A stretch of 64,000 nucleotides of DNA from Halobacteriovorax sp. (GTDB taxonomy: Bacteria; Bdellovibrionota; Bacteriovoracia; Bacteriovoracales; Bacteriovoracaceae). The notes below the pieces were generated by a model, which was not told the origin of the DNA, did no database searches, and saw only the letters and a list, made by a program, of their open reading frames with translations. Positions 1 to 64,000 of this stretch are shown here, in pieces. The stretch covers positions 806,001 to 870,000 of the forward strand of contig PBIO01000014.1 of the NCBI GenBank assembly GCA_002720865.1, written 5' to 3'. Both the position numbers and the translations under genes were made by a program. The first letter of the stretch is position 1. Each line of letters begins with the position of its first letter.

Positions 1-563
1 CCGTAGGGAAGGATCTTATTTTTTTAGAGGTTAATAGCGCTTATTTTGAAGAGCTTTATGAAAACTTCTTATCAAAACTTGATATGCCAGAAGAAGATAT
101 TTTTGAAATCGCACCTAAGAAATGTAGAGAGCTTAGGATGAATATTCCTAGGCTAACTTTTGAGCAGAACTCTCGCATGGGTGTGACAAAAAAGGGAACT
201 GATGTTCAGGTTTCTAAGGAAAGATTTGGGGACCTCTTGAGCTACTATAGAAAATTTAGTGAACTTGGTATTCCTTATAATTTATTCGGTCATTTTGGTG
301 ATGCTCATTTACATTTTAACTTTATGCCAAAACCTGAAGAAGAAGCTACCTGCCAAAAGGAGCTCGAAGGTTTATACGAGGCGGTGAGAACTTGGAATGG
401 ATCGCCTTTTGCTGAACACGGAATAGGAATAATTAAGCAAAAATTTATCCATTCTTATTTAGAGGAAGTTCATTTTAATATGTTTAAACTTTTAAAATCT
501 AAATTAGACCCAAGAGCAGTGCTCTTTCCCCAAGGATTTATGACAATGGGGGAGAGGTCTTGA
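1..563 (+). CDS. FAD-linked oxidase, C-terminal part (gene enters from the left edge)
   Basis: The reading frame is open from base 3, so this is the 3' end of a longer gene. The residues match the C-terminal domain of FAD-linked oxidases of the GlcD / D-lactate dehydrogenase type: GHFGDAHLHFNFMP (family pattern GHxGDxxxHFN) and AEHGIG, followed by the closing LDPRAVLFPQGF. In this family the N-terminal half binds FAD and the C-terminal half shapes the 2-hydroxy-acid site. The substrate cannot be told from this fragment. The stop overlaps the TTG start of rsgA (TTGA), so the two genes are probably co-transcribed. Confidence 0.85.
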   Translation, partial: VGKDLIFLEVNSAYFEELYENFLSKLDMPEEDIFEIAPKKCRELRMNIPRLTFEQNSRMGVTKKGTDVQVSKERFGDLLSYYRKFSELGIPYNLFGHFGDAHLHFNFMPKPEEEATCQKELEGLYEAVRTWNGSPFAEHGIGIIKQKFIHSYLEEVHFNMFKLLKSKLDPRAVLFPQGFMTMGERS

Positions 564-1504
564 AAAAAGCTCGAGTCTATCGCTCTTCGGCCAGAGAATT
601 TGAATGCCGTGATATTGAAACAGGAGAGATGCTCTTTGCTACGGCCCTAGGGAATCTTTTAAAGAAGGACAATAGTATCGTCGTCGGTGATATTGTGAAC
701 TTAGATGATGAGGGCGTGATCACTTCTATTGAGGAGAGGTCAAGCGAGATTTATCGATATTTACCAAGAGTTCAAAAAAAGAAAATTACTGCTGCTAATT
801 GTGACCTTCTTATCATTTTAAATTCAGTTTCTAAGCCTGAGTATAAGAGAGGCTTTGCCGATCGCTTTCTTCTTCGCGCAAGCCAATGGGGAATTAAGCC
901 CGTTATGATCTTTAATAAGATGGATCAGTTTGAGGATCAATTCGATTTTAATTTTGAGGTCGATCGTTTAAAGGAGCTTGGGGTTGAGTGTTTTGAAATC
1001 TCAGCAAAGTTTCCTGAAACAGAAAAAAAATATTTAGATCGCGGAACAGAAGAGTTAAAGGAATTTATCAAAGGAAGGACGGCCATTTTTCTTGGGCAAT
1101 CAGGAGTTGGTAAAAGTAAAACCATAAGCCTTCTGGCCGGAATGGATATCGAATTGAAGACTAAGGAAATTGGTAAGGCCGGAAAGGGAAGTCATACGAC
1201 GACTTGGTCAGAAATTATTGATTGCGGTGACTTTAGTTTGATTGATAGCCCAGGGATTAGATCATTTTCCTTAGAAGATTTAGTTGGGGAAGAACTTATG
1301 GAGCTCTTTCCAGACTTAGAGGAAAGGGCCGTAAATTGTAAATTTTCAGATTGCCAGCACTCGTCTGGAACAAAAGGCTGCGCCTTTCATAAACCTCTTT
1401 TAGACCCTGATTCTTATGAAGGGCAACTAGTTCACTCAAGATTAGAGTCCTATTTAAGGGTGTATGAGGAAATAACCGAGAATCCTGCTTGGTCAAAAAA
1501 GTAG
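560..1504 (+). CDS. rsgA: Ribosome small-subunit-dependent GTPase RsgA
   Basis: A 314-residue circularly permuted GTPase that helps late 30S subunit maturation. The G motifs come in permuted order: NKMD (G4) at 119-122, SAK (G5) at 148-150, GQSGVGKS (P-loop, G1) at 179-186, TTT switch at 213-215 and DSPG (G3) at 229-232. The C-terminal zinc knuckle is present as C260, C265, H267 and C274. An OB-fold-sized region precedes the GTPase domain. The start is TTG at 560, behind a GGGGGAGAGG ribosome-binding site, and overlaps the previous stop. Length and motifs are typical, so the identification is firm. Confidence 0.96.
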   Translation: MKKARVYRSSAREFECRDIETGEMLFATALGNLLKKDNSIVVGDIVNLDDEGVITSIEERSSEIYRYLPRVQKKKITAANCDLLIILNSVSKPEYKRGFADRFLLRASQWGIKPVMIFNKMDQFEDQFDFNFEVDRLKELGVECFEISAKFPETEKKYLDRGTEELKEFIKGRTAIFLGQSGVGKSKTISLLAGMDIELKTKEIGKAGKGSHTTTWSEIIDCGDFSLIDSPGIRSFSLEDLVGEELMELFPDLEERAVNCKFSDCQHSSGTKGCAFHKPLLDPDSYEGQLVHSRLESYLRVYEEITENPAWSKK

Positions 1505-1601
1505 ATAAATCACCGTTTTTTTAGACCTCGAAGCTTTTACCCGCTTCAGTTAGACCATGAAAATCCGATACGCTTAGAGAACATAAGTCGTAGGAGACAA
1601 C

Positions 1602-2063
1602 ATGGCTGATAAAGTATTAGATTTCAACACCGCTAGACAAGAAAACATCGAAGAAAAAAGAAGAACTTTTGAACGAGTTCTCTTTCAAAATTTTCTAGGA
1701 TGCTACACAGTTATCCATAGAGAAGGTGTGATCCTACCTGTAGACCTTGTTGATATTTCAGCTGATGGTTGTAATTTCCAAGTTCCTTGGAATGTTAATA
1801 ATGATAAAAAATTTGAGCCAGGAACGGAGTTTACTCTTCGCTTCTATTTTACAAATACAAGCTATATCCCAGTCATCGTAGAATCCAAGTATGGAAAAGA
1901 ATTCGTTGATACGGACGGGGAGACTTATATGCGTTATGGCTGTGAGTTTGATACTTCGTATCCAACTTTTGAGGCCTTAAAGCCATTTATTGAATTTATG
2001 TACAAATTCGCTGAGCATTCGGCCGTAGATAAAGGTGATACTAAGATTTATAATCTTAGATAA
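1602..2063 (+). CDS. PilZ-domain protein, probable c-di-GMP receptor
   Basis: A 153-residue cytosolic single-domain protein. It carries both halves of the PilZ cyclic-di-GMP site: RxxxR at 21-25 (RTFER) and (D/N)xSxxG at 51-56 (DISADG), then beta-strands ending in a YGCEF-type strand. Stand-alone PilZ proteins pass the c-di-GMP level to a partner that cannot be predicted from sequence; such proteins are numerous in predatory Bdellovibrio-like bacteria. A TAGGAGACAAC ribosome-binding site precedes ATG 1602, and a Rho-independent terminator lies just after the gene, so it is likely monocistronic. Confidence 0.85.
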   Translation: MADKVLDFNTARQENIEEKRRTFERVLFQNFLGCYTVIHREGVILPVDLVDISADGCNFQVPWNVNNDKKFEPGTEFTLRFYFTNTSYIPVIVESKYGKEFVDTDGETYMRYGCEFDTSYPTFEALKPFIEFMYKFAEHSAVDKGDTKIYNLR

Positions 2064-2069
2064 TGCGCT

Positions 2070-2097
2070 GTGCCGGGGTTGACCCGGCTTTCTTTTA
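2070..2097 (+). terminator. Rho-independent terminator of the PilZ gene
   Basis: GCCGGG and CCCGGC pair around a GTTGA loop (2072-2088) and run into TTTCTTTT. It ends the PilZ transcript. It also shows that the GTG at 2070, in frame with the following gene, cannot be that gene's start. Confidence 0.8.
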
Positions 2098-2129
2098 GAA
2101 CCCAATTTAACATGATATGTTCCGCCCCT

Positions 2130-3353
2130 ATGAAAGTCGCTGTAATAGGTGGTGGTGTACTGGGCATGGAAATGGCCAGAAGACTCCATGAAATGGAAGC
2201 TGCTGTGACCTTGTTCACAAAGTCAGGCAATCTCGGTGGGAAGTTATCCCGCATGGCCTCCTATGAGCCGGAGTTCCTTCTTGGAAGTGCAAGCGCTGCT
2301 CAGTATATAGAAGAAAAAATAAAACCTTTAGAGGCAAGCCTCCGCTCTTCTATTCCTGTTAAGGAAGCAGAAGTTCTTAGAGTTAATAAAAGATTTCTTG
2401 GTCCTGAAGAAGAGGTGGAAGGACGAACTCGTCTTTCAGATTTATTCAGAGTTATTTATAGGGTGGATCCTACGGAGCTGATTAAATCCCAACAAGAGGA
2501 AAATCCTGAGCTTTACAAAAATTTTGATGAGCAGATGCTCAAGTCTCTTGGTGAAGAGCTAGAAGCTTTTGAAGACTTTGATATGGTAGTGGATGCTTCA
2601 GGAATAATGGAAAACCCCAATTACTTAGGTCCAGGGGGAGTGCCGGCCTTAAACGAGCTAGGACTTTCTAAAAAGGGGAAGGCCTTTTATGGATGGGACG
2701 CTGTTGAAGGTTTACGGAATAATTTAGATAAGAAGAATATCGTTATCGCTGGCTTTGATGAGGCTGCGGCCTTGGCGGTATTAGAGCTAAGAGAATGGCT
2801 TTCAAAGGGAAGTCATATTTTGACTTTAGTTTGTGAGAAGGGTCGTCCTTTTGAAAATCTTTCTAGTAATACTCAAAAGAAATTTGAAACTTTTATGAAT
2901 GCCGCAGAAGCTGGCTTCACTAAAAAAATGGAAACTTATAGAGAAAAGGTTTTTGCATGGAGAGAGCTAGATGAGCATGTGAAGGCGAAAACGCCAATGC
3001 CTGCGGAGCCAAGACCTCCTTTTGAAATTCTCTTAAATTCTTATATCACCTCCATCGACTGTTTGGTTGATCAAGAGGGCTGGTTTTTGACCGTCGAAAA
3101 TAAAGAGGAAAGCCTAAGAACTTTAAAGGCAGATGTGGTTCTTTCATTAAAAGGCTTTAAAAAATCATCTGTGCTTTCACAAGGTCTTCAAACCCATTAT
3201 AATTTTGGAATGACGAGTACAGTGAATGCAGATGGGATGCACCCAGAGGCAGGTTTTTATACTCTTCTAGGTGATGATATTGAGTCAGGAATTTCGAAAA
3301 TAGATCCAATTATCGAAAATATGCTTGGCTTTTTTAGTAAGGTAGAAAATTGA
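2130..3353 (+). CDS. FAD/NAD(P)-binding oxidoreductase, function unknown
   Basis: 407 residues. The protein opens with a Rossmann dinucleotide-binding fold, MKVAVIGGGVLGMEMARRL (GxGxxG pattern), and shows a second nucleotide-binding stretch near residue 200 (NIVIAGFDEAAALAVLEL). This two-site layout suggests a flavoprotein of the pyridine-nucleotide oxidoreductase kind, perhaps close to ferredoxin/adrenodoxin reductases, but I see no redox CxxC pair and cannot name a substrate. I chose ATG 2130 because the longer frame would begin inside the upstream terminator and would place 20 odd residues ahead of the Rossmann fold. No clear ribosome-binding site is visible. The stop overlaps the TTG of the next gene. 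Confidence 0.7.
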   Translation: MKVAVIGGGVLGMEMARRLHEMEAAVTLFTKSGNLGGKLSRMASYEPEFLLGSASAAQYIEEKIKPLEASLRSSIPVKEAEVLRVNKRFLGPEEEVEGRTRLSDLFRVIYRVDPTELIKSQQEENPELYKNFDEQMLKSLGEELEAFEDFDMVVDASGIMENPNYLGPGGVPALNELGLSKKGKAFYGWDAVEGLRNNLDKKNIVIAGFDEAAALAVLELREWLSKGSHILTLVCEKGRPFENLSSNTQKKFETFMNAAEAGFTKKMETYREKVFAWRELDEHVKAKTPMPAEPRPPFEILLNSYITSIDCLVDQEGWFLTVENKEESLRTLKADVVLSLKGFKKSSVLSQGLQTHYNFGMTSTVNADGMHPEAGFYTLLGDDIESGISKIDPIIENMLGFFSKVEN

Positions 3354-4105
3354 GATTATTAATATTGGTATTACTTCTTACAAGCTGTGCAACTACGGTT
3401 GCTGATAAAGAGCTTAAAAGAAGAAACTTAGATGAATACTTTAGTGGCTCAGGTGTTGTTAGATATTTCTTATCTGATTTACCTGATTGGGCCAATTTTT
3501 CTCAAACAGCGGCCTGTCAAAGAAGTATTTCTCCGCGCTATTTTAACGTGACGACTCTACTTAAAAGCTACGACTACACCTATGAGCAATCTGTTCAGCT
3601 TCAATATATGTTTAATGTTGAGATGAATAAGCTTAAGCAAAGGACAGAGGCAAAGTTTCTTCCCTTTAGTGATGAAGAAAAACTTTTCTTTACTCTTACG
3701 GATAAAATTCAGGCAGAGATTAGAACCTTTAGGCCTCCCACCTTTAAACGAGTTAATATTATCTGGATGGACCCTCTCTTAAAATCAGCTGAGGGCCAAA
3801 ATAGCTTAGCTAAATTGCTTCGTAGTAGTGATATGGACTTAGGGCATCCCGTTCTTATTTCCATGTGCTTAAATCACTTTGAAATGGAGAAGTTTTTAAG
3901 CTCTAAAGGAATGCTTAATCGAAATGTGCGATATATTCCTTATGAGATGTTTTCACCTTATACAAAAACGGGAGAAAAAGTTCCCCTTTTTCAGATTTAC
4001 TTAAATGAGTTCTTTAAGAAGAATCAAAAATTATATTTATACCTCCCTAGAGGTCATTTTAAACCAAATGAGCTTATTGGAGATTTAACAGTTAAACGTT
4101 TTTAG
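3350..4105 (+). CDS. Lipoprotein of unknown function
   Basis: 251 residues, starting at TTG 3350 and overlapping the preceding stop. The N-terminus is a short lipoprotein signal (MRLLILVLLLTSCAT) with an LTSC lipobox, so the mature protein begins at Cys13; Ala follows the Cys. The rest is soluble, mixed alpha/beta and has no domain that I recognise. Two further cysteines lie at about 56 and 172. Tight coupling to the oxidoreductase before it and the cyclophilin six bases after it suggests one operon, but no shared pathway is evident. Confidence 0.7.
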   Translation: MRLLILVLLLTSCATTVADKELKRRNLDEYFSGSGVVRYFLSDLPDWANFSQTAACQRSISPRYFNVTTLLKSYDYTYEQSVQLQYMFNVEMNKLKQRTEAKFLPFSDEEKLFFTLTDKIQAEIRTFRPPTFKRVNIIWMDPLLKSAEGQNSLAKLLRSSDMDLGHPVLISMCLNHFEMEKFLSSKGMLNRNVRYIPYEMFSPYTKTGEKVPLFQIYLNEFFKKNQKLYLYLPRGHFKPNELIGDLTVKRF

Positions 4106-4113
4106 GAGTTGTG

Positions 4114-4650
4114 ATGTTAGGATTTAATGAAACAAAAAAATGTGATCATAAAGAAGATATTGAAAGAGCTAAGGCCGTATTTAAAACAAATAAAGGTTCA
4201 TTCACAATTGAACTCTTTGCTAAAGAGTGCCCAGAAACTGTTTGGAACTTTATCAATTTAGCAGAAGGTCGCCAGGAAACTGAAAAAAAGGGACCTTATT
4301 ATGACGGACTAATCTTCCATAGAATTATTGAAGGATTTATGATTCAGGGTGGCTGTCCTGCTGGTTCAGGAATGGGCGGTCCAGGTTATAAATTTGGTGA
4401 TGAATGCATGCCAGAGCTTTCTCATGATGGAGAAGGAGTTCTTTCAATGGCCAATGCTGGTCCGGGAACAAATGGGTCTCAGTTCTTTATAACTTTAGCA
4501 CCCACCCCTCATTTAAATGGACGTCATACCGTCTTTGGAAAGGTAAGTGATGGAATGGATATTGTTCGTGCCATTGGTGTTGTTGAAACGGGAGCCATGG
4601 ATAGACCAGTAGAAGACGTTGTTATTGAATCTGTGACGATTGAGCGTTAA
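4114..4650 (+). CDS. Cyclophilin-type peptidyl-prolyl cis-trans isomerase
   Basis: 178 residues, the usual size for a PpiB-like cytosolic cyclophilin, with no signal peptide. Family blocks are clear: LIFHRIIEGFMIQGG, GSGMGGPGY, SMANAGPGTNGSQFFIT and HLNGRHTVFGKV, which contain the catalytic Arg of the FHR motif and the substrate-binding QFF. It catalyses prolyl cis-trans isomerisation during folding. AGGAG at 4104-4108 sits five bases before ATG 4114; a GTG three bases upstream is too close to it. It is the last gene of the run from 2130 and meets the PIG-L gene tail to tail with a four-base overlap. Confidence 0.93.
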   Translation: MLGFNETKKCDHKEDIERAKAVFKTNKGSFTIELFAKECPETVWNFINLAEGRQETEKKGPYYDGLIFHRIIEGFMIQGGCPAGSGMGGPGYKFGDECMPELSHDGEGVLSMANAGPGTNGSQFFITLAPTPHLNGRHTVFGKVSDGMDIVRAIGVVETGAMDRPVEDVVIESVTIER

Positions 4651-5324
4651 AAAGCTCGGTCGTATATTGAAGATCTAAACAGCGAAAGATGATCTTTAAA
4701 CGCCAAATAATTATCTAAGTCCTTTGGCTCATTCACTTCTTTACTGAGAAGATAATGGGCCAAAGCCTCAACCTCAGCCAAACTACTTTGTGTATATAAT
4801 TCTTCTGAAGGGAAATGAATAAAACGACTAAAGCGAATAAGCTCTTGATCGTAAACCTTTGCTAAGATTTCAAGCTTTCTATTGTATTGCTCTTTAGTTA
4901 AGACTTCTCTTTTTGAAGCAAAACAATTGATGGCCGGATGCCAAACTGGAACTTCTGTAAAAAAACTATGAACTGCGTAAGAAGTTTGAATATGATGGGG
5001 GTGACCATACTCACCAAGGGGACCATGAGTAAAAATTTGATCTGGTACAGGGAGAGTTGTAAAAAACTTTTTTAGAAGCCTTTGATCTAAATTTTCATTA
5101 TAGGTGTCTTTAAATCCTGCCTTAATAACTGACTCAACTCCAAGAAGCTCACAGGCCTCTTCAAGCTCTGCCATCCGCTCGTCGCCTCTGCCATCAGCAT
5201 TTCCATCCGTAAGACAGACCACGGTCCAATCTTCGTTAGGGCGACTAAGAATTGTTCCACCAAAAAATAAAGTTTCATCATCTGGGTGGGCAGTAATGAC
5301 CATATTTTTAATTGCATTTGCCAT
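4647..5324 (-). CDS. PIG-L/LmbE family N-acetyl-sugar deacetylase
   Basis: 225 residues. The zinc-binding AHPDDE block lies at 12-17, followed by the second metal/catalytic stretch GPLGEYGHPHH near 112-122, both diagnostic of PIG-L (LmbE, MshB, BshB) deacetylases. These zinc enzymes remove the acetyl group from N-acetylglucosamine-containing compounds. No signal peptide is seen, so it should act in the cytosol. Only 29 bases separate its start from the divergent NagB-like gene, which suggests a joint role in amino-sugar use or recycling, but this is inference. No ribosome-binding site is visible; ATG 5303 is a possible alternative start. Confidence 0.88.
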   Translation of the reverse strand: MANAIKNMVITAHPDDETLFFGGTILSRPNEDWTVVCLTDGNADGRGDERMAELEEACELLGVESVIKAGFKDTYNENLDQRLLKKFFTTLPVPDQIFTHGPLGEYGHPHHIQTSYAVHSFFTEVPVWHPAINCFASKREVLTKEQYNRKLEILAKVYDQELIRFSRFIHFPSEELYTQSSLAEVEALAHYLLSKEVNEPKDLDNYLAFKDHLSLFRSSIYDRAF

Positions 5325-5353
5325 GAATCTATTTTGTCTATTAACCTAGGAAT

Positions 5354-6040
5354 ATGAAAGTTTTAATTGGATTAAATAAGACGTTTGTTGACCAAATGAC
5401 TCAGACTTGGATGCATAAGGAATACTCCAAGGGAGTTAGAGATTTCTTTATTCCTGCTGGTGGAACTCCTGAAGGGCTTTATAAGCTGTGGCGCAAGGAA
5501 AATCCCGAATGGCTTATGGAGACTTATCTCTATCAGGTTGACGATATAATTGATGGTGAGCAAAAAGATAAATTCTATAATTTCTTTCAAAAGCATTTAG
5601 GCGATTTTAGAACGAGGCTTCAAAGAATAGGGCAGACTTCTGCTCCAACTAAGTTTTCGACAATTTTAGGTCTAGGACTAAATGGACATGTGGCCTTTCA
5701 TGAGCCAAATCTTCCCAATGATTTTTCTTACGGGGAAGTAGAGCTTACAAAAATAACACGAGATTATTTAAAGCTTCGTGAATCAAGTATGGGCATAACT
5801 TATGGCCTAGGAACCTTTCTTAAATCAGAGGCAATTCTTCTCATGGTCAAGGGTGAGCATAAGGCCGATATCTTAACCAAGTTTTTAAAAGATGATCCTA
5901 GCTGTCCGGCCATTGCCTTAAAAAAGAATCCAAATCTAACTCTAGTGGTGGATGAGAATCTGTGGAAAATGATCGACGGAGACTTAAAAAAAAATTTGAT
6001 TGCTCCCAATGAGAACTCTCGAATTAACTTTTTTATTTGA
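5354..6040 (+). CDS. Glucosamine-6-phosphate deaminase/isomerase family (NagB-like)
   Basis: 228 residues, slightly shorter than typical NagB. Motifs: phosphate-loop-like PAGGTPEGLY at about 35-44, VDD near 63 (position of the catalytic acid), GLGLNGHVAFHEP near 113-125 (family GxNGHxxFxEP with catalytic His and Glu) and TYGLGTFLKS with the downstream lysine-containing KGEHKA. NagB converts glucosamine-6-phosphate to fructose-6-phosphate and ammonia. The overall sequence is divergent, so the exact sugar phosphate could differ. The divergent PIG-L deacetylase next door fits an amino-sugar function. The ribosome-binding site TAGGAA precedes ATG 5354. Confidence 0.8.
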   Translation: MKVLIGLNKTFVDQMTQTWMHKEYSKGVRDFFIPAGGTPEGLYKLWRKENPEWLMETYLYQVDDIIDGEQKDKFYNFFQKHLGDFRTRLQRIGQTSAPTKFSTILGLGLNGHVAFHEPNLPNDFSYGEVELTKITRDYLKLRESSMGITYGLGTFLKSEAILLMVKGEHKADILTKFLKDDPSCPAIALKKNPNLTLVVDENLWKMIDGDLKKNLIAPNENSRINFFI

Positions 6041-6059
6041 TAACGAGGAAAGGAATTAT

Positions 6060-7778
6060 CTATTCCGTTTCGATTCTATTAACCATGAGCTGGATATACT
6101 CATTTCCTCTGTAGCGATTAATGGCCAATTGGCAGTAAACGTATAGGTCCTCATCGCTTTGAGAAGCATCAAATAAATCGTCTGGAGATTTAACACCAAA
6201 TTTATCTACATAGTTAAAGCTTATTCCCTTAAAGAATGCTCCTGTGGTGGATTTAAAATTCCATCTCACATGGACTTCTTTTAATAGGTCAAAAGAGGCT
6301 AGGCTTAGTCCCTTAACTCTAAAGAGTGGCTTTTCATTACCCATTCCAAATGGCTCTAGCATCTCAAGCTCTTTTAAAAGTCTTGGATTTATTTCGTGAG
6401 GCTCGATTTCAAGATCGTAATAATCCTGAACTGTTCTTTCTATGGAGGGTACTTGTTTTAAGTATTCAGTTAGGTTTTGTCTTAGCTGGGCCAAATTCTC
6501 TTTAGGCATAGAAAGTCCCGCGGCTGCTTTATGACCACCAAATTTAACAAAGAGGTGCTCTTGAGCTTTGAGCATGGAAAATAGATCTAAGTCTCCAGCA
6601 CTTCGGCAAGAGGCCTTAACAATTCCTTTTTCTTCAGCATCCGTAAAAACTAAAGCGGGAGCTTTATAAGTTTCTACTAATCTAGAGGCCACAATCCCAA
6701 CCACACCTTCGTGCCATTCACTATCATAGACCATGGAGACAAGATGCTCGTCTCCGTCCATTGTTTTTAGAACCTGTTCTGAAGCAGATTTAAAAACTTC
6801 TGAAGTGATAATCTTTCTTTCTCTATTTGAGATTTCTAAATGAGAATAACATTCCTGTGCCCTTTCTAAATCCTTGGCTATTAAACATTCTAAGGCCATT
6901 TCTGGATGGTCGAGTCTTCCTTTTGAATTTATAAGGGGACCAATATTAAATCCAAGCTTTTCACTTGGTACAAACTTGGCTTCTCTTTCTTCTTTTGTAA
7001 AAAACTTAAGAACACCTGGATAGGTAGAGCAATGCATTTGCTTTAGACCATGGCGAACAAGTTTTAGGTTTAAGGGAGTTAGCGGGGCCATATCGCAAAC
7101 AGTTCCCATGGCCACCCATTGAAGAAGTGGATATAAACTTGGAACTGTCTCACCGTTTGCTTCAAGCTGTTTTTTTACTTCCCAGCAAATAGCAAAGGCA
7201 ACACCAACACCAGCTAATACCTTTAAAGGTGAGTCAGCTGGCTCGTCTCTTCTATTTGGATTAACAATGGCATAAGCTTCGGGCATAGTTTCGCGGGCAT
7301 CTTTATGATGATCCGTAATGATAAGATCAAGCCCACGTAGTCCCGCATATTCGGCGGCTTCGTTATTAGAAATTCCGCAGTCCACAGTGATGAGAACTTC
7401 AATTCCCATTTCGATGGCCTTATCAATTGAACTTGGATGAAGGCCATAGCCCTCAACAAAACGGCTAGGTTGAATTAAATCAACGGGCACGTCTACCATT
7501 TCAAAAAAGTGATGAAAAAGGGCGCAGCTAGTGGTCCCATCCACATCGTAGTCTCCATAGATTCCGATGCGTTCGCCATTTGTGATAGCGCTAATAATTC
7601 TTTGAGCGGCCTTTTGCATATCCAGCATATTGGTTAGATCTGGCATGGCCTTTAAATCCCAGCTTAAAAACTCAGCAATCCCTAGTTCATCTAGACCTCT
7701 TTTTTCAAGAAGCCTTCTGATAACCGGATGAATATTAAGTTTTTCTTGGGACGTAGTGTGTGTTTGCGTCTCATTCAT
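6060..7778 (-). CDS. recJ: Single-stranded-DNA-specific exonuclease RecJ
   Basis: 572 residues, normal for RecJ, the 5'-3' ssDNA exonuclease of recombination and mismatch repair. DHH-family motifs are present: DYDVDG at 76-81, the DCGIS block, ITDHH (DHH motif) near 155, and the DHHA1 part with FGGHKAAAGLS. A C-terminal OB-fold region follows, ending in QLMVNRIE. Transcription converges with the NagB-like gene. The start at 7778 has no clear Shine-Dalgarno sequence, but the N-terminus (IHPVIRRLLEKRGL) fits the family. Confidence 0.95.
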   Translation of the reverse strand: MNETQTHTTSQEKLNIHPVIRRLLEKRGLDELGIAEFLSWDLKAMPDLTNMLDMQKAAQRIISAITNGERIGIYGDYDVDGTTSCALFHHFFEMVDVPVDLIQPSRFVEGYGLHPSSIDKAIEMGIEVLITVDCGISNNEAAEYAGLRGLDLIITDHHKDARETMPEAYAIVNPNRRDEPADSPLKVLAGVGVAFAICWEVKKQLEANGETVPSLYPLLQWVAMGTVCDMAPLTPLNLKLVRHGLKQMHCSTYPGVLKFFTKEEREAKFVPSEKLGFNIGPLINSKGRLDHPEMALECLIAKDLERAQECYSHLEISNRERKIITSEVFKSASEQVLKTMDGDEHLVSMVYDSEWHEGVVGIVASRLVETYKAPALVFTDAEEKGIVKASCRSAGDLDLFSMLKAQEHLFVKFGGHKAAAGLSMPKENLAQLRQNLTEYLKQVPSIERTVQDYYDLEIEPHEINPRLLKELEMLEPFGMGNEKPLFRVKGLSLASFDLLKEVHVRWNFKSTTGAFFKGISFNYVDKFGVKSPDDLFDASQSDEDLYVYCQLAINRYRGNEYIQLMVNRIETE

Positions 7779-7899
7779 ATAAAAAGAGTAGCACAGGCGA
7801 TAGAAAATGCCTTAAATGACGCCTTGCTCTTGAGACGGTAATTGAAGATGTAACCTAATTTCAATAAAGTGTAAGAAATAAAAATCAGAGAGTATCAAA

Positions 7900-8427
7900 A
7901 TGACTATTAAATCCAAAATCAGAACCATCCCTAACTTCCCAAAAGAAGGAATCATGTTTCGCGACGTGACAACTTTAATGAAAGACCCGGAAGGCTTTAA
8001 GCTCACCATCGATACTTTAGTTGATCGCTATAAGGACATGGATATTGATGTCATTGTTGGAATAGAGGCCCGTGGTTTTATTCTTGGTGCGGCCATGGCC
8101 TACAATATGGGTAAAGGCTTTGTGCCTATTCGAAAAAAAGGCAAGCTTCCCGGTGAGACCTATAGTGAAGACTATCAGCTTGAATACGGTGTCGATACAA
8201 TTGAGGTGCATACGGATGCCATCGAAAAAGGGCAAAAGGTTTTAATCGTCGATGATCTGTTAGCGACCGGAGGGACTATTTTAGGTGCCATTTCTTTAGT
8301 TGAAAAAACTGGAGGGGAGGTTGTTGAATCCTGTTTTATCGTAGATCTTCCAGATCTAAACGGATCCCAAAAATTAAAAGATGCTGGCTATAAGTACTTT
8401 TGTCTTACTGAATTTGAGGGTGAATAG
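7900..8427 (+). CDS. apt: Adenine phosphoribosyltransferase
   Basis: 175 residues. It converts adenine plus PRPP to AMP. Visible blocks are FPKEGIMFRDVT near the N-terminus, GIEARGFILGAA, FVPIRKKGKLPG and the PRPP-binding motif VLIVDDLLATGGT near 116-128, all in the usual order and spacing. GAGAG lies upstream of ATG 7900. The last 23 bases overlap the convergent PEGA lipoprotein gene. With tdk and hpt later in the window, it shows an active base and nucleoside salvage capacity. Confidence 0.96.
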   Translation: MTIKSKIRTIPNFPKEGIMFRDVTTLMKDPEGFKLTIDTLVDRYKDMDIDVIVGIEARGFILGAAMAYNMGKGFVPIRKKGKLPGETYSEDYQLEYGVDTIEVHTDAIEKGQKVLIVDDLLATGGTILGAISLVEKTGGEVVESCFIVDLPDLNGSQKLKDAGYKYFCLTEFEGE

Positions 8428-9052
8428 CTGAAAGCTTAACTCGCTTATCAACCAGTAATTCTTGGACCCTAACTTGAAAGGCATCTGGTTCATTATATTG
8501 AATCAGCTTTGGTAGGTTTTGTGCCAGAACTCTTCTAAAAGTTGGGAACTGACTATCGCTTACGCCCATTAGTTTGGCGTAGCTCTTAAGAACCTCTCCG
8601 CGTCCTTGAACTAAATTACTTAGTATCTTTCTTTGGTTTAAAAGAACGAACTTTATTAGCTCAGCCTTTGGGCTACTCATAGAAGTCCCTTTTCTTTTGA
8701 GATCAATAAAGTAGCTATGGGGTTGATATTCAAGGAGATGACCAGTTAGAGCGTCAGTTCCCCAAGAAAGAAAGGACGTGCAGTTAAAAAGGGCCACACC
8801 TGAAACTGTTTTTTTGAGCTGGAACTTCTGGCTATCAAAGCCATCTTTTTTAATCGTTATATAGTGCTTATTAAACGTGGAGCGTTTGAACTCTTTTGTA
8901 AAAGGAGTCGTTCCTACTTTGTCCCCATCAATATAAACATCAGCGCCAGAAGGCTCTGACTTAAATGTAACCTTGTCTTTACTTTTAGAAAATATCGTCG
9001 CGCAGCTAGAAAGCAGGCTTAATAATAAAAGTGAAATGACAATTGAACGCAT
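8405..9052 (-). CDS. Lipoprotein with PEGA domain
   Basis: 215 residues. A lipoprotein signal ends in LLSSCA (Cys17), followed directly by a PEGA-type segment, SEPSGADVYIDGDKVGTTPF at about 32-51. PEGA repeats are small beta-sandwich modules common in bacterial surface proteins. The C-terminal 90 residues are helical and contain no recognised domain. AGGAAG precedes ATG 9052. The role is unknown; surface or envelope anchoring is plausible. Confidence 0.8.
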   Translation of the reverse strand: MRSIVISLLLLSLLSSCATIFSKSKDKVTFKSEPSGADVYIDGDKVGTTPFTKEFKRSTFNKHYITIKKDGFDSQKFQLKKTVSGVALFNCTSFLSWGTDALTGHLLEYQPHSYFIDLKRKGTSMSSPKAELIKFVLLNQRKILSNLVQGRGEVLKSYAKLMGVSDSQFPTFRRVLAQNLPKLIQYNEPDAFQVRVQELLVDKRVKLSAIHPQIQ

Positions 9053-9115
9053 GTGAGTCTTCCTATCTAAGAGGGCACATATTGAACTAAATAAGAGAAA
9101 TCGTAAAGAAAGTTT

Positions 9116-9367
9116 TTACCAAAGAACGTAGAGACCTTTAATAAGATCGTCAGGATGAAGCTCTTTGGAATCGACGAAGAGGCTTTTGTACTCCTCAGAT
9201 GTTTTGGCGTGAACTTTGGAAAAGTAGTTCAGGGGAAGGTAGCCTTTTTTACACTTTTGACAGCTTTCCATTTCCTTTTTTCCCTCGTTTAAAAAACCGC
9301 ACATATGACACTTCTTGAAGATTGTTTTCTTAGAGGTCAATGTGGTTTTATAAGTTGAGTTACTCAT
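9116..9367 (-). CDS. Small zinc-ribbon-like protein
   Basis: 83 residues. Two CxxC pairs (CHMC near 20 and CQKC near 36, spaced by about 12 residues) form a probable one-zinc ribbon; the rest is basic and polar. There is no signal peptide, so it is probably cytosolic and may bind nucleic acid or protein. It stands alone between the coiled-coil gene and the PEGA lipoprotein gene. The family is not recognised. Confidence 0.6.
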   Translation of the reverse strand: MSNSTYKTTLTSKKTIFKKCHMCGFLNEGKKEMESCQKCKKGYLPLNYFSKVHAKTSEEYKSLFVDSKELHPDDLIKGLYVLW

Positions 9368-9417
9368 AGGTACTAAGCTAATCGAAACATTTGAGGGAAA
9401 TATTAAGGAAAAAGTGG

Positions 9418-9453
9418 AAAAAAATTCCGCTCTACAGCTAAAGGCAGAGCGGA
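9418..9453 (-). terminator. Rho-independent terminator after the 505-residue coiled-coil gene
   Basis: On the minus strand TCCGCTCT (9446-9453) pairs with AGAGCGGA (9426-9433), followed by ATTTTTTT. It lies just downstream of the stop at 9466. Confidence 0.85.
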
Positions 9454-9465
9454 TTAGTCGGTTTC

Positions 9466-10983
9466 TTAGAAGGCGAAGTAGGCTGGGTTTCTTCCTGGGA
9501 CTTCTGGAGCGAACTGTCCAGCGCCTGTAGGAAGGCCAAATCCTTGTCCTAGCTCTGATCCAAAGTAATTACTTGGACCGATATCTCCCCAGTAAGTATT
9601 TTGAGGATTACGAGCTGAGTGATAAAGGAATGAATCCATTCCTTGCTTAGGCATATAGTAGTAACTATTCACCTGAGTATTTCCATTATTAAAATCAAAT
9701 GGGCTAGCACCTGGTTGACTCCACATTTTATTCATCATGGCGAGTCTCATATATGAGTTCCAATCAACCATGCTTGAGTCAGTAAGCGGGTTTTGATTAA
9801 CAACTGGCATTTGCGGAGCCGGAGCCTGATTGGCAAGCATGGCATACATTGTAAACTGTTCCATCAAGGCCGCAATCTGAGCCTTTTCTTTTTTACGTCT
9901 CTCGGCCATCTCTTCTTTTTCTTGTTTAAGAGCGGCGACAACTTTATCTATTTCTTTTTTATCTTCTTCAAACTCAGTCACTTGCTTTTTTAGTTCTTTC
10001 AGTTGTTTTTGTTGCTCGCATTCAGCAATTCTTAGATCAGCAAGTTGGGCACCCTGAGTTTCAATTTCTGTTGATTGTGTAGCAATCTTAGTTTCTTGTT
10101 CAGTTATCTTGGCATCTTGTTCTTCAATTTTCTTATCTTTACTTTGAAGCTCATCACTTAGTGCAGCAACTTGAAGTTCAAGACTTGCAATTTCATCTTC
10201 AGCAAGACCAAGCTCTTCATTAGTTAAATTAAGCTCGTCTTGAAGACCAGAAAATTCAGCTTTTAAACCCTCAAGTTCAGCGAGAGCATTTTCTTTTGCT
10301 TCTGTTTGTGAAGCGAGCTGAGTTGTAAGAGTGGCAATATCATTTTCCAATTGTTCTTTAATTTTGGCGTGCTCGCTATTGGCCGTATCAAGAGCTAATA
10401 GGGCTTCCTTTTTAAGGGCAAGCTCTTCATTAATTCTGGCATCTCTCACTTCGATATCAGCAGCGCGGCCCTCTTTTTCAGTCTTAAGACTTTCTTTGAT
10501 TGAAGCAATATCAGCCTCAAGAGCTTTCTTTTCAGTGGCGTGCATTTTCTTAACGGCGATCATATCCGACTTAAGTCTAGAGCGTTCTGCATCTAATTTT
10601 TTAATATCTTGAATTGCTAAAGCGATAATATGTGCAGCAGCTTTATTTTGAGATTTTAAGGCTGCGATCTCTCTGGCCTTCTTTTTAATCTCAGTATCTT
10701 TAGCTTTAATTTTTGCTTTAAGCTCAGCACTGTCATTTATATACATACGAATTGATTCAACGTAGCGCTTTCTTTTATAGATAAGACCCAAGGGAGTAAC
10801 AATTAAGATCTCCTCTTCATAGGCTTTATCTTGAGCGATAGCGACCTCAGAAGCAATACCTCTAGAAGCTAGGGTAAGGCTGCTCTTGGCAGGTGTAGGA
10901 ATTGTATTTACTGCATGTGAGACAAGACCCACGGCCACAAGGCAAAAACAGTAAAAACCTAAACGCCATTTTGACATATTCAT
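9466..10983 (-). CDS. Exported long coiled-coil protein with C-terminal signature
   Basis: 505 residues. An N-terminal hydrophobic segment (YCFCLVAVGLVSHAV, about 12-26) is a signal peptide or anchor. Residues from about 75 to 360 form an almost unbroken coiled coil rich in Glu, Lys, Ala and Leu with heptad spacing. The last 110 residues are quite different: rich in Asn, Tyr, Gly, Pro and Met, with QVNSYYY, FAPEVPGRNPA and a terminal YFAF. The neighbour at 11159 has the same layout and end. Candidate roles are structural: an envelope-spanning rod or surface filament. ATG 10983 follows GGAGAGAGTT. Confidence 0.75.
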   Translation of the reverse strand: MNMSKWRLGFYCFCLVAVGLVSHAVNTIPTPAKSSLTLASRGIASEVAIAQDKAYEEEILIVTPLGLIYKRKRYVESIRMYINDSAELKAKIKAKDTEIKKKAREIAALKSQNKAAAHIIALAIQDIKKLDAERSRLKSDMIAVKKMHATEKKALEADIASIKESLKTEKEGRAADIEVRDARINEELALKKEALLALDTANSEHAKIKEQLENDIATLTTQLASQTEAKENALAELEGLKAEFSGLQDELNLTNEELGLAEDEIASLELQVAALSDELQSKDKKIEEQDAKITEQETKIATQSTEIETQGAQLADLRIAECEQQKQLKELKKQVTEFEEDKKEIDKVVAALKQEKEEMAERRKKEKAQIAALMEQFTMYAMLANQAPAPQMPVVNQNPLTDSSMVDWNSYMRLAMMNKMWSQPGASPFDFNNGNTQVNSYYYMPKQGMDSFLYHSARNPQNTYWGDIGPSNYFGSELGQGFGLPTGAGQFAPEVPGRNPAYFAF

Positions 10984-11105
10984 AACTCTCTCCAGTTTGA
11001 AATAACTATGGTTTTAATAGAGCAAGGACTATGCCAATAAATGAGGGGGTAAGTAGTTGAATTTGTCTTAGGAAGTGGTAATTTTTATAGGACCGTCTAA
11101 AATTT

Positions 11106-11146
11106 AGACACCCCCATGCGCATACTATGGCAGCAGAGGGGTGTCT
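11106..11146 (-). terminator. Terminator after the 351-residue coiled-coil gene
   Basis: AGACACCCC (11106-11114) pairs with GGGGTGTCT (11138-11146); on the minus strand the stem is followed by AAATTTT. It lies just past the stop at 11159. The T run is imperfect and the loop is long (23 bases). Confidence 0.65.
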
Positions 11147-11158
11147 TATGTTGTTTAA

Positions 11159-12214
11159 TTAAAAGCTAAAAAATTCTGAACCAACATTTCCTCTTCCTGC
11201 TGTAGGAACTGTTTGGGTGTAGTTAACTCCATCAATAACCGGCATTAGTCTTGGCATCGATGAAGCCGCTGGGTTTCTCGACTCTAGTTCTGGGGCAGCA
11301 AATCCACCGTAGCTACCGATTCCAGGATATCCGCCAAATCCAAATCCGGCAGACTGACCACCGAAGTAATAGGTATTAACTTGCGACCTAGGGGCTGCAG
11401 CTTGTGGTCTATTCATCATGGACATTAACATAAACATTGAAAAAGGATCATTACCTGCAGGGGCTAAAAGCGCTGGAGGAGATACTTCAAAGAATGAGTT
11501 TTGTTGACCTTGGATATGGGCAAAAAGCTGAGCATAAGTCATAACATCAGCACTAAAGCCATCAACACTGGCGTCTGCATCTACTTCCGCTTCTTCATCA
11601 ACTTCTGCAACTACCTCTTCTTTATCTTTAAGAAGCTCAGCAATTTGTCCTTTAATATCTTCTAGTAAACCTTTGTTTTCACAGATTCTTTCACTTGTGG
11701 CAGCAAGAGCTGCTTTTTGCTCAAGAAGCTCAGATTCTTGGGCCTTTGAGATTTTTGTGTTTAGCTTTTCCTTAACTTCAGCTGGATAAAAATCAACCAT
11801 TTCCTTAGCTAAAGCATCAAAGGCTGGTTTATTTTCATGTTCAGCTTTATCAGAAAAGAAGCTTCTAAAGTCAGCGGAACGAGTTAGAAGACGTGTTCCT
11901 TCTACTCCGAGCTCTTCTACTTCTTCATCTCTCATTTGGATAAGTTCACTTAATCCCGTTTCCTCAGCGTTTAGACGAGCGTGAAACTTTGATCTGGATT
12001 CTTTATGAGCCTCTACAAGCTTCTTAAAATTTGAAAGTTCAACATCAACGTTTTCAGCGGTTACAGATTCAAATTCTACAGCGTTGGCTATTGTTCTAAA
12101 GATAGATGGGCTCCAGTTACCAGCTACTGACTGATGTTCGTAAACCACATTAGAACCAAAGGTAAACCCTAAGACTGATAGTGCAAGAGCACCCTTTGCT
12201 ACCATGGACTTCAT
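11159..12214 (-). CDS. Exported coiled-coil protein, sister of the 505-residue neighbour
   Basis: 351 residues. The N-terminal signal (ALALSVLGFTFGSNVVY) is followed by a helical, charged region to about residue 220. A glycine-, alanine- and aromatic-rich tail follows, with QVNTYYF, a run of GFGG/GGYPG, FAPELESRNPA and the terminal EFFSF. QVN(S/T)YY, FAPExxxRNPA and a final aromatic-F pair recur at the same relative places in the 505-residue protein encoded downstream, so the two are homologous at least in their tails. GAGGAGAGAATT precedes ATG 12214. Each gene has its own terminator, so they are separately transcribed. Confidence 0.75.
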   Translation of the reverse strand: MKSMVAKGALALSVLGFTFGSNVVYEHQSVAGNWSPSIFRTIANAVEFESVTAENVDVELSNFKKLVEAHKESRSKFHARLNAEETGLSELIQMRDEEVEELGVEGTRLLTRSADFRSFFSDKAEHENKPAFDALAKEMVDFYPAEVKEKLNTKISKAQESELLEQKAALAATSERICENKGLLEDIKGQIAELLKDKEEVVAEVDEEAEVDADASVDGFSADVMTYAQLFAHIQGQQNSFFEVSPPALLAPAGNDPFSMFMLMSMMNRPQAAAPRSQVNTYYFGGQSAGFGFGGYPGIGSYGGFAAPELESRNPAASSMPRLMPVIDGVNYTQTVPTAGRGNVGSEFFSF

Positions 12215-12284
12215 AATTCTCTCCTCATTAATTTATATAGGAGTTTAATTACAAGAGTCGTGCCATCTAGAAATAGTGGAAATC

Positions 12285-12305
12285 ATAAAAGAGCGAGTAG
12301 TCGCT
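12285..12305 (-). terminator. Weak terminator-like hairpin
   Basis: On the minus strand AGCGA-CTAC-TCGCT (12292-12305) is followed by CTTTTATG. It lies 40 bases past the stop of the 108-residue protein gene. The stem is only five pairs. Confidence 0.35.
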
Positions 12306-12345
12306 TTGGTAAAAAAGAAATGGTGCTGTCTAAACTTTTTACGAA

Positions 12346-12672
12346 TTAAAGATTTGAACTTGAATCATCATCTTCAGCGAAGGCCTGATCCATAGCATTC
12401 ATATTATCTGTAAAAGTTTGCTGGATTTTTTTCATAAGCTCTAGCTCATGCTGAACTCTAACCTGCTCAATTTTCTTTCTAAGCATGGCCTCAGTTCTTT
12501 TCTCAAGCTTTTCTCTGAAAGCTTTTCTTCTTTCTGAGGGGCTCATTGTGCGGGCAGCATACTGGCCATCAATACCGATAATATCGTTATTAACTCTTTG
12601 AACATTGTTTGAAGCGGCTAAAAGATTAGCTGAAAAGAAAAGAGTCACTATAAAGATAAAAGTCTTATTCAT
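12346..12672 (-). CDS. Small exported helical protein
   Basis: 108 residues with a cleavable signal (IFIVTLFFSANLLAA, cleavage near 20). The mature part is a single long charged helix with coiled-coil character between about 45 and 90 and ends in an acidic DDDSSSN tail. It lies directly upstream of the two larger coiled-coil genes in the same orientation, so it may belong to the same envelope structure; that link is inference from position. Ribosome binding is weak (GGGAT). Confidence 0.65.
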   Translation of the reverse strand: MNKTFIFIVTLFFSANLLAASNNVQRVNNDIIGIDGQYAARTMSPSERRKAFREKLEKRTEAMLRKKIEQVRVQHELELMKKIQQTFTDNMNAMDQAFAEDDDSSSNL

Positions 12673-12771
12673 GGTTGCATCCCAAGGGTGAAATCTAAAA
12701 ATCGCCTAAATATAGTGAAGGGTGTCAAGTTTGTCTAGCTGGATTATAGAGATTACGGCAGCTATTATTCG

Positions 12772-13173
12772 TCACTTTTTCTTGGGGGTCTTCTTTTGTA
12801 GTTTTTCGATCTCAGAAAGGACCATATTGAAGTTTCCATTATTGATTATGATTTCATTTGCCCCTGATTCCGCTAAGCTAGCGGCCGCCTCATCATCAGC
12901 TTCCGGTAATATGGCCAGAATAGGCAATTCGTCACGGGTGTGGACATTTCGTAAAAGCCCTACAATTTCCTCCGCTGGCATGTCTTCAAGCTCATCCCCT
13001 TGGATGATCACCAGGTTAAAGGGATGTTTTTCCACGAGGTGGATGGCGTGAAAGCCACCCTGGGCAAGCTCCACATTAAAGGCCTGCATTCTAAGCCTTG
13101 AGCTAGTTTGCTTTTTGCGGGTTTCGTTCCCATCAACATAAAGAATATTATATTCGTCCGTAAGTGCTGGCAT
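12772..13173 (-). CDS. Degenerate response-regulator receiver domain (pseudo-receiver)
   Basis: 133 residues from ATG 13173. The fold pattern follows a CheY-like receiver: ILYVDGNE at 9-16 (position of the VDD acid pocket), a helix, NLVIIQGDEL where the phospho-acceptor Asp should stand, PILAILPE for the Thr/Ser strand, and SGANEIII where the conserved Lys is expected. The acceptor Asp appears replaced (Gln or Gly), and the Thr and Lys are missing, so phosphorylation is unlikely. It is a lone domain without an output module. A longer frame would run through the tRNA gene, so I reject it. Confidence 0.65.
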   Translation of the reverse strand: MPALTDEYNILYVDGNETRKKQTSSRLRMQAFNVELAQGGFHAIHLVEKHPFNLVIIQGDELEDMPAEEIVGLLRNVHTRDELPILAILPEADDEAAASLAESGANEIIINNGNFNMVLSEIEKLQKKTPKKK

Positions 13174-13217
13174 GGAGAGATTATCGCTAAACTTAGTTTT
13201 TGAGTAAAGGGGGAAAA

Positions 13218-13292
13218 TGGAGCGGCGACCGAGGGTCGAACTCGGGACCTTCTGCATGGCAAGCAGACGCACTACCACTGTGCTACCACCGC
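13218..13292 (-). tRNA. tRNA-Gly (anticodon GCC), CCA encoded
   Basis: On the minus strand: acceptor GCGGTGG / TCGCCGC (two wobble pairs), D arm GCAC-AGTGGTA-GTGC, anticodon stem TCTGC/GCAGA with loop TTGCCAT (anticodon GCC), five-base variable loop, T arm CCGAG-TTCGACC-CTCGG, then T73 and an encoded CCA. It reads GGC/GGU glycine codons. All arms pair, so the gene is intact. Confidence 0.95.
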
Positions 13293-13348
13293 TCGATTTT
13301 AGGGATATTAATTACGGGTTGATTTTATGTCAATAATGATGCGAAAAG

Positions 13349-14155
13349 TTATTTTTTCCAGATTTTGCTTACCCATTCTGGATGATCAATAAATGGGTTT
13401 CTATTTTTCTGAAAAGTGTAACCGCGGTTATTTCGGTTTCTTTCGTGCTCGCTTACCGGGTCTTGCTTATGCCACTTAAGAAGCATTCTAACAAAATGGG
13501 CCTTGTAAACTTGATCGCGGCTACCGTCTAACCACTCGTGATGAAAAGATTGAATTCGGTCTTCGTATCTTGTCGCAAAATAAAAAAGAGATCTGGCGAT
13601 ATCACCTTTGAATTCATCGATTGGTTCAAAAACTGTATTCCCAACATTTTCAAAAGTATTTTTACCGACTTTAGATCCATTTCTAGATGTCCACTTAGCA
13701 ACCTTACCAACCTCACCAAAAGAAAGATGTCCTCTTCTATTATTTACATAACCATCGGAAGGATAGACATGAAAAAAGTCTGATCTCATTGGCTTAGCTT
13801 TATTAAATGAAGACTGAGGAAAGATATGTTCTCTATTGTAGCAATCAGCTTCTTTCTTATAGTTCCCACATCTTTTTTTAGGAGAGTTAAAAATATAAGG
13901 ATCAGCACCATTTGGATTTTCAGAATACATATCAACGATTGAGCCATCACCATCATAAGTCGTGTCGCGATCAGTTTCTTTATAAGCATTAAATAGGGCG
14001 CCGTAGCTTTGTGATTTATGTGTTCTTGAGATTATTGTTTTGAGGGCGGATTTAAGTTGATAGCCAGTAAGGCCTTCTACATTTCTGTAGTAATTTTTTT
14101 CTGCAATTGCTGAATTCGAAAATAAAACAGCAAAAATAATTAGAAACTTATTCAC
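13349..14155 (-). CDS. Exported endonuclease I family nuclease
   Basis: 268 residues with a signal peptide (FLIIFAVLFSNSAIA, cleaved near 18). The core shows the endonuclease I (EndA/NucM) motif: NREHIFPQSSF, then DFFHVYPSDGYVNNRRGH. In this family the His of REH/CEH-type motifs is the general base and the nearby Asn binds magnesium. It should cut DNA nonspecifically in the periplasm or outside the cell, fitting the digestion of prey or environmental DNA. The end RNRNPFIDHPEWV is also shared with the second family member at 20914. Start GTG 14155 follows GAGGGG. Confidence 0.88.
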   Translation of the reverse strand: MNKFLIIFAVLFSNSAIAEKNYYRNVEGLTGYQLKSALKTIISRTHKSQSYGALFNAYKETDRDTTYDGDGSIVDMYSENPNGADPYIFNSPKKRCGNYKKEADCYNREHIFPQSSFNKAKPMRSDFFHVYPSDGYVNNRRGHLSFGEVGKVAKWTSRNGSKVGKNTFENVGNTVFEPIDEFKGDIARSLFYFATRYEDRIQSFHHEWLDGSRDQVYKAHFVRMLLKWHKQDPVSEHERNRNNRGYTFQKNRNPFIDHPEWVSKIWKK

Positions 14156-14215
14156 TCTGCACCCCTCAATTCAGCCATTAAGTTAAACTTATAGAGACCA
14201 TAAGGCAAATCTTGG

Positions 14216-15310
14216 TTACTGCAGGGGGTCGATGGAAATAGACTGTCCGTCTTTATTTATTAGGCTGCCATCAAAGTCAAAGGACTCAGGATTAAAGGCG
14301 GAGGTCTTACCTTCTCCTCCAGGAATGTCGATGACATACTTCGGTATCATCCAGCCTGGTAATTCATTTCTAAGTAGATGATAGAGATAGCGCCCTTCTG
14401 TGAGACTTAAATAAAAGTGCATCCCACCTTTTACTCGATCGGGATGATGGAGGTAGTAGGGAGTAATTCCAAGATCGCTTAAATTGGTAAATAAGTTTTT
14501 TAGAGAAGTAAGATCATCATTTATGTCTTTAAGCAGCACTGATTGAGATAATAATTTTATCCCGGTTTGTTTTATTTTTATCAATGAGGCCCTTACTTCA
14601 TCATCGAGTTCATCGGTGTGATTTGCATGAACCGCAATAATTAAACTAAAAAATTTCTTTTTGTATTTTGTTAGAAGTTCACAGAGCTCTTTTGTCACTC
14701 GACTCGGTAAAATAATGGGAGTCCTAGTATGAATTCTTAAATACTTTATGCTTGGAATTTTTGAGAATTCTTTAAAAAGGAGCTCAAGCTTTTCATCACT
14801 TAAGATAAGGGGGTCTCCCCCAGAGAGGATCACTTCATTTACTTCTGGATGATTATTTAAATAATTGATGGCCTCTTTTAATTGACCATCAAAAAGCTCT
14901 GAGGGATTGGCCAATTCGTTTTTTCTAAAACAGTACCTACAGGTAATTGGGCATACTGGAGTGGGGAAAAAGAGTAGACGGTTTTTATAGCGATGGATTA
15001 TCTTCCCTGGCTTTGAATGATTTTTATCCCCGATGGGGTCCTTCATACCTGCTTTCTTATTTTCCTCAGAATGGGGGACAAACTGTTTCCAAAGGGGACT
15101 TTTATCTCCAGCTCGCAAAATTTTCTTCGCGAAGTTTTTAGGAATAAAAATGGGGTAAGTTGTTTTTGGTAATTTTTGGCCTAGGACTTTTTCTAAATCT
15201 GAATAAGTCTTTATGGCCTCTTTTAATTCTAGCTTCCAAGAATCTTGAGCATTATTTCTTTGTAGTGCTACTTTTTTCTCTTGTTCGTCTAAGAGATTAA
15301 GGCCGAACAT
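14216..15310 (-). CDS. KamA-family radical SAM aminomutase (lysine 2,3-aminomutase-like)
   Basis: 364 residues from ATG 15310. The radical SAM cluster CPITCRYC gives the CxxxCxxC pattern at about 120-127, followed by LSGGDPL. The C-terminal PGGEGKT matches the PLP-lysine loop of lysine 2,3-aminomutases. It could be a metabolic lysine 2,3-aminomutase or an EpmB that modifies EF-P; no epmA or efp gene is in view. I place the start at 15310 because AAAGAGGGCGGAA stands just before it; the longer frame (TTG 15391) lacks such a site and would overlap the small gene upstream by 95 bases. Confidence 0.85.
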   Translation of the reverse strand: MFGLNLLDEQEKKVALQRNNAQDSWKLELKEAIKTYSDLEKVLGQKLPKTTYPIFIPKNFAKKILRAGDKSPLWKQFVPHSEENKKAGMKDPIGDKNHSKPGKIIHRYKNRLLFFPTPVCPITCRYCFRKNELANPSELFDGQLKEAINYLNNHPEVNEVILSGGDPLILSDEKLELLFKEFSKIPSIKYLRIHTRTPIILPSRVTKELCELLTKYKKKFFSLIIAVHANHTDELDDEVRASLIKIKQTGIKLLSQSVLLKDINDDLTSLKNLFTNLSDLGITPYYLHHPDRVKGGMHFYLSLTEGRYLYHLLRNELPGWMIPKYVIDIPGGEGKTSAFNPESFDFDGSLINKDGQSISIDPLQ

Positions 15311-15536
15311 TTCCGCCCTCTTTAATGAATTGTCTTTTTCCCCACCAAGCACAACCTCTAATAAGAGCTGCTCCATAAAGGGCCATTCCAAAAAAGTGGT
15401 ACATGACTTCTTCTATGGTTCCTTGGCCGGTTTCTGTTAGGGCGTAGTGAATCCATTTTAAAAGGATAAGATGCAGAATAAGAATGATGAGCTGCTGAAG
15501 TCTTAGTCCAATATTGTTTTTATTAATTAAAGTCAT
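15297..15536 (-). CDS. Possible small membrane protein upstream of the aminomutase
   Basis: 79 residues with two hydrophobic stretches (LQQLIILILHLILLKWI near 13-29 and a shorter one, FFGMALYGAALI, near 48-59) and a basic tail. With the aminomutase start at 15310 this gene would overlap it by 14 bases, an arrangement typical of translational coupling. No Shine-Dalgarno sequence is seen, but TATACTTAAG lies directly before ATG 15536. No family is recognised; chance remains possible. Confidence 0.4.
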   Translation of the reverse strand: MTLINKNNIGLRLQQLIILILHLILLKWIHYALTETGQGTIEEVMYHFFGMALYGAALIRGCAWWGKRQFIKEGGNVRP

Positions 15537-15559
15537 AAGCTTAAGTATAATGTGAAACG

Positions 15560-16450
15560 TTATTTGTTAAGTAACTTCTCGCGTTCAATCTGTTCTTGGG
15601 TACTTAGAGTCTTGTACTCCGCAATCTTCTTCACCGCAAAGGACTTGTAGAGGTTGCTGACGAGGCAGTGAGCATAAAGAATAAGACCGTCTGGCATCGG
15701 TAGAAGGCTTATGGGTCTTACGGGCCTAAATTTACCCTTCATGCTTCCGCCTTTGTATTTGATATCAATCAATTCCTGATTTGCCACAAGGGGCTCAAGT
15801 CCTTTTATTTGTTTTGGGATATCAAGCTCAGAGTCTTCATCAAAACTGTTCATTTCAAATAAAAAAGCACTGTTTAAGATCTTAGTATTTTTCTTTTGTT
15901 CATAATAGGTTTGAAGGGCCTTAGTAAAAACATGTAAGCAGGCCTTGGCATCGTCTAAGGCACGGTGATGATTTTCTAATTTTATATCTAGCTTCTCAAC
16001 TAAGGTGGCCAGCTTATGGTTCGGAAAATCTGTAAAGACTTTCCTTGAAAGGGCGCAAGAGCAATAAACCTTTGCGGCCGGAAGATTGAGTTTATTTTGA
16101 AGCATATCAAAGACGATAAAGCCCACATCAAATTTAGCGTTATGGGCAATTAGGGGAAAGCCAGCGATAAAATCCACAAACTCAGGAATCACGGAATCAA
16201 TAGTTGGGGAGTCGGCCACCATCTCATCAGTTATATTGTGGATCTCTGTGGTAAATGGGGGAATGGGAATTCCTGGCTGAATAAGCCTATCAAAGGTCTC
16301 AAATCCGTCTTTGGTGACCTTTATTCCAGAAATCTCGATGATTCGATCCACTAACGGGGATAGGCCGGTTGTCTCCAGGTCAAAGGCTACGACGCCCTGT
16401 GGAAAAAAATGGCGGAGGATGTCTAATTCGTCGCTACTAAGATGTTTCAA
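15560..16450 (-). CDS. DEDDh 3'-5' exonuclease (DnaQ/epsilon-like)
   Basis: 296 residues. The exonuclease domain fills the first ~180 residues: FDLETTG (Exo I; D24 and E26), HNAKFDVGF (Exo II) and HHRALDDAKA (Exo III with catalytic His and Asp). This set marks the DEDDh family of DnaQ, ExoX and the N-terminal part of DinG-like proteins. The C-terminal ~110 residues have no recognised domain and end in EQIEREKLL. It may proofread, trim RNA or degrade ssDNA. The start is TTG 16450 after GGAACG. Confidence 0.85.
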   Translation of the reverse strand: MKHLSSDELDILRHFFPQGVVAFDLETTGLSPLVDRIIEISGIKVTKDGFETFDRLIQPGIPIPPFTTEIHNITDEMVADSPTIDSVIPEFVDFIAGFPLIAHNAKFDVGFIVFDMLQNKLNLPAAKVYCSCALSRKVFTDFPNHKLATLVEKLDIKLENHHRALDDAKACLHVFTKALQTYYEQKKNTKILNSAFLFEMNSFDEDSELDIPKQIKGLEPLVANQELIDIKYKGGSMKGKFRPVRPISLLPMPDGLILYAHCLVSNLYKSFAVKKIAEYKTLSTQEQIEREKLLNK

Positions 16451-16578
16451 AAACGTTCCAGATATTAAAGACTTAGGGGCTTTGCTGTCGTTGACAACGG
16501 AGCCTTACAGCCTTAAAAAGTGTTTTAATATTAAAGACATATAGCCCAAAACGCTTAAAGGTACAAACGAGACAATCC

Positions 16579-17973
16579 ATGAAAAGTTTTGACGTTATCG
16601 TCCTCGGCTCAGGTCCCGGGGGATATATTGCGGCCATCCGCGCTTCGCAATTAGGAAAGAAAGTGGCCATCATCGAAGCTGAAGAGCTTGGTGGTGTCTG
16701 TTTGAATAAAGGTTGTATTCCAACCAAGGCCGTTCTTAAGTCGGCCCATTCTGTTCATGAGCTTGATGATATGAAAGCTCTTGGAATCGACTTTGATTTA
16801 AAGTCTGTAAAGCTTGATGGAGCTGTGGCCGTAAAACGTGCCAAGGGAATTAGCGACCGTATTTCTAAAGGTGTTGGTTTTCTTATGAAGAAAAACAAGA
16901 TCGAAGTTATTTCAGGTCTTGGAATTCTAACTGGTCCAAACTCAGTTGAAGTAAAAAATAAAAAAGGTCACTCTGAAACTTTTGGTTTTAAAAATATGAT
17001 CATCGCTACCGGTGCTCACTATAGAACTTTTCCAGGTCTTGAGCATGACGGTAAAAAACTTATCGGTGCTTGGGAAGCTATTAAAATGGAAGAGCTTCCA
17101 AAGAGTATTGGGATCATTGGCGCAGGAGCTATCGGCGTTGAATTTGCTTATTTTTGGAATGCCTTTGGCGTAGATGTGCATATTTTTGAGCTTCAAAAAA
17201 ATCTTCTTCCCATTGAAGATACAGACTCCTCTAAGGCCGTTGAAAAAGCTTATAAAAAATACGGCATTAAGATGTCTCTTGGAGTTGAAAAGGTTGAAGC
17301 TAAGTCCACTTCAAAAGAAGTTGTTATCACAGCTGTAGAAGGCGGAAAAAAGAACGAATATAAATTTGAAAAAGGTCTTATTGCCGTTGGTATGACCGGT
17401 AATATTGAAAATATTGGTCTAGAGAAACTTGGAATTAAAACTGATCGCGGTTTTATTCAGGTAAATGATATGCACCAAACAAATCTTCCTCATATTTATG
17501 CTATCGGGGATGTTAGTGGACCACCACTTCTTGCCCATGCCGCTTCTCACGAAGGGGTTATTGCCGCTGAACATTTAAGCGGAGGTCATCCTCACGCCAT
17601 GGATAAAATGAATATTCCTGGTTGTACTTATTGCCAACCTCAAGTGGCTTCTATTGGTTATACGGAACGAGCCCTTAAGGAAAAAGGAATTGAGTATAAA
17701 GTTGGAAATGTTCCCTTTGTGGCCAACGGTAAAGCTGTGGCTTCAAATGAAAAAGATGGGTTTGTGAAAACTCTAATTGGAAAACATGGAGAGATGCTTG
17801 GGGCCCATATCGTTGGAACTCACGCTACAGAATTAATACATGAGTACTCCCTTTTCAAAACAATGGAAGGGATTGATGAAGAAATATTTGCTACGGTTCA
17901 CCCGCACCCAACTCTTGGAGAGTTTTTAGCGGAGTCAGTCTTAGCAGCAAAGGGACGCGCCCTTAATTATTAA
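16579..17973 (+). CDS. lpdA: Dihydrolipoyl dehydrogenase (E3)
   Basis: 464 residues. FAD-binding GSGPGGY at 10-16, redox-active disulfide C41-x4-C46 in GGVCLNKGCIPTK, NAD-binding GAGAIGVEFA, the FAD loop YAIGDVSG and the catalytic HPHPTLGE near the C-terminus are all intact. It reoxidises dihydrolipoamide of 2-oxo-acid dehydrogenase complexes, producing NADH. It is followed after 17 bases by an E2 gene, so the two form an operon; no E1 gene is present in the window. Confidence 0.96.
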   Translation: MKSFDVIVLGSGPGGYIAAIRASQLGKKVAIIEAEELGGVCLNKGCIPTKAVLKSAHSVHELDDMKALGIDFDLKSVKLDGAVAVKRAKGISDRISKGVGFLMKKNKIEVISGLGILTGPNSVEVKNKKGHSETFGFKNMIIATGAHYRTFPGLEHDGKKLIGAWEAIKMEELPKSIGIIGAGAIGVEFAYFWNAFGVDVHIFELQKNLLPIEDTDSSKAVEKAYKKYGIKMSLGVEKVEAKSTSKEVVITAVEGGKKNEYKFEKGLIAVGMTGNIENIGLEKLGIKTDRGFIQVNDMHQTNLPHIYAIGDVSGPPLLAHAASHEGVIAAEHLSGGHPHAMDKMNIPGCTYCQPQVASIGYTERALKEKGIEYKVGNVPFVANGKAVASNEKDGFVKTLIGKHGEMLGAHIVGTHATELIHEYSLFKTMEGIDEEIFATVHPHPTLGEFLAESVLAAKGRALNY

Positions 17974-17990
17974 ATTATACGGAGTAAAAT

Positions 17991-19313
17991 ATGGCTAAAC
18001 ATGAAATCGTAATGCCTCAGATGGGTGAATCAATTACTAACGGAACCATCACGACATGGCATAAAAAACCAGGCGATGAGATCGACCTAGATGAAATCCT
18101 TCTTGAGATTTCAACTGATAAAGTTGAATCTGAAATTCCTTCTCCAATGAAGGGACGTGTTTGGGAAGTGCTTTTTCCTGAAGGGGAAACGGTTGACGTA
18201 GGAATTAAAATCGCAGTTATCGAAGATGACCTAAGCCTAGCTTTTGATGGAAGTTCTTCATCTGCAGAGGCGGCTCCTGCGGCTGCTAAAGAAGAAGCAC
18301 CAGACTCGGCTCCAACTGCGTCCGCGCCTGCTGCAGCACCAGTATCAACAGATGCTGGAACTACCGACGGTCGATTCTACACTCCACTTGTTAAGGCTAT
18401 GGCTAAAGAAGCTGGTGTGGCTCTTTCAGAACTTGCAAATATTACAGGAACAGGAGCAGGTGGAAGAGTTAATAAGGCAGACTTTTTAAAATTCTTAGAA
18501 AGCCGTGGTTCGGCTCCTGTTCAAGCAGCTGCACCTGCAGCTCCAACTGCGTCTGCGCCTGCTGGAACTTCAGTTCCTACTGGCGGTGTTGCTTCTGTTA
18601 CTGCTAGCGGTGAAAGAGTAGAAATTATCCCAATGGATAATATGAGAAAGGCCATTGCTAAAAATATGGTTGAATCAAAACTAACCTCTCCTCATGTTAA
18701 CTCATTAGATGAAATCGATATGACTAATCTTGTGAAGTTTAGAGAAGGTTTTAAAAATGAGTTTAAAAAGCAAGAGGGATTCTCTCTAACTTATACACAT
18801 TTTATTTTATACGCCTTAGTTCAGGCCCTAAGAGAGCATCCACTAGTTAACTCTTCAGTGGACGGAAATAATATTGTTGTTAAAAAAGATATTAATCTTG
18901 GCTGTGCTGTTGCGGTTCCTGGGAACGGTCTTGTTGTTCCAACTATTAGGAGCGCAGATTCCTTAAACATCACGGGAATTGCAAGAAAGGTTAATGAGCT
19001 AGCTGCGAAAGCTAGAAATAAAAAATTAACTATGGACGAGCTAACAGGTGGAACATTTACTTTTACTAATGTTGGATCATTTGGAACCTTAATGGCGACT
19101 CCAGTTATCCTTCAGCCACAGCTTGGAATTTTCGCTTCAGGCGTAATTAAAAAGCGTCCAATAGTAACTGGTGATGATGCCATCGCAATTCGCTCAATGA
19201 TGTATGGGACCCATACTTATGATCATAGAGTGGTTGATGGTCAGCTAGGGGGCATGTTCCTTAACTCTGTTAAGTACAACCTCGAGAATATGGATCCAAG
19301 CTCACTTTTCTAG
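17991..19313 (+). CDS. 2-oxo-acid dehydrogenase E2 (dihydrolipoamide acyltransferase)
   Basis: 440 residues with the full E2 layout. One lipoyl domain has the lipoylated Lys44 (STDKVES). An Ala/Pro-rich linker leads to the E3/E1-binding domain at about 127-170 (TPLVKAMAKEAGV, GTGAGGRV), then a second Ala/Pro linker and the catalytic domain ending in YDHRVVDG (His412, Asp416). Similar E2s serve the 2-oxoglutarate, branched-chain or pyruvate complex; the single lipoyl domain does not decide. The linker segment APTASAPA occurs in both linkers. GGAG precedes ATG 17991. Confidence 0.92.
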   Translation: MAKHEIVMPQMGESITNGTITTWHKKPGDEIDLDEILLEISTDKVESEIPSPMKGRVWEVLFPEGETVDVGIKIAVIEDDLSLAFDGSSSSAEAAPAAAKEEAPDSAPTASAPAAAPVSTDAGTTDGRFYTPLVKAMAKEAGVALSELANITGTGAGGRVNKADFLKFLESRGSAPVQAAAPAAPTASAPAGTSVPTGGVASVTASGERVEIIPMDNMRKAIAKNMVESKLTSPHVNSLDEIDMTNLVKFREGFKNEFKKQEGFSLTYTHFILYALVQALREHPLVNSSVDGNNIVVKKDINLGCAVAVPGNGLVVPTIRSADSLNITGIARKVNELAAKARNKKLTMDELTGGTFTFTNVGSFGTLMATPVILQPQLGIFASGVIKKRPIVTGDDAIAIRSMMYGTHTYDHRVVDGQLGGMFLNSVKYNLENMDPSSLF

Positions 19314-19435
19314 AATTCTTCTCAATTGGCTGGAAGCTCTTTACGGGTTTTCAGCCACTTATACCATTAAGTTAAGAACCTTAAACTTTCCTTTAACTAC
19401 AGTGATTTAGAATATTGACCGATAATATAAGTAGG

Positions 19436-20089
19436 ATGAAACAAATAATATTGTCTTCTATTCTTCTTTTAAGCGCCTGTTCGATGTTCGATAAGGCAGC
19501 TTATGAACAGGCTGAAATGCAGGCCAAGTCTAACCAAGTGGTGGATACAAGCTCCTATTGGGAGTATCAGTATGTCACTCTTGCTAAATTTTATGAAGTT
19601 CAGTGTGGTAAGGCCAAGGCCTCCTTTGATAAATGGGTGGCCAATAAGGGCTTTGAGAAAGCCGAGCAGGAGCTACCAGGACTTTGTACTCCAGTTACCG
19701 GTTTAGGGGAGCATACGGGTAAATGTATGCCTGAGCAGGGAAGTTTTACTTATAAGCTTAAGGGCGTAAATGGAAAGACCGCTCGAGTTGATTTTATCGT
19801 CGCTGGTAAAAGATGTTTTGCTGATGTTCACATCCTTACTGAAGTCATAAAAAATAAAAATGGAAGAACCGTTTGTCATAAAGGCTCTAGTACTGAGTGT
19901 GCCCTTTATCTTTCTAAACTTGAGAGCGACAATATTTCTTTTACAAGAGATATTGGTCACCAGGCTGATATCTACTTTAAGGAAATTGGCTTTAGAGGAA
20001 GACTCTTTAACTTCTACCATTTTGAGACGACCAAGTCGGCCTTTGAAGAATCCAATAATTACCGCACCTATAGCTCATCTCCTTATTAA
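19436..20089 (+). CDS. Lipoprotein of unknown function
   Basis: 217 residues from ATG 19436. The lipobox LLSAC closes a short signal (MKQIILSSILLLSAC), with Ser after Cys15. The mature domain contains seven or so further cysteines (for example CGK, LCTP, GKC, RCF, VCHK, ECA), suggesting disulfides in the periplasm or outer membrane. No known domain. An upstream TTG (19415) would add seven residues before the signal and is less likely. AGTAGG is very close to the ATG. Confidence 0.65.
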   Translation: MKQIILSSILLLSACSMFDKAAYEQAEMQAKSNQVVDTSSYWEYQYVTLAKFYEVQCGKAKASFDKWVANKGFEKAEQELPGLCTPVTGLGEHTGKCMPEQGSFTYKLKGVNGKTARVDFIVAGKRCFADVHILTEVIKNKNGRTVCHKGSSTECALYLSKLESDNISFTRDIGHQADIYFKEIGFRGRLFNFYHFETTKSAFEESNNYRTYSSSPY

Positions 20090-20220
20090 TTAAGACCTAA
20101 TTGGCACCCTCTGTGCACTATTAATCCTATGTATAGAAGTTAGCTTCTTAAGATACTGGAAATCAGTATGGTCCCCGAGAGTATATTGGACCAGTGTCAA
20201 AACTTTAGACGGAATATAGT

Positions 20221-20913
20221 ATGCGTATTTTTGTAATTCTCTATTTAGTTTTGAGCATTCAGTCAGCTCATGCTCTATTTGGCTCTGATTATCCATCAGA
20301 TCCGGTGGCCGTATTTGATATGGGAGTTTCACAACTAGAGAAGAGAAAATATAAGAAAGCAGTTAAGACGTTTGAGCACTTCTTATCTAAGCATTCAAAC
20401 CACGACCTTTTTCCAAAAGTTAAAGTTAAATACGGTGATGCTCTGTATGGAAATGAAAACTTTATGAAGGCGCTTCGGGTATACGAAAGATCTCATTTAG
20501 AGTCTCCACATAATGAAGAGGGTGCCCATACACTTTTTAGAATGGGGGAATGTAATCTTAAGTTTATTTCAAAAGATAAAGGGCAAAAGCATATTCCTTA
20601 CGCCATTGCTGCCTTTGAAAGGTTCTTAACTCTTTATCCAGAGCATATAAAAGTAGAAGAGGCTAAGAAAAATATTTTAGTTATCAAAAAAGTAGAAGCT
20701 GAATATCAGATTGAAGTTGGAAACTACTACTTTAGGCATAAAGACTACTGCGCGGCCTTTAGTCATTTTGAAAAAGTCTTGAAGCTTAAAGATTACGGAA
20801 CTTATAAAACAGTTGATTCTTATATCGCTAAATGCCAGCAAAAAGAGCTTTGTCTAGACGAGCTCGCTTCTTGTGAGTTCGAGCTCAGGGAAGTTAATTC
20901 CCGAATGAAATAA
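20221..20913 (+). CDS. Exported TPR-type protein
   Basis: 230 residues with a signal peptide (IFVILYLVLSIQSAHA, cleaved near 18). The mature part shows tetratricopeptide-like helical pairs similar to YbgF/BamD-type repeats: DMGVSQLEKRKYKKAVKTFE, then YGDALYGNENFMKALRVYE and FRMGECNLKF. The C-terminal end contains four cysteines between about 180 and 220. Such proteins scaffold envelope assembly. It ends base to base against the convergent endonuclease I gene. Confidence 0.75.
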   Translation: MRIFVILYLVLSIQSAHALFGSDYPSDPVAVFDMGVSQLEKRKYKKAVKTFEHFLSKHSNHDLFPKVKVKYGDALYGNENFMKALRVYERSHLESPHNEEGAHTLFRMGECNLKFISKDKGQKHIPYAIAAFERFLTLYPEHIKVEEAKKNILVIKKVEAEYQIEVGNYYFRHKDYCAAFSHFEKVLKLKDYGTYKTVDSYIAKCQQKELCLDELASCEFELREVNSRMK

Positions 20914-21753
20914 TTAGAAATTCTTAATTCTATCTACAAGGTTTGGATAATCAATAAAAGGATTTCTGTTCCTTTGAATCTCAAAGATAGTCTGGTTTCT
21001 ATCTCTTTCTTCAGCATCAACAGGATCAAGCTCATGCCATTGTCTAAGGTAAGCTTCTTGCCTTTCAGAGATCTTAATTTGGTAACGAATTGAAAAGTAG
21101 AATAGTGCTCTAGCTACATTTCCTTTATGTTCTGTTGGTGGCTCAAAGTAGTCGTAATTCCCTTTAGGTGTTCCTGAATAAGAAGCAGCACAATCATTTT
21201 CAAGAGGATCACCTTGAACATTAGCGAACTCATTATTTCCGCGGATACTATTTGCACGGCTATCAGTAGGAAAGAGGTGATGAAGATCTGATTTTTGTAG
21301 ACCTTTTGGGAACCTTCCTGAAAATTTTGACTGAGGCCAAGTATGCTCACAGTTGATTTGGCTGTGATTAGGAATAGTATTGGGACCAACTTGTGTTTGA
21401 GCATTAGTGATTTTTTTTCTGCAGTAGACGTCTTTGATATAATACCCTTCTGCATCTTCTTCTAAGTGAAGCTTTCCAAAAAGAACTTTTCTAGCTCCTC
21501 TATATCCAAGAGATCTTTGCTCGTAGCAATTTCCCTTAGGACCTTCAGCGCAAGAGTTAACAACAACGTCGTCACCTTTTTTTACTCTAATATGTTTCTT
21601 ATCAAGAACATTAAAAAGAAGGACCTTTAGTTCTTCACCAGAAATATTTGAGTTATTGAATTTTTGCTTAGTAGCGGTCGGGTAGTAATGGGAAACTGCA
21701 ATTGCTTCCTGTGCCAATAGTAAGAATACGCTTACGACTAGTAATAACTTCAA
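20914..21753 (-). CDS. Exported endonuclease I family nuclease (second copy)
   Basis: 279 residues. Signal peptide LLLVVSVFLLLAQEAIA (cleaved near 19). The core matches E. coli EndA better than the first copy: NCEHTWPQSKF, then SDLHHLFPTDSRANSIRGN, with general-base His and metal-binding Asn, and the tail RNRNPFIDYP. Extra cysteines near the N-terminal half (AEGPKGNCYE, VYCRKK, INCEH) could form the disulfides known in EndA. It should degrade double-stranded DNA outside the cytoplasm. Start TTG 21753 follows AGAGAGG. Confidence 0.92.
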   Translation of the reverse strand: MKLLLVVSVFLLLAQEAIAVSHYYPTATKQKFNNSNISGEELKVLLFNVLDKKHIRVKKGDDVVVNSCAEGPKGNCYEQRSLGYRGARKVLFGKLHLEEDAEGYYIKDVYCRKKITNAQTQVGPNTIPNHSQINCEHTWPQSKFSGRFPKGLQKSDLHHLFPTDSRANSIRGNNEFANVQGDPLENDCAASYSGTPKGNYDYFEPPTEHKGNVARALFYFSIRYQIKISERQEAYLRQWHELDPVDAEERDRNQTIFEIQRNRNPFIDYPNLVDRIKNF

Positions 21754-21988
21754 CCTAACCTCTCTGTTTAGATGGGCCTAATATTACAAATCAATATCAG
21801 TTTGGCTAATACTTTATTAAAGGTGAGCCTAAAAAAAATAAAATTTTGAAAGTGAGGTAACTATTTAATTGTATTAGCTTTTATGAAAGGTTTTGCCTTT
21901 TTGAAGTTGGGTCGGTATATCTACGGAACCTAAAAAACGAAATTATGCGGAAAGTCATTAGAAGGCTTCCCTTACGAGAGACGAACAC

Positions 21989-22387
21989 ATGACTAAAATT
22001 TTATTACCATTATTATTGGCCTTAGCTTTAACAAGTGCAGCTCATGCTTCACCAGAGTCTTGCTACGAAGCTTTTACTGACGGACACACACAAGACAGTA
22101 GAAACTTTTCGGTTGATTTAAACGATCTTGATATGCGCGAGTATGGAAGAGATTATCAAGCGGAAGCAATCTTTGTTATTCGTGAACTAGCTAAAGAATT
22201 AGGCTGTAAGAAAAAAGACCTAAACTTTGGTAAGGGTGTGAACGGAAGATCTAAGCATCGTTGCAGAACTTTGATTCCTGGAAGAGCTCATACGGCCGTT
22301 TGTTATATTGAGACAAATCTTGGTTACTTCTTTTTAACTAAAGACTTCTTAGATAAGGCCAATATCACTTATAATCGTTGGGACTAA
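21989..22387 (+). CDS. Small exported cysteine-containing protein
   Basis: 132 residues. Signal peptide LLPLLLALALTSAAHA, cleaved near 20. The mature ~110 residues contain four cysteines (ESCYE, LGCKK, HRCRT, AVCYI) that could form two disulfides, and an alpha/beta pattern. No family recognised. GAGAGACG precedes ATG 21989. The gene converges with the metalloprotease gene, with one base between the stops. Confidence 0.65.
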   Translation: MTKILLPLLLALALTSAAHASPESCYEAFTDGHTQDSRNFSVDLNDLDMREYGRDYQAEAIFVIRELAKELGCKKKDLNFGKGVNGRSKHRCRTLIPGRAHTAVCYIETNLGYFFLTKDFLDKANITYNRWD

Positions 22388-22388
22388 T

Positions 22389-23177
22389 TTAAGGATTAAA
22401 ACTGCGGACGTCTTGTAAGCATTCAGAACCGAATGCTGTATTTCGTCCGCTAATAATATAATTTTTGATAAAGTCTACAAACTCTTTACCACCTTCATTT
22501 ACCCAATTCATAACACAACTAGAATTAGAGCAATGTGACCCATGAGCAGAGTCATGGTGATTAGAAGTTAAGGGAACTCCATTATTAACAAGGCCAAGGG
22601 CATGCCCTAATTCATGAACAACCGTGAATTGCTCCACATAGTTTTTGACGTCCTGGGTTTCACTGGAGGTCATGCTATTAACCACATCTTTAAAAATCGC
22701 AATTATGGTTGTTCCTGTTAGGCTTACACCAATAACATTTGAGTTTCCTTCAAAAGTTCCTCGCACATAAATAATACTAAATTCTGCCGTCGGTCCTGAA
22801 GAAGAGCCAAAACTTAAACTATTATTTAATTCAACTAAACTTTGGTAGTCCCAAATAGCCCGATTTTGAGAAGGGAGGGCCGTCATCTGGTTTAAATCTT
22901 TTGGAATACTATAGGTAACGCTCTGGCTTCTCTGATCGTAAAGAGCCTTCATATTATCTTCAGTTACATCCCAGGCTTTTTTTCCAGTGATAAAACTTTG
23001 GGTAAAGGGCTCAGCTCCTGGCTCATAAAAGACTCCTACATTTAATTGAGTCATGGAGGAGAAGAAGACTTTTAATAATTCAGAAGTTTGCTGTGAAGGA
23101 ATAAATTTATTTCCGCCAGCGGTTTCAGTTCCGCAGGAAGTTAAAAATATAAAAAGCATTAAGACTAACTTCTTCAT
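22389..23177 (-). CDS. Lipoprotein zinc metalloprotease (metzincin-like)
   Basis: 262 residues. The lipobox FLTSC gives an N-terminal Cys15 followed by GTETAGG. The zinc motif is HELGHALGLVNNG near 189-201, followed by the conserved-looking NHHDSAHGSHCSNSSCVMNW, which probably supplies the third ligand and the Met-turn. This HExxHxxG with a later HxD and CxM arrangement resembles a family of bacterial membrane-anchored metalloproteases. It would act at the outer membrane. Substrate unknown. AAAAGGTAACT precedes ATG 23177. Confidence 0.8.
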   Translation of the reverse strand: MKKLVLMLFIFLTSCGTETAGGNKFIPSQQTSELLKVFFSSMTQLNVGVFYEPGAEPFTQSFITGKKAWDVTEDNMKALYDQRSQSVTYSIPKDLNQMTALPSQNRAIWDYQSLVELNNSLSFGSSSGPTAEFSIIYVRGTFEGNSNVIGVSLTGTTIIAIFKDVVNSMTSSETQDVKNYVEQFTVVHELGHALGLVNNGVPLTSNHHDSAHGSHCSNSSCVMNWVNEGGKEFVDFIKNYIISGRNTAFGSECLQDVRSFNP

Positions 23178-23216
23178 AGTTACCTTTTCGGTGTTTTAAC
23201 GGGTGAACTTTATTAA

Positions 23217-23387
23217 TTAACTAGGACCAAGCATGCGATATCGCGACAGTTTCTTAATCGAATTAACCGAGCTACTTGGTTGGTTACATTTATAAGGAAG
23301 GTTTAAAGAATAGTTGCCTTCGCATTTTTTCATATTGGCACAACTAGATATTGAGGCTGTGACAATTAATAGATAAATCAATTTCAT
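23217..23387 (-). CDS. Small lipoprotein, 56 residues
   Basis: A short gene with a textbook start: TTAGGAGACCAAC before ATG 23387. The product has the signal MKLIYLLIVTASISSCAN with an ISSC lipobox (Cys16), then a 40-residue mature part with two more cysteines (Cys22, Cys34). It lies 39 bases past the start of the metalloprotease gene in the same orientation, and may be co-transcribed with it. A hairpin terminator directly upstream of its ribosome-binding site raises the possibility of attenuation. No homologue recognised. Confidence 0.75.
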   Translation of the reverse strand: MKLIYLLIVTASISSCANMKKCEGNYSLNLPYKCNQPSSSVNSIKKLSRYRMLGPS

Positions 23388-23399
23388 GTTGGTCTCCTA

Positions 23400-23438
23400 A
23401 TAAAAAAGGCCAGATTCATTTCCTAATCCTCTGGCCTT
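23400..23438 (-). terminator. Terminator or attenuator before the small lipoprotein gene
   Basis: On the minus strand AAGGCCAGA (23430-23438) pairs with TCTGGCCTT (23406-23414), followed by TTTTTT. No large minus-strand gene lies upstream within 300 bases, so the hairpin ends either a small RNA or the leader of the lipoprotein transcript. Confidence 0.75.
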
Positions 23439-23742
23439 ACCCAAAAACCCACAAAACGGCTCTCTTATCCTCGGTCTCTCAAACCAATCCACATTCTCTT
23501 CACTCTCGAGTTCAAAAGCGGGGAGATGAACTCTGAAACCAGTTTATTATAATTTTGAGTTGGATAATATAGACTATGTAAAAATTATGTTAACGATATA
23601 GTTCTGTATAATTCATTTACAATATAGTTTCCTCTTTAATTCTAGGTGTTTATTGGTCTTATTGTTAACTTTTAATATAATATAGATTAATTTGTGTTAA
23701 CATATTTCTAAGTTGTTGAATTCAATATTCCGATAGGAAGTT
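23439..23742. other. Intergenic region with a possible short minus-strand transcript
   Basis: About 300 AT-rich bases. The minus strand has TATAAT near 23547, about 110 bases before the terminator at 23438, so a small RNA or leader is possible. It contains a mini-frame reading MNSRVKRMWIGLRDRG. The plus side should hold the promoter of the TIGR02147-family gene. I see no other gene here. Confidence 0.4.
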
Positions 23743-24573
23743 ATGGCCCCAGATATTTTTAAATTTCAAGATTACCGAGCTTACTTAAAGGAGCTGCTTG
23801 AACACTTAAAGGTGGAAAAGAAGATTTCGCAAAGAAAGCTCTCAAAGGTGCTCGACGTTTCACCGGCCATTTTTACAATGATCATTAAAGGAAAAAGAAA
23901 GTTAGGGGAGAAGTTACTTTTAGATCTATCAAGCTTTTTAAACTTTAATGATTCTCAAAAAGCTCATCTCGAATCGCTTGTACTACTTAATGATAGTATT
24001 GAGTTAACTCAAAAAGGTTTTGCCCTTAATAGTCTGGCCGAAAACAAAGAGTTCGCGACTAATCATCCTCAAGAGCTAGAAACCTATAAGTATCTAAGCC
24101 ACTGGGAAAACGTGGCCATTAGAGAGATGACAAGACTAAAGGATTTTAAACTAAGCACTAGCTGGATTAGGAAACGTCTTATAAAGAACGTTTCAGTTAG
24201 AGATATTAAGAAGAGGTTAGACTTTCTTATAAAGAATAATTTTCTCTCTCAAAAAGATGGGGGAATCAAATATGTAGCGGACAAACATCTTAGCTGTAGA
24301 GAGGGTGTTTTTAAACTTTCTCTTGGGCAGTTTCACTCAAAGATGCTTGAACTTGCAAGTGATAGTATTGGAGAAGTTCCTTCTAAAGATAGAAAACTTT
24401 TGGCCCATACGGTTGCCATGTCTGAAGAGAATTTTGAAAAATCCAAAGAGATCATAGAAAAAGCGCTCAATGATATAAAGGCCCTAGAGAAAAATGATAT
24501 TGAAAATACTAGAGTCTTTCACGCGGAATTTGCCCTTTTTCCCCTAACTAAAAGACCTGAAGATACCGATTAG
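23743..24573 (+). CDS. TIGR02147/DUF4423 family protein, putative regulator
   Basis: 276 residues, cytosolic. The N-terminal ~90 residues fit the family opening FxDYRxYL (FKFQDYRAYLKELLEHL) and a helix-turn-helix (SQRKLSKVLDVSPAIFTMII, then GKRKL). A winged-helix-like stretch follows near 140-185. Such proteins are abundant in Bdellovibrionota and Fibrobacter and usually sit next to a small lipoprotein gene, as here (six bases downstream). Its target is unknown; the adjacent lipoprotein gene is the obvious candidate. AGGAAG precedes ATG 23743. Confidence 0.82.
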   Translation: MAPDIFKFQDYRAYLKELLEHLKVEKKISQRKLSKVLDVSPAIFTMIIKGKRKLGEKLLLDLSSFLNFNDSQKAHLESLVLLNDSIELTQKGFALNSLAENKEFATNHPQELETYKYLSHWENVAIREMTRLKDFKLSTSWIRKRLIKNVSVRDIKKRLDFLIKNNFLSQKDGGIKYVADKHLSCREGVFKLSLGQFHSKMLELASDSIGEVPSKDRKLLAHTVAMSEENFEKSKEIIEKALNDIKALEKNDIENTRVFHAEFALFPLTKRPEDTD

Positions 24574-24579
24574 GTTGTG

Positions 24580-25092
24580 ATGAAGAATATTTTCTTTTCT
24601 ATATTGATTATGATTATGCTTGCAGCCTGCGGAAAAGAGCCAGTTAGTAGAGCAGAGGATTCAGGGACAACGGCCGGAAATCCAAATACTGGTGGAACCA
24701 GTTTATTCTCACTTCCGCTACCAAGCGGTTACGAGCTAAAGCTTTGCGTGGAAAAAATAACTATAGGGACGCAAGAGATTTTAACGAATAAGCTTATAAG
24801 TTTGTCTGAAAATAAAGCGAGCTTATTAGATGAAAATATTGATCTTGGAAATGAAAGTTCATTAAAGCTAATTCTTAGCAACTCTTGTGGGACCGGTTTC
24901 TCTGCTGAGCTTTCAAATACTGTAACTACAATAACTTCGTCATCAACCCTTGAAACTCTCTTTCAGGCCCAGGGTAACGAAGCCCCCTATGAAGGCATCA
25001 AGTTTAATATTTCAGGACAAAGTCTTCTAAGTACCCAAAACTCCACAGCTCTTGAGCAAATTCTTGTTAACTCTATTGGTGAAATTCAATAG
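24580..25092 (+). CDS. Lipoprotein with GTTAGNP motif
   Basis: 170 residues. Lipobox MLAAC, then a low-complexity spacer holding GTTAGNPNTGG. The metalloprotease at 22389 has the similar GTETAGGN after its lipobox. The mature domain is beta-rich with two cysteines (about 50 and 107). It is likely co-transcribed with the TIGR02147-family gene. ATG 24580 is preferred to GTG 24577 because TTAGG (24570-24574) is better spaced. No function known. Confidence 0.72.
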   Translation: MKNIFFSILIMIMLAACGKEPVSRAEDSGTTAGNPNTGGTSLFSLPLPSGYELKLCVEKITIGTQEILTNKLISLSENKASLLDENIDLGNESSLKLILSNSCGTGFSAELSNTVTTITSSSTLETLFQAQGNEAPYEGIKFNISGQSLLSTQNSTALEQILVNSIGEIQ

Positions 25093-25185
25093 GGTCTTGT
25101 TAACAGAATTAATTACACTTTAATTGTGCAGCGCGCGATATTCTGGTTTAATCCAAGCACTTTGAATTAACTAGAGAGGAAATGC

Positions 25186-26070
25186 ATGAAGCTGTTCGTT
25201 TATTTTTTATTACTTACAAGTCTTGTGACAAATCTGTATGCCACGGAACCAGAAGATGATTTTGCGGAAATTGAATTAGACTCATTTCATCTTAAAGAAG
25301 TTGTAAATGATTCTGAAGATTCAACTTTTGTTCCAGTTGAAATAAAGATGGAAAAGCCAAATGATGATCAAAGATCTCGTGGAGTTGTGAACAGGCTTAT
25401 CATCTCTTATGGACAAATTTCCGCTGAAAACTTTGAGACTACTTTTGAATCTAATAATGAGGATCGTGGTCTTAATGGAAATTTCGATATCAATAGATTT
25501 AATGAGATTATGAAAGAGGAGCTAAAACTTCGCGCCAGTCATATCATTACAATTGAATACTATATTACCGATGCTCTTAGTATTGAGCTAGGTGATACCT
25601 ATAGAGAACAAGGAATGGATAGAACTCAAGTTGGAGAGTATTCCCCTAGCTCTGGTGGCGGAAACCTATTAGGTGGTGGAGGAAGTACCTCGACACCATA
25701 TTATATGGATCATGAGGACCGTACTCATGATATTACCTTGGGACTTGGTTACACTGTAAAGGTTATGGATAATAACTTTGGGAAAATAGAAATTACATTT
25801 AAAGGTAATGCTGGTTTAGTACATATGGATACGAGAACAGAAGTAGACTATGGAACTCCAGAAAACTATGTTTACGAGTATGAAGGAGTTGCTGGTTATT
25901 CTCTAGGTGCTGGAGTTAGGGCGAGATATAGCTATAAAAACTTTTTTATCCAAGGTGGAGTAGATTATAAAAACTATGTTATCGCGCCTATGGAGCATTC
26001 TGATGGTAGCACTAGTCAGATCAACCAAAGGGGTTTTATGGCCTACTTTGGAATTGGGATTAGATTCTAA
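25186..26070 (+). CDS. Outer-membrane beta-barrel protein
   Basis: 294 residues. Signal peptide FVYFLLLTSLVTNLYA (cleaved near 19), an acidic N-terminal plug-like segment, then alternating hydrophobic strands from about residue 60 to the end. It ends in FMAYFGIGIRF, the aromatic-terminal strand used for BAM-dependent insertion. A Gly/Ser-rich loop lies near 150-165. I cannot assign a substrate. AGAGAGGAAATGC precedes ATG 25186, and a strong terminator follows. Confidence 0.75.
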   Translation: MKLFVYFLLLTSLVTNLYATEPEDDFAEIELDSFHLKEVVNDSEDSTFVPVEIKMEKPNDDQRSRGVVNRLIISYGQISAENFETTFESNNEDRGLNGNFDINRFNEIMKEELKLRASHIITIEYYITDALSIELGDTYREQGMDRTQVGEYSPSSGGGNLLGGGGSTSTPYYMDHEDRTHDITLGLGYTVKVMDNNFGKIEITFKGNAGLVHMDTRTEVDYGTPENYVYEYEGVAGYSLGAGVRARYSYKNFFIQGGVDYKNYVIAPMEHSDGSTSQINQRGFMAYFGIGIRF

Positions 26071-26075
26071 AAAAC

Positions 26076-26104
26076 AAAAGGCACCTTTTAGGTGCCTTTT
26101 TTAT
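26076..26104 (+). terminator. Strong bidirectional Rho-independent terminator
   Basis: AAAAGGCACCT (26076-26086), loop TTT, AGGTGCCTTTT (26090-26100), then more T on the plus strand. A-rich flanks make it work on the minus strand too, where it overlaps the stop of the 40-residue gene. Confidence 0.9.
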
Positions 26105-26223
26105 TGTGTAAATGCGTCTAACACGACCACAAATAAAATCATAATGGCAAAAGCAAACGGGGTTAAGAGTAATAATGTATTGATTAACCCCGCTTCAATT
26201 AAAGTAAGTACTGGGGTATTCAT
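26101..26223 (-). CDS. 40-residue membrane peptide
   Basis: ATG 26223 is preceded by AAAAGGAGGATAGA, one of the best ribosome-binding sites in the window. The product is a single hydrophobic helix (LINTLLLLTPFAFAIMILFVVVL) with an acidic residue before and after it. The gene begins 12 bases after the stop of bL25/Ctc and ends in the shared terminator, so it is the last gene of that operon. Size and shape resemble small regulatory or subunit peptides of membrane complexes. Family unknown. Confidence 0.72.
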   Translation of the reverse strand: MNTPVLTLIEAGLINTLLLLTPFAFAIMILFVVVLDAFTQ

Positions 26224-26235
26224 TCTATCCTCCTT

Positions 26236-26838
26236 TTAAGAAGGGATGGAGATAGGCATGGGTTCTAAAATGGGCTTCCAAAACTCAACCATCTCTTCAT
26301 CCGTTTTAATTGGTGGCCTACAAACGGCAATAACCGTATTGTCGTTTTCTTCAATCTCGATATCCTCTTCAACATCTAAATCATCAACTGTTAAGGCTTC
26401 ACCGATTTTTAAGTTCTTAACATTCTCTTCAATTCTTTCTGGAATATCCTCGACCATCCCATAAACATTTAAAGAATCTTTTAGAACAACTAAGACACCA
26501 CCATTTTTTACACCTTTTGGAGTACCTTCTAGTTTTACGGGAATCTCAACTTTGTTTTCCCTGTCTTTAGGTAGTTCAACGAGAGAGAAATGAAGTGGTT
26601 CCTTTGATATTGGATCTTTGTGAATATCAATAAACTTTACAAACCTAGGACCTAAAACAGTGTCCACCTTATAAAGCTCTCCTGGCTCTTTTAAGGCCTT
26701 CTTAAGCTCTTTCTTAGGCATCCTAATGGGAGTGCTATCAATTGTTTTTCCATATATTGATCCAGGAACAAAACCGTTCTCTCTAAGTTCCCATACTTTT
26801 CTATTTTTATTTCTCTTCTTAATATTTAAAAAATTCAT
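26236..26838 (-). CDS. Ribosomal protein bL25 / general stress protein Ctc family
   Basis: 200 residues, the long (Ctc) form. The N-terminal domain has WELRENGFVPGSIYGK, matching the 5S rRNA-binding domain of bL25; the C-terminal beta domain has VPVKLEGTPKGVKNGG-type residues (IPVKLEGTPKGVKNGGVL) and KIGEALTVDDL. In the usual arrangement this gene sits with pth and prs; here it sits in an operon of apparent stress genes, so it may be a second copy. AAAAGGATTAAAA precedes ATG 26838. Confidence 0.85.
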   Translation of the reverse strand: MNFLNIKKRNKNRKVWELRENGFVPGSIYGKTIDSTPIRMPKKELKKALKEPGELYKVDTVLGPRFVKFIDIHKDPISKEPLHFSLVELPKDRENKVEIPVKLEGTPKGVKNGGVLVVLKDSLNVYGMVEDIPERIEENVKNLKIGEALTVDDLDVEEDIEIEENDNTVIAVCRPPIKTDEEMVEFWKPILEPMPISIPS

Positions 26839-26891
26839 TTTTAATCCTTTTGTTCATTCGTTAGCAGTTTAGTTTTAGTCCGTTTGAAATT

Positions 26892-27530
26892 CTAGCTGGC
26901 TAAAACCATTCCAAGCTTCAGTGCTTTTTGAGTACTGAATGGAAGTTTCGTCGACCTATCAATCAAGGCTCCTGTAAAATAGGCCTTCTCTAGGTCTGTC
27001 TCCCTAAGGTCAGCACCTCTCATATCACTTCGCCTTAAGTTGGCTTTGAAGAAGGTACACTGTCTCATATCAGCTCCTCTAAGGTTTGCTTCTCTCATCT
27101 TTGTTAAAAAGAATGAGCAACCTCTAGCATTTGCGTCTTCAAAGTTAGACCTATCCATGTCAGATCTCATAAAGCTCACATTCATAAGAAATGCCTTTTT
27201 GAAGTTAGAACTCCAAATCCTAAGGTTTCTCATTTTCGTATTAACGATTTCTGAGGCCACAAATTTAGCTCTTTTTAGGTTGGCAAACTTAAACCAGGTT
27301 TTGTCAATATGACTTCCTGAAAAGTCAGCCTCTCTTAAGTCGGCTCTTCCTAGGTTTGCCCCTACAATATCGGAGCCCGAAAAATTGGCACCTTGAGCAT
27401 TTGCAGCATTCATATTAACGTTCTCTATTTTGGAGTTAGAAAAGTCTTTGCCCTCTAAGTCCTTTAATCTGAGATCGTTTATATCTTGTAGTTTCTCATC
27501 TAACATTTTATCAAATTCTTTTATTGCCAT
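26892..27530 (-). CDS. Pentapeptide-repeat protein
   Basis: 212 residues. From about 20 to 195 the sequence follows A(D/N)LxX-type pentads with central Leu/Phe/Met: GANLGRADLREADFSGS, then REANLRGADMRQCTFFKANL and RGADLRETDLEKAYF. Such repeats fold as a right-handed quadrilateral beta-helix; some (Qnr, MfpA) mimic DNA and protect gyrase, but most have no known role. It is cytosolic and lacks a signal. The start overlaps the HPF-like stop by ten bases; ACGGAG precedes it. Confidence 0.88.
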   Translation of the reverse strand: MAIKEFDKMLDEKLQDINDLRLKDLEGKDFSNSKIENVNMNAANAQGANFSGSDIVGANLGRADLREADFSGSHIDKTWFKFANLKRAKFVASEIVNTKMRNLRIWSSNFKKAFLMNVSFMRSDMDRSNFEDANARGCSFFLTKMREANLRGADMRQCTFFKANLRRSDMRGADLRETDLEKAYFTGALIDRSTKLPFSTQKALKLGMVLAS

Positions 27531-28000
27531 ATCATACTCCGTTTTAAGTTATTGCGAGCCTTTGCTGTTTTCCATTTCTTTCTTTCGCCTACAACGGCTT
27601 CTTCTAAAACTTCTAAAGAATTGGATACTGCTCGAGATAAATTCTCTGATGCCTTTCTCGCATATAAGACCCCTGTTCCTGGTCTTTTTAAGGCAACTCC
27701 ACAACTAATAATTTCATCATTTTCTGCTCTCTTTGAGTTTTCCTTGTCGAGCCAAATTTCGACTTTCCATTTGCCACTATTAGAAAACTTTCCGAGTGCC
27801 GATTTAATAAAATACTTAATCGTGCTTACGGTTTTTTGATAACTGGTATCAATATTACTATGTACTTCTAGCTCAGGTGTTTTTGCTTCAGAGCTTGGTG
27901 CAGAAGTAGGGTTACGTTTTTCAACAAACCTCTTATAAACCTCTGAATCCTCAAAAGATTCCCAGTTATCAATAACTTGTTCATTCTTTTTATTGCTCAT
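27521..28000 (-). CDS. HPF/RaiA-like protein (possible ribosome-associated factor)
   Basis: 159 residues from ATG 28000, behind ACAGGAGGCATT; a longer frame lacks support. Residues 1-60 look disordered. The C-terminal ~95 residues resemble the hibernation-promoting factor fold: KWKVEIWLDKEN, ISCGVALKRPG, GVLYARKASENLSRAVSNSL and EVLEEAVVGERKKWK, compare HPF strands and the final helix carrying DMYAAID-type residues. The order and spacing fit, but identity is low and the first strand is unclear. It is the first gene of the operon that leads to the pentapeptide protein, bL25/Ctc and the membrane peptide. Confidence 0.5.
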   Translation of the reverse strand: MSNKKNEQVIDNWESFEDSEVYKRFVEKRNPTSAPSSEAKTPELEVHSNIDTSYQKTVSTIKYFIKSALGKFSNSGKWKVEIWLDKENSKRAENDEIISCGVALKRPGTGVLYARKASENLSRAVSNSLEVLEEAVVGERKKWKTAKARNNLKRSMIWQ

Positions 28001-28109
28001 AATGCCTCCTGTTGCATTGTCTAATACTATTATCGCACTATTTGCTGTTAATCTAAAATACATATAATATTAGTTCTATATAATATAAAATCTATATAGG
28101 AGCTAAGCC

Positions 28110-28982
28110 TTGTATAAGTTCAACTTTAATCATTTACACTACTTCATGACCATTGCTAGAGAGGGATCGATCGTAAAAGCTTCCAAAAAGCTTCATATTA
28201 CTCAGCCCGCACTTAGCCATCAGTTAAAGCTTTTTGAAGAGGACTTAGGCGAAAAGCTTTTTGATAGAAAAGGAAAACGCTTAGCTATTAATGATCATGG
28301 AAGAAAAGTTCTAGAATATGGAGATAGGATTTTTAGGCAATCAGATGAATTGCAACAGGTCATTAAAACAGGCGAGATAAGCACTTCTAAGATTGTTAAA
28401 GTGGGAGTTATTTCTTGGCTCCCGGCTGAACATGTCTACGAATTCATAAGACCGCTTCTGTATATGTCGCAAATTAAAGTGCAAATTATACAAAAAGATT
28501 TAGCTTCACTTCTAAAAGATGTTCAAACAGATGCCCTCGATTTAATCCTTTGTGATTCTCCTTATTCAGGAAGATCAAAAAAATTAATGGGTAAAAAAAT
28601 TCATTCTGAACCAATTATTTGCTTGGCTTCCTCAAATGAAAAACTAAAGGGTAAGTTTCCTGCAAATATTAACTCTAAGAAAGCTATTTCATATTCAGAG
28701 GCATCTGAAATTAGAGACCATGTTGATGGATTTATCCTTGATAATAATCTAAGCCTAAATATTGTAGGGGAGCTCTCTGATGCATCCCTGGCGCTTTATG
28801 CTATAGAAAAAGGGGACGTCATTGGCTTTCTGCCCCTAACTAAAGCAAAAGAGGCTTTGAGAGGAAATAGAGTTAAAAAGTTAGGAGAGATTTCTAAGGC
28901 CAGATTTTCACTATGGGCGATATATAAAAAAAATCAGGGGCGCTCTAGCATTATTACAAACTTGATAAAGAGGAATGATTAA
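28110..28982 (+). CDS. LysR-type transcriptional regulator (NhaR-like)
   Basis: 290 residues. N-terminal winged helix: FNHLHYFMTIAREGSIVKAS, then LHITQPALSHQLKLFEEDLG and LFDRKGK, typical of LysR and close to NhaR. The C-terminal part is the periplasmic-binding-like effector domain. It is divergent from the HPF-like operon with 109 bases between the starts, which would be its natural target. Within that gap CTATAT and ATATAG flank an AT-rich centre close to the start. TTG 28110 follows TATAGGAGC. Confidence 0.88.
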   Translation: MYKFNFNHLHYFMTIAREGSIVKASKKLHITQPALSHQLKLFEEDLGEKLFDRKGKRLAINDHGRKVLEYGDRIFRQSDELQQVIKTGEISTSKIVKVGVISWLPAEHVYEFIRPLLYMSQIKVQIIQKDLASLLKDVQTDALDLILCDSPYSGRSKKLMGKKIHSEPIICLASSNEKLKGKFPANINSKKAISYSEASEIRDHVDGFILDNNLSLNIVGELSDASLALYAIEKGDVIGFLPLTKAKEALRGNRVKKLGEISKARFSLWAIYKKNQGRSSIITNLIKRND

Positions 28983-29942
28983 TTATTTTAGTAAATCATC
29001 TGGTATATCGGATGCTTCAATTTGAAGGTCAACGTCCTCATATCTTTTTGGAAGCTGAGAGATTTTAGACTTTATTAGCTCTTGAAGTTTTTGGATAGAA
29101 ATAAGTTGTTCATCGGACTTTTTCCATATCGCATATATTTTGATTCGTAGGGGGTCACTAAACTTAAAAGTTTTTATACCCTCATAATTATCAAGTGGGT
29201 TTTCAGGCATGAACATAACACACCGACCTCGCTCGCATAAATCTCTTAAAAACTGTGGATGATCACTATAAATTATCTCTCTTGGAATAGAAGCCTTCTC
29301 TCTTAAGTACCCAGCTACCGCCTTGTTCAATCTTTTATCTCTATTCGTGGCCGCAAAAGGAATATTTATAAGTAGATCTTTTTTATCTTTAAACTTTCCA
29401 TAGAGTTCTTCACTACAAGCGAAAAGAACTTCGAATGATCCAATCTCACTATAGTTTAAGCTTTTTCTCTTTGGTTCTCGAACAGAAATGCCCCAGTCTA
29501 TATTTCCCTTAAGTAAGTTATCTATAAGGAGCTCGTGCACATCTTGTCTGGAGGTATTCACAGTTCCAAATTGAGCATATAGGTCCCAAAACTGTGATGT
29601 AAAGCTACAGGCAAGTTCTGTAGAAATTGTATCCTCTATTCCTACGTTTACGGGGTATCCGCCGATATCATCGCTAGAATAGTGGTCTAATAGCTTGGAG
29701 CCAGTTTCAAAAATTGGTTTAACTTGATCGAGGAGCTTAAAGCCTTCGGAGTTTAACTCAAGGCCTTTTGAGCTTCTTATAAAGAATTTCTTTTGAAACT
29801 TTGCTTCGAGTTTTTTTAGGTGCTCACTTAAAGTAGAGGGGGCCAGTTTTAATTTAGAAGCTGCTTCCTTTAGGGAGCTAGACCTTGCTACTTCATAGAA
29901 GTAGTAGAGCTGGTTCCAATTAATTTCTTTTAGTTGTTCCAA
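28983..29942 (-). CDS. LysR-type transcriptional regulator
   Basis: 319 residues. Helix-turn-helix: INWNQLYYFYEVARSSSLKE, then LKLAPSTLSEHLKKLEAKF. The C-terminal effector-binding domain follows. It resembles the LysR protein encoded tail to tail with it (adjacent stops), so the two may have arisen by duplication. Start TTG 29942 is preceded by AAAGGGATATTTC, and that ribosome-binding site lies in the second arm of a perfect 13-bp hairpin. Confidence 0.87.
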   Translation of the reverse strand: MEQLKEINWNQLYYFYEVARSSSLKEAASKLKLAPSTLSEHLKKLEAKFQKKFFIRSSKGLELNSEGFKLLDQVKPIFETGSKLLDHYSSDDIGGYPVNVGIEDTISTELACSFTSQFWDLYAQFGTVNTSRQDVHELLIDNLLKGNIDWGISVREPKRKSLNYSEIGSFEVLFACSEELYGKFKDKKDLLINIPFAATNRDKRLNKAVAGYLREKASIPREIIYSDHPQFLRDLCERGRCVMFMPENPLDNYEGIKTFKFSDPLRIKIYAIWKKSDEQLISIQKLQELIKSKISQLPKRYEDVDLQIEASDIPDDLLK

Positions 29943-29944
29943 GA

Positions 29945-29974
29945 AATATCCCTTTAGTGGTCTAAAGGGATATT
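29945..29974 (-). promoter_or_regulatory. Perfect 13-bp inverted repeat over the ribosome-binding site of the LysR gene
   Basis: AATATCCCTTTAG (29945-29957), loop TGGT, CTAAAGGGATATT (29962-29974). On the mRNA the second arm contains AAAGGGA, the only Shine-Dalgarno sequence for TTG 29942. It can act as an operator in DNA or as an mRNA hairpin that hides the ribosome-binding site. Confidence 0.75.
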
Positions 29975-30014
29975 ATCATAGGTCTTATTGATTTGCTGAA
30001 GCGGTGCTCTGCTT

Positions 30015-30194
30015 CTATAGAACGGAAAGGCAATCGTCTGAAATTAAGCTCTTTCTTGTATGGTTGTTAGGCGTATCTAGTTTATTTTCAAGTACTTTTC
30101 TTTCCTTTAGCGTGCAATAGGCACTGTTCTTCGTCTTTAGTAACGAGATCCTTTGCTTCATCTTTCTTTTTTTTCTAAACATAACTGCTTTCAT
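30015..30194 (-). CDS. Small basic protein, 59 residues
   Basis: ATG 30194 follows TTAAGGAGAAAC, a strong ribosome-binding site, eight bases after the stop of the upstream gene. The product is very basic at the N-terminus (MKAVMFRKKRKMKQRISLLK) and polar elsewhere, with two cysteines. No membrane segment. It is likely co-expressed with the 160-residue protein and could bind nucleic acid. Family unknown. Confidence 0.6.
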   Translation of the reverse strand: MKAVMFRKKRKMKQRISLLKTKNSAYCTLKERKVLENKLDTPNNHTRKSLISDDCLSVL

Positions 30195-30202
30195 GTTTCT
30201 CC

Positions 30203-30685
30203 TTAAGTTGTTATTCCTATATTTTCTAAAAGATGCTCTGAGTGGTCCTGTTTTTGATCTAGGATATAACTAGCTTCAATAACAAGTTTCTCTTTGAGCT
30301 CATTAAAAAGTTTTCTTTCACTGACCGAGATTTTTTTTTCTTTTTTAAGAATGTTTAAGTCGTGAAAAACTTCTAGCATGGGCTTCAAGCTTCCTTTTAA
30401 GAATTTATTTTTAAAATATCTGTATCTGCTACCCTCAATTTCTCCAACATCGATCATCTTTGAGGATTTAAGATCTCTTAGGTATCTCATCAATGTTCTT
30501 TTAGTAGGTAGTTTCCTAAGTGAAATGTCTTCATTGCAAGGAAGGTAATGTATGAGGTCTTTATCTTCTTCGATTACCTTGTGAAATTTCTCTGTCTTTC
30601 CATAAGCACTTACAACTTCTTTACCTACATATTCTCCAGCGCTGATTCCAACTCCAGCTACCAGGTCTCCTCTTGAAAAATCCAT
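30203..30685 (-). CDS. Small cytosolic protein with winged-helix-like segment
   Basis: 160 residues. Residues ~58-92 (LPTKRTLMRYLRDLKSSKMI, then GSRYRYFKNKF) fit a helix-turn-helix and wing. The flanking sequence is helical and charged. AAAGGGGTAAAG precedes ATG 30685. With the 59-residue gene downstream it forms a two-gene operon; a regulator plus small effector, or a toxin-antitoxin-like pair, is conceivable but not shown. Confidence 0.55.
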   Translation of the reverse strand: MDFSRGDLVAGVGISAGEYVGKEVVSAYGKTEKFHKVIEEDKDLIHYLPCNEDISLRKLPTKRTLMRYLRDLKSSKMIDVGEIEGSRYRYFKNKFLKGSLKPMLEVFHDLNILKKEKKISVSERKLFNELKEKLVIEASYILDQKQDHSEHLLENIGITT

Positions 30686-30843
30686 CTTTACCCCTTTATA
30701 AAACTGAGCGATTAATTGCTCTGGGTATTTAAGTATGCCTTCTTATCGGAGAATTATGAATTTGAGATTAATTAAATTCGTAAAAACCGAATCGGCGGAA
30801 AGGTTTATTGAGGTCTGCAGCATGTATCTGCTAATATAAAATC

Positions 30844-31299
30844 ATGCAAAAATACTTATATCTACTTGTAATTACTACACTATTTGCCATTCCTAGAGAT
30901 TTAGAAGCAGCCTGCTCAAAGAAGTGGAGGGCCATTGTAAGGGACGGACCTTCAAATCAATTTGAAAGACTAAAAATGATACCTAAGTACACTCCTTTGA
31001 TCATTGAGGAGATAGATGGCAACTGGTTTCGAGTTAAAGGTTATGATTTTGAAGGTTGGGTTTTTTCAAAATCCGTCTCGGCCAAAATGAATTGTATGAT
31101 TAGCTTGGGTGAAAATGAACCTATTTGTGTTGGTAAAAGGAAAACCAGATCAAGTCGAGTTAGCCTAAGTGAGGGATTTAAAATTCTAAAAAAAGAACTT
31201 GGCTGTAATTTTGTTCAAGACCGTGATGGAAAAAGGTTTTGGATTAACAGCATCGGTGCGTGGCCAGAAAATCAGGCCAAGCTTATTACTATTGATTAA
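30844..31299 (+). CDS. Exported SH3-domain protein
   Basis: 151 residues. Signal peptide YLYLLVITTLFAIPRDLEAA, then a bacterial SH3-like domain: WRAIVRDGPSNQFERLKMIP, GNWFRVKGYDFEGWVFSKSV. Such domains often bind peptidoglycan. Five cysteines in the mature part may form disulfides. ATG 30844 has no Shine-Dalgarno sequence; TAATAT stands about ten bases upstream, so a leaderless message is possible. It overlaps the convergent gene by 11 bases. Confidence 0.72.
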   Translation: MQKYLYLLVITTLFAIPRDLEAACSKKWRAIVRDGPSNQFERLKMIPKYTPLIIEEIDGNWFRVKGYDFEGWVFSKSVSAKMNCMISLGENEPICVGKRKTRSSRVSLSEGFKILKKELGCNFVQDRDGKRFWINSIGAWPENQAKLITID

Positions 31300-31813
31300 A
31301 AAAAGTGATATTTGATTTTCCATCCCGATAGTCGGTTTCCCAGCTTTTTAGCTTTCCCTTTGAGAAAAGCAATTTGTCCGCCCTTACAGGACCCTTCTTA
31401 TAACTAATTTCGTAGAAACTATGATTGCTAGTTTTAGAAACCTCAGTTCTACAGGTTTTCTTTTCGGCCAATAGGAGTAAGTGGTGGGCGCGGCTATTGA
31501 CGATGGCCCATTCCTTTTCTTTATTGATATTAGGGTAGCGAACATAACCAATATTATTTGCGTCAGGATGATTGGGTTCATATCTTAAAAAAGTGTCGTA
31601 TTCTTTATGACCCTTTTGTATTTCACATTTTCCTTTTTTACAGTGGGTAACTTTTCTTGGAAGAAAAGGACCCCCTTCTTCAGTTCTAGTAGTATTGGAA
31701 TTTAAAAAGTTAAAGCTAGAAATCTCAAGCCTAGTGCGAGTTTCTTTTAGGGAATTACAGTCATTGGCCATAAGGCTAATAGGTACGATAATTAAAATAA
31801 GAAGTTTGATCAT
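31289..31813 (-). CDS. Exported protein of unknown function
   Basis: 174 residues from ATG 31813, which follows GCGGAGGATTT. Signal peptide LLILIIVPISLMA. The mature part has four cysteines (NDCN, HCKKGKC, KTCR) and a beta-rich tail. The longer frame would add 22 residues ahead of the signal and is unlikely. The motif HCKKGKCEIQKGH is notable but not assigned. No known family. Confidence 0.62.
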   Translation of the reverse strand: MIKLLILIIVPISLMANDCNSLKETRTRLEISSFNFLNSNTTRTEEGGPFLPRKVTHCKKGKCEIQKGHKEYDTFLRYEPNHPDANNIGYVRYPNINKEKEWAIVNSRAHHLLLLAEKKTCRTEVSKTSNHSFYEISYKKGPVRADKLLFSKGKLKSWETDYRDGKSNITFFNQ

Positions 31814-31975
31814 AAATCCTCCGCCTCTATTATAGCGGGGAATAAATAATTGAGTGTAGGGGGCAAGTATTGACCTCATATAATTTCTAATCTTATTAAT
31901 TTCAATGACTTCATCACTATTTCAAGAATGAAAAATTGCCCTTAGAGAATTCAACTAGTGTTATAAGGAGAATTA

Positions 31976-32290
31976 GTGATTGAAGAAAATGTATTGTACG
32001 GATTTTTAGAAAAACTAAATCAAGAAGCACTTTTACAGATTAAGCGAGAAGGAAAATTGACTCAAGAAAATGCACTTCCATTTTTGATTAAAGATCAGTA
32101 TTCAAAAATTTCACTTATCGAAAAGGAGTTCGCCACGAGGGGAGAGCTTGAAGTTCTTAGAGATGAGGTGCATGAACTCAGAAGAGAATGCATGGAGAGG
32201 TTTGAACATCTAAATAAGTTAATTATTTGGGGATTTGCTGCCCAGTCTTCTTTGATAGCACTACTAGGCTTTGGTCTTTACCTCAAATAA
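31976..32290 (+). CDS. Coiled-coil protein with C-terminal membrane anchor
   Basis: 104 residues, start GTG 31976 after TAAGGAGAATTA. Helical throughout: a coiled coil at about 45-80 (EFATRGELEVLRDEVHELRR) leads into a single C-terminal transmembrane helix (LIIWGFAAQSSLIALLGFGL). The layout resembles small DUF1640/CCDC90-like proteins. It stands tail to tail with rarA. Role unknown. Confidence 0.65.
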   Translation: MIEENVLYGFLEKLNQEALLQIKREGKLTQENALPFLIKDQYSKISLIEKEFATRGELEVLRDEVHELRRECMERFEHLNKLIIWGFAAQSSLIALLGFGLYLK

Positions 32291-32291
32291 A

Positions 32292-33584
32292 CTAATTCCA
32301 AAGTTTATCTAAGCGCTCTTTGATCTTCTTTTCAGTCCCATATTCAGTTGGTTCATAAAACTTTGGAGTGCTTCCGCTTGTATAGGTTTGTTCAACAAAA
32401 GCTCCCTCGTATGAATGAGGGTACTTGTAGTTTTTCTTATGGTCGTGGTGATTGCGAAGATGGTTAGGGACTTCTATGGTGCAGTTTGATTGCACGTATT
32501 CCATGGCCTGATTGATTCCCATATAGGCAGCGTTTGATTTTTCTGCTGCGGCTAAATAAGTTACGGCCTGGGCCAGGTTGATTCTGGCCTCTGGCATTCC
32601 GATTGAGGCCACAGCGCTAAGGGCCGAGGTTGCAATGGTTAGACCCATGGGGTCTGCATTACCCACATCTTCGCTTGCGAAAACGACCAGGCGTCTAGCG
32701 ATAAAGACTGGATCTTCACCACCGTCGAGCATTACCGCAAGCCATAAAAGTGCGGCGTTAGGATCTGAGCCACGCATACTTTTAATAAAGGCAGAGATCA
32801 CATCATAGTGACGATCTTTATCTTTATCGTAGTCGCGAGCGTTTTCTAAAATAAGTTTTTGTATTTGATTAAAGTCGAGAGGTTTATCACCGAGCTCGGC
32901 ATTTTGTCTTTGAACGAGATCTAAAATATTAAGGGCCGTACGAGCATCCCCCCTTGAATAGTCCGCAATAAAGTCGAGGGCCATGGGCGGAGTAGGAATT
33001 TCGTATTTCTTTGAAGTTGTTTCTAAAATGGTTAAAACTTCCTGAGAGCTAAGCCTTGAGAGCTCTACAACTTGAAGTCTTGAAAGTAGTGCCCGGTTTA
33101 CTGAGCTTCTTGGATTCTCAGTAGTGGCACCAATAAGGGTAAAGTCACCGGCCTCCACATGGGGAAGAAGAGCATCTTGCTGAGCTTTATTAAAACGATG
33201 AATTTCATCAATAAAAATGAGGGCTTCTTTGCCAAACATCTTCTTCATTTCTTCGGCACTGGCGATAAGCTTTTTTAAATCGCCGATGCCCCCAAGAACT
33301 GCATTGAAGCGGTAGAATTCAAGTCCCGATCTTTCGGCCAAGATATGGGCAAGGGTTGTTTTGCCAGTTCCAGGAGGTCCCCATAAAACAATGGAAGGAA
33401 GGTTTCTGCTTTTTAAAAAGGGGTATCTTTTAAAAAGATGAGTCTGACCTACATACCCGTCTAGATCTTTAGGACGGGCCCTAAATGCTAGAGGACGCCT
33501 TGCGTCACTTTGAACCATGTTCTGATTCGTGGAATTGTTTTCAAAAAGACCTGTTTGAGCGTCATTTACCACTTGATACCTCAT
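32292..33584 (-). CDS. rarA: Replication-associated recombination protein RarA (MgsA)
   Basis: 430 residues, an AAA+ ATPase related to clamp loaders that works at stalled forks. Walker A GPPGTGKT near 70, Walker [15 protein letters not shown], sensor 1 GATTENP, arginine-finger region RALLSRLQV, and the C-terminal RarA-specific tetramer part ([22 protein letters not shown]). N-terminus has the clamp-like QTGLF, a possible beta-clamp-binding motif. Head to head with rpsU. Confidence 0.93.
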
Positions 33585-33677
33585 TGACTTCGCGGGAGCG
33601 CTATCTTAACTTAGGGATTCAAATTTTCAAGGGCCTCAGTAGAGGACATAGCGCTTTTGTAGAGGAGGTGATGACAG

Positions 33678-33905
33678 ATGGCGCCAAAGAACACAGCATT
33701 AAAAGTAGTTATCGACGAGAAGCTAGGTGTAGAGCGTTCGCTGAAGAAATTCAAGCGTATGTGCGAATCTTTTGGAGTTATTCGTGAGTATCGAAAACGT
33801 CAAGAGTATAAAAAGCCTTCTGTTCGGATGAAAGAAAAAACCGAAGCTGCTGAAAAGCGAAGAAAGAAGACACAATTCAAATACGGACGTGGTGGAAAAA
33901 TCTAG
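33678..33905 (+). CDS. rpsU: Ribosomal protein bS21
   Basis: 75 residues, basic, with the bS21 pattern LKVVIDEKLGVERSLKKFKR, RREYRKRQEYKKP-like EYRKRQEYKKPSVRMKEK and a basic C-terminus. A near-perfect AGAGGAGGTGATGACAG precedes ATG 33678. A strong terminator follows, so it is expressed alone. A larger overlapping frame at 33485-33787 is only its shadow. Confidence 0.95.
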   Translation: MAPKNTALKVVIDEKLGVERSLKKFKRMCESFGVIREYRKRQEYKKPSVRMKEKTEAAEKRRKKTQFKYGRGGKI

Positions 33906-33917
33906 TCCTGATAAAGC

Positions 33918-33967
33918 AAAGCTCAGACGTGCAGAAAAAACCTTTCTGCACTGACTGAGCTTTTGTT
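33918..33967 (+). terminator. Terminator of rpsU
   Basis: Long two-part stem: AAAGCTCAG with CTGAGCTTT outside and GTGCAGAAA with TTTCTGCAC inside, then TTTTGTTATTTT. The A-rich left flank lets it serve the convergent minus-strand gene too. Confidence 0.9.
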
Positions 33968-33970
33968 ATT

Positions 33971-34798
33971 TTAACGTCTCTTTAAAATTATCTTAAGAAT
34001 CGAATTCCATCGGTTATGCATAAGCTTCACAATATTAGAAACCTCTTTAGGAACTTTTAAATTTCCCTTGGTCATTTTCATTGAAAAGGAATTCCAGCTC
34101 ATATTGAGCTCACCTAAGCGGTTAAGAAAATGTTTTTGACCTCGGTCTGTTAAGAGATGATCTTCAACAATTTTAAAAAAATGGTTCCAGACAAAATCAA
34201 ATTCGTCTTGAATCTCAGGAATCAACTTTCCCGTCATGGCCAGCTCGCAAGTTAAGCTCATAAGGTGAAGATTTTCTCCAAGGTTTCTATGAATTTTATT
34301 ATAGGGAAATAAAGGAGTCTCAAAAGTAATTAAATACTCTTCTATGGCATGAAGGTTTTTATAATTGAGATTAAAAAGCTTATCTAGGGAGCCGTGAAGC
34401 TTTAGGGTTGAATCGACTTTTTGACTTTCTTTAGGAAAGCTCATTCTCTCTGAGAGGTAATTAGATAAATCTCGGTCAAGCTCTCTTGATAAATGATAGA
34501 TCTTTCTAAGTCCATCGGTGCACTCAGGAGATACCTCAATGCAGACGGATTTGGTTTCTCCCCAGGCCTTTCTCATCTCAACTGTTTTTGCCTTTATCTT
34601 TAAAACTTCTTTTTGAAGAGGATCCACCTTTTCAAGAATATGGTAATACTCTTTAAGTAAGCTCTTCAATTGGGGAATTATGTATCTTCGATAGGAGCTG
34701 TCGCTGACTTTTGCTTTTTTAGCGTCGAAATGAAAATACTGATAATTGGCAAAGGCCAAAGAATTGAACGCGAAAAAAAGCACCATGAAAAGCTTCAT
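33971..34798 (-). CDS. Exported helical protein of unknown function
   Basis: 275 residues. Signal peptide LFMVLFFAFNSLAFA (cleaved near 17). The mature part is almost all alpha-helical with three cysteines (near 93, 99 and 197), aromatic residues and a basic end (KIILKRR). No recognised domain. AATAGGACC precedes ATG 34798. It converges with rpsU and shares its terminator. Confidence 0.65.
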   Translation of the reverse strand: MKLFMVLFFAFNSLAFANYQYFHFDAKKAKVSDSSYRRYIIPQLKSLLKEYYHILEKVDPLQKEVLKIKAKTVEMRKAWGETKSVCIEVSPECTDGLRKIYHLSRELDRDLSNYLSERMSFPKESQKVDSTLKLHGSLDKLFNLNYKNLHAIEEYLITFETPLFPYNKIHRNLGENLHLMSLTCELAMTGKLIPEIQDEFDFVWNHFFKIVEDHLLTDRGQKHFLNRLGELNMSWNSFSMKMTKGNLKVPKEVSNIVKLMHNRWNSILKIILKRR

Positions 34799-34830
34799 GG
34801 TCCTATTCTATGAAGGTCTATAGGCCTTGT

Positions 34831-35376
34831 CTATGCGGCAGTCTTTAAGAATCTTGGAGCCGTTGTTAAACTTGTGTAGGGCTCTAACCAGTCTTTTCCG
34901 CCCTCGATCACTTTAAGCTCAAAACCTGGCTTTCTTTTCTTTACCAACTTTTTAGGAAAAAGAGAGATAGGAGAGTTTTCAACCTCAAAGCAAATATTAG
35001 ATCGCTCTGGCATATCACCGGAGTGAAGAGCTGCTAAGACAATATAAGCACCAAAGCCATCTGCTTTAATGGTGCATTTTTTGTCAGCACTTCTGTGAAC
35101 ACGATCACAAAAACTTTGACCATATTCTTCAAGCTGTTCTTCAGCGAGTTTTAAAAAATAATAGATCCTTTCCCTATCACAAGAAGAGAGATGCTGCTTC
35201 TCTGTGGAAGAGAGACCAATATTTTGGTAGTGGCACATAAGGGTTTTTTGAAACTCCACATCGTCTTTAGGGGTAAGGTCATAAGCAAAAAGAGTTCGAG
35301 TTTGATTGCCCACTTTGATTTGGATTTTTCCCTTGAACGGATTTGCTTGTTTTAAAGTCTTCTTGATATCAGTCAT
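34831..35376 (-). CDS. Conserved-looking cytosolic protein, function unknown
   Basis: 181 residues with no signal or membrane segment. The first 25 residues (PFKGKIQIKVGNQTRTLFAY) look like a beta-hairpin; a cysteine-containing helical middle follows (CHYQN, SCDRER, CDRVHR, KCTI), then GFGAYIVLAALHSGDM, a small-residue helix. The tail has repeated short basic segments. AGGGGCGAATT precedes ATG 35376. It may be co-transcribed with the gene after it (32 bases). I cannot assign a family. Confidence 0.55.
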   Translation of the reverse strand: MTDIKKTLKQANPFKGKIQIKVGNQTRTLFAYDLTPKDDVEFQKTLMCHYQNIGLSSTEKQHLSSCDRERIYYFLKLAEEQLEEYGQSFCDRVHRSADKKCTIKADGFGAYIVLAALHSGDMPERSNICFEVENSPISLFPKKLVKKRKPGFELKVIEGGKDWLEPYTSLTTAPRFLKTAA

Positions 35377-35446
35377 AATTCGCCCCTAAAATGCCTTGAA
35401 CAAAAGTCTATGTTCTTATTCTAAAAGACTCTTCGGCAGAGACTAA

Positions 35447-35475
35447 GGGGGAAATAAATTATTTTATAACCCCCC
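35447..35475 (-). terminator. Possible terminator hairpin after ileS
   Basis: GGGGG and CCCCC enclose a second AT stem (AAATAA/TTATTT). It lies 21 bases past the ileS stop. No long T run follows, so the terminator role is uncertain. Confidence 0.4.
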
Positions 35476-35495
35476 GTAATCACTGAATGTATGGA

Positions 35496-38400
35496 CTAAA
35501 CTTTTTCTATCGACAACTTTAAATTATAGGACTCCACTTTAAAGTCCACAGAATCGCCTCTAAGCCCTTCTTCAAGTTTTACAGAGAGCGTTTCGCTACC
35601 AATGTACTCAGAGTGTTTAAGGATAGCCTCGGCCAGCTCAGGGTCGGTTTCAAAACCGACACTAATACGATCATCAACATTGAAACCGAGGTCCTTACGT
35701 GTTTTTTGGATACGATTGACCACTTCTCGTGCCAGTCCCTCATGAATGAGTTCAGGATTTAGCTCACAATCAAGATCAATTGAAATATAACGATTCGATA
35801 GTGCTTGAGTTCCTTCTTTGGCTTCTCTAAAGACGAGAATATCTTCTGTTTTAAAAACCTCTCCCCCTAGTGTGAGTTCGCCATTTTGTTCAAGCTCAGA
35901 AAGCTCACTGACCCCTAGGGCCTCAATTTGCTTTCTCACTTTTCCAAATTCTTTTCCAAATCTCTTTCCAAGTACAGGTGAGTTGGGCTTACAGAAAAGT
36001 TTGATAAAGCTATCTTCATCTTGTGAGTACTCAACTTCTTTAATATTGAGCTCCGTTTGGATATAGCTCTCTAGTTTTGAGATTTCTTCAAGTACAGCTT
36101 TGTCTTTATGAAGAACCGTAAGTTTAGAAAGAGGAGTCTTAACTTTAATCTGAACTTGGTTTCTCTTTTGTCTCCCAAGAAGGATGATCTGTTGCATTCT
36201 ATCTACGGCATCCTCAAGTTCTGGGATGATCATGGATTCATCTGCTACTGGATAGTCACAAAGATGAACAGACTCAGCTTCCTTTGAACCAGGGTTAAAC
36301 TTCAGTAGTTCTTGGTAAACATGTTCACTTAGAAATGGTGAGAAGGGTGCCATGGCCGTGGATAACTCTTTGATACAGGTATACAAAGTAGAGTAGGCGG
36401 AGCACTTATCGTCCGAAAGGCCCTCTCCCCAAAAACGTGAACGATTCAAACGGATATACCAGTTTGTTAAATCTTCAATAAATGTAAAGAGTGCTGGAAC
36501 TACATTATATAGTTTATAGGCTTCCATTTCTTTAGAGATATTTTTCTTTAATGTTTGTAGATTGGAAAGAATCCAGCGGTCAGTAATATTATCCCCAAGC
36601 TTAAAATTTTCTTTTGAATTCCAACCGTCTACTGTCGCATAAGTAGAAAAGAATTTAAAAGAGTTGTACCAAGGAAGAAGGGCACGGCGAACCATATCCT
36701 TAACGCCACTATCGGCAAATCTTTGATCTTCTGCTCTTACCAGACCTGAATTTATTAAGTATAGCCTTAGAGCATCTGCACCGAAATCTTCCATAAGGAG
36801 GTCAGGGGCTGTGTAGTTCTTTAGCCTCTTACTCATTTTTTTACCATCTTCAGCATTAACAATGCCGTTGACGATAACGTTCTTAAAAGCAGGCTTTTCA
36901 AAAAGGGCCGTACTTAAAACAGTCAGGGTGTAAAACCAACCTCGAGTCTGATCAAGACCTTCAGCAATGAACTCTGCCGGAAAGCCCTCTTTAAAAACAT
37001 CTGCATTTTCAAAAGGGTAATGTAGCTGAGCATAAGGCATGGAGCCTGATTCAAACCAGCAATCAAGAACTTCAGTAATCCTTTTATAAGTACCTTCTTC
37101 TCCATCGACATTAAACTCGATAGGATCGACGACTTCCCGATGAAGGTCATCAACCTTTACACCAGTGTATTTTTCAAGCTCTTCAATCGAGCCCATGCAG
37201 ATAAAATTCTCTGTTTTTTGATTGTACCAAACCGGAAGTGGAGTACCCCATACTCTATTTCTTGAGATTGACCAGTCGCGGGCACCTTCAAGCCATTTTC
37301 CAAAACGGCCATCCTTTAAATGGTCAGGAACCCATCGGATTTCCTGATTAGACTTTAGAAGTTTATCTTTTATAGATTCAACGTTTACGTACCAAGAAGG
37401 AATGACCTTGTAGATCAATGGCGTATCTGAACGTGGACAAAAGGGATAGCTGTGAACAAGAACTGCTTGTTCAAAGAGCTTATCCTCTTCTTTTAGTTTC
37501 TTGATTATTCCCTTATCAGCGTCTTTAACATACTGACCTTTAAAATCCGTAACAGCATCTGTGAATAAGCCATGATCGTCGATAGGACATTCTAGAGCAT
37601 CAATTTTAGCTTCTTTCATGACTCTATTATCGTCTTCACCAAAAGCCGGAGCAATATGAACAATACCTGTACCGGCATCAGTTGTAACATATCCATCATT
37701 TAGGATTTGAAAAGCACCTTCTGCTTCGTGTTTTGCGAAGTAGGAAAAGAGAGGTTCATATTTTTTTCCTTTTAGGTCAGAGCCTTTCATTTCTTCTAGA
37801 GCTTCAAATTCTCTTTTTTTGCTATAGGCCTCAAGTCGATCTTTAGCGAAATAAATATTTTTCCCAGACTCCTTTTCTCTCACCTTTACATAATCGATAT
37901 CAGCTCCGGCACAGAGACAAAGGTTTGATGGAAGTGTCCATGGTGTGGTCGTCCAGGCGGCAACATAAGCATCTTCGTCTTTTAACTTAAAGAGCACGGT
38001 AACAGCTGGGTCTTGAACATCCATATAGTTTTGGCCAGCTTCAAAATTTGAAAGAACTGTTCCAAGGGCAGTTGAATAAGGAACAACTCTGGTTCCTTGA
38101 TAGATTAATTTTTTATCCCAAAGCTGCTTGAAAACCCACCAAACAGATTCCATGAAGGTTACATCCATGGTTTTGTAATCGTTTTCAAAATCAACCCATC
38201 GACCAATTCTTGTTATAGTTTTTTCCCACTCATTGGTATAGCGCTGAACAATCCCACGGCACTCGTCGTTGTATCCCTTGATGCCAAGTTTTTCTACGGC
38301 CGCTTGAGCTGACATGCCTAACTTCTTATCAATTTCATGTTCAACTGGAAGTCCATGACAGTCCCAACCAAAACGTCTTTCAACATAACGACCTTTCATG

Positions 38401-38624
38401 GTCCAATATCTTGGGACGGCATCTTTTAAAATTGAGCCAACTAAATGACCGTGATGAGGAAGGCCAGTTGCGAAAGGAGGTCCATCATAAAAAATATAAG
38501 GAGCGCCAGACTTTGTTTTTTCCAAAGATTTCTTGAAAATATCTTTTTCTTTCCAAAACTTTAAGATCTCTTGTTCGGTATCAACGAATGAAAAGGACTC
38601 GTTCGTTTTCTCTACTTCACTCAC
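35496..38624 (-). CDS. ileS: Isoleucyl-tRNA synthetase, long (type 2) form
   Basis: 1042 residues. Class I signature HHGH in GLPHHGHLVGS at about 57-60 and KMSKR near 596; the WTTTPWTLPSN editing-domain block and the tryptophan-rich anticodon domain (NWYIRLNRSRFWG) are intact. Length, the LPHHGHLVGS form and the C-terminal extension match the eukaryote-like type 2 enzymes, which are typically less sensitive to mupirocin than type 1. The C-terminal ~150 residues include no zinc-binding cysteine cluster of type 1. GTG 38624 follows GTAGGAGTTTGCC. Confidence 0.95.
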   Translation of the reverse strand: MSEVEKTNESFSFVDTEQEILKFWKEKDIFKKSLEKTKSGAPYIFYDGPPFATGLPHHGHLVGSILKDAVPRYWTMKGRYVERRFGWDCHGLPVEHEIDKKLGMSAQAAVEKLGIKGYNDECRGIVQRYTNEWEKTITRIGRWVDFENDYKTMDVTFMESVWWVFKQLWDKKLIYQGTRVVPYSTALGTVLSNFEAGQNYMDVQDPAVTVLFKLKDEDAYVAAWTTTPWTLPSNLCLCAGADIDYVKVREKESGKNIYFAKDRLEAYSKKREFEALEEMKGSDLKGKKYEPLFSYFAKHEAEGAFQILNDGYVTTDAGTGIVHIAPAFGEDDNRVMKEAKIDALECPIDDHGLFTDAVTDFKGQYVKDADKGIIKKLKEEDKLFEQAVLVHSYPFCPRSDTPLIYKVIPSWYVNVESIKDKLLKSNQEIRWVPDHLKDGRFGKWLEGARDWSISRNRVWGTPLPVWYNQKTENFICMGSIEELEKYTGVKVDDLHREVVDPIEFNVDGEEGTYKRITEVLDCWFESGSMPYAQLHYPFENADVFKEGFPAEFIAEGLDQTRGWFYTLTVLSTALFEKPAFKNVIVNGIVNAEDGKKMSKRLKNYTAPDLLMEDFGADALRLYLINSGLVRAEDQRFADSGVKDMVRRALLPWYNSFKFFSTYATVDGWNSKENFKLGDNITDRWILSNLQTLKKNISKEMEAYKLYNVVPALFTFIEDLTNWYIRLNRSRFWGEGLSDDKCSAYSTLYTCIKELSTAMAPFSPFLSEHVYQELLKFNPGSKEAESVHLCDYPVADESMIIPELEDAVDRMQQIILLGRQKRNQVQIKVKTPLSKLTVLHKDKAVLEEISKLESYIQTELNIKEVEYSQDEDSFIKLFCKPNSPVLGKRFGKEFGKVRKQIEALGVSELSELEQNGELTLGGEVFKTEDILVFREAKEGTQALSNRYISIDLDCELNPELIHEGLAREVVNRIQKTRKDLGFNVDDRISVGFETDPELAEAILKHSEYIGSETLSVKLEEGLRGDSVDFKVESYNLKLSIEKV

Positions 38625-38786
38625 GGCAAACTCCTACTTTATAGTGAGGGCGGCATAATAGCCTCGAAAAGATGCAATTTCAATAACTTGCCTCAATCGA
38701 GCTGGGCTTAGGGGCAATCAATTCCCCCGACGCTTAATTAGCCGATTTTACTGGTTTTTGAAAAACTCTCAACCGAAAAGTTTAGT

Positions 38787-40343
38787 ATGAAACATTGGAC
38801 TCTTTTTCTATTTCTTATCTTGGCAAGCCCATTTTCCTATGGAGATGACCTAGATGCTCTGGACGCTATGCTTGATAGTGAAGAAAGTATAGACGAAGTT
38901 TCCTTAGACCTGGCCATGGATGTGGAGACAACTGAAAGTCGCGGTAAGGATAGAGCGGAGAATGAGTTTCGACTTTATCGTGAAAACAGAGATGTTCAAT
39001 TTAACTTCAAGGGCGTCAAAAAGAATTTAATTAAGTGGGACGAAATTAACCCAGATGGTTGGCTTGGTTTAGATGCATGGAAAAAAGCTCGAGTGAGAAA
39101 AGATCAAGAGCCAGAGTGGAAGCTTAACTTAATAGAAAGAAATTTAAGAGAGCTTGTAGGAAGGTTTTTGGAATGTGTCGGCGACTGTAGAATCTATCGA
39201 GGTGAAGGTTTCTCTACCTCTCAGTATAAATCAAGAGTGAGAGAGCTCGATGAAATTATTACTCAACAAAACTCCTACGCTTGGATCGCTATGGCTGATG
39301 GTACTATGGTTCGACTCTCACCAAACACTTCTGTTAGCTTTAAAGAAATTAATATTGGAAAGAAAGAAAACTTTCTTCATATAAGAATAAACTCAGGAAA
39401 TCTTCTCGTTTTAAATCGAGTTAAGCATAAATATAAAATTAGAAATTTAAGAGAAACGGATAAGGTTTTTCTACCTCTCGGGCTTAACGACGCAAATCCA
39501 GAAGAAGTGAAAATTAAATTAAATGAAGACGACTTATCAAACTTTATTGAAGAAAATACTACCGTTCAAAAACATTATAAAAAACTGAATACTTATATTG
39601 AGTCGAATAATGATTTAATTGAAGGAAAAGAAACACATACGATGGTGGTTATGCCCAATGGCACGGTTTTTGGAAAAAATATGCAGGCCGAATTCGTCGT
39701 TCTACTGGGGGGCGAGTCCTATGTAAAACAGAGGACTTTTAAAGAACAGTTTATGGATTTAGAAGAGGAGTCTGAGCCGGAAGCAGAATTAGACTATTAC
39801 TATAGGGGATTTGAAAATAAGGATAAATTTACTTTGGAGCCTGGTAATTGGTATCGAGTAGGAATTAAAGGGAAATCAATCGTGCCCCATAGCGATCCTC
39901 AGCTCTTTAGAGTTGGAGAATACTTAACGAGTAATATTCCAAGTATTCTTTTGGCCCGCGAGATTTTAGTTGAAGAAAAGAGTGAGTTTATATTTAAAAC
40001 GGGAATAAGCCGTAAAGATTTAGCTGAAAACGGAGGCTATCGTCTTTGGGGTGAAATTGATAAAAAAGGCGATGATTTAAATCTTAGAATTCGTTTTTTA
40101 AAGGAATACACAAGAAGGATAGAAACCACGAACTTGGTTGTCGCGAGACAATTTAAGAGAAGGGCAAGTGATAGAGGTGAGCTAACAAAGAGTATGATTT
40201 ATGATAGCTCGTTTTATGACAGAGCATTAAGAGATTATATCGTAAGTCGAGATTCAGAAATTATTGTTGATACAGATAGAGAAGTGCTAAACTCAACCAA
40301 GAAACTTTTCTGGAAAATTATCAATGAAAAAAAGAGAAAATAA
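38787..40343 (+). CDS. Exported FecR-domain protein
   Basis: 518 residues. Signal peptide LFLFLILASPFSYG (cleaved near 19), then an acidic repeat-like stretch (LDALDAMLDSEESIDEVSLD). The FecR-like domain lies at about 155-215: SYAWIAMADGTMVRLSPNTS, then LHIRINSGNLLVL. There is no sigma factor or TonB receptor gene nearby, so this is a stand-alone periplasmic FecR-like protein of the kind seen in large envelope proteins. The rest is beta-rich. The last 20 bases overlap maf. Confidence 0.72.
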   Translation: MKHWTLFLFLILASPFSYGDDLDALDAMLDSEESIDEVSLDLAMDVETTESRGKDRAENEFRLYRENRDVQFNFKGVKKNLIKWDEINPDGWLGLDAWKKARVRKDQEPEWKLNLIERNLRELVGRFLECVGDCRIYRGEGFSTSQYKSRVRELDEIITQQNSYAWIAMADGTMVRLSPNTSVSFKEINIGKKENFLHIRINSGNLLVLNRVKHKYKIRNLRETDKVFLPLGLNDANPEEVKIKLNEDDLSNFIEENTTVQKHYKKLNTYIESNNDLIEGKETHTMVVMPNGTVFGKNMQAEFVVLLGGESYVKQRTFKEQFMDLEEESEPEAELDYYYRGFENKDKFTLEPGNWYRVGIKGKSIVPHSDPQLFRVGEYLTSNIPSILLAREILVEEKSEFIFKTGISRKDLAENGGYRLWGEIDKKGDDLNLRIRFLKEYTRRIETTNLVVARQFKRRASDRGELTKSMIYDSSFYDRALRDYIVSRDSEIIVDTDREVLNSTKKLFWKIINEKKRK

Positions 40344-40923
40344 GCTTAACTTAATACTCGCCAGTGGGTCACCCCGACGAAAACAACTCCTTGGATATTT
40401 GAATATTCCTTTCGAGATAAAAACCGCTGATATAGATGAAGTTTCCAATAAAGAATCTCCAGAAGAACAGGCCTGTGATATTTCAGAGCAAAAAGGAAGG
40501 GCAGTATTTGAAAATATTGAAGCGGGGGACTTTCTCATCATTTCTTCTGACACAATGGTTATTCTAGATGGAGAAATCTTTGGAAAACCTGGTAATAAGG
40601 AGAATGCTAGAGTTATGCTAAACAAACTTTCTGGGAAAACCCATGAAGTTGTAACAGCAGTAAGTTTTATTGATAAGTCTGGTGAGGCTATTAATTTTTT
40701 TGATAAAACTAAAGTGAGCTTTAATCAAATTGATCCGGAGTTACTTGAAGAGTACTTAGATACAGAAGATAGTTTAGATAAAGCTGGGGCATATGGAATT
40801 CAAGGTGCGAGCCTAACCTTTATAAGTCAAATAGAGGGGTCCTACTCCAATGTGGTTGGCTTTCCTCTAGAGAAAGTGATTCAAAAACTTAAGGAAAACG
40901 GATATTGGACTAAGCTTAGATAG
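40324..40923 (+). CDS. maf: Maf-family nucleotide pyrophosphatase
   Basis: 199 residues. N-terminal LILASGSPRRKQLL (Maf signature), ISSDTMVILDGEIFGKP with the metal/substrate Asp, KLSGKTHEVVT and the C-terminal AGAYGIQGASLTFI, VVGFPLEKV. These enzymes hydrolyse modified or canonical dTTP/UTP and are linked to septum formation. Start overlaps the FecR gene. Substrate class (YhdE or YceF type) not decided. Confidence 0.93.
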   Translation: MKKRENKLNLILASGSPRRKQLLGYLNIPFEIKTADIDEVSNKESPEEQACDISEQKGRAVFENIEAGDFLIISSDTMVILDGEIFGKPGNKENARVMLNKLSGKTHEVVTAVSFIDKSGEAINFFDKTKVSFNQIDPELLEEYLDTEDSLDKAGAYGIQGASLTFISQIEGSYSNVVGFPLEKVIQKLKENGYWTKLR

Positions 40924-40934
40924 CGACCTAGAAT

Positions 40935-41387
40935 ATGATGATGAAATGCCTTCTTATCCTTTTGATTTCTTTTTCAGCCTTTGCTCAAGATGGTGAGAGT
41001 GAGAGTGAGAGTACTCTTGTTCATAAAAGCTTAGTAGAGTTAAAAAATTTAAAACCTGAAGATTTTGACAAAAAAATAGATGATTATCGAAACTCAATCG
41101 AGAAATATATTGAGAAGAAAAAACGAGTTTGCAATGGCGAGTTTACGACTATCATCTTGAGTGACTCGGAAGATCAATCCAAAAAGCAGTCAAAAAAGTT
41201 GTCAGTAGATGAAAAGAAGCTGTGCTTTAATGAACTTAAAGCAATATATAAAACCTATATTAATCACCTTTTCTTGGTGAGAAGTAGGTTCTTAAAGTTT
41301 CTAAATAAAAAACGCATAGAAGAGCTAGCTTCGATTCGCGACGAAACATTAAAAAGTATAGATTCAACATTCAATAGAAAAAGATAA
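40935..41387 (+). CDS. Small exported helical protein
   Basis: 150 residues. Signal peptide CLLILLISFSAFA, cleaved near 17; the mature N-terminus has ESESES. Two cysteines (near 56 and 87) sit in a helical, basic region rich in Lys. Three consecutive Met codons make the exact start uncertain (40935, 40938 or 40941). It follows maf by 11 bases and may be in the same operon. Confidence 0.6.
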   Translation: MMMKCLLILLISFSAFAQDGESESESTLVHKSLVELKNLKPEDFDKKIDDYRNSIEKYIEKKKRVCNGEFTTIILSDSEDQSKKQSKKLSVDEKKLCFNELKAIYKTYINHLFLVRSRFLKFLNKKRIEELASIRDETLKSIDSTFNRKR

Positions 41388-41393
41388 CCCAAA

Positions 41394-41573
41394 TTATTTA
41401 TTTGTTAATTTCTGGGCAACCTGATTCGCAAGAGCAAAAGGTTTTAAACTTTTACTTCTCGTAATGCTCTTTTTTGGGCGTAGGCTTAGGCGCTTGCTTG
41501 TAAGCTTCCCTATACCATCGCTTTCAGCTGGGATCATCCGACCCAACTTGTCCGCTTTAAATGTCGGTTTCAT
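41394..41573 (-). CDS. Small basic protein, 59 residues
   Basis: ATG 41573 is preceded by TTAGGAGATGAGAA. The product (start MKPTFKADKLGRM) is strongly basic from residue 27 on (TSKRLSLRPKKSITRSKSLK) and has no hydrophobic segment. It would be a nucleic-acid-binding or antimicrobial-like peptide by composition only. Its leader folds into a long hairpin at 41584-41644. It ends six bases from the convergent stop at 41387. Confidence 0.65.
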   Translation of the reverse strand: MKPTFKADKLGRMIPAESDGIGKLTSKRLSLRPKKSITRSKSLKPFALANQVAQKLTNK

Positions 41574-41583
41574 TTCTCATCTC

Positions 41584-41644
41584 CTAATTGGTTAAAGTGT
41601 TAAATAGCCTTTCTGAACGAAGGACTGGTAACACAACCAATTAG
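41584..41644 (-). promoter_or_regulatory. Long hairpin in the leader of the 59-residue protein
   Basis: CTAATTGGTT (41584-41593) and GTGTTA (41597-41602) pair with the contiguous TAACACAACCAATTAG (41629-41644), leaving an AAA bulge; the loop holds a second hairpin, CCTTTC with GAAGG. The outer base of the stem touches the first two bases of the AGGAG ribosome-binding site. Seen directly; the role is inferred. Confidence 0.75.
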
Positions 41645-41914
41645 ATAAATGAGCTCAAGATGAACTATTTAGAAATTAGTTGATACCAGCTCGTTTTCGT
41701 ACTCGGAAGTTCTCAAATAGACTCCTTTGCTAGAGTTACGAAGATTGTGAGCTAACTCAATCTACTATTGATATCTTATCATAAGAGCGGATTTCTTTCA
41801 TTGCATCACCCCGGCACGTCTTTCCGGGGCTCCAAATCATTGTAAATACTAGAAATCTAGGACAACATATAGGGTGTATTTGTTATAAAAACACTAAAAA
41901 AAGGCATTTTTCCA
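41645..41914. other. Intergenic region with short inverted repeats
   Basis: 270 bases without a gene. CCCCGG-N9-CCGGGG (41813-41833) forms a GC-rich hairpin without a T run, and the rest contains short repeats (GAGTTAGCTC, 41744-41755 region). It should hold the promoter of the TRAP operon on the plus strand and that of the small basic gene on the minus strand. No known riboswitch recognised. Confidence 0.45.
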
Positions 41915-42877
41915 ATGAAGAGTATTATCATCCTCGCCGGTCTTATTTTTGTCATTTCAGGCTGCGGAACTTTTAAAAAAATGGCCATCGGTACCACCTC
42001 AGGAATGTTTTATGAGGCAACTGGTGAGCTCGAAACAGATGGAAACTGGGAAAGTTTTAAATCCGGAGCAATGGGAAATATTAAACTTATCGAAGGGCTT
42101 CTTTATCTGGCACCAGGTGATGATGATCTCTTAGCCAGTTTAACAAAGGCCTATGCCGGCTATGCTTTTGGCGTCTATGAAACTTTATACTTAGGGGATA
42201 AGCTGGCGGAAAATGATAATGAAGAAAATTTAAATCAGGCCATTTATAATTATTCAAAAGCAGTAAATTATGGACTGGCTTACTTAAAAGAGCAGGGTGT
42301 TTCTTTTGAGAAGTTAAAAAAGAATATTGGCGACGTCAAAGAAATCTTAAAAGATGAGCTAGGTACAGGAAAGCGAGACCTTGAGACTGTTTTTTATATA
42401 GGTCAGGCTATTGGTTCACTCGTTAATCTTCAAAAAACAAATATGAGTCTGATTACTCTGGTTCCAATGGCAAAAGGAATGTTCGATTATGTCTGTGAAA
42501 CTGAGCCTAAATTTAATCATGGTGCATGCGGAATCTTCTATGGCTCCTATGAGGCAAGTCGACCTAAAATGCTTGGTGGCAATCCCGAGAAAGGAAAACA
42601 AATCTTTTTAAAAACGATAAAAGATTATCCACATAATTGGTTCGCTAGAGCAGCTTTTATTGAACAGTATATCGTCCCAATGGTTGATGAGGATGAATAC
42701 GAAACACAAAAAGAGTTTTTAGAGGAAGCTGCTGAGAGTTTTGATAAAGAGCTCAAGTGGAACCCCTTTAAAAAAGAAAGCGAAGAGGCATTTAAAAAGA
42801 AAAACCTAAAAGTGTTTCAAGCTCTTGGGTTAAAAAGATTTGAAATTATTAGTAAATATGAAAAAGAAATTTTCTAG
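41915..42877 (+). CDS. TRAP-associated TatT lipoprotein (T-component)
   Basis: 320 residues. Lipobox VISGC (Cys17), then TPR-like helices: LLASLTKAYAGYAFGVYETL, NQAIYNYSKAVNYGLAYL, VFYIGQAIGSL. This matches the TatT family, trimeric TPR lipoproteins that bind the TRAP substrate-binding protein. Its gene is followed by all three TRAP components. The mature protein should be periplasm-facing. TatT-type TRAP systems are thought to import hydrophobic acids. Confidence 0.85.
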   Translation: MKSIIILAGLIFVISGCGTFKKMAIGTTSGMFYEATGELETDGNWESFKSGAMGNIKLIEGLLYLAPGDDDLLASLTKAYAGYAFGVYETLYLGDKLAENDNEENLNQAIYNYSKAVNYGLAYLKEQGVSFEKLKKNIGDVKEILKDELGTGKRDLETVFYIGQAIGSLVNLQKTNMSLITLVPMAKGMFDYVCETEPKFNHGACGIFYGSYEASRPKMLGGNPEKGKQIFLKTIKDYPHNWFARAAFIEQYIVPMVDEDEYETQKEFLEEAAESFDKELKWNPFKKESEEAFKKKNLKVFQALGLKRFEIISKYEKEIF

Positions 42878-42891
42878 ATAAGGAAAGAAAT

Positions 42892-43860
42892 ATGATTAAA
42901 TCACTTTTGGTGCTTAGTTCACTATTAATTACTACTCAGTTATATGCGGTAACTTTAAAATTTGGCGTTCTTGCTCCAGAAGGGACAAATTGGGCCAAGC
43001 AAATGAAAAAGATGGCCAAAGAAGTTAAGAAGGCAACCAACAAGAAAGTGAAATTCAAAATCTATTTTGGTGGCGCCCAGGGGGATGAGCATGACGTTTT
43101 ACGAAAAATTCGTGTTGGTCAGTTACATGGCGGAATGTTTACTGGAAAAACGCTTGGGGATATCAATGGGGATGTAAGAGTTGTAGAGCTTCCTTTTACC
43201 TTTATGGGTGATAGGGCCAAAGCTTGGAACGCTGTAGAGAAAATGGCAGGCTTTTTCGATAAAGGATTTTCTAAGAATGAATTTGTTAATTTAGGTTTTA
43301 GTGAAATCGGGCTTGTGTACTTTGTTAGCCAGAAAGACACCCCAAATATAAAGGCACTTAATGGAGTAAAGATTTGGTCTTGGGAAGGCGATAAACTTGT
43401 TTCAGCTATGATTGAAGAGATGAAGCTAATCTCTGTACCACTTCCACTACCGGATGTTTTAAGTTCACTTTCGACAGGTATCATTGAAGCGGCCTATGCT
43501 CCTCCTCTTGGGATTGTATCTTTGCAGTGGAACTCAAAAATTAAATATCTTGTAGATTTTCCGATTGCTTATTCGGTTGGAGCATTTCTTGTAAGTAATA
43601 AAGGTTGGAATAAAGTTCCTGCGGAACATAGAGAAACGGTTAAAAAAATTGCAGCGAAGTATATTTCAAAAGTATCAAAGGCTAACGTTGATGATAACGA
43701 AGCGGCACTTGAAAGTATGAAAGCGCTGGGTGTTAAGTTTACTAAGTTTCCAGACTCTGATGTAGAAACTGGAAAAAAGCTTAGAGAGCAGATTGTTAAA
43801 AAACTTAAAGGAAAGCTGTTTTCAGCAGAAGCTTATAATTTATTATTGAAGAACCTCTAG
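42892..43860 (+). CDS. TRAP transporter substrate-binding protein (DctP family)
   Basis: 322 residues with a signal peptide (SLLVLSSLLITTQLYA). Family features: LKFGVLAPEGTNWAKQMKKM, IYFGGAQGDEHDVLRKIRVG and the second-domain SWEGDKLVSAMIEEM and LSSLSTGIIEAAYAPP. It captures a carboxylate-type ligand in the periplasm. The usual conserved arginine that holds the carboxylate is expected near 140-170 but I cannot place it (the stretch reads VYFVSQKDTP), so the ligand may be unusual. AAGGAAAG precedes ATG 42892. Confidence 0.9.
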   Translation: MIKSLLVLSSLLITTQLYAVTLKFGVLAPEGTNWAKQMKKMAKEVKKATNKKVKFKIYFGGAQGDEHDVLRKIRVGQLHGGMFTGKTLGDINGDVRVVELPFTFMGDRAKAWNAVEKMAGFFDKGFSKNEFVNLGFSEIGLVYFVSQKDTPNIKALNGVKIWSWEGDKLVSAMIEEMKLISVPLPLPDVLSSLSTGIIEAAYAPPLGIVSLQWNSKIKYLVDFPIAYSVGAFLVSNKGWNKVPAEHRETVKKIAAKYISKVSKANVDDNEAALESMKALGVKFTKFPDSDVETGKKLREQIVKKLKGKLFSAEAYNLLLKNL

Positions 43861-43870
43861 GAGGTAACTT

Positions 43871-44374
43871 TTGGGATTTTTAAGGGCCATAGATAAAGGC
43901 GTTGAGAAACTTGCAGGCTGGGGATTAGTTGTTTGTGTTTTAACAATGCTTTTTCTAAGTACATTAGTCATTGTTATGCGATGGTTTGGGGTAACCTTTC
44001 TTTGGTTTGACCCCTTTATCAGGCATGTTGTTTTTATTAGTACTTTCCTTGGTGGCGTTATTGCAACGGGAAGGGGCACTCATATCGGCATTGATATTCT
44101 TGGTAAGTATCTCGAAAGTAAAAATTTGGAAGGAGCTCAAGCTTGGATTGAAAGACTTATCGCTTTTGTTTCAGCCGGAACATTAGTTTGGCTTATACAG
44201 GCTTCTTGGGACTTTATGTTAAGTGAGCTTAAGTATGGTAAGCCAACATTTTTTGGAATTCATAGCGGGTATTTAACGGCGATTATTCCCATTGGCTTTG
44301 CTCTTATCGCTTACCGCTTCTTTTTTCTTTTCGTGAATAGCTTCTCTTCAAAAGAGGAGGCCTCGAATGTTTGA
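43871..44374 (+). CDS. TRAP transporter small permease (DctQ family)
   Basis: 167 residues with four membrane helices (about 14-36, 51-70, 92-115 and 135-156). RWFGVTFLWFDPFIRHVVF and the RGTHIGIDILGKYL loop match DctQ. It forms the membrane domain together with DctM. Start TTG 43871 follows GGAGGTAACT, and the end overlaps dctM by eight bases. Confidence 0.9.
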   Translation: MGFLRAIDKGVEKLAGWGLVVCVLTMLFLSTLVIVMRWFGVTFLWFDPFIRHVVFISTFLGGVIATGRGTHIGIDILGKYLESKNLEGAQAWIERLIAFVSAGTLVWLIQASWDFMLSELKYGKPTFFGIHSGYLTAIIPIGFALIAYRFFFLFVNSFSSKEEASNV

Positions 44375-45629
44375 AACTCTAAGTTTCCTAGGAATTCTCT
44401 TATTGGCAGGATTTGGCGTTCCTCTGTTTATCATCATGTCGTTATTTGCCCTAACGGCATTTAGCTTTACCGACGTAGAACTTTCAGCCGTTGCGATTGA
44501 GATCTATAGAATTTCTTCGCAGGCCTCAATTTTAACGATCCCATTATTTACTTTTGCTGGCTATATGATGGCGGAAAGTAAATCGCCGCAAAGACTACTC
44601 CGATTTGCTGAAGCTGCACTAGGCTGGCTACCTGGAGGGGTCGCGATTGTATCCCTGGTCATTTGTGCCTTTTTTACGGCCTTTACCGGGGCAAGTGGGG
44701 TAACCATTATTGCATTGGGAGGATTACTTTACCCAATTCTTCGTAATGAAGACTACTCTGAGAAATTCAGTCTTGGACTTATCACCACCTCAGGATCCCT
44801 CGGACTTTTATTCCCACCAAGCTTACCGATCATTTTATATGGTCTTGTTGCTAAAGTTGATATTGATAAGCTTTTTTTAGCGGGAATTATTCCGGGTATC
44901 TTATTAATCGTAATCTTATCTGCTTGGTCAATTAAGAATGGAAATTTATCAGCCAGAAAATCAAAGTTTGATGGAGCAGAGCTTGTCGCAGCCTTTAAAG
45001 GCTCTTTTTTAGAATGTCTTTTACCTGTTGGGGTCCTCGTCGGAATCTACGGTGGATTTACAACGGCCACAGAAGCAGCAGCTCTAACAGCATTTTATAT
45101 TTTTGTGATCGAATGTTTTGTCTATAAAGACCTAGATATTTTTAAGGATATTCCTAATGTTATCTTGGATTCTATGAGTCTAGTAGGGGGAATCCTTCTG
45201 ATTCTTTGTTGTGCTCTAGGGCTGACAAATTATCTGGTCGATGAAGAAATACCAATGCAAATTTTAGATATGATGAGAGAGTTTTTAACTAACAAGTATA
45301 GTTTCTTACTCTTCCTTAATATCTTTTTGCTTATTGTTGGTTCTCTCATGGACATCTTCTCCGCCATTATTGTGGTCGTTCCTTTGATCACTCCTATTGC
45401 AGAAGAGTTCGGGGTTAACCCTATTCATTTAGCAATTATCTTTTTAACTAACTTAGAGATTGGATATATTACCCCACCTGTTGGAATCAATCTCTTTATA
45501 TCAAGTTTTAGATTTAAGAAGCCTGTAACAGAACTTTATAAGGCTTCTTTTCCATTCTTGATCTTGTTGATAATTGCCCTGCTTATTATTACTTATGTTC
45601 CGGCCCTTAGCCTGTACATGGTAGAGTAG
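44367..45629 (+). CDS. TRAP transporter large permease (DctM family)
   Basis: 420 residues, about 12 hydrophobic segments. DctM features: FTGASGVTIIALGGLLYP, GSLGLLFPPSLPIILYG, GGFTTATEAAALTAFYIFVI and LTNLEIGYITPPVGINLF with the Na+-site residues typical of this ion-coupled transporter. It works with the DctQ protein, the binding protein and TatT encoded before it. AGAGGAGG precedes ATG 44367. Confidence 0.93.
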   Translation: MFETLSFLGILLLAGFGVPLFIIMSLFALTAFSFTDVELSAVAIEIYRISSQASILTIPLFTFAGYMMAESKSPQRLLRFAEAALGWLPGGVAIVSLVICAFFTAFTGASGVTIIALGGLLYPILRNEDYSEKFSLGLITTSGSLGLLFPPSLPIILYGLVAKVDIDKLFLAGIIPGILLIVILSAWSIKNGNLSARKSKFDGAELVAAFKGSFLECLLPVGVLVGIYGGFTTATEAAALTAFYIFVIECFVYKDLDIFKDIPNVILDSMSLVGGILLILCCALGLTNYLVDEEIPMQILDMMREFLTNKYSFLLFLNIFLLIVGSLMDIFSAIIVVVPLITPIAEEFGVNPIHLAIIFLTNLEIGYITPPVGINLFISSFRFKKPVTELYKASFPFLILLIIALLIITYVPALSLYMVE

Positions 45630-45638
45630 GAGGAAATT

Positions 45639-47216
45639 ATAAAGTTAATTTTTACCATTCTATTATTGGTAAAATGTTTTACTGTCCATGGTGCTCCCTC
45701 GAGTAACGCTTATTACGATAATGTGTACTTAGGAGAAAATAACTTTGGGCAGTACTACGGCCCTCTTCATCCGGACTACCGAATAAATAAAAATGATCGC
45801 GATCTTGAATTTAAAGATGATCTTTTTTTGAATAGATACTTTGATGGTCTTATTTCTTCAGAGCTTTTGAATTGGAAGTATCGTTGGAGTGAAGAGCTTC
45901 CCGCTCATAGCTCTTGTCCAAATTATTATCTTAGCCAGAATATCGAGTACATTCGTTATCTTTATCGGTTACTAACTATAAGTTACTCTTTTGAAGCTAT
46001 GAAGGACTACAATGTGCTTCTTTATCGTTTAGGAATGGATGATTCTAAATGTTCTATTAAATGGAAAGATAACTTTAAAAAATGTAAGCCTAAATCAATT
46101 GAGATGAGGAAGTTCCTAAGAAGAGCTAAGTATAAGTATTTATCAACTTTTGAAGAAAAGAGATATGTCCTACAGACAAAACAGGATAGAGCCGTTTGGC
46201 TAAACAATTTTAGGCAAAATCACAATAATATAAAAAAAGTAGGAATGACAGAAGGACTTCTAAGCTCTCTTTGTCAATCTGAAGGAATCAACTGTTCCTT
46301 ACTTTCGATGAAAGAAATAGAAGGATTAATTCATAGCTCCTGTGAAAGGGAGAAGGTGTTAATAAACCAAATCTGCAATGAAGAAGATAATTTATATGGA
46401 ATAAGCTATACCCAAACGCCAGTTGAACTTTTAAAGAGTGCTAATACGTTGTCTGTTATTAATGGCGGAGGTTATGGAGAGCAGTGCTTAATGAGATATG
46501 CTGATATTTTTAAGGAAAGAGAGTTTCAGCACAATCATTTAATTGATTTGTTTAAGGTTATTAAAACTAACCTTTCTAAAAGAAAAACTCGATATTTGCA
46601 GGGATCAATCTTTTTACCTGGGGCCTTAAAAGAATTTGATGATAAAGGCTTAGGCGATTTTATTTTCGCTGCTCCAACGCCAAAACCGAAACCAAAACCA
46701 ACGCCAAAACCGACACCGAAGCCAACACCAAAGCCAACTCCAGCTCCGGTTGTTGCCACACCTACTCCAACACCTAGGGCAACACCAACACCTGTGCCAA
46801 CCCCAGTTCCTGTTAAGTACTCTCAGTTTGAAGTGGCCAGAAGAGAGAGATATAACAAAAGCTTAGATGAAGTTGTTGTGAATATGAAGCTCTTTAAAAA
46901 CGACTTTGTTTTTACAGATAAGATGTTAGAAGTCTTAGAAGACCCTCTTAAAGATTATCAAACCAGACAGGCGCTTCAAGATATGAAAACCTTTGATAAG
47001 CTTGGGACCAAGACTGAACCTGTTAGGCTTACTTTTTTAAAGTACTTTATTGATAGAAATAGCCATCAAGGACTATTTAATATTCAGGCCATTATTGGAA
47101 AAAGTTTTTGGGTTAAAAATGATATCGATAATATTGCTGGGGCTACCTATGTAGAGATTAGAAATAATCAATCGACCGGTAATAAATGGGCTATTGTTAT
47201 TAAGAGATCCCCCTGA
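45639..47216 (+). CDS. Exported protein with proline-rich linker; start probably AUA
   Basis: 525 residues if translation begins at ATA 45639. GTAGGAGG (45626-45633) ends five bases before it, and the reading gives (M)KLIFTILLLVKCFTVHGA, a perfect signal peptide; no ATG exists in this part of the frame, and TTG 45666 would cut the signal off. Mature domain 1 (~300 residues, several cysteines) is joined by a PTPKP/PKPTP linker to a C-terminal ~130-residue domain. Ten bases after dctM, possibly in the same operon. No family recognised; cysteine-rich domain has YSFEAMKDYN and NGGGYGEQC. The frame is otherwise intact. Confidence 0.72.
   Translation: MKLIFTILLLVKCFTVHGAPSSNAYYDNVYLGENNFGQYYGPLHPDYRINKNDRDLEFKDDLFLNRYFDGLISSELLNWKYRWSEELPAHSSCPNYYLSQNIEYIRYLYRLLTISYSFEAMKDYNVLLYRLGMDDSKCSIKWKDNFKKCKPKSIEMRKFLRRAKYKYLSTFEEKRYVLQTKQDRAVWLNNFRQNHNNIKKVGMTEGLLSSLCQSEGINCSLLSMKEIEGLIHSSCEREKVLINQICNEEDNLYGISYTQTPVELLKSANTLSVINGGGYGEQCLMRYADIFKEREFQHNHLIDLFKVIKTNLSKRKTRYLQGSIFLPGALKEFDDKGLGDFIFAAPTPKPKPKPTPKPTPKPTPKPTPAPVVATPTPTPRATPTPVPTPVPVKYSQFEVARRERYNKSLDEVVVNMKLFKNDFVFTDKMLEVLEDPLKDYQTRQALQDMKTFDKLGTKTEPVRLTFLKYFIDRNSHQGLFNIQAIIGKSFWVKNDIDNIAGATYVEIRNNQSTGNKWAIVIKRSP
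46674..46818 (+). repeat. Proline-rich tandem repeat inside the preceding gene
   Basis: Units of six or twelve bases such as CCAACGCCAAAACC encode (P-T-P-K)n and P-T-P-T linkers. The stretch codes for about 48 residues with Pro at every second position, likely an extended spacer. Confidence 0.85.
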
Positions 47217-47247
47217 CTGAGTCTAACTGTTGTTAGCGCCAGGGGGG
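47209..47247. terminator. Hairpin between convergent genes
   Basis: CCCCCTG (47209-47215) pairs with CAGGGGG (47240-47246), with an inner CTAAC/GTTAG stem. It overlaps the stop of the proline-rich gene. Likely bidirectional, though T runs are weak. Confidence 0.6.
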
Positions 47248-47261
47248 TATAAAACTAAATC

Positions 47262-47918
47262 TTAGTCGAATTTATTAGCAATTTTCTTAAGTCTTTTCTT
47301 TGTCTTTTTACCCATGTCTAGCATAAGTAAGAAGCCACCGTTTTCACCGTTTGAGTCAGATCCAACAAGAGAGATATTACCTGTTCTTGTTTTCCCAGTG
47401 TAAAATCTAGCAGTAACGATTGAACCACCGATATCAAGTTTCTTAAGTGGTACAAAGATACCAAATACACTATTACCTAAGTAGAAGCTCATATTTTTAA
47501 ACTTCTCAATTGTAAAAGCAACAGCCGGTAATCTTCCGTCAACAACTCCTGGAAGTGGACGTCCACCTGGTAGAGCTTGAGGATCAAGTTGGTCTAACCC
47601 TCCATTAAAAACATCTTGTAGACTTACGGAAACGGCCATAAGTGTGCCATCTGATTGAAGATCAGGTGAAATCTCTAAATAACTATTTTGATACTTGGGG
47701 ATATTGTATCTTAGTCCACCATCAATTTTGATGTTCTCAAAGACCATAGAAATTAGAACATTGTCTTGTAGAAGAGTTACTTTAGGTCCAATAACTCCAG
47801 GAATTTGGATGTTCTTTGCACTTCCTCCATCTCCACAAGAAGTTGAGAATAAGGCAAAACCTGCAAACATTAAGCTGATTGTGAGAGTTTTTACTCTCGT
47901 TAAAGTTGAATTTTTCAT
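47262..47918 (-). CDS. Lipoprotein of unknown function
   Basis: 218 residues. A basic N-terminus, hydrophobic core and lipobox FSTSC (Cys near 28) followed by GDGG. The mature part is beta-rich with GVIGPKVTLLQDNVLISMVF and a lysine-rich end (MGKKTKKRLKKIANKF). No recognised domain. GAGAG lies before ATG 47918, and a 23-base palindrome sits immediately upstream of it. Confidence 0.68.
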   Translation of the reverse strand: MKNSTLTRVKTLTISLMFAGFALFSTSCGDGGSAKNIQIPGVIGPKVTLLQDNVLISMVFENIKIDGGLRYNIPKYQNSYLEISPDLQSDGTLMAVSVSLQDVFNGGLDQLDPQALPGGRPLPGVVDGRLPAVAFTIEKFKNMSFYLGNSVFGIFVPLKKLDIGGSIVTARFYTGKTRTGNISLVGSDSNGENGGFLLMLDMGKKTKKRLKKIANKFD

Positions 47919-47928
47919 GGCGCTCTCT

Positions 47929-47951
47929 CAAAAGAAACGTCGTTTCTTTTG
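47929..47951 (-). promoter_or_regulatory. Perfect 11-bp palindrome upstream of the lipoprotein gene
   Basis: CAAAAGAAACG-T-CGTTTCTTTTG, centred 22 bases before the start codon. The single-base centre makes an RNA hairpin unlikely to close fully, so a dimeric repressor operator is the simpler reading. Confidence 0.6.
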
Positions 47952-48205
47952 ACAAATTGGTTCGGGGTAATTGACGTACTAGTAGAGCGGACGGACAGCG
48001 TAGAACCAAAAAATAATTTTCAAATCCTTTTGATCCCTCAATAAATGAACAATTAAGCTCAGCCATAAAATAGCAGTTTAGATAATGAGGTCAACAACAG
48101 CATCGGATGAATAAATTTCCGCTTTAGAAATTGACACAAAATTGACTAAAAACAATTACTTGATTCAATTTCTTCTCTCGGAAATGTGCTTGATAGATTT
48201 TGTTT

Positions 48206-48889
48206 TTAAGAGTTTTTAAATAGCCAAGAATAATTGCCGTTGGTTTGTAACTTATTATTATCTATATTCTTGAAAGTGGTTTGATCATTTAAGCTTAGGT
48301 CTATTGCATAGACTTTTGCACCTGAACTTAATGCACTCGTTAATCCATGATGAGAGTCCTCAAATATTACCGTTTCTATAGATTTTGTTTTTAAATTCCT
48401 CATGGCCTCGAGGTAGCAGGCCGGGCTAGGTTTAGTTTCAAAAACTTCATCTCTTGTGAGGATATAGTCAAACTTCTCTAGAATATTGGCCTTTTTTAAG
48501 AAACTATTAACCGTAACTCTTGCGCTGGCTGAAACTATTGAGATCAACTTCTTCTCTTTTTTCAACTCATCAATAAATCTGAAAAAGTCTTTTGCAAAAT
48601 AGCTTATGAACTCTTCCTCACTAAAGTCATCTATAACTTTAAGCAAGATTGAATCTTTTTGATCGATAAACTCACTATGAGAAATATGCTGATGAAGCTC
48701 TACTTTGTCTTTGTAGACATTGTCATCACCCCATCCTACATACCTATTCATGATGTCCTTAGCGCTCATATTTATATCGTACTTTGAAAAGACCTTCTGA
48801 ATTGCTCGGGCATGAAGAGGTTCACTGTCGAGAATAGTCCCATCCATATCAAAAATCACGCTCTTAAAGCTCTCTATTTCCTTGTTCAT
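48206..48889 (-). CDS. HAD-superfamily phosphatase (beta-phosphoglucomutase/Gph type)
   Basis: 227 residues from ATG 48889. Motif I FDMDGTILDSEP, a helical cap, motif II VSASA, motif III lysine in KPSPACYL, and motif IV IFEDSHHGL. The order and cap place it with Gph/PGMB-type enzymes. I reject the longer frame starting at 48997: it overlaps the divergent gene, whereas GGAAAGGAATGAC stands before 48889. Substrate unassigned. Confidence 0.86.
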   Translation of the reverse strand: MNKEIESFKSVIFDMDGTILDSEPLHARAIQKVFSKYDINMSAKDIMNRYVGWGDDNVYKDKVELHQHISHSEFIDQKDSILLKVIDDFSEEEFISYFAKDFFRFIDELKKEKKLISIVSASARVTVNSFLKKANILEKFDYILTRDEVFETKPSPACYLEAMRNLKTKSIETVIFEDSHHGLTSALSSGAKVYAIDLSLNDQTTFKNIDNNKLQTNGNYSWLFKNS

Positions 48890-48971
48890 GTCATTCCTTT
48901 CCGATTCCTGAGAACTCACTAAAAATGCGATAAAATCCTTTGTAGGGTATCTTAAAGAAAGGAAAGCTCCC

Positions 48972-49361
48972 TTGAAAGTTTTTTCGATTGTTGACAATAA
49001 AGCTCAGGAAACGTCACTTCGTAAGAAGGGGAAAAAAGCTGTGCGCGGTGGCAGAAAAAAGCCTGCGCCTAAACCTCCACGGGAAAATGTGACGGCAGAT
49101 CAGATTAGGGCCAAAGTTAAAGCCTTTTCGGATAAGAATATTGAACAAGCTAAACTTACAAAAGAAAAATTGGCTAAGTTTAATGCCCAAAAAATTCCTG
49201 ATTTAGATGATGCTGAAAAAGAGGCTCACAAGGGTGATGTTGGGATTAATGATCCGAATGACCTTGCAACTCATGGAAAGTTAAAACAGGTATTATCAAT
49301 GAATGCTTTTAGCTTTAGTGACAAAGAAAAGGCAGCTCTAGAAAAAATTCTTAAAGACTAA
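48972..49361 (+). CDS. Small basic-acidic protein with disordered N-terminus
   Basis: 129 residues, start TTG 48972 after AAAGGAAAG. Residues 15-45 are rich in Lys, Arg and Pro (KKGKKAVRGGRKKPAPKPPR), the middle is helical (SDKNIEQAKLTKEKLAKF), and the end HGKLKQVLSMNAFSFSDKEKA has the size and helical pattern of an anti-sigma FlgM-like tail; that likeness is weak. Cytosolic. The stop touches that of nrnA. Head to head with the HAD gene. Confidence 0.6.
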   Translation: MKVFSIVDNKAQETSLRKKGKKAVRGGRKKPAPKPPRENVTADQIRAKVKAFSDKNIEQAKLTKEKLAKFNAQKIPDLDDAEKEAHKGDVGINDPNDLATHGKLKQVLSMNAFSFSDKEKAALEKILKD

Positions 49362-50348
49362 TTATTTCTCAATTCTTCCAAGCATTAGTTGAAGCTTTTT
49401 AATTGTATCTTTTACAACGGAATCTAAATTCCCTTCAATCATAGTGGCCGCTGAATGGTCGTGACCCCCACCACCAAGGGCGTTCGCCATGATGCCTACA
49501 TCAATGACACCAGTAGATCTTAGGCTTACTTTGACCTTGTCGCCTATTTGCCTAAACATACAAGCGACCTTGATATTGTCTAGAATGAGGAGATGGTTAA
49601 CAAATCCGTGAGTGTCTTCAGGGTCCACATTAAACTTGCTAAGAGTATCCTCAGTTAGTTTTAACCAGGCTATTTTTTTATCATCTGTTGCTTGAGCTTT
49701 CGATAAAACCGTACCAAGCATTTGCATGTATGAAACTTCCTTGGCCCCGTAAATTTGATTGTATGCACTAGGAGGCTCAATACCAGTATCCATAAGTTTA
49801 CCAATTAGCCTGTGTGTATCACCTGTAACAGTAGGATAGCGAAAAGAGCTCGTATCAATTAATACTGAGGTATATAGGGGAAGTGCCAACTCTTGGGTAA
49901 ACTTAACATTTAGACTTTCTATTAATTTTCCAACGAGCTCACCGGTTGCTGCCATAGTTGTATCGATACAGTGAATGGCCATTAGCTCCGGGGCACAGGG
50001 ATGGTGATCAATAAAAAGTAAGTTTTTAGATTTTTGTACCAGGATAGAGGTTTTTCCAATTCGTGTTAGAGAATTGGTGTCAGCGACGATAAAAAGATCA
50101 ATCTTAGGATTCTTATTTTTTTTCTTATATTCCTTTAGGCTAACTATAGTCCCGTGAGGATCGAGATACTTATATCTTTCAAGTAGGGGCTCCTCATTAA
50201 CACAAATCGCTTCTTTGCCAATACTTCTAAGGGCCAAGGCTAAAGCTATTTGTGAGCCGATACCGTCTGCATCGGGATGAGAGTGGGTAGTGATAACAAT
50301 ATTCTTTGCTATCTTAGTCAAAGTTTTAAACAGTTGGATATGTTCCAT
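49362..50348 (-). CDS. nrnA: DHH-family nanoRNase / pAp phosphatase
   Basis: 328 residues. N-terminal DHH phosphoesterase motifs: THSHPDADGIGS, VADTN, FIDHHPC and TSVLIDTSSFR; C-terminal DHHA1 GGGGHDHSAA. The set matches NrnA, which degrades short oligoribonucleotides and dephosphorylates pAp, replacing Orn in many bacteria. Motifs are intact. AAGCAAG precedes ATG 50348. Confidence 0.9.
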   Translation of the reverse strand: MEHIQLFKTLTKIAKNIVITTHSHPDADGIGSQIALALALRSIGKEAICVNEEPLLERYKYLDPHGTIVSLKEYKKKNKNPKIDLFIVADTNSLTRIGKTSILVQKSKNLLFIDHHPCAPELMAIHCIDTTMAATGELVGKLIESLNVKFTQELALPLYTSVLIDTSSFRYPTVTGDTHRLIGKLMDTGIEPPSAYNQIYGAKEVSYMQMLGTVLSKAQATDDKKIAWLKLTEDTLSKFNVDPEDTHGFVNHLLILDNIKVACMFRQIGDKVKVSLRSTGVIDVGIMANALGGGGHDHSAATMIEGNLDSVVKDTIKKLQLMLGRIEK

Positions 50349-50496
50349 ACTTGCTTTTCGACGCTTAGGCCTAGGTCTTTAAGAAATTAGGTATTTATTA
50401 AACTTGAGGGAAAGGCTCGGCTTTACCTAAGGGTGAATATTTTGGTAGGATTTTGTTTAATTCAAAAAGGTTTTGAAAAGGATTTCAAGAGCATCT

Positions 50497-51414
50497 ATGA
50501 GTGAATTAAAGGCAATTGAACTTAGCGAAGTTTCCAAGGAATATCCGGGAAATACTGCTGTCGATAAAATTAGTTTTAATGTTGGTCTCGGCGAAATTCA
50601 TGGCTTCTTAGGACCTAATGGAGCCGGAAAGTCTACCACCATGAGAATGATCACCGGCCTTATTCCGGCAAGTAGTGGAACTATCAAAATTTTTGGAAAA
50701 GATATTTTTAAAAATCCTGAAGTTCAAAATCATGTTGGCTTTTTGCCGGAGCAGCCACCTCTTTACTTAAATATGAAAGTCATGGACTACTTAAACTTTG
50801 TACTCGATTTACATCAGTTTAAGGAAACTAAATTTAGAGATCAGGCTATTGAAAAATGTGGACTAGAAGATGTTAGTCACCGGTTGATAGGCAACTTATC
50901 CAAAGGTTTTAAGCAAAGAGTTGGAATTGCTGCCACCTTAGTTCACAATCCCAAACTTGTGATCTTAGATGAACCGACAGTTGGGTTAGACCCCGCCGCA
51001 ATCGACGAAATACGAAATTTGATAAAAGTTCTTAAGAGTGAGCATACGATTTTCCTTTCGACTCATCACTTACATGAGGTAGAGCTTCTATGTAGTCATA
51101 TTACCGTTATTAACAAAGGAGAGGTTCTGCGCTCTGGTACTCTTGAGAAGCTTAAAGAGGACTTTGTTCCAAGACAAACAATTCATTTAGAAATTTCAAA
51201 CTGGAACGATAGCTGGGTTAAAGAACTTAGCTTTTCGGATATAGAAGTAAGAACAGATAATAGTGAGATCATAATTTCGACCACTGATAAAGAAGATATT
51301 AGACCGACACTTTGTCGCGAGCTTATTGCATTTGGAGCAGACCTTCTTTCAGTTAATAAAGAAAAGGCTCATGTTGAAGATATTTTTAGAAGCTTAACTG
51401 AGGGGAATAAATGA
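50497..51414 (+). CDS. ABC transporter ATP-binding protein (GldA-like)
   Basis: 305 residues from ATG 50497; a TTG start at 50473 would add eight residues. Walker A GPNGAGKST at 39-47, Q-loop FLPEQPP, signature LSKGFKQR, Walker B LVILDEPTVGLD and switch His in STHHLHE. A C-terminal ~70-residue extension follows. With the next two genes it forms a GldA-GldF-GldG-like set. It would power the ABC-2 permease encoded next, whose ATG overlaps this stop by four bases. Confidence 0.93.
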   Translation: MSELKAIELSEVSKEYPGNTAVDKISFNVGLGEIHGFLGPNGAGKSTTMRMITGLIPASSGTIKIFGKDIFKNPEVQNHVGFLPEQPPLYLNMKVMDYLNFVLDLHQFKETKFRDQAIEKCGLEDVSHRLIGNLSKGFKQRVGIAATLVHNPKLVILDEPTVGLDPAAIDEIRNLIKVLKSEHTIFLSTHHLHEVELLCSHITVINKGEVLRSGTLEKLKEDFVPRQTIHLEISNWNDSWVKELSFSDIEVRTDNSEIIISTTDKEDIRPTLCRELIAFGADLLSVNKEKAHVEDIFRSLTEGNK

Positions 51415-52154
51415 ATCTGTTAAGTGGTATTTGGGTTCTTTACAAAAAAGAAGTAAAAGATTTCTTTTTCTCTCCCATCCTTTATATTTTGTCGGCTCTT
51501 TTTTGCGGCATTATCGGCTGGTTGTTTTTTAACTATCTCGTTTTATCAAAAGAAGCAACTACCGCGACCTTAACTCAAGCCGTACTAAGCCCAATCTTTG
51601 GTAATATGAATTTTATTTTTTTATTCATGGCACCTCTTTTAACCATGAGGTGTTTTGCTGAAGAAAAAAAACTTAATACCCTTGATTTACTTTTTCATTC
51701 TCGGCTCGGTAATGTTCAAATCATTTTAGGAAAACTCTTTGCCAGTTTTACAGCAGCGCTTTTCATGCTCTCTTTTACTTTGGTCTTTCCGGTGGTTCTC
51801 GCAATTAGTGGTTATAGTGATTGGTATACCGTCGCTTCTGCTTATTTAGGCTTGCTACTAAGTGTGCTTTGTTACTTGGCCGTGGGGATTTTTGCTTCTA
51901 GCTTAACAGAGAATCAGGTCGTCTCTGCCTTAGTCGCTTTTAGTTTATTGCTTGGGTCTATGTTGCTCGTGATGTCGGCAAATGCTAGTCATAATCCACT
52001 CGTGGGACAAATTCTAAGTTATATGTCGATTCCATTTCATTACGAAGCCTTTGTAAGAGGAGCTATTAAATCTTATAGCCTTTTATTTTTTCTTTCATTT
52101 TTAGGCTTTTTTACTTTTTTAACTCGTGAATCATTAGAATCTAGAAATTGGTAG
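51411..52154 (+). CDS. ABC-2 type permease (GldF-like)
   Basis: 247 residues with six hydrophobic segments. Typical ABC-2 residues: LYKKEVKDFFFSPILYI, MAPLLTMRCFAEEKKLNTLD and a long central loop. It pairs with the ATPase. The coupling helix region (RLGNVQIILGKL) is present. GAGGGGAATAA precedes ATG 51411. The cargo is unknown; related sets act in gliding motility (Bacteroidota) or have no assigned role. Confidence 0.9.
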   Translation: MNLLSGIWVLYKKEVKDFFFSPILYILSALFCGIIGWLFFNYLVLSKEATTATLTQAVLSPIFGNMNFIFLFMAPLLTMRCFAEEKKLNTLDLLFHSRLGNVQIILGKLFASFTAALFMLSFTLVFPVVLAISGYSDWYTVASAYLGLLLSVLCYLAVGIFASSLTENQVVSALVAFSLLLGSMLLVMSANASHNPLVGQILSYMSIPFHYEAFVRGAIKSYSLLFFLSFLGFFTFLTRESLESRNW

Positions 52155-52164
52155 GGGATATCGT

Positions 52165-53694
52165 TTGAACAATTCATGGTACAAATCTTTATTTATAATC
52201 GCCAATGGAATTTTATATTTAGTTTCAATAGCCCTTTGGATTTCTTTACCTCAATCAACAATCTTAAATTTGGGAGTTACAGCCTTTACCGTACTCATCT
52301 CAATGGTTTTGATTGTTGTCTATCGGAAAGACTTTTACGCATTTTATACCAGCGGATTCTTTAGCGGTTTTAGTAAAAGCTTTATTTCAGCTATTCTAGT
52401 TTTTGGAATTTTAGGTTTTACAAATTATCTAGCTTTTAAACACCCGGTACAATGGGATGTTACTTTAAACAAAAAGAATTCTCTTACAGATCAATCCGCT
52501 AGAATTCTCAAGAGTATTAAATCGGGACTAAAATTCACCGTTTTTTCAAAAAGATCCGAACAAGCTGCCATTGCGGCCCTGCTTGATTTATATCGGTTAG
52601 ATCGACCAGATATCGATGTGACCATGGTTGATATAGAAATTAAGCCTGAGTTGGTTAAGCAGTATGGGATTGAAAAGTCCGGGACTGTCCTTGTGGAATA
52701 CGAGGGCCGCTCGCAAAAAGTATTGGCCTTGTCAGAACTAGCCATTACAAATGCTATTATTCGAGTTTCGAGAGATAAAGACCCCGTTATTTTTTATAGC
52801 ACCGGCCACGAAGAGATGAATCTCTCAGACAATGAAAATGAGGGCGGGAGCTACTTAAGAGATTTGCTCAAGAGGGGAAGCTACGATATTCGCGCCGTCA
52901 ACTTATCGACATTTAATGAACTGCCAAATTTCGTTTCCGCTCTGATGATCTGGGGACCAAAACAAGGTTTTCATGAAAGTGAGCTAAGGGTTATTGAGAG
53001 TTATCTAAAGCGCGGTGGAAGAATTATGGTGGCATTAGATCCTAGCGTAGATAACGATAAAGTTAGCGGTCTTAGAAGTTTACTTGAAAAATGGGGTGTT
53101 CAAATACAGAACAATCTTGTGGTTGATAGGATCAAACATATCAATGGAAGTAATGGCTCTGTTCCAATGCTTGAAAAATATAATAAAGATCATCCAATTA
53201 CTAAAGACTTTAAGGGACAAGTTTTCTTTCCTTTAGTTTCTTCTATCGCTAAAGTTGAAGGTAGTGCTGGACGACTTTCTGTTCTAGCACAAAGTTCACC
53301 CTTTCCTGCAAGTTGGGGAGAAATGAGTTTGAGTGAGTTTGTTTCTGGGGCGGTAACTTTTAATCAGGAACAAGATATTAAAGGACCTCTTGGTCTAATG
53401 GCCGCATGGGAAGGCAGTGGAACCGCTGCAAGAATGATCCTTGCCGGAAACTCTACCTTCGTCATCAATACTTACAAAAAGTTTTCGAAAAACTTCTCAT
53501 TATTTTTAAATTCACTAAGCTGGTTAGTGGATGAAGATAGATTAATATCTTTTAATCTTCCCGTTGTAAAAGATGAACCCGTATTTATAAGTGCTCCTCA
53601 GTTAGGGATTATATTTTACTTTAGCGTGATTTTTGTCCCCCTCGGATTAATTATCATCGCCGTTATTATTTATAGAAGGAGACTTGTCCTCTAA
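52165..53694 (+). CDS. GldG-like ABC-associated membrane protein
   Basis: 509 residues. N-terminal membrane helices (8-30 and 33-52, plus a third near 72-94), a large periplasmic part similar to the ABC-transporter auxiliary (ABC_transp_aux) domain (FYSTGHEEMNLSDNENEGGS, then YDIRAVNLS), and a C-terminal anchor (LGIIFYFSVIFVPLGLIIIA). Start TTG 52165 after AGGGGATATCG. It is the third member of the operon and probably joins the permease. Confidence 0.85.
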   Translation: MNNSWYKSLFIIANGILYLVSIALWISLPQSTILNLGVTAFTVLISMVLIVVYRKDFYAFYTSGFFSGFSKSFISAILVFGILGFTNYLAFKHPVQWDVTLNKKNSLTDQSARILKSIKSGLKFTVFSKRSEQAAIAALLDLYRLDRPDIDVTMVDIEIKPELVKQYGIEKSGTVLVEYEGRSQKVLALSELAITNAIIRVSRDKDPVIFYSTGHEEMNLSDNENEGGSYLRDLLKRGSYDIRAVNLSTFNELPNFVSALMIWGPKQGFHESELRVIESYLKRGGRIMVALDPSVDNDKVSGLRSLLEKWGVQIQNNLVVDRIKHINGSNGSVPMLEKYNKDHPITKDFKGQVFFPLVSSIAKVEGSAGRLSVLAQSSPFPASWGEMSLSEFVSGAVTFNQEQDIKGPLGLMAAWEGSGTAARMILAGNSTFVINTYKKFSKNFSLFLNSLSWLVDEDRLISFNLPVVKDEPVFISAPQLGIIFYFSVIFVPLGLIIIAVIIYRRRLVL

Positions 53695-53696
53695 TA

Positions 53697-55043
53697 ATGA
53701 AAAGAATTGCCTTTCTTTCTATTCTTTTAGTTCTTATTGGTATTTTCACTTATCAATTCGAAGAGAAAGGGGGCTTAGAACGTTTGGCTATGGAAGAGGC
53801 CAAACATAAAATCATAGATGAAGCTTACCTTGGGGAATTAAAAGAAATTAGTGCTAGTAACTTTTCTATTAAAAAAGATGGAGAACATTTTAAGACGTCG
53901 AAAGGAATTCTTGTCGATGCCCAAAGACTTCAACAGTATTTAGAAATTTTAGGCAAGATGAAGGTCAAAAGATATTTAAAATCCGACGAAATAAGCCCTC
54001 TTTTTTTTCCGAGTGATTCACCTGTTTTGAAATTCGTTTTTTCTAAAGGCTATGCTCACTTTAAGCTTGGGAGTAAGCTTGAGTTTGATCAAAGTTTTTA
54101 TATGGAGGTTAATCAGAATGGTGTCGTTAAACAAATGATAGCCGTTGATTCTTCTCCTAATGAAGGTACCTATGATAAGACCACTTTTCATAAAAACCCA
54201 GAAAAGTATTTAAGATTCAAAACTATGATACTTCTTAATGAAGACTTCTTTATTGATACACATATTTTTCAAAGGGAGTACATGGCGAAAAAAGTTGAGT
54301 GGGTATCAATTCGAATCGAAAATAATAGTTCGAATCCATTTGAGTTACTTATTCCGGAAAGAAGAATTAGTCCGAGTCCACCCTATGGTTTAAATACTAA
54401 GCGAGCTTCGTACCATGAGTTTATTTCCGATCTCGTGAACTTTACTGGAGTCGGTTGGATGAAAAATGGAAAGCTTTCAAACTCAGTTTCAAAGTTAGTT
54501 ATTGAAGATAAAGCAAAAAGAAAAAAAACCATAGAGGTCTTTAGAGCACTTGATGGAAGAGAAGGTTACTTTGCTCATCTTGTAGAAGAGGATAAAATCT
54601 TAAGTTTTAATGAGAAGAGCTTGAAAACCTTCTTAAAAAAGGAAGAAGATTTTTGGGAGCTAAAGGGCGTAAAAGAGTCACAACCAAAAAGAATTACAAT
54701 GGCTTTTCCATCGGGGAAAACTGTTGAGGTTAAGTTAAAGCATGGAAATATCTTCGAGGCACAGGCGGTCAAAGAAAGCGACGGAGAACCTGTAAATACG
54801 GCCTTTAAATATTTAATTGATGTTATTTCAAAAGAGGCAGATGATTTAACCCGACTAGAAGGCAATGAAAATCTAGATAAAAGCCTTTTTAAGCTTTCTT
54901 GGGGTGTTGAAGGCCCGCAATTTCATGTTATGCTAAACAGAGGGGAACTAACCCTTGTGAACAAAGAGCTAGGCTTTATGCTTCACTATAAATATCTAGA
55001 CTTGCAAAAGTTTGGAAAAGAATTGAAGGATTTCTTTTTATAA
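53697..55043 (+). CDS. DUF4340-family protein
   Basis: 448 residues. A single N-terminal hydrophobic segment (IAFLSILLVLIGIFTYQF) anchors or exports it. The rest has three repeated beta modules of the DUF4340 type (LKEISASNFSIKKDGEHFKT, EEDFWELKGVKESQPKRITM). Such proteins are regularly encoded after GldG-like genes. Likely periplasmic partner of the complex. Overlap is absent; two bases separate it from the GldG-like gene. Confidence 0.78.
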   Translation: MKRIAFLSILLVLIGIFTYQFEEKGGLERLAMEEAKHKIIDEAYLGELKEISASNFSIKKDGEHFKTSKGILVDAQRLQQYLEILGKMKVKRYLKSDEISPLFFPSDSPVLKFVFSKGYAHFKLGSKLEFDQSFYMEVNQNGVVKQMIAVDSSPNEGTYDKTTFHKNPEKYLRFKTMILLNEDFFIDTHIFQREYMAKKVEWVSIRIENNSSNPFELLIPERRISPSPPYGLNTKRASYHEFISDLVNFTGVGWMKNGKLSNSVSKLVIEDKAKRKKTIEVFRALDGREGYFAHLVEEDKILSFNEKSLKTFLKKEEDFWELKGVKESQPKRITMAFPSGKTVEVKLKHGNIFEAQAVKESDGEPVNTAFKYLIDVISKEADDLTRLEGNENLDKSLFKLSWGVEGPQFHVMLNRGELTLVNKELGFMLHYKYLDLQKFGKELKDFFL

Positions 55044-55742
55044 ATGATACAGCTTCTTTCTAATTATATTTATGCATTTCTTCATCCGTTTAAAACTCAT
55101 AGTTTATTAAGTGCTGTTGGTGAACATGCCGGAGCAGTCCAGGAAAAGAGGCAGTTTCAGCTTGTGGATAATATCCCTAATGAAGTTTTAGAGGCTGAGG
55201 ACACTGAGCTTGCCTTTGTCGATGCCATGAGTGTTTCTTGGATTTTTATAGTTATACAAGGGATATACTCTTTATTTGCAATTCACTTAGGTTATGAAGC
55301 TTTTTCTATGGTTCATGGAGAAGAAGAGGGGCTAACTAGTTTATTAATCCCCAATTTTCATTCTCAAGGAAAGAGTTTAGTATTCTGGGGAATCTTGTTA
55401 CAAATAGTTTTCTACCCCGTTTTTGTTTGGTTCCTAACAAGAGTTTGGGGAAGTTTTATTAAATTCTTTGCAGACCTTTTTGAAGTTGAAGGTGAGATCG
55501 ACAAAAAAACAAATCAGGTCGTTAACCATTCATTAGTTAGTTATACTTTTTATATCCTTCCAGTCTTTGGAACAATGGCTCAAGGTATAGGTATGCTTTT
55601 TTATCTATATGCTGGTTTGAAAAATAATTTTAAGTTTACTCACCTTCAAAGCCTTGTAATCCTTGTTTCTCCAGTAATTTTTGTGGGATTCTCAGTGGTG
55701 TTGCTGTCAGTCATGGTTCTGATGGTCGTCATCTCTCTTTAG
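55044..55742 (+). CDS. Yip1-like multi-pass membrane protein
   Basis: 232 residues with four or five hydrophobic helices (about 63-90, 111-135, 165-195 and 202-232). The ATG follows directly after the preceding TAA, so it is translationally linked to the ABC operon. Topology and charge resemble Yip1-domain membrane proteins. Function unknown; the cytosolic N-terminus has VQEKRQFQLVDNIPNEVLEA. Confidence 0.6.
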   Translation: MIQLLSNYIYAFLHPFKTHSLLSAVGEHAGAVQEKRQFQLVDNIPNEVLEAEDTELAFVDAMSVSWIFIVIQGIYSLFAIHLGYEAFSMVHGEEEGLTSLLIPNFHSQGKSLVFWGILLQIVFYPVFVWFLTRVWGSFIKFFADLFEVEGEIDKKTNQVVNHSLVSYTFYILPVFGTMAQGIGMLFYLYAGLKNNFKFTHLQSLVILVSPVIFVGFSVVLLSVMVLMVVISL

Positions 55743-55799
55743 AAGTCAGAAAATATTAAATTCTTTGCTACGCATTAGGTGTTGGTAATCACTATGGTT

Positions 55800-55835
55800 C
55801 GACGGCGGCCTGCATTTACTTAGGCCACTTCGTCG
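55800..55835 (+). promoter_or_regulatory. Structured element upstream of tdk
   Basis: CGACG (55800-55804) pairs with CGTCG (55831-55835); GGCCT (55807-55811) with AGGCC (55822-55826). It lies 68 bases before the tdk start in the 160-base gap after the ABC operon. No T run follows, so a leader structure or operator is more likely than a terminator. Confidence 0.5.
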
Positions 55836-55902
55836 GCCACTATGAGTGAACACACAATTTGAGAACAGAAATTATTAACACACACAATTATAAGGGGGTT
55901 CT

Positions 55903-56532
55903 GTGTCTCCATTTGCCTTATCCCATAGTTTATTTGGACATATCGAAGTTATTTGCGGACCAATGTTTTCAGGAAAAACTGAAGAATTGATTAGAAGAGT
56001 GAAAAGAGCGCAGATCGCGAGGCAAAGGGTTCAGATCTTCAAACCAAAGATAGATGATCGCTATCATGAAGAGAATGTCGTTAGTCATTCTGCTCAGAGT
56101 ATTCAAGCAAAACCTATAGATAAATCTACAGATATTTTAGAGCATCTCTATGATTCAACAAGAGTGGTTGCCATAGATGAAGTCCAGTTTTTTGATGAAG
56201 ACGTTATTCTCGTAGTTAAAAAACTTGTTAGAAGAGGCATAAGAGTTATCCTTGCTGGTCTTGATCAAGACTATAGAGGAATTCCATTTGGGCCCATTCC
56301 TCATTTGATGGCCATTGCCGATAGGGTAGATAAAGTTCAGGCAATTTGTACTGTTTGCGGAGGAGCTGCCACCAAGAGTTTTAGAAAGGTTCTTGAAGAT
56401 GAAGGGCAAGTTCTTGTTGGAGAAACAGATATTTACGAAGCTAGATGCGGAAATCACTTTGAATATCAAATTGACGAAGAGCTAGTAAGCTTAAGGCCCA
56501 AGTCGGAGCCTGTGGAAGAAGTCACCGTTTAG
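55903..56532 (+). CDS. tdk: Thymidine kinase
   Basis: 209 residues. Walker A GPMFSGKTEELI at about 19-30, the FKPKIDDRY block, AIDEVQFFDED (Walker B-like), AGLDQDYRGIPF, and zinc ligands CTVCGG with the later CGNHF. It phosphorylates thymidine or deoxyuridine. Start GTG 55903 after AAGGGGGTTCT. No other salvage gene overlaps it; hpt follows after 70 bases. Confidence 0.94.
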   Translation: MSPFALSHSLFGHIEVICGPMFSGKTEELIRRVKRAQIARQRVQIFKPKIDDRYHEENVVSHSAQSIQAKPIDKSTDILEHLYDSTRVVAIDEVQFFDEDVILVVKKLVRRGIRVILAGLDQDYRGIPFGPIPHLMAIADRVDKVQAICTVCGGAATKSFRKVLEDEGQVLVGETDIYEARCGNHFEYQIDEELVSLRPKSEPVEEVTV

Positions 56533-56602
56533 TTTTAAAACGCCAAGATTCTTGCTATATTCTTAGTTATTGTTCCATTTTTATAAGGACTAGGAGTCTT
56601 AT

Positions 56603-57124
56603 ATGGCCATTAAAGAATATTTATCTGAAGAGAAAATCAAGCAACGTGTTGCTGAGCTTGGAGCAGAAATCTCTAAAGATTATGCCGGCGAAGAAGTTGT
56701 TGTGGTGGGAGTCTTAAATGGCTCATTTATCTTTATGGCCGATCTTGTCCGTCAAATGGACCTACCTGTTAAAATGGAATTTATCGGAGCCTCATCTTAT
56801 GGTGATGCTACAATCTCTTCAGGAAATGTAAAAATTCATTTGGACCTAAGAAAAGATATCTCCAATCAGCACGTTCTTCTTGTGGAAGATATTGTGGATA
56901 CTGGTAATACAATCAAAGCACTACAAGAGTTACTTTCAACTCGCAAAGCCAAGTCCGTAAAAGTTTGCTCTTTTTTATTTAAGCCTGCAAGACTTGAGCA
57001 GGACGTGAAAATTGATTATCTCGCTTTTGAGATTGAAGATCATTTTGTCATCGGCTATGGATTGGATTATGCCGGTCGCTATAGAGAGCTTCCCTATGTA
57101 GGGATTTGGTCTGAGGATAAGTAG
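56603..57124 (+). CDS. hpt: Hypoxanthine phosphoribosyltransferase
   Basis: 173 residues. VVVGVLNGSFIFMADL and the PRPP motif VLLVEDIVDTGNT near 93-105, plus the end FVIGYGLDYAGRYRELPYVG, are typical of the HPRT family. It makes IMP or GMP from hypoxanthine or guanine. Stop TAG shares one base with the GTG of the following gene. AGGAGTCTTAT precedes ATG 56603. Confidence 0.95.
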   Translation: MAIKEYLSEEKIKQRVAELGAEISKDYAGEEVVVVGVLNGSFIFMADLVRQMDLPVKMEFIGASSYGDATISSGNVKIHLDLRKDISNQHVLLVEDIVDTGNTIKALQELLSTRKAKSVKVCSFLFKPARLEQDVKIDYLAFEIEDHFVIGYGLDYAGRYRELPYVGIWSEDK

Positions 57125-58134
57125 TGACGATAGAAGTAACTGGTTCTGTAAGAGTTGATCTTGTTGGAGGAACTCTTGATTTAAATCCGATTAATTTAAT
57201 ATTAAAAAATGTGGTCACAATGAACGTGGCCACTTCTTTAAAGGCAAAAGTTAAGCTTACAAAGATAAACGACGATCATATTCATTTCATTTCCAAAGAC
57301 TATAACTCTGAAAATAAATTTGGTGCTTCATTGTTTACTGAAGAGAATCTAAGAGGGAAAAGCTTTGGTCCCTTAACGTTTTTATGTCAAATCCTAGATC
57401 ATTTCAAAATTCATTCGGGCCTAAAGATAGAACTTGAATCTGGTTCACCTGCAGGTGCAGGATTAGGGGGGTCTTCTGCTATGGGAGTAACTTTTTATAG
57501 CGCCCTGGCAGAATATCAAAATCTACCCCTTGATAAAGAACAGGCCATACGAATTGTTAATGGAATAGAGGCAAGAATTTTAGATAGCGGTCCCGCTGGT
57601 TATCAGGATTATTATCCTGCCTTGCACGGAGGGGTTCTCGCTTTACACCCAAGTGTGGATGGTGTTGTTGTTGAACAGGTCTTTTCCGAGGAAATTAAAA
57701 GGGCCTTAGAGGAATCTATTACTCTTGTTTATAGCGGAGAGCAGAGACATTCAGGAATGAATAATTGGGAAGTTTATAAAGGATTTTTTGATAAAAACTA
57801 CGAAATGAGATCAGGACTTCAAAGTATCTCAAAAATTAGTGCCGAAGCTTATAGTGCTTTAAAAGAAGGGAATATTGCTCTATTACTTCAAAAAATAGGG
57901 GAAGAAGGGGATATTCGCAAGAATCAATTCCCCGGAATCGTTACTCCTTCTATGAAATCTCTGTATAATAGTCTTAAGGAAGCGGTTCCAAGTTTAGGCA
58001 TGAAGATTTGTGGTGCCGGAGGTGGCGGATGTTTTCTTTTCATTCATAAACCTGAAGAGTCTGAGCTAGTAGCAAAGGCAATCTTAGATGCTGGAATGGA
58101 AAAGTTAGACTTCCAAATTGATTCTCCCTTATAA
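57124..58134 (+). CDS. GHMP-family kinase
   Basis: 336 residues. N-terminal SVRVDLVGGTLDL (substrate-site motif 1), the ATP loop SGSPAGAGLGGSSAMG (motif 2) at about 109-124 and GAGGGGCFLF (motif 3) near 300. The pattern is closest to sugar kinases of the galactokinase or HddA (heptose-7-phosphate kinase) kind. The substrate cannot be read from sequence; the coupling with hpt may be accidental. Start GTG 57124 overlaps the hpt stop. Confidence 0.82.
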   Translation: MTIEVTGSVRVDLVGGTLDLNPINLILKNVVTMNVATSLKAKVKLTKINDDHIHFISKDYNSENKFGASLFTEENLRGKSFGPLTFLCQILDHFKIHSGLKIELESGSPAGAGLGGSSAMGVTFYSALAEYQNLPLDKEQAIRIVNGIEARILDSGPAGYQDYYPALHGGVLALHPSVDGVVVEQVFSEEIKRALEESITLVYSGEQRHSGMNNWEVYKGFFDKNYEMRSGLQSISKISAEAYSALKEGNIALLLQKIGEEGDIRKNQFPGIVTPSMKSLYNSLKEAVPSLGMKICGAGGGGCFLFIHKPEESELVAKAILDAGMEKLDFQIDSPL

Positions 58135-58154
58135 GAACTGCGTTAGTATAAGTT

Positions 58155-59102
58155 ATGGCAACTCAAAATATTGCAGGGATGAGTATGAAGGGGGGAAGAA
58201 AAGATAAATTCTTTTTTTGCTTATTAGAATACTTTCCTGAGCATGAGCGCTGGGCACTTAAGTCATTATTACAATTAAAAGATGAGTCAGGTGTAGATCG
58301 AGAAGATGTCGTTCGAAACTGGATTGATAAATTCGAAGTTCAAGATCTCGTGGTAGATTTTCCATTGAGTCAGCCGGCCTGTCATACTTGTGAGCTCGAT
58401 TGTCCTGGTATTTCTAATTGTCCCGTTCCTGAAGTAAAAGAAATTAATGAGCTCATAATTGAACTCATTGAAGAAGATCAAAGATTGAGCAGTCAAAATC
58501 CTAAGCAATATGAACAAAGACGCAATGCTGATGATGAAGTGGATTTTACAAGAGATATTTTTCATAAAGAATCTCATGAGCATATCTTAAGCCGTTCCTT
58601 TAAAAGACGATTAAAGAAGGGGTACTTACCTTATTGGAATCGACCTATCGATCTTTGGGTCTGGAATTTTTATTATGATCAGCTTTTAGATTTGTTTAAT
58701 TCGTCTTACGATTCTTTTGGCAATACAAGCTTAATGATTCAATCTAGATTTAGTTATTTAAAAAGACATTTTCCAAAGGACCTTGAACTCTACGAGTCCT
58801 TTGGCCCAGTTATTTTTATTGAACTTTTAAGAGCAGGTGTTTTACAAAAAAGGCATATTCAAAACTTCAATGACATCGAGCTAGGTATGGAAACAAGAGT
58901 TGACCTTATCCAAAAGCTTGAACAAAATTTAAACCTCTTTATTTATGATCATGACTTTGAAGTGCTTATTAAAAACCCACATGCCTTTGATTCCTTTTTA
59001 CTGGCCTTAGCAGGGATGCAGGCGAAAAGTGGAAAACGTAGAGAGATGCCTAACTGGACAAAGCCGGAGCATACCCTTTTCTTAGTCCCTAACTTTTCTT
59101 AA
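58155..59102 (+). CDS. Unrecognised protein with a four-cysteine cluster
   Basis: 315 residues, no signal. A cluster ACHTCELDCPGISNCP near 75-91 (C-x2-C-x3-C-x5-C) could bind a metal or Fe-S cluster. Two Cys-free helical regions flank it, with an acidic segment (IIELIEEDQR). It is 20 bases after the GHMP kinase gene and may be co-transcribed. ATG 58155 has no ribosome-binding site. Function unknown. Confidence 0.6.
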   Translation: MATQNIAGMSMKGGRKDKFFFCLLEYFPEHERWALKSLLQLKDESGVDREDVVRNWIDKFEVQDLVVDFPLSQPACHTCELDCPGISNCPVPEVKEINELIIELIEEDQRLSSQNPKQYEQRRNADDEVDFTRDIFHKESHEHILSRSFKRRLKKGYLPYWNRPIDLWVWNFYYDQLLDLFNSSYDSFGNTSLMIQSRFSYLKRHFPKDLELYESFGPVIFIELLRAGVLQKRHIQNFNDIELGMETRVDLIQKLEQNLNLFIYDHDFEVLIKNPHAFDSFLLALAGMQAKSGKRREMPNWTKPEHTLFLVPNFS

Positions 59103-59559
59103 GCTCTTGTTCCTGATGGGGGAAAACTCTAAGCCCCATAGCATTAAAAAAGAAGACTCCAGATACGGCCAAAAATACAATTCCCGGAATAAAATGACTA
59201 CCAAGTAAGGAAAGTCCCCAGAGGGCAGTACCAATACTGGCCGTCCAGGAATAGAAAACTAAATAGGCAAACGCGACTTTTTTATTTTTGTTGTAGAGAA
59301 TATAGTTGATTAGGTGAACGAACCCCACCAACACAAGCATTAAAATTAAGCTTTGAGTCATGAGTTGGTAGAGTTGTTTTATATGGGTTTTATCAAGTTG
59401 CTGCTGCTCGGCAGCGACTTTAATCATTAAGTCCATTGTTTCAGGGTTTGTAAATTTCTTATAAACATATCCCAGGATCCAAACATCACAGACTAAATAA
59501 AGAAAGGTGCTATTTTGTCTAAACTTATTTAACCCCATTTTTTCTAAGTACTTTCTCAT
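59089..59559 (-). CDS. Membrane protein of unknown function
   Basis: 156 residues with four hydrophobic segments (near 18-35, 68-88, 98-114 and 120-140). Short basic ends. No family recognised. The stop overlaps that of the preceding convergent gene by 14 bases. No Shine-Dalgarno sequence is visible before ATG 59559, which is close to the divergent exchanger gene. Confidence 0.6.
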   Translation of the reverse strand: MRKYLEKMGLNKFRQNSTFLYLVCDVWILGYVYKKFTNPETMDLMIKVAAEQQQLDKTHIKQLYQLMTQSLILMLVLVGFVHLINYILYNKNKKVAFAYLVFYSWTASIGTALWGLSLLGSHFIPGIVFLAVSGVFFFNAMGLRVFPHQEQELKKS

Positions 59560-59612
59560 TTGTGACCTTTTGCGATAGTATAAAATCTAACCTTATTATA
59601 TGGCTTAACTCT

Positions 59613-60542
59613 ATGCTCCTACAAGCTTGCTTACTCATCTTATCAATTGTTGTTCTTTATTACGGAGCAGAATTTGCTCTTGATTCAGCAGAGATTGTCG
59701 GCAGATTCTTTGGGCTTTCGCCCTTAGTTATTGGTCTACTTATTGTCGGGTTCGGGACCTCTCTTCCGGAGTTTTTTGTCAGTCAGCTGGCCTGCTGGAG
59801 AGGACATCCTGAAATAGCCTTAGGTAATATTGTAGGTTCAAATATTGCAAACCTCTTTTTGATTCTTGGAATTTCTGGAACACTGACAACTCTTTTTATT
59901 TTAAGAAGAGAAATAACAATTCAGTTTTTTATCCATATTATTTTAACCGCGATACTTATCGGCGTACTTCTCTATGGAAAACTTGATTTAATAACTTTTT
60001 CTATAATGGTTGTCTTTTTTGGAGGATATCTTTGGCACACCTTCCATGAAATGAAGAAACAAAGGGAACACTATACTGAAGAACATGATGTTGAAGAGAA
60101 AATAGATTTTAAAATTGTGGCAAAGCTGATTCTTGGATTTGCCTTATTATATGGTGGAGGGGAGCTACTCGTCTCAAGTGGAACAGCTCTAGGAAAGATT
60201 TTTGGGATTAGCTCTTATATTATTTCTGCAATTTTTATTGCCTTTGGAACAAGTTTTCCAGAGCTCGTAACGGCCCTGATCGCTTGTTTAAAAAAGAAAA
60301 ATACAGACTTAATCACAGGGAATATAATCGGCTCAAATATTTTCAATGTAGCCTTTGTTCTTGGCGGTTTAGGTTTTTACAATGTGAAAATTGAGCAAAA
60401 CTTTCATGTGGAAATGTATCTTCTTGGGGCGGCAGCCATCTTTCTAATGCTCTTAGCTTTGATTAAAAAGAACTTTGGTAGACCTGCTGGAATACTTTTT
60501 CTAGCTTCCTATGGTTTTGTTGTTTTTCACTGGATTTCTTAA
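59613..60542 (+). CDS. Ca2+/Na+ (cation/calcium) exchanger family protein
   Basis: 309 residues from ATG 59613. Ten hydrophobic helices and two inverted repeats: GFGTSLPEFFVSQLACWRGH with ALGNIVGSNIANLFLILG and AFGTSFPELVTALIACLKKK with TGNIIGSNIFNVAFVLGG. These alpha-1/alpha-2 repeats mark the CaCA family (YrbG type). The preceding GTG start at 59562 would add 17 residues before the first helix and has no ribosome-binding site. It probably exports calcium. Confidence 0.92.
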   Translation: MLLQACLLILSIVVLYYGAEFALDSAEIVGRFFGLSPLVIGLLIVGFGTSLPEFFVSQLACWRGHPEIALGNIVGSNIANLFLILGISGTLTTLFILRREITIQFFIHIILTAILIGVLLYGKLDLITFSIMVVFFGGYLWHTFHEMKKQREHYTEEHDVEEKIDFKIVAKLILGFALLYGGGELLVSSGTALGKIFGISSYIISAIFIAFGTSFPELVTALIACLKKKNTDLITGNIIGSNIFNVAFVLGGLGFYNVKIEQNFHVEMYLLGAAAIFLMLLALIKKNFGRPAGILFLASYGFVVFHWIS

Positions 60543-60701
60543 AAAAATTCTTACAATAAATCGAAAATCGCCTTTTTCTGAGTACTTACAAAAATTACAT
60601 AGCAAAATCGTGGACTTGTTGCGTCATTTGCGTGATATCAGTATCTTAAGGCATCCAACTATCTAATTATCTTATTGTTATTACAGGATAATCCCCAAAT
60701 T

Positions 60702-60731
60702 TTGACCCAAATTACTTTTGCTCGATATGAT
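60702..60731 (+). promoter_or_regulatory. Sigma-70-type promoter of the small lipoprotein gene
   Basis: TTGACC (-35, 60702-60707), 18-base spacer, TATGAT (-10, 60726-60731), placed 38 bases before ATG 60769. Confidence 0.6.
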
Positions 60732-60768
60732 TTGATTGCGTTTAAGCAAAGAGACGAGGAGGTTTCTT

Positions 60769-60966
60769 ATGAACGTTAAAACTTTAAACTTAATGGCCTT
60801 GATTGGCGTTTGTTATTTGGCAGCAGGATGCTCCAGTACGGAAGCTCTTAGAGAGAAGTACATCTCAGCTGATATTAGAAAAGCTGAGGAGCTTGCTAAG
60901 AAGAATAAGAAGCTTGATCGAACAATCTCTTCAAATAATTTTGGATATGGGACCCTGCCGCTATAG
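60769..60966 (+). CDS. Small lipoprotein, 65 residues
   Basis: ATG 60769 follows GAGGAGGTTTCTT. Signal MNVKTLNLMALIGVCYLAAG ends at a lipobox AAGC, with Ser after the Cys. The mature 45 residues are charged and helical (LREKYISADIRKAEELAKKN), similar in size to Lpp-like or peptidoglycan-linking lipoproteins, but with no recognised family. A longer frame with 11 extra residues lacks the ribosome-binding site. Confidence 0.72.
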   Translation: MNVKTLNLMALIGVCYLAAGCSSTEALREKYISADIRKAEELAKKNKKLDRTISSNNFGYGTLPL

Positions 60967-60971
60967 GCAGG

Positions 60972-61943
60972 CTACCCTTTAAAGCCGCAATACTTTCTTG
61001 CAAAATCCTTTAATCTATTAGCAAACTCTTTGGTTTTGCGTTCATTTCCAATATAGAAAAAATAAGAATTAAAATCTAAATAGACTCTATTATTTGAAAA
61101 GTCGTGATGAGTTTTAACTTTTAGTTTTTTGAAGTCAAAATACTTTTCACCTTGATTTTCAGTTTCTGTGAAACAATTCTTAACTTGCTTGTAATCACTT
61201 TTCCCAGGAACCCATCTTTTTCGTTTCACTCGTTTCGTTTTTCTACAGTGAGAATCTAAAACCTTTTCTTCCTTCTTTAACTTTAGATAAAAACCACAAG
61301 GGGCCTTAATATCACTTTTTCTCCACTTGAAGCTTCTATAATAGCCTTCTCGTTTATTCGTTCCATACCAGCCATTCTTTAAGTCATTTTGTATCCAGCT
61401 CAAACGCTGACGGGCTTCTTCAGTTAACTTACTATTAGAAGCTGCCATTGCTTTTTGATTTAGCTTTTGTTGTTTTGCTAAAAAAGCCCCAGTGGGTTTT
61501 GCGCTAAATTTCCCTTGAGCATATTTACCTTTACTCGTGGTAAAATGACCCTTCATCCAGGCCTTTCCCTTTACCTCAGCACTTCCTGTAATATGTGCAT
61601 GGCCACTAATTTTGGCTTCGCCAGATATAACTGCTTCACCTGAAACTATTGCGTCTCCGTATACTCTTGCTTTATCTGTAACTTCAGCTTCTCCCTTAAC
61701 TACGGCATTGCCATAGACTCTTGCGAACTTAAGGACAGAGGCGCTATCGCAAACCGCTGCAGTTGGGGCAATAAAGACATAGTCCCCAACATTTGCTCCT
61801 TCAGAAACAAAGCCTCCTTTGCGAGGGTTTCTCTTACTTTTATCATTTGTATAGAAGTATCCATTTTGACCAGGGCATTTTGAGGACGTGGCTGCAAAAA
61901 GAACTGATGGGAGAAGAGTAAAAAAGATGAAAGTTTTTAACAT
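60972..61943 (-). CDS. Exported protein with left-handed beta-helix repeats
   Basis: 323 residues. Signal peptide TFIFFTLLPSVLFAA. Residues ~48-132 contain hexapeptide-like repeats (ANVGDYVFIAPTAAVCDSAS, then AVVKGEAEVTDKARVYGDAI and ISGEAKISGHAHITG), a left-handed beta-helix seen in polymer-forming or acyltransferase-like proteins; no catalytic His is evident. A basic cysteine-containing C-terminal domain follows (CFTETENQGEKYFDFKK). Possibly a surface or scaffold protein. AGGAAAAAAA precedes ATG 61943. Confidence 0.68.
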   Translation of the reverse strand: MLKTFIFFTLLPSVLFAATSSKCPGQNGYFYTNDKSKRNPRKGGFVSEGANVGDYVFIAPTAAVCDSASVLKFARVYGNAVVKGEAEVTDKARVYGDAIVSGEAVISGEAKISGHAHITGSAEVKGKAWMKGHFTTSKGKYAQGKFSAKPTGAFLAKQQKLNQKAMAASNSKLTEEARQRLSWIQNDLKNGWYGTNKREGYYRSFKWRKSDIKAPCGFYLKLKKEEKVLDSHCRKTKRVKRKRWVPGKSDYKQVKNCFTETENQGEKYFDFKKLKVKTHHDFSNNRVYLDFNSYFFYIGNERKTKEFANRLKDFARKYCGFKG

Positions 61944-61951
61944 TTTTTTTC

Positions 61952-62401
61952 CTAGCTATAGTCACGTTGTTTTAGTTTTCTATCAATATCTTTTTTAGCT
62001 TGGTCTTGTCTCTTATCGTGCTGCTTTTTACCTCGACCTAGAGCTATTTCCATTTTAACGTAGCTATTCTTAAAGTAAATAATAGTTGGAACAATAGTCA
62101 TTTTTTGAGCTTTTACTTGATGAAGAAGCCTGTCTATTTCTTTTCGATTAAGGAGTAATTTTCGTTTTCTTGTTTCTTGGTGATTATTTATATTTCCAAA
62201 CTCATAGTGGGGAATAGTCATATTTTGAATCCAAGCCTCACCATTCTTATCAACGTCAATCCAAGCTTCAGCAATACTAACTTTTCCCGCCCTAAGACTT
62301 TTAACTTCGGTTCCAACAAGGGAGAGTCCCGCCTCAAATTTCTCTTCAAGAAAATAATCGTAACTTGCTCGTTTATTTTTAGCGATGATCTTTTTTCCCA
62401 T
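61952..62401 (-). CDS. smpB: SsrA-binding protein SmpB
   Basis: 149 residues. KNKRASYDYFLEEKFEAGL, LVGTEVKSLRAGKVSIAEAW, IPHYEFGN and the basic, flexible C-terminus HDKRQDQAKKDIDRKLKQRD match SmpB, which brings tmRNA to stalled ribosomes. The usual length is 150-160, so it is complete. Its stop is eight bases from the beta-helix gene start. Only four bases separate it from the FadL-like gene upstream, suggesting a shared transcript. Confidence 0.95.
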   Translation of the reverse strand: MGKKIIAKNKRASYDYFLEEKFEAGLSLVGTEVKSLRAGKVSIAEAWIDVDKNGEAWIQNMTIPHYEFGNINNHQETRKRKLLLNRKEIDRLLHQVKAQKMTIVPTIIYFKNSYVKMEIALGRGKKQHDKRQDQAKKDIDRKLKQRDYS

Positions 62402-62405
62402 AGTA

Positions 62406-63713
62406 TTAAAACTTGATCCTCAAGCCTCCACTGGCCGCAATTACACTACCTCCGACTTTATATCCTGGGGCTCCAATCTTACTGCCGGAGTTCCCATTTT
62501 CCTGATTGGAGGTCTTAACCACGTTTACTTCTTCAAGCTTATGATATTGAATTCCACCGCTTAAATCGACATCTTTACCAAAAATCCTCATCCCAAGTCG
62601 AGCCCCTCCTGTTAGGATTAAGCTGTTTGAGTCAATTGAATTTCCGGCACCGACAAAGTTTCCTTCTATGGGTGTAGGCTTATAGCTAAGACCACCTAAA
62701 AGAGAAAAGCGATCCGTAATACTTAAGATAGAGCCAACTTTTAGAACAGGTATATTTCTTAGTTTTAATTTTTCATAATCATCACTTGGTTTAACCACGC
62801 CGCCACGGTCTTTAACTCTGATAACAGGAGTTTTGTAGTTTTCCCATAACTGATACTCTAAGGAGCCTAGGAAGGTAAAATTACCGATCTCAAACGAACT
62901 ACCGAATCTTAAAATATGAGGATCATAATAGATCATTGATTCAATTGTGATTTGAAAAAGTGCTGCTGTTGGGTCATTGATTTGACCGCCGGCTTTTGCT
63001 TCAAGATTACTTTTCATTTCTTGCTGAAAGGTAAAATAAGCAGACCAGTTTTTCTCTCTATATATAGTAGAAAAAATTCCGGCTAAAGCAGGTTTAACTT
63101 CAGATTTTGCTCCACCACTTGAACCAAAACCGGTTCCATTAAGAGAAAGGTTAGTTGAGGCATTAGCCCCAGCTTGAAACCCAACATGAGTTCCTAGAGA
63201 AAAGGCGAATTGATCTGTTAACTTATGGGCGTAGTTTAAATGAATTAAAGTTCTTCGATAGCGAGACCTGTACATAACGTACTCTGGAAGAGCGGCGTCT
63301 CCTGAATTCGTTTCAATCACTTTTCCTAGGGGGGTGAAAACAGAAACACTAATGGGTCCAGCACCTTTATATCCAAGTGGAAGAGTTGCATGAACGGTTG
63401 CTCCAAAGAAGCTATCATAATCTGTGGAGGCATTACCCACTTCAGTAGTAGTAGAGTTCGTACTATTTTTGATTGTAATATTTGATATGGGCTCAAAGTC
63501 TGTTGAAACTGAACCCGCTGATGTGGCAAAAGTTATGGTATCACTGAAGGCCATTAGGGCCGGAACATAATAATTATTGGCCGGGTCGTAGATATTAGTA
63601 TTTGCCTGGTTTCCAATTCCACTAGTTGAAGGGTGGCTTCCAAAGAACTCAGCATAGTTAGCTTGAGCACTTAAACAGCAGAAGGTCACCAAAAAGGCGA
63701 TGAGGTTTCTCAT
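62406..63713 (-). CDS. FadL/OmpP1-like outer-membrane protein
   Basis: 435 residues. Signal peptide LIAFLVTFCCLSAQA, then a barrel of alternating strands ending in SGGLRIKF, the BAM-type terminal aromatic signal. FadL-like features: the N-terminal GSHPSTSGIGNQANTNIYDP, and the YAHKLTDQFAFSLGTHVGFQ and GLSYKPTPIEGN strands. It would take up hydrophobic compounds; the substrate is not known. AAGGAAGTCTC precedes ATG 63713. Confidence 0.75.
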   Translation of the reverse strand: MRNLIAFLVTFCCLSAQANYAEFFGSHPSTSGIGNQANTNIYDPANNYYVPALMAFSDTITFATSAGSVSTDFEPISNITIKNSTNSTTTEVGNASTDYDSFFGATVHATLPLGYKGAGPISVSVFTPLGKVIETNSGDAALPEYVMYRSRYRRTLIHLNYAHKLTDQFAFSLGTHVGFQAGANASTNLSLNGTGFGSSGGAKSEVKPALAGIFSTIYREKNWSAYFTFQQEMKSNLEAKAGGQINDPTAALFQITIESMIYYDPHILRFGSSFEIGNFTFLGSLEYQLWENYKTPVIRVKDRGGVVKPSDDYEKLKLRNIPVLKVGSILSITDRFSLLGGLSYKPTPIEGNFVGAGNSIDSNSLILTGGARLGMRIFGKDVDLSGGIQYHKLEEVNVVKTSNQENGNSGSKIGAPGYKVGGSVIAASGGLRIKF

Positions 63714-63729
63714 GAGACTTCCTTAAATT

Positions 63730-64000
63730 TTAACTATTTAAACAAGAATAGAGTAGCTGAATAGTCGCTCTATTGAAAGTCTCGGCCCTTGCTGTTCGTG
63801 GAATGTCGCAGTCGGTAAAGGCCTTGTCGAGGACGTCAGCTTGGTAGTGAGATTTCAAAACGTTATAGACTTGTTTTCGGCGAAATTGAAAAAGTCGTCT
63901 CAGAAATTTTTCAAATTTTGGAAGTTCTTCGAGAGTAATTTCTGGATCAAGCCGTCTTTTGAAGGAAACCACGAGTGAGTCAACTTTTGGAGGTGGTAAA
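63730..64000 (-). CDS. rsmA: 16S rRNA dimethyladenosine transferase RsmA, C-terminal part (gene leaves at the right edge)
   Basis: The frame stays open to the window end and reads PPPKVDSLVVSFKRRL, the family hallmark (FxPxPKVDSAVV) at the start of the C-terminal domain, then FRRKQVYNVLK and the ARAETFN stretch. RsmA (KsgA) dimethylates two adenines near the 3' end of 16S rRNA. The stop is 17 bases from the FadL-like start. The catalytic N-terminal part lies outside this window. Confidence 0.9.
   Translation of the reverse strand, partial: LPPPKVDSLVVSFKRRLDPEITLEELPKFEKFLRRLFQFRRKQVYNVLKSHYQADVLDKAFTDCDIPRTARAETFNRATIQLLYSCLNS

Follow-up and report, generated by a model that had tools for sequence, protein, structure and literature searches.

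Organization of the locus

The window, the whole 64,000-nucleotide stretch analyzed here (G000:C14:806001-870000), comes from a genome of the Bacteriovoracaceae type (G000) and contains a run of four minus-strand genes with a divergent gene for a LysR-type regulator beside it. A related Halobacteriovorax sp. MAG (L011), the nearest named relative by bL25 (89% on that protein), was used for comparison. The features of the locus are as follows.

28983-29942, minus strand: LysR2, a second LysR-type regulator, convergent with LysR1; an optional associate
28110-28982, plus strand: LysR1, a LysR-type regulator (PF00126 and PF03466)
28059-28082, no strand assigned: probable LysR operator TACATATAATATTAGTTCTATATA, directly upstream of the -35 element
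28029-28057, minus strand: probable operon promoter, TTTAGA-17-GATAAT with an extended -10 (TG), nearly invariant in comparison with L011
28000-27521, minus strand: HPF-like gene (P0001), 159 aa
27530-26892, minus strand: pentapeptide-repeat gene (P0002), 212 aa
26838-26236, minus strand: bL25/Ctc paralog gene (P0003), 200 aa
26223-26101, minus strand: 40-aa peptide gene, encoding a single-helix membrane peptide
26076-26100, minus strand: bidirectional intrinsic terminator ending the operon (11-bp stem, -15.9 kcal/mol, z -4.2)

Along the run, an overlap of 10 bases is followed by gaps of 53 and 12 bases, and the four genes have good Shine-Dalgarno-like sites in the sequence (AGGAGG, GGAG, AAGGA, and AAGGAGG), exactly as described in the first-pass annotation; the single terminator that it placed at the end of the run was recovered as well, and the divergent LysR gene is real. 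The terminator also serves the convergent gene at 25186-26070. Judging by the spacing, the four genes probably form one transcript. All six genes checked against L011, namely the four operon genes and the two LysR genes, are under purifying selection, so none of them is a chance ORF. Elsewhere in the window, two genes (13349-14155 and 20914-21753) encode what look by eye like secreted nucleases of the endonuclease I type, as might suit a predatory bacterium.

The LysR regulators and a candidate operator

The named model nearest to LysR1 is NhaR, which matches it over the whole length at 114 bits, below the cut-off of 219 (NF008284), and neither nhaA nor osmC was recognized among the neighbor genes that were read. 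No relatives of LysR1 were found on viral contigs. LysR2 is 95% identical in L011, adjoins the HPF-like gene in G052, and lies near the LysR1 locus in G025. Adjoining the two LysR genes is a further gene (30203-30685), conserved in L011, whose short product has the C-terminal domain of CarD (PF21095, E = 6e-10); RNA polymerase and rRNA promoters are the targets of CarD-type factors.

Nine of the 10 LysR1-divergent promoters compared have TACATATAnTATTAnnTATATATA in common, whatever the target gene, with a motif log-likelihood ratio of 101.5 versus 58.6 (sd 2.5) in dinucleotide shuffles. When the motif was constrained to be a palindrome, widths up to 17 were no better than shuffles and widths of 19-21 only modestly so; the unconstrained motif was far better. 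The site at 28059-28082 is the best match to TACATATAnTATTAnnTATATATA in its own genome, with one mismatch; one other operator-like site (C11:7366, 3 mismatches) lies beside unrelated genes, and the operator search revealed no wider LysR1 regulon in this genome. Control by LysR, as first proposed, is thus backed by a candidate operator. A site immediately upstream of the -35 element is in the position expected for an activating LysR protein, and LysR1 would probably activate rather than repress the operon. The operator alignment is AT-rich and in part overlaps promoter sequence, which counts against the interpretation preferred below.

Gene neighborhoods across the phylum

Thirteen genomes of the family carry LysR1 orthologs (at least 39% identity); two further copies that reach contig ends were left out of the 13 readable loci. 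At all 13, the gene divergent from LysR1 encodes an HPF-like protein (5), a bL25 paralog (4), the DNA-protecting protein Dps (2), or a pentapeptide protein (2), and genes for Dps, BON, CsbD, DUF2383, formate/nitrite-transporter (FNT), PAS-kinase, and response-regulator proteins recur nearby. The exact order HPF-pentapeptide-bL25-peptide, treated as a unit in the first-pass annotation, was found in G000 and G037 and is confined to their genus, but the HPF-pentapeptide-bL25 run extends to two further genera (G019 and G074), and the association of LysR with stress genes holds at every readable locus and extends beyond the family to others in the phylum. In three more genera, the genes beside the divergent LysR are HPF-Dps-bL25-BON (G073), HPF-bL25-BON (G021), and HPF-bL25 (G053). 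In seven genomes, the genes for the HPF-like protein and the bL25 paralog are immediate neighbors or belong to the same run. Of the LysR cousins outside the family, at about 30% identity, those of G203 and G204 face Dps-pentapeptide-HPF, that of G201 faces HPF-BON-pentapeptide, and those of G269, G238, and G237 face only Dps; the HPF protein of G204 clears the PF02482 cut-off. As controls, about 29 canonical bL25 loci have neither LysR1 nor an HPF-like gene within 1.5 kb, and remoter relatives of LysR within the family (L130, L132, L133, L139, L140, and L143) are without such neighbors. No Dps match was found in the genome of the window, so the wider gene set is not all present there.

Beside the G269 LysR gene, two small proteins are encoded that appeared HPF-like by eye but have no Pfam match. 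G052 carries two HPF-like genes within 3 kb (L028 9173-11827), around a LysR2 ortholog and a patatin-like gene; the second is just above the PF02482 cut-off, and the island holds Dps, DUF2383, and FNT genes.

These neighborhoods bear on the alternative that the locus is a general stress cassette, in which an NhaR-like LysR1 answers salt, pH, or oxidative stress by way of unrelated protective proteins that share no joint ribosome mechanism. Such a cassette would fit the Dps, BON, CsbD, Hsp20, and FNT genes among the neighbors, the head gene that differs between loci, and the resemblance to NhaR, reported to be a high-salt/high-pH regulator of E. coli (PMC6307784). The pairing of HPF-like and bL25-paralog genes in seven genomes shows, however, more specificity than would a loose group of stress genes, and E. 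coli NhaR itself binds rrn promoters and eases ribosome-assembly defects, which ties it to ribosome assembly and rRNA transcription (PMC10157491). We regard this alternative as possible, although unlikely.

The HPF-like protein

P0001 consists of a disordered N-terminal tail (residues 1-42) and an HPF fold (43-158) with a basic tail at its end. Its top 20 Foldseek matches in the PDB are all HPF, pY, RaiA, or RafH, including 8uu7 (TM 0.84, rmsd 2.0) and 4hei (TM 0.85, the highest target TM being 0.85); the HPF fold, on which the earlier proposal had been staked beforehand, is therefore present. LptE/LptD-like Foldseek matches, with rmsd over 7, were attributed to chance, and a Cmr5 match (E = 0.028) is below the cut-off and contradicted by the fold.

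P0001 itself has no Pfam match and falls short of the curated PF02482 cut-off. An alignment of eight P0001 homologs (A1), used as a profile, identified A. baumannii HPF 7m4z (E = 8e-4) and, weakly, chloroplast pY/PSRP1; three of the eight homologs match PF02482, the best at E = 5e-5, under the curated cut-off, and hhalign of P0001 against the canonical HPFs of its own genome and other HPF-like proteins reached a probability of only 71%. Because the Pfam cut-off is missed and the fold matches HPF/RaiA, we claim membership by fold only and call the protein HPF-like. Two canonical HPFs are encoded elsewhere in the genome, making P0001 the third HPF-type gene there, and P0001 homologs occur in 9 of the 129 genomes of the order, so the HPF-like gene is an optional part of the locus.

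A protein that has diverged this strongly, with no Pfam match of its own, an additional 42-residue tail, and two canonical HPFs elsewhere in the genome, might no longer bind ribosomes and might serve another role, for example, binding another RNA or a partner protein. We consider this distinctly unlikely: against it stand the whole fold that has been kept, the basic C-terminal tail, the dN/dS of 0.10 (versus L011), and the gene run shared with a ribosomal-protein paralog in the seven genomes.

Relative to L011, the HPF-like gene shows about half as much synonymous change as its neighbors (pS 0.42 versus 0.73-0.84), and the DNA at 28100-27921, comprising most of the promoter and the start of the gene, is 87-93% identical to L011; high expression, RNA-level constraint, or recombination could each account for this. 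One canonical HPF gene of the genome (L033 4000-5193; G000:C14:1142000-1143200) lies in a run with genes that were named by eye as CBS-domain-like and universal-stress-like. Archaeal HibA is a fusion of CBS domains to an HPF domain (PMC13324472), and the CBS-HPF gene pair of this bacterium may be related to that arrangement.

The bL25 paralog

P0003 contains an L25 domain (PF01386, 48.5 versus a cut-off of 23.6 bits) and a TL5_C domain (PF14693, 73 versus 27 bits) and passes TIGR00731 (103 versus 73.1). The other bL25 of the genome, at C26, is 30% identical to it. In a tree of 51 bL25 proteins of the family, 11 of the 12 module copies form a single clade (support 91/81) apart from the usual copies, with a G022 copy adjoining an Hsp20-like gene as its sister; the twelfth (G074) is a long branch elsewhere in the tree. 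Two of the products had been suspected of resembling ribosome-linked stress proteins, and this agrees with what was found, the first being HPF-like by fold and the third a bL25 paralog.

The module bL25 is the only bL25 found in G019, G020, G025, and G053 and is therefore expected to act as a true bL25 there. Among the residues that we take to bind 5S rRNA in bL25 (R, Y, H, and the Asp of HxD), P0003 keeps the R, Y, and H columns aligned with S. aureus bL25, and the Asp is replaced by Ser, likewise in most other bL25 copies of the family. No relative of the bL25 paralog was found among plasmids.

Neither the L25p nor the TL5_C model detects a bL25 in 66 of the 129 genomes of the order. In G074 (L030 4405-5733), the module bL25 appears split: a TL5_C protein with a poorly recognizable N-domain is followed by a second pentapeptide gene, and the L25p domain is then encoded separately as a protein of 105 aa.

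The pentapeptide protein and the 40-aa peptide

P0002 matches PF00805 at E = 2.6e-28, and its AF2 model is a right-handed beta-helix (mean pLDDT 92.5) of the HetL/Qnr/MfpA fold class. Its relatives have a common C-terminal T-x-LPFS-x3-A-x3-GM signature with little variation. The beta-helix, the same as in QnrB1, MfpA, and AlbG, raises the alternative that P0002 protects gyrase by mimicking DNA, in the manner of Qnr and MfpA, and that the operon is chiefly a DNA- or drug-stress locus. DNA mimicry, however, needs an acidic surface, and P0002 is basic (pI 9.6, charge +7.6), far under the Qnr (46 versus 240 bits) and MfpA (40 versus 360 bits) cut-offs, and accompanied by ribosomal operon partners, so a DNA-mimic role is unlikely for the protein and such a function of the whole operon is very improbable indeed.

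The 40-aa peptide is a single helix with a hydropathy of 2.95. Its pS of 0.73, pN of 0.16, and dN/dS of 0.06 in comparison with L011, where the ribosome-binding site AAAAGGAGGA is kept, indicate a real gene under purifying selection. A search downstream of the bL25 and pentapeptide genes of other genera gave no similar membrane peptide; the peptide was found in this genus only. In G201, G203, and G204, which belong to other families of the phylum, signature-bearing pentapeptide proteins have an N-terminal membrane segment, and we suggest that the separate peptide and P0002 might be a split form of a membrane anchor that is fused in those proteins. E. coli ElaB and YohP are reported to be stress-linked inner-membrane proteins with a single TM segment (PMC6389858, PMC12719787, PMC7549839).

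A probable stress regulon centered on ribosome hibernation

We think it likely that the locus is a LysR-controlled stationary-phase, stress, or dormancy regulon of Bdellovibrionota, centered on ribosome hibernation; the first-pass idea of a stress or hibernation module is largely supported by the HPF fold, the gene association, and the candidate operator. Under this interpretation, a stress or starvation signal would lead LysR1 to bind at 28059-28082 and activate the leftward promoter at 28057-28029. The HPF-type factor, by its fold, would occupy the mRNA channel of the 30S subunit and thereby park ribosomes, and the bL25 paralog would supplement the other bL25 during stress by binding 5S rRNA at the central protuberance of the 50S subunit. 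For the basic pentapeptide beta-helix and the one-helix membrane peptide, possible roles are to tether the parked ribosomes, to accompany them, or to protect the envelope. Against a hibernation regulon count the missing Pfam match of P0001, the modest hhalign probability, and the narrow distribution of the HPF-like gene; moreover, with two canonical HPFs and another bL25 in the genome, redundancy is possible. The more elaborate idea of a "dormant ribosome" kit, in which stress ribosomes contain an alternative bL25, a dedicated HPF parks them, and the pentapeptide protein with its membrane anchor keeps them at the membrane, seems to us quite improbable.

Of the components, the HPF factors are already known, as are the stress-protein role of bL25/Ctc and the stationary-phase role of Dps, and work on hibernation factors usually deals with one gene at a time. 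A search of the open-access literature yielded no account of these genes in combination, nor of their LysR regulator or an HPF co-encoded with a bL25 paralog. Here, a diverged HPF, a stress-specific ribosomal-protein paralog, and two further proteins appear to be wired to one LysR with a recognizable operator. As such, the locus could serve to test condition-specific ribosome composition, and LysR1 is a candidate new regulator of ribosome hibernation. The phylum includes predatory bacteria, whose cells must survive for long periods without prey.

Comparison with known systems

Compared with HPF/RaiA proteins (S30AE, PF02482), P0001 has the extra disordered N-terminal tail of 42 residues and lacks both the C-terminal dimerization domain and a Pfam match. 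P0003 shares the two domains with bL25/Ctc of the TL5 type and keeps R, Y, and H; it differs in being a second copy, encoded in a stress operon and belonging to its own clade. E. coli YohP is a similarly tiny peptide, and the comparison of the 40-aa peptide with ElaB and YohP is one of analogy only. E. coli NhaR, a stress regulator with a further link to rRNA transcription (PMC10157491), is the nearest to LysR1 by named model and over the whole length; LysR1, however, has different targets and a neighborhood without recognized nhaA or osmC, and because it is under the NhaR cut-off, the comparison is an analogy only.
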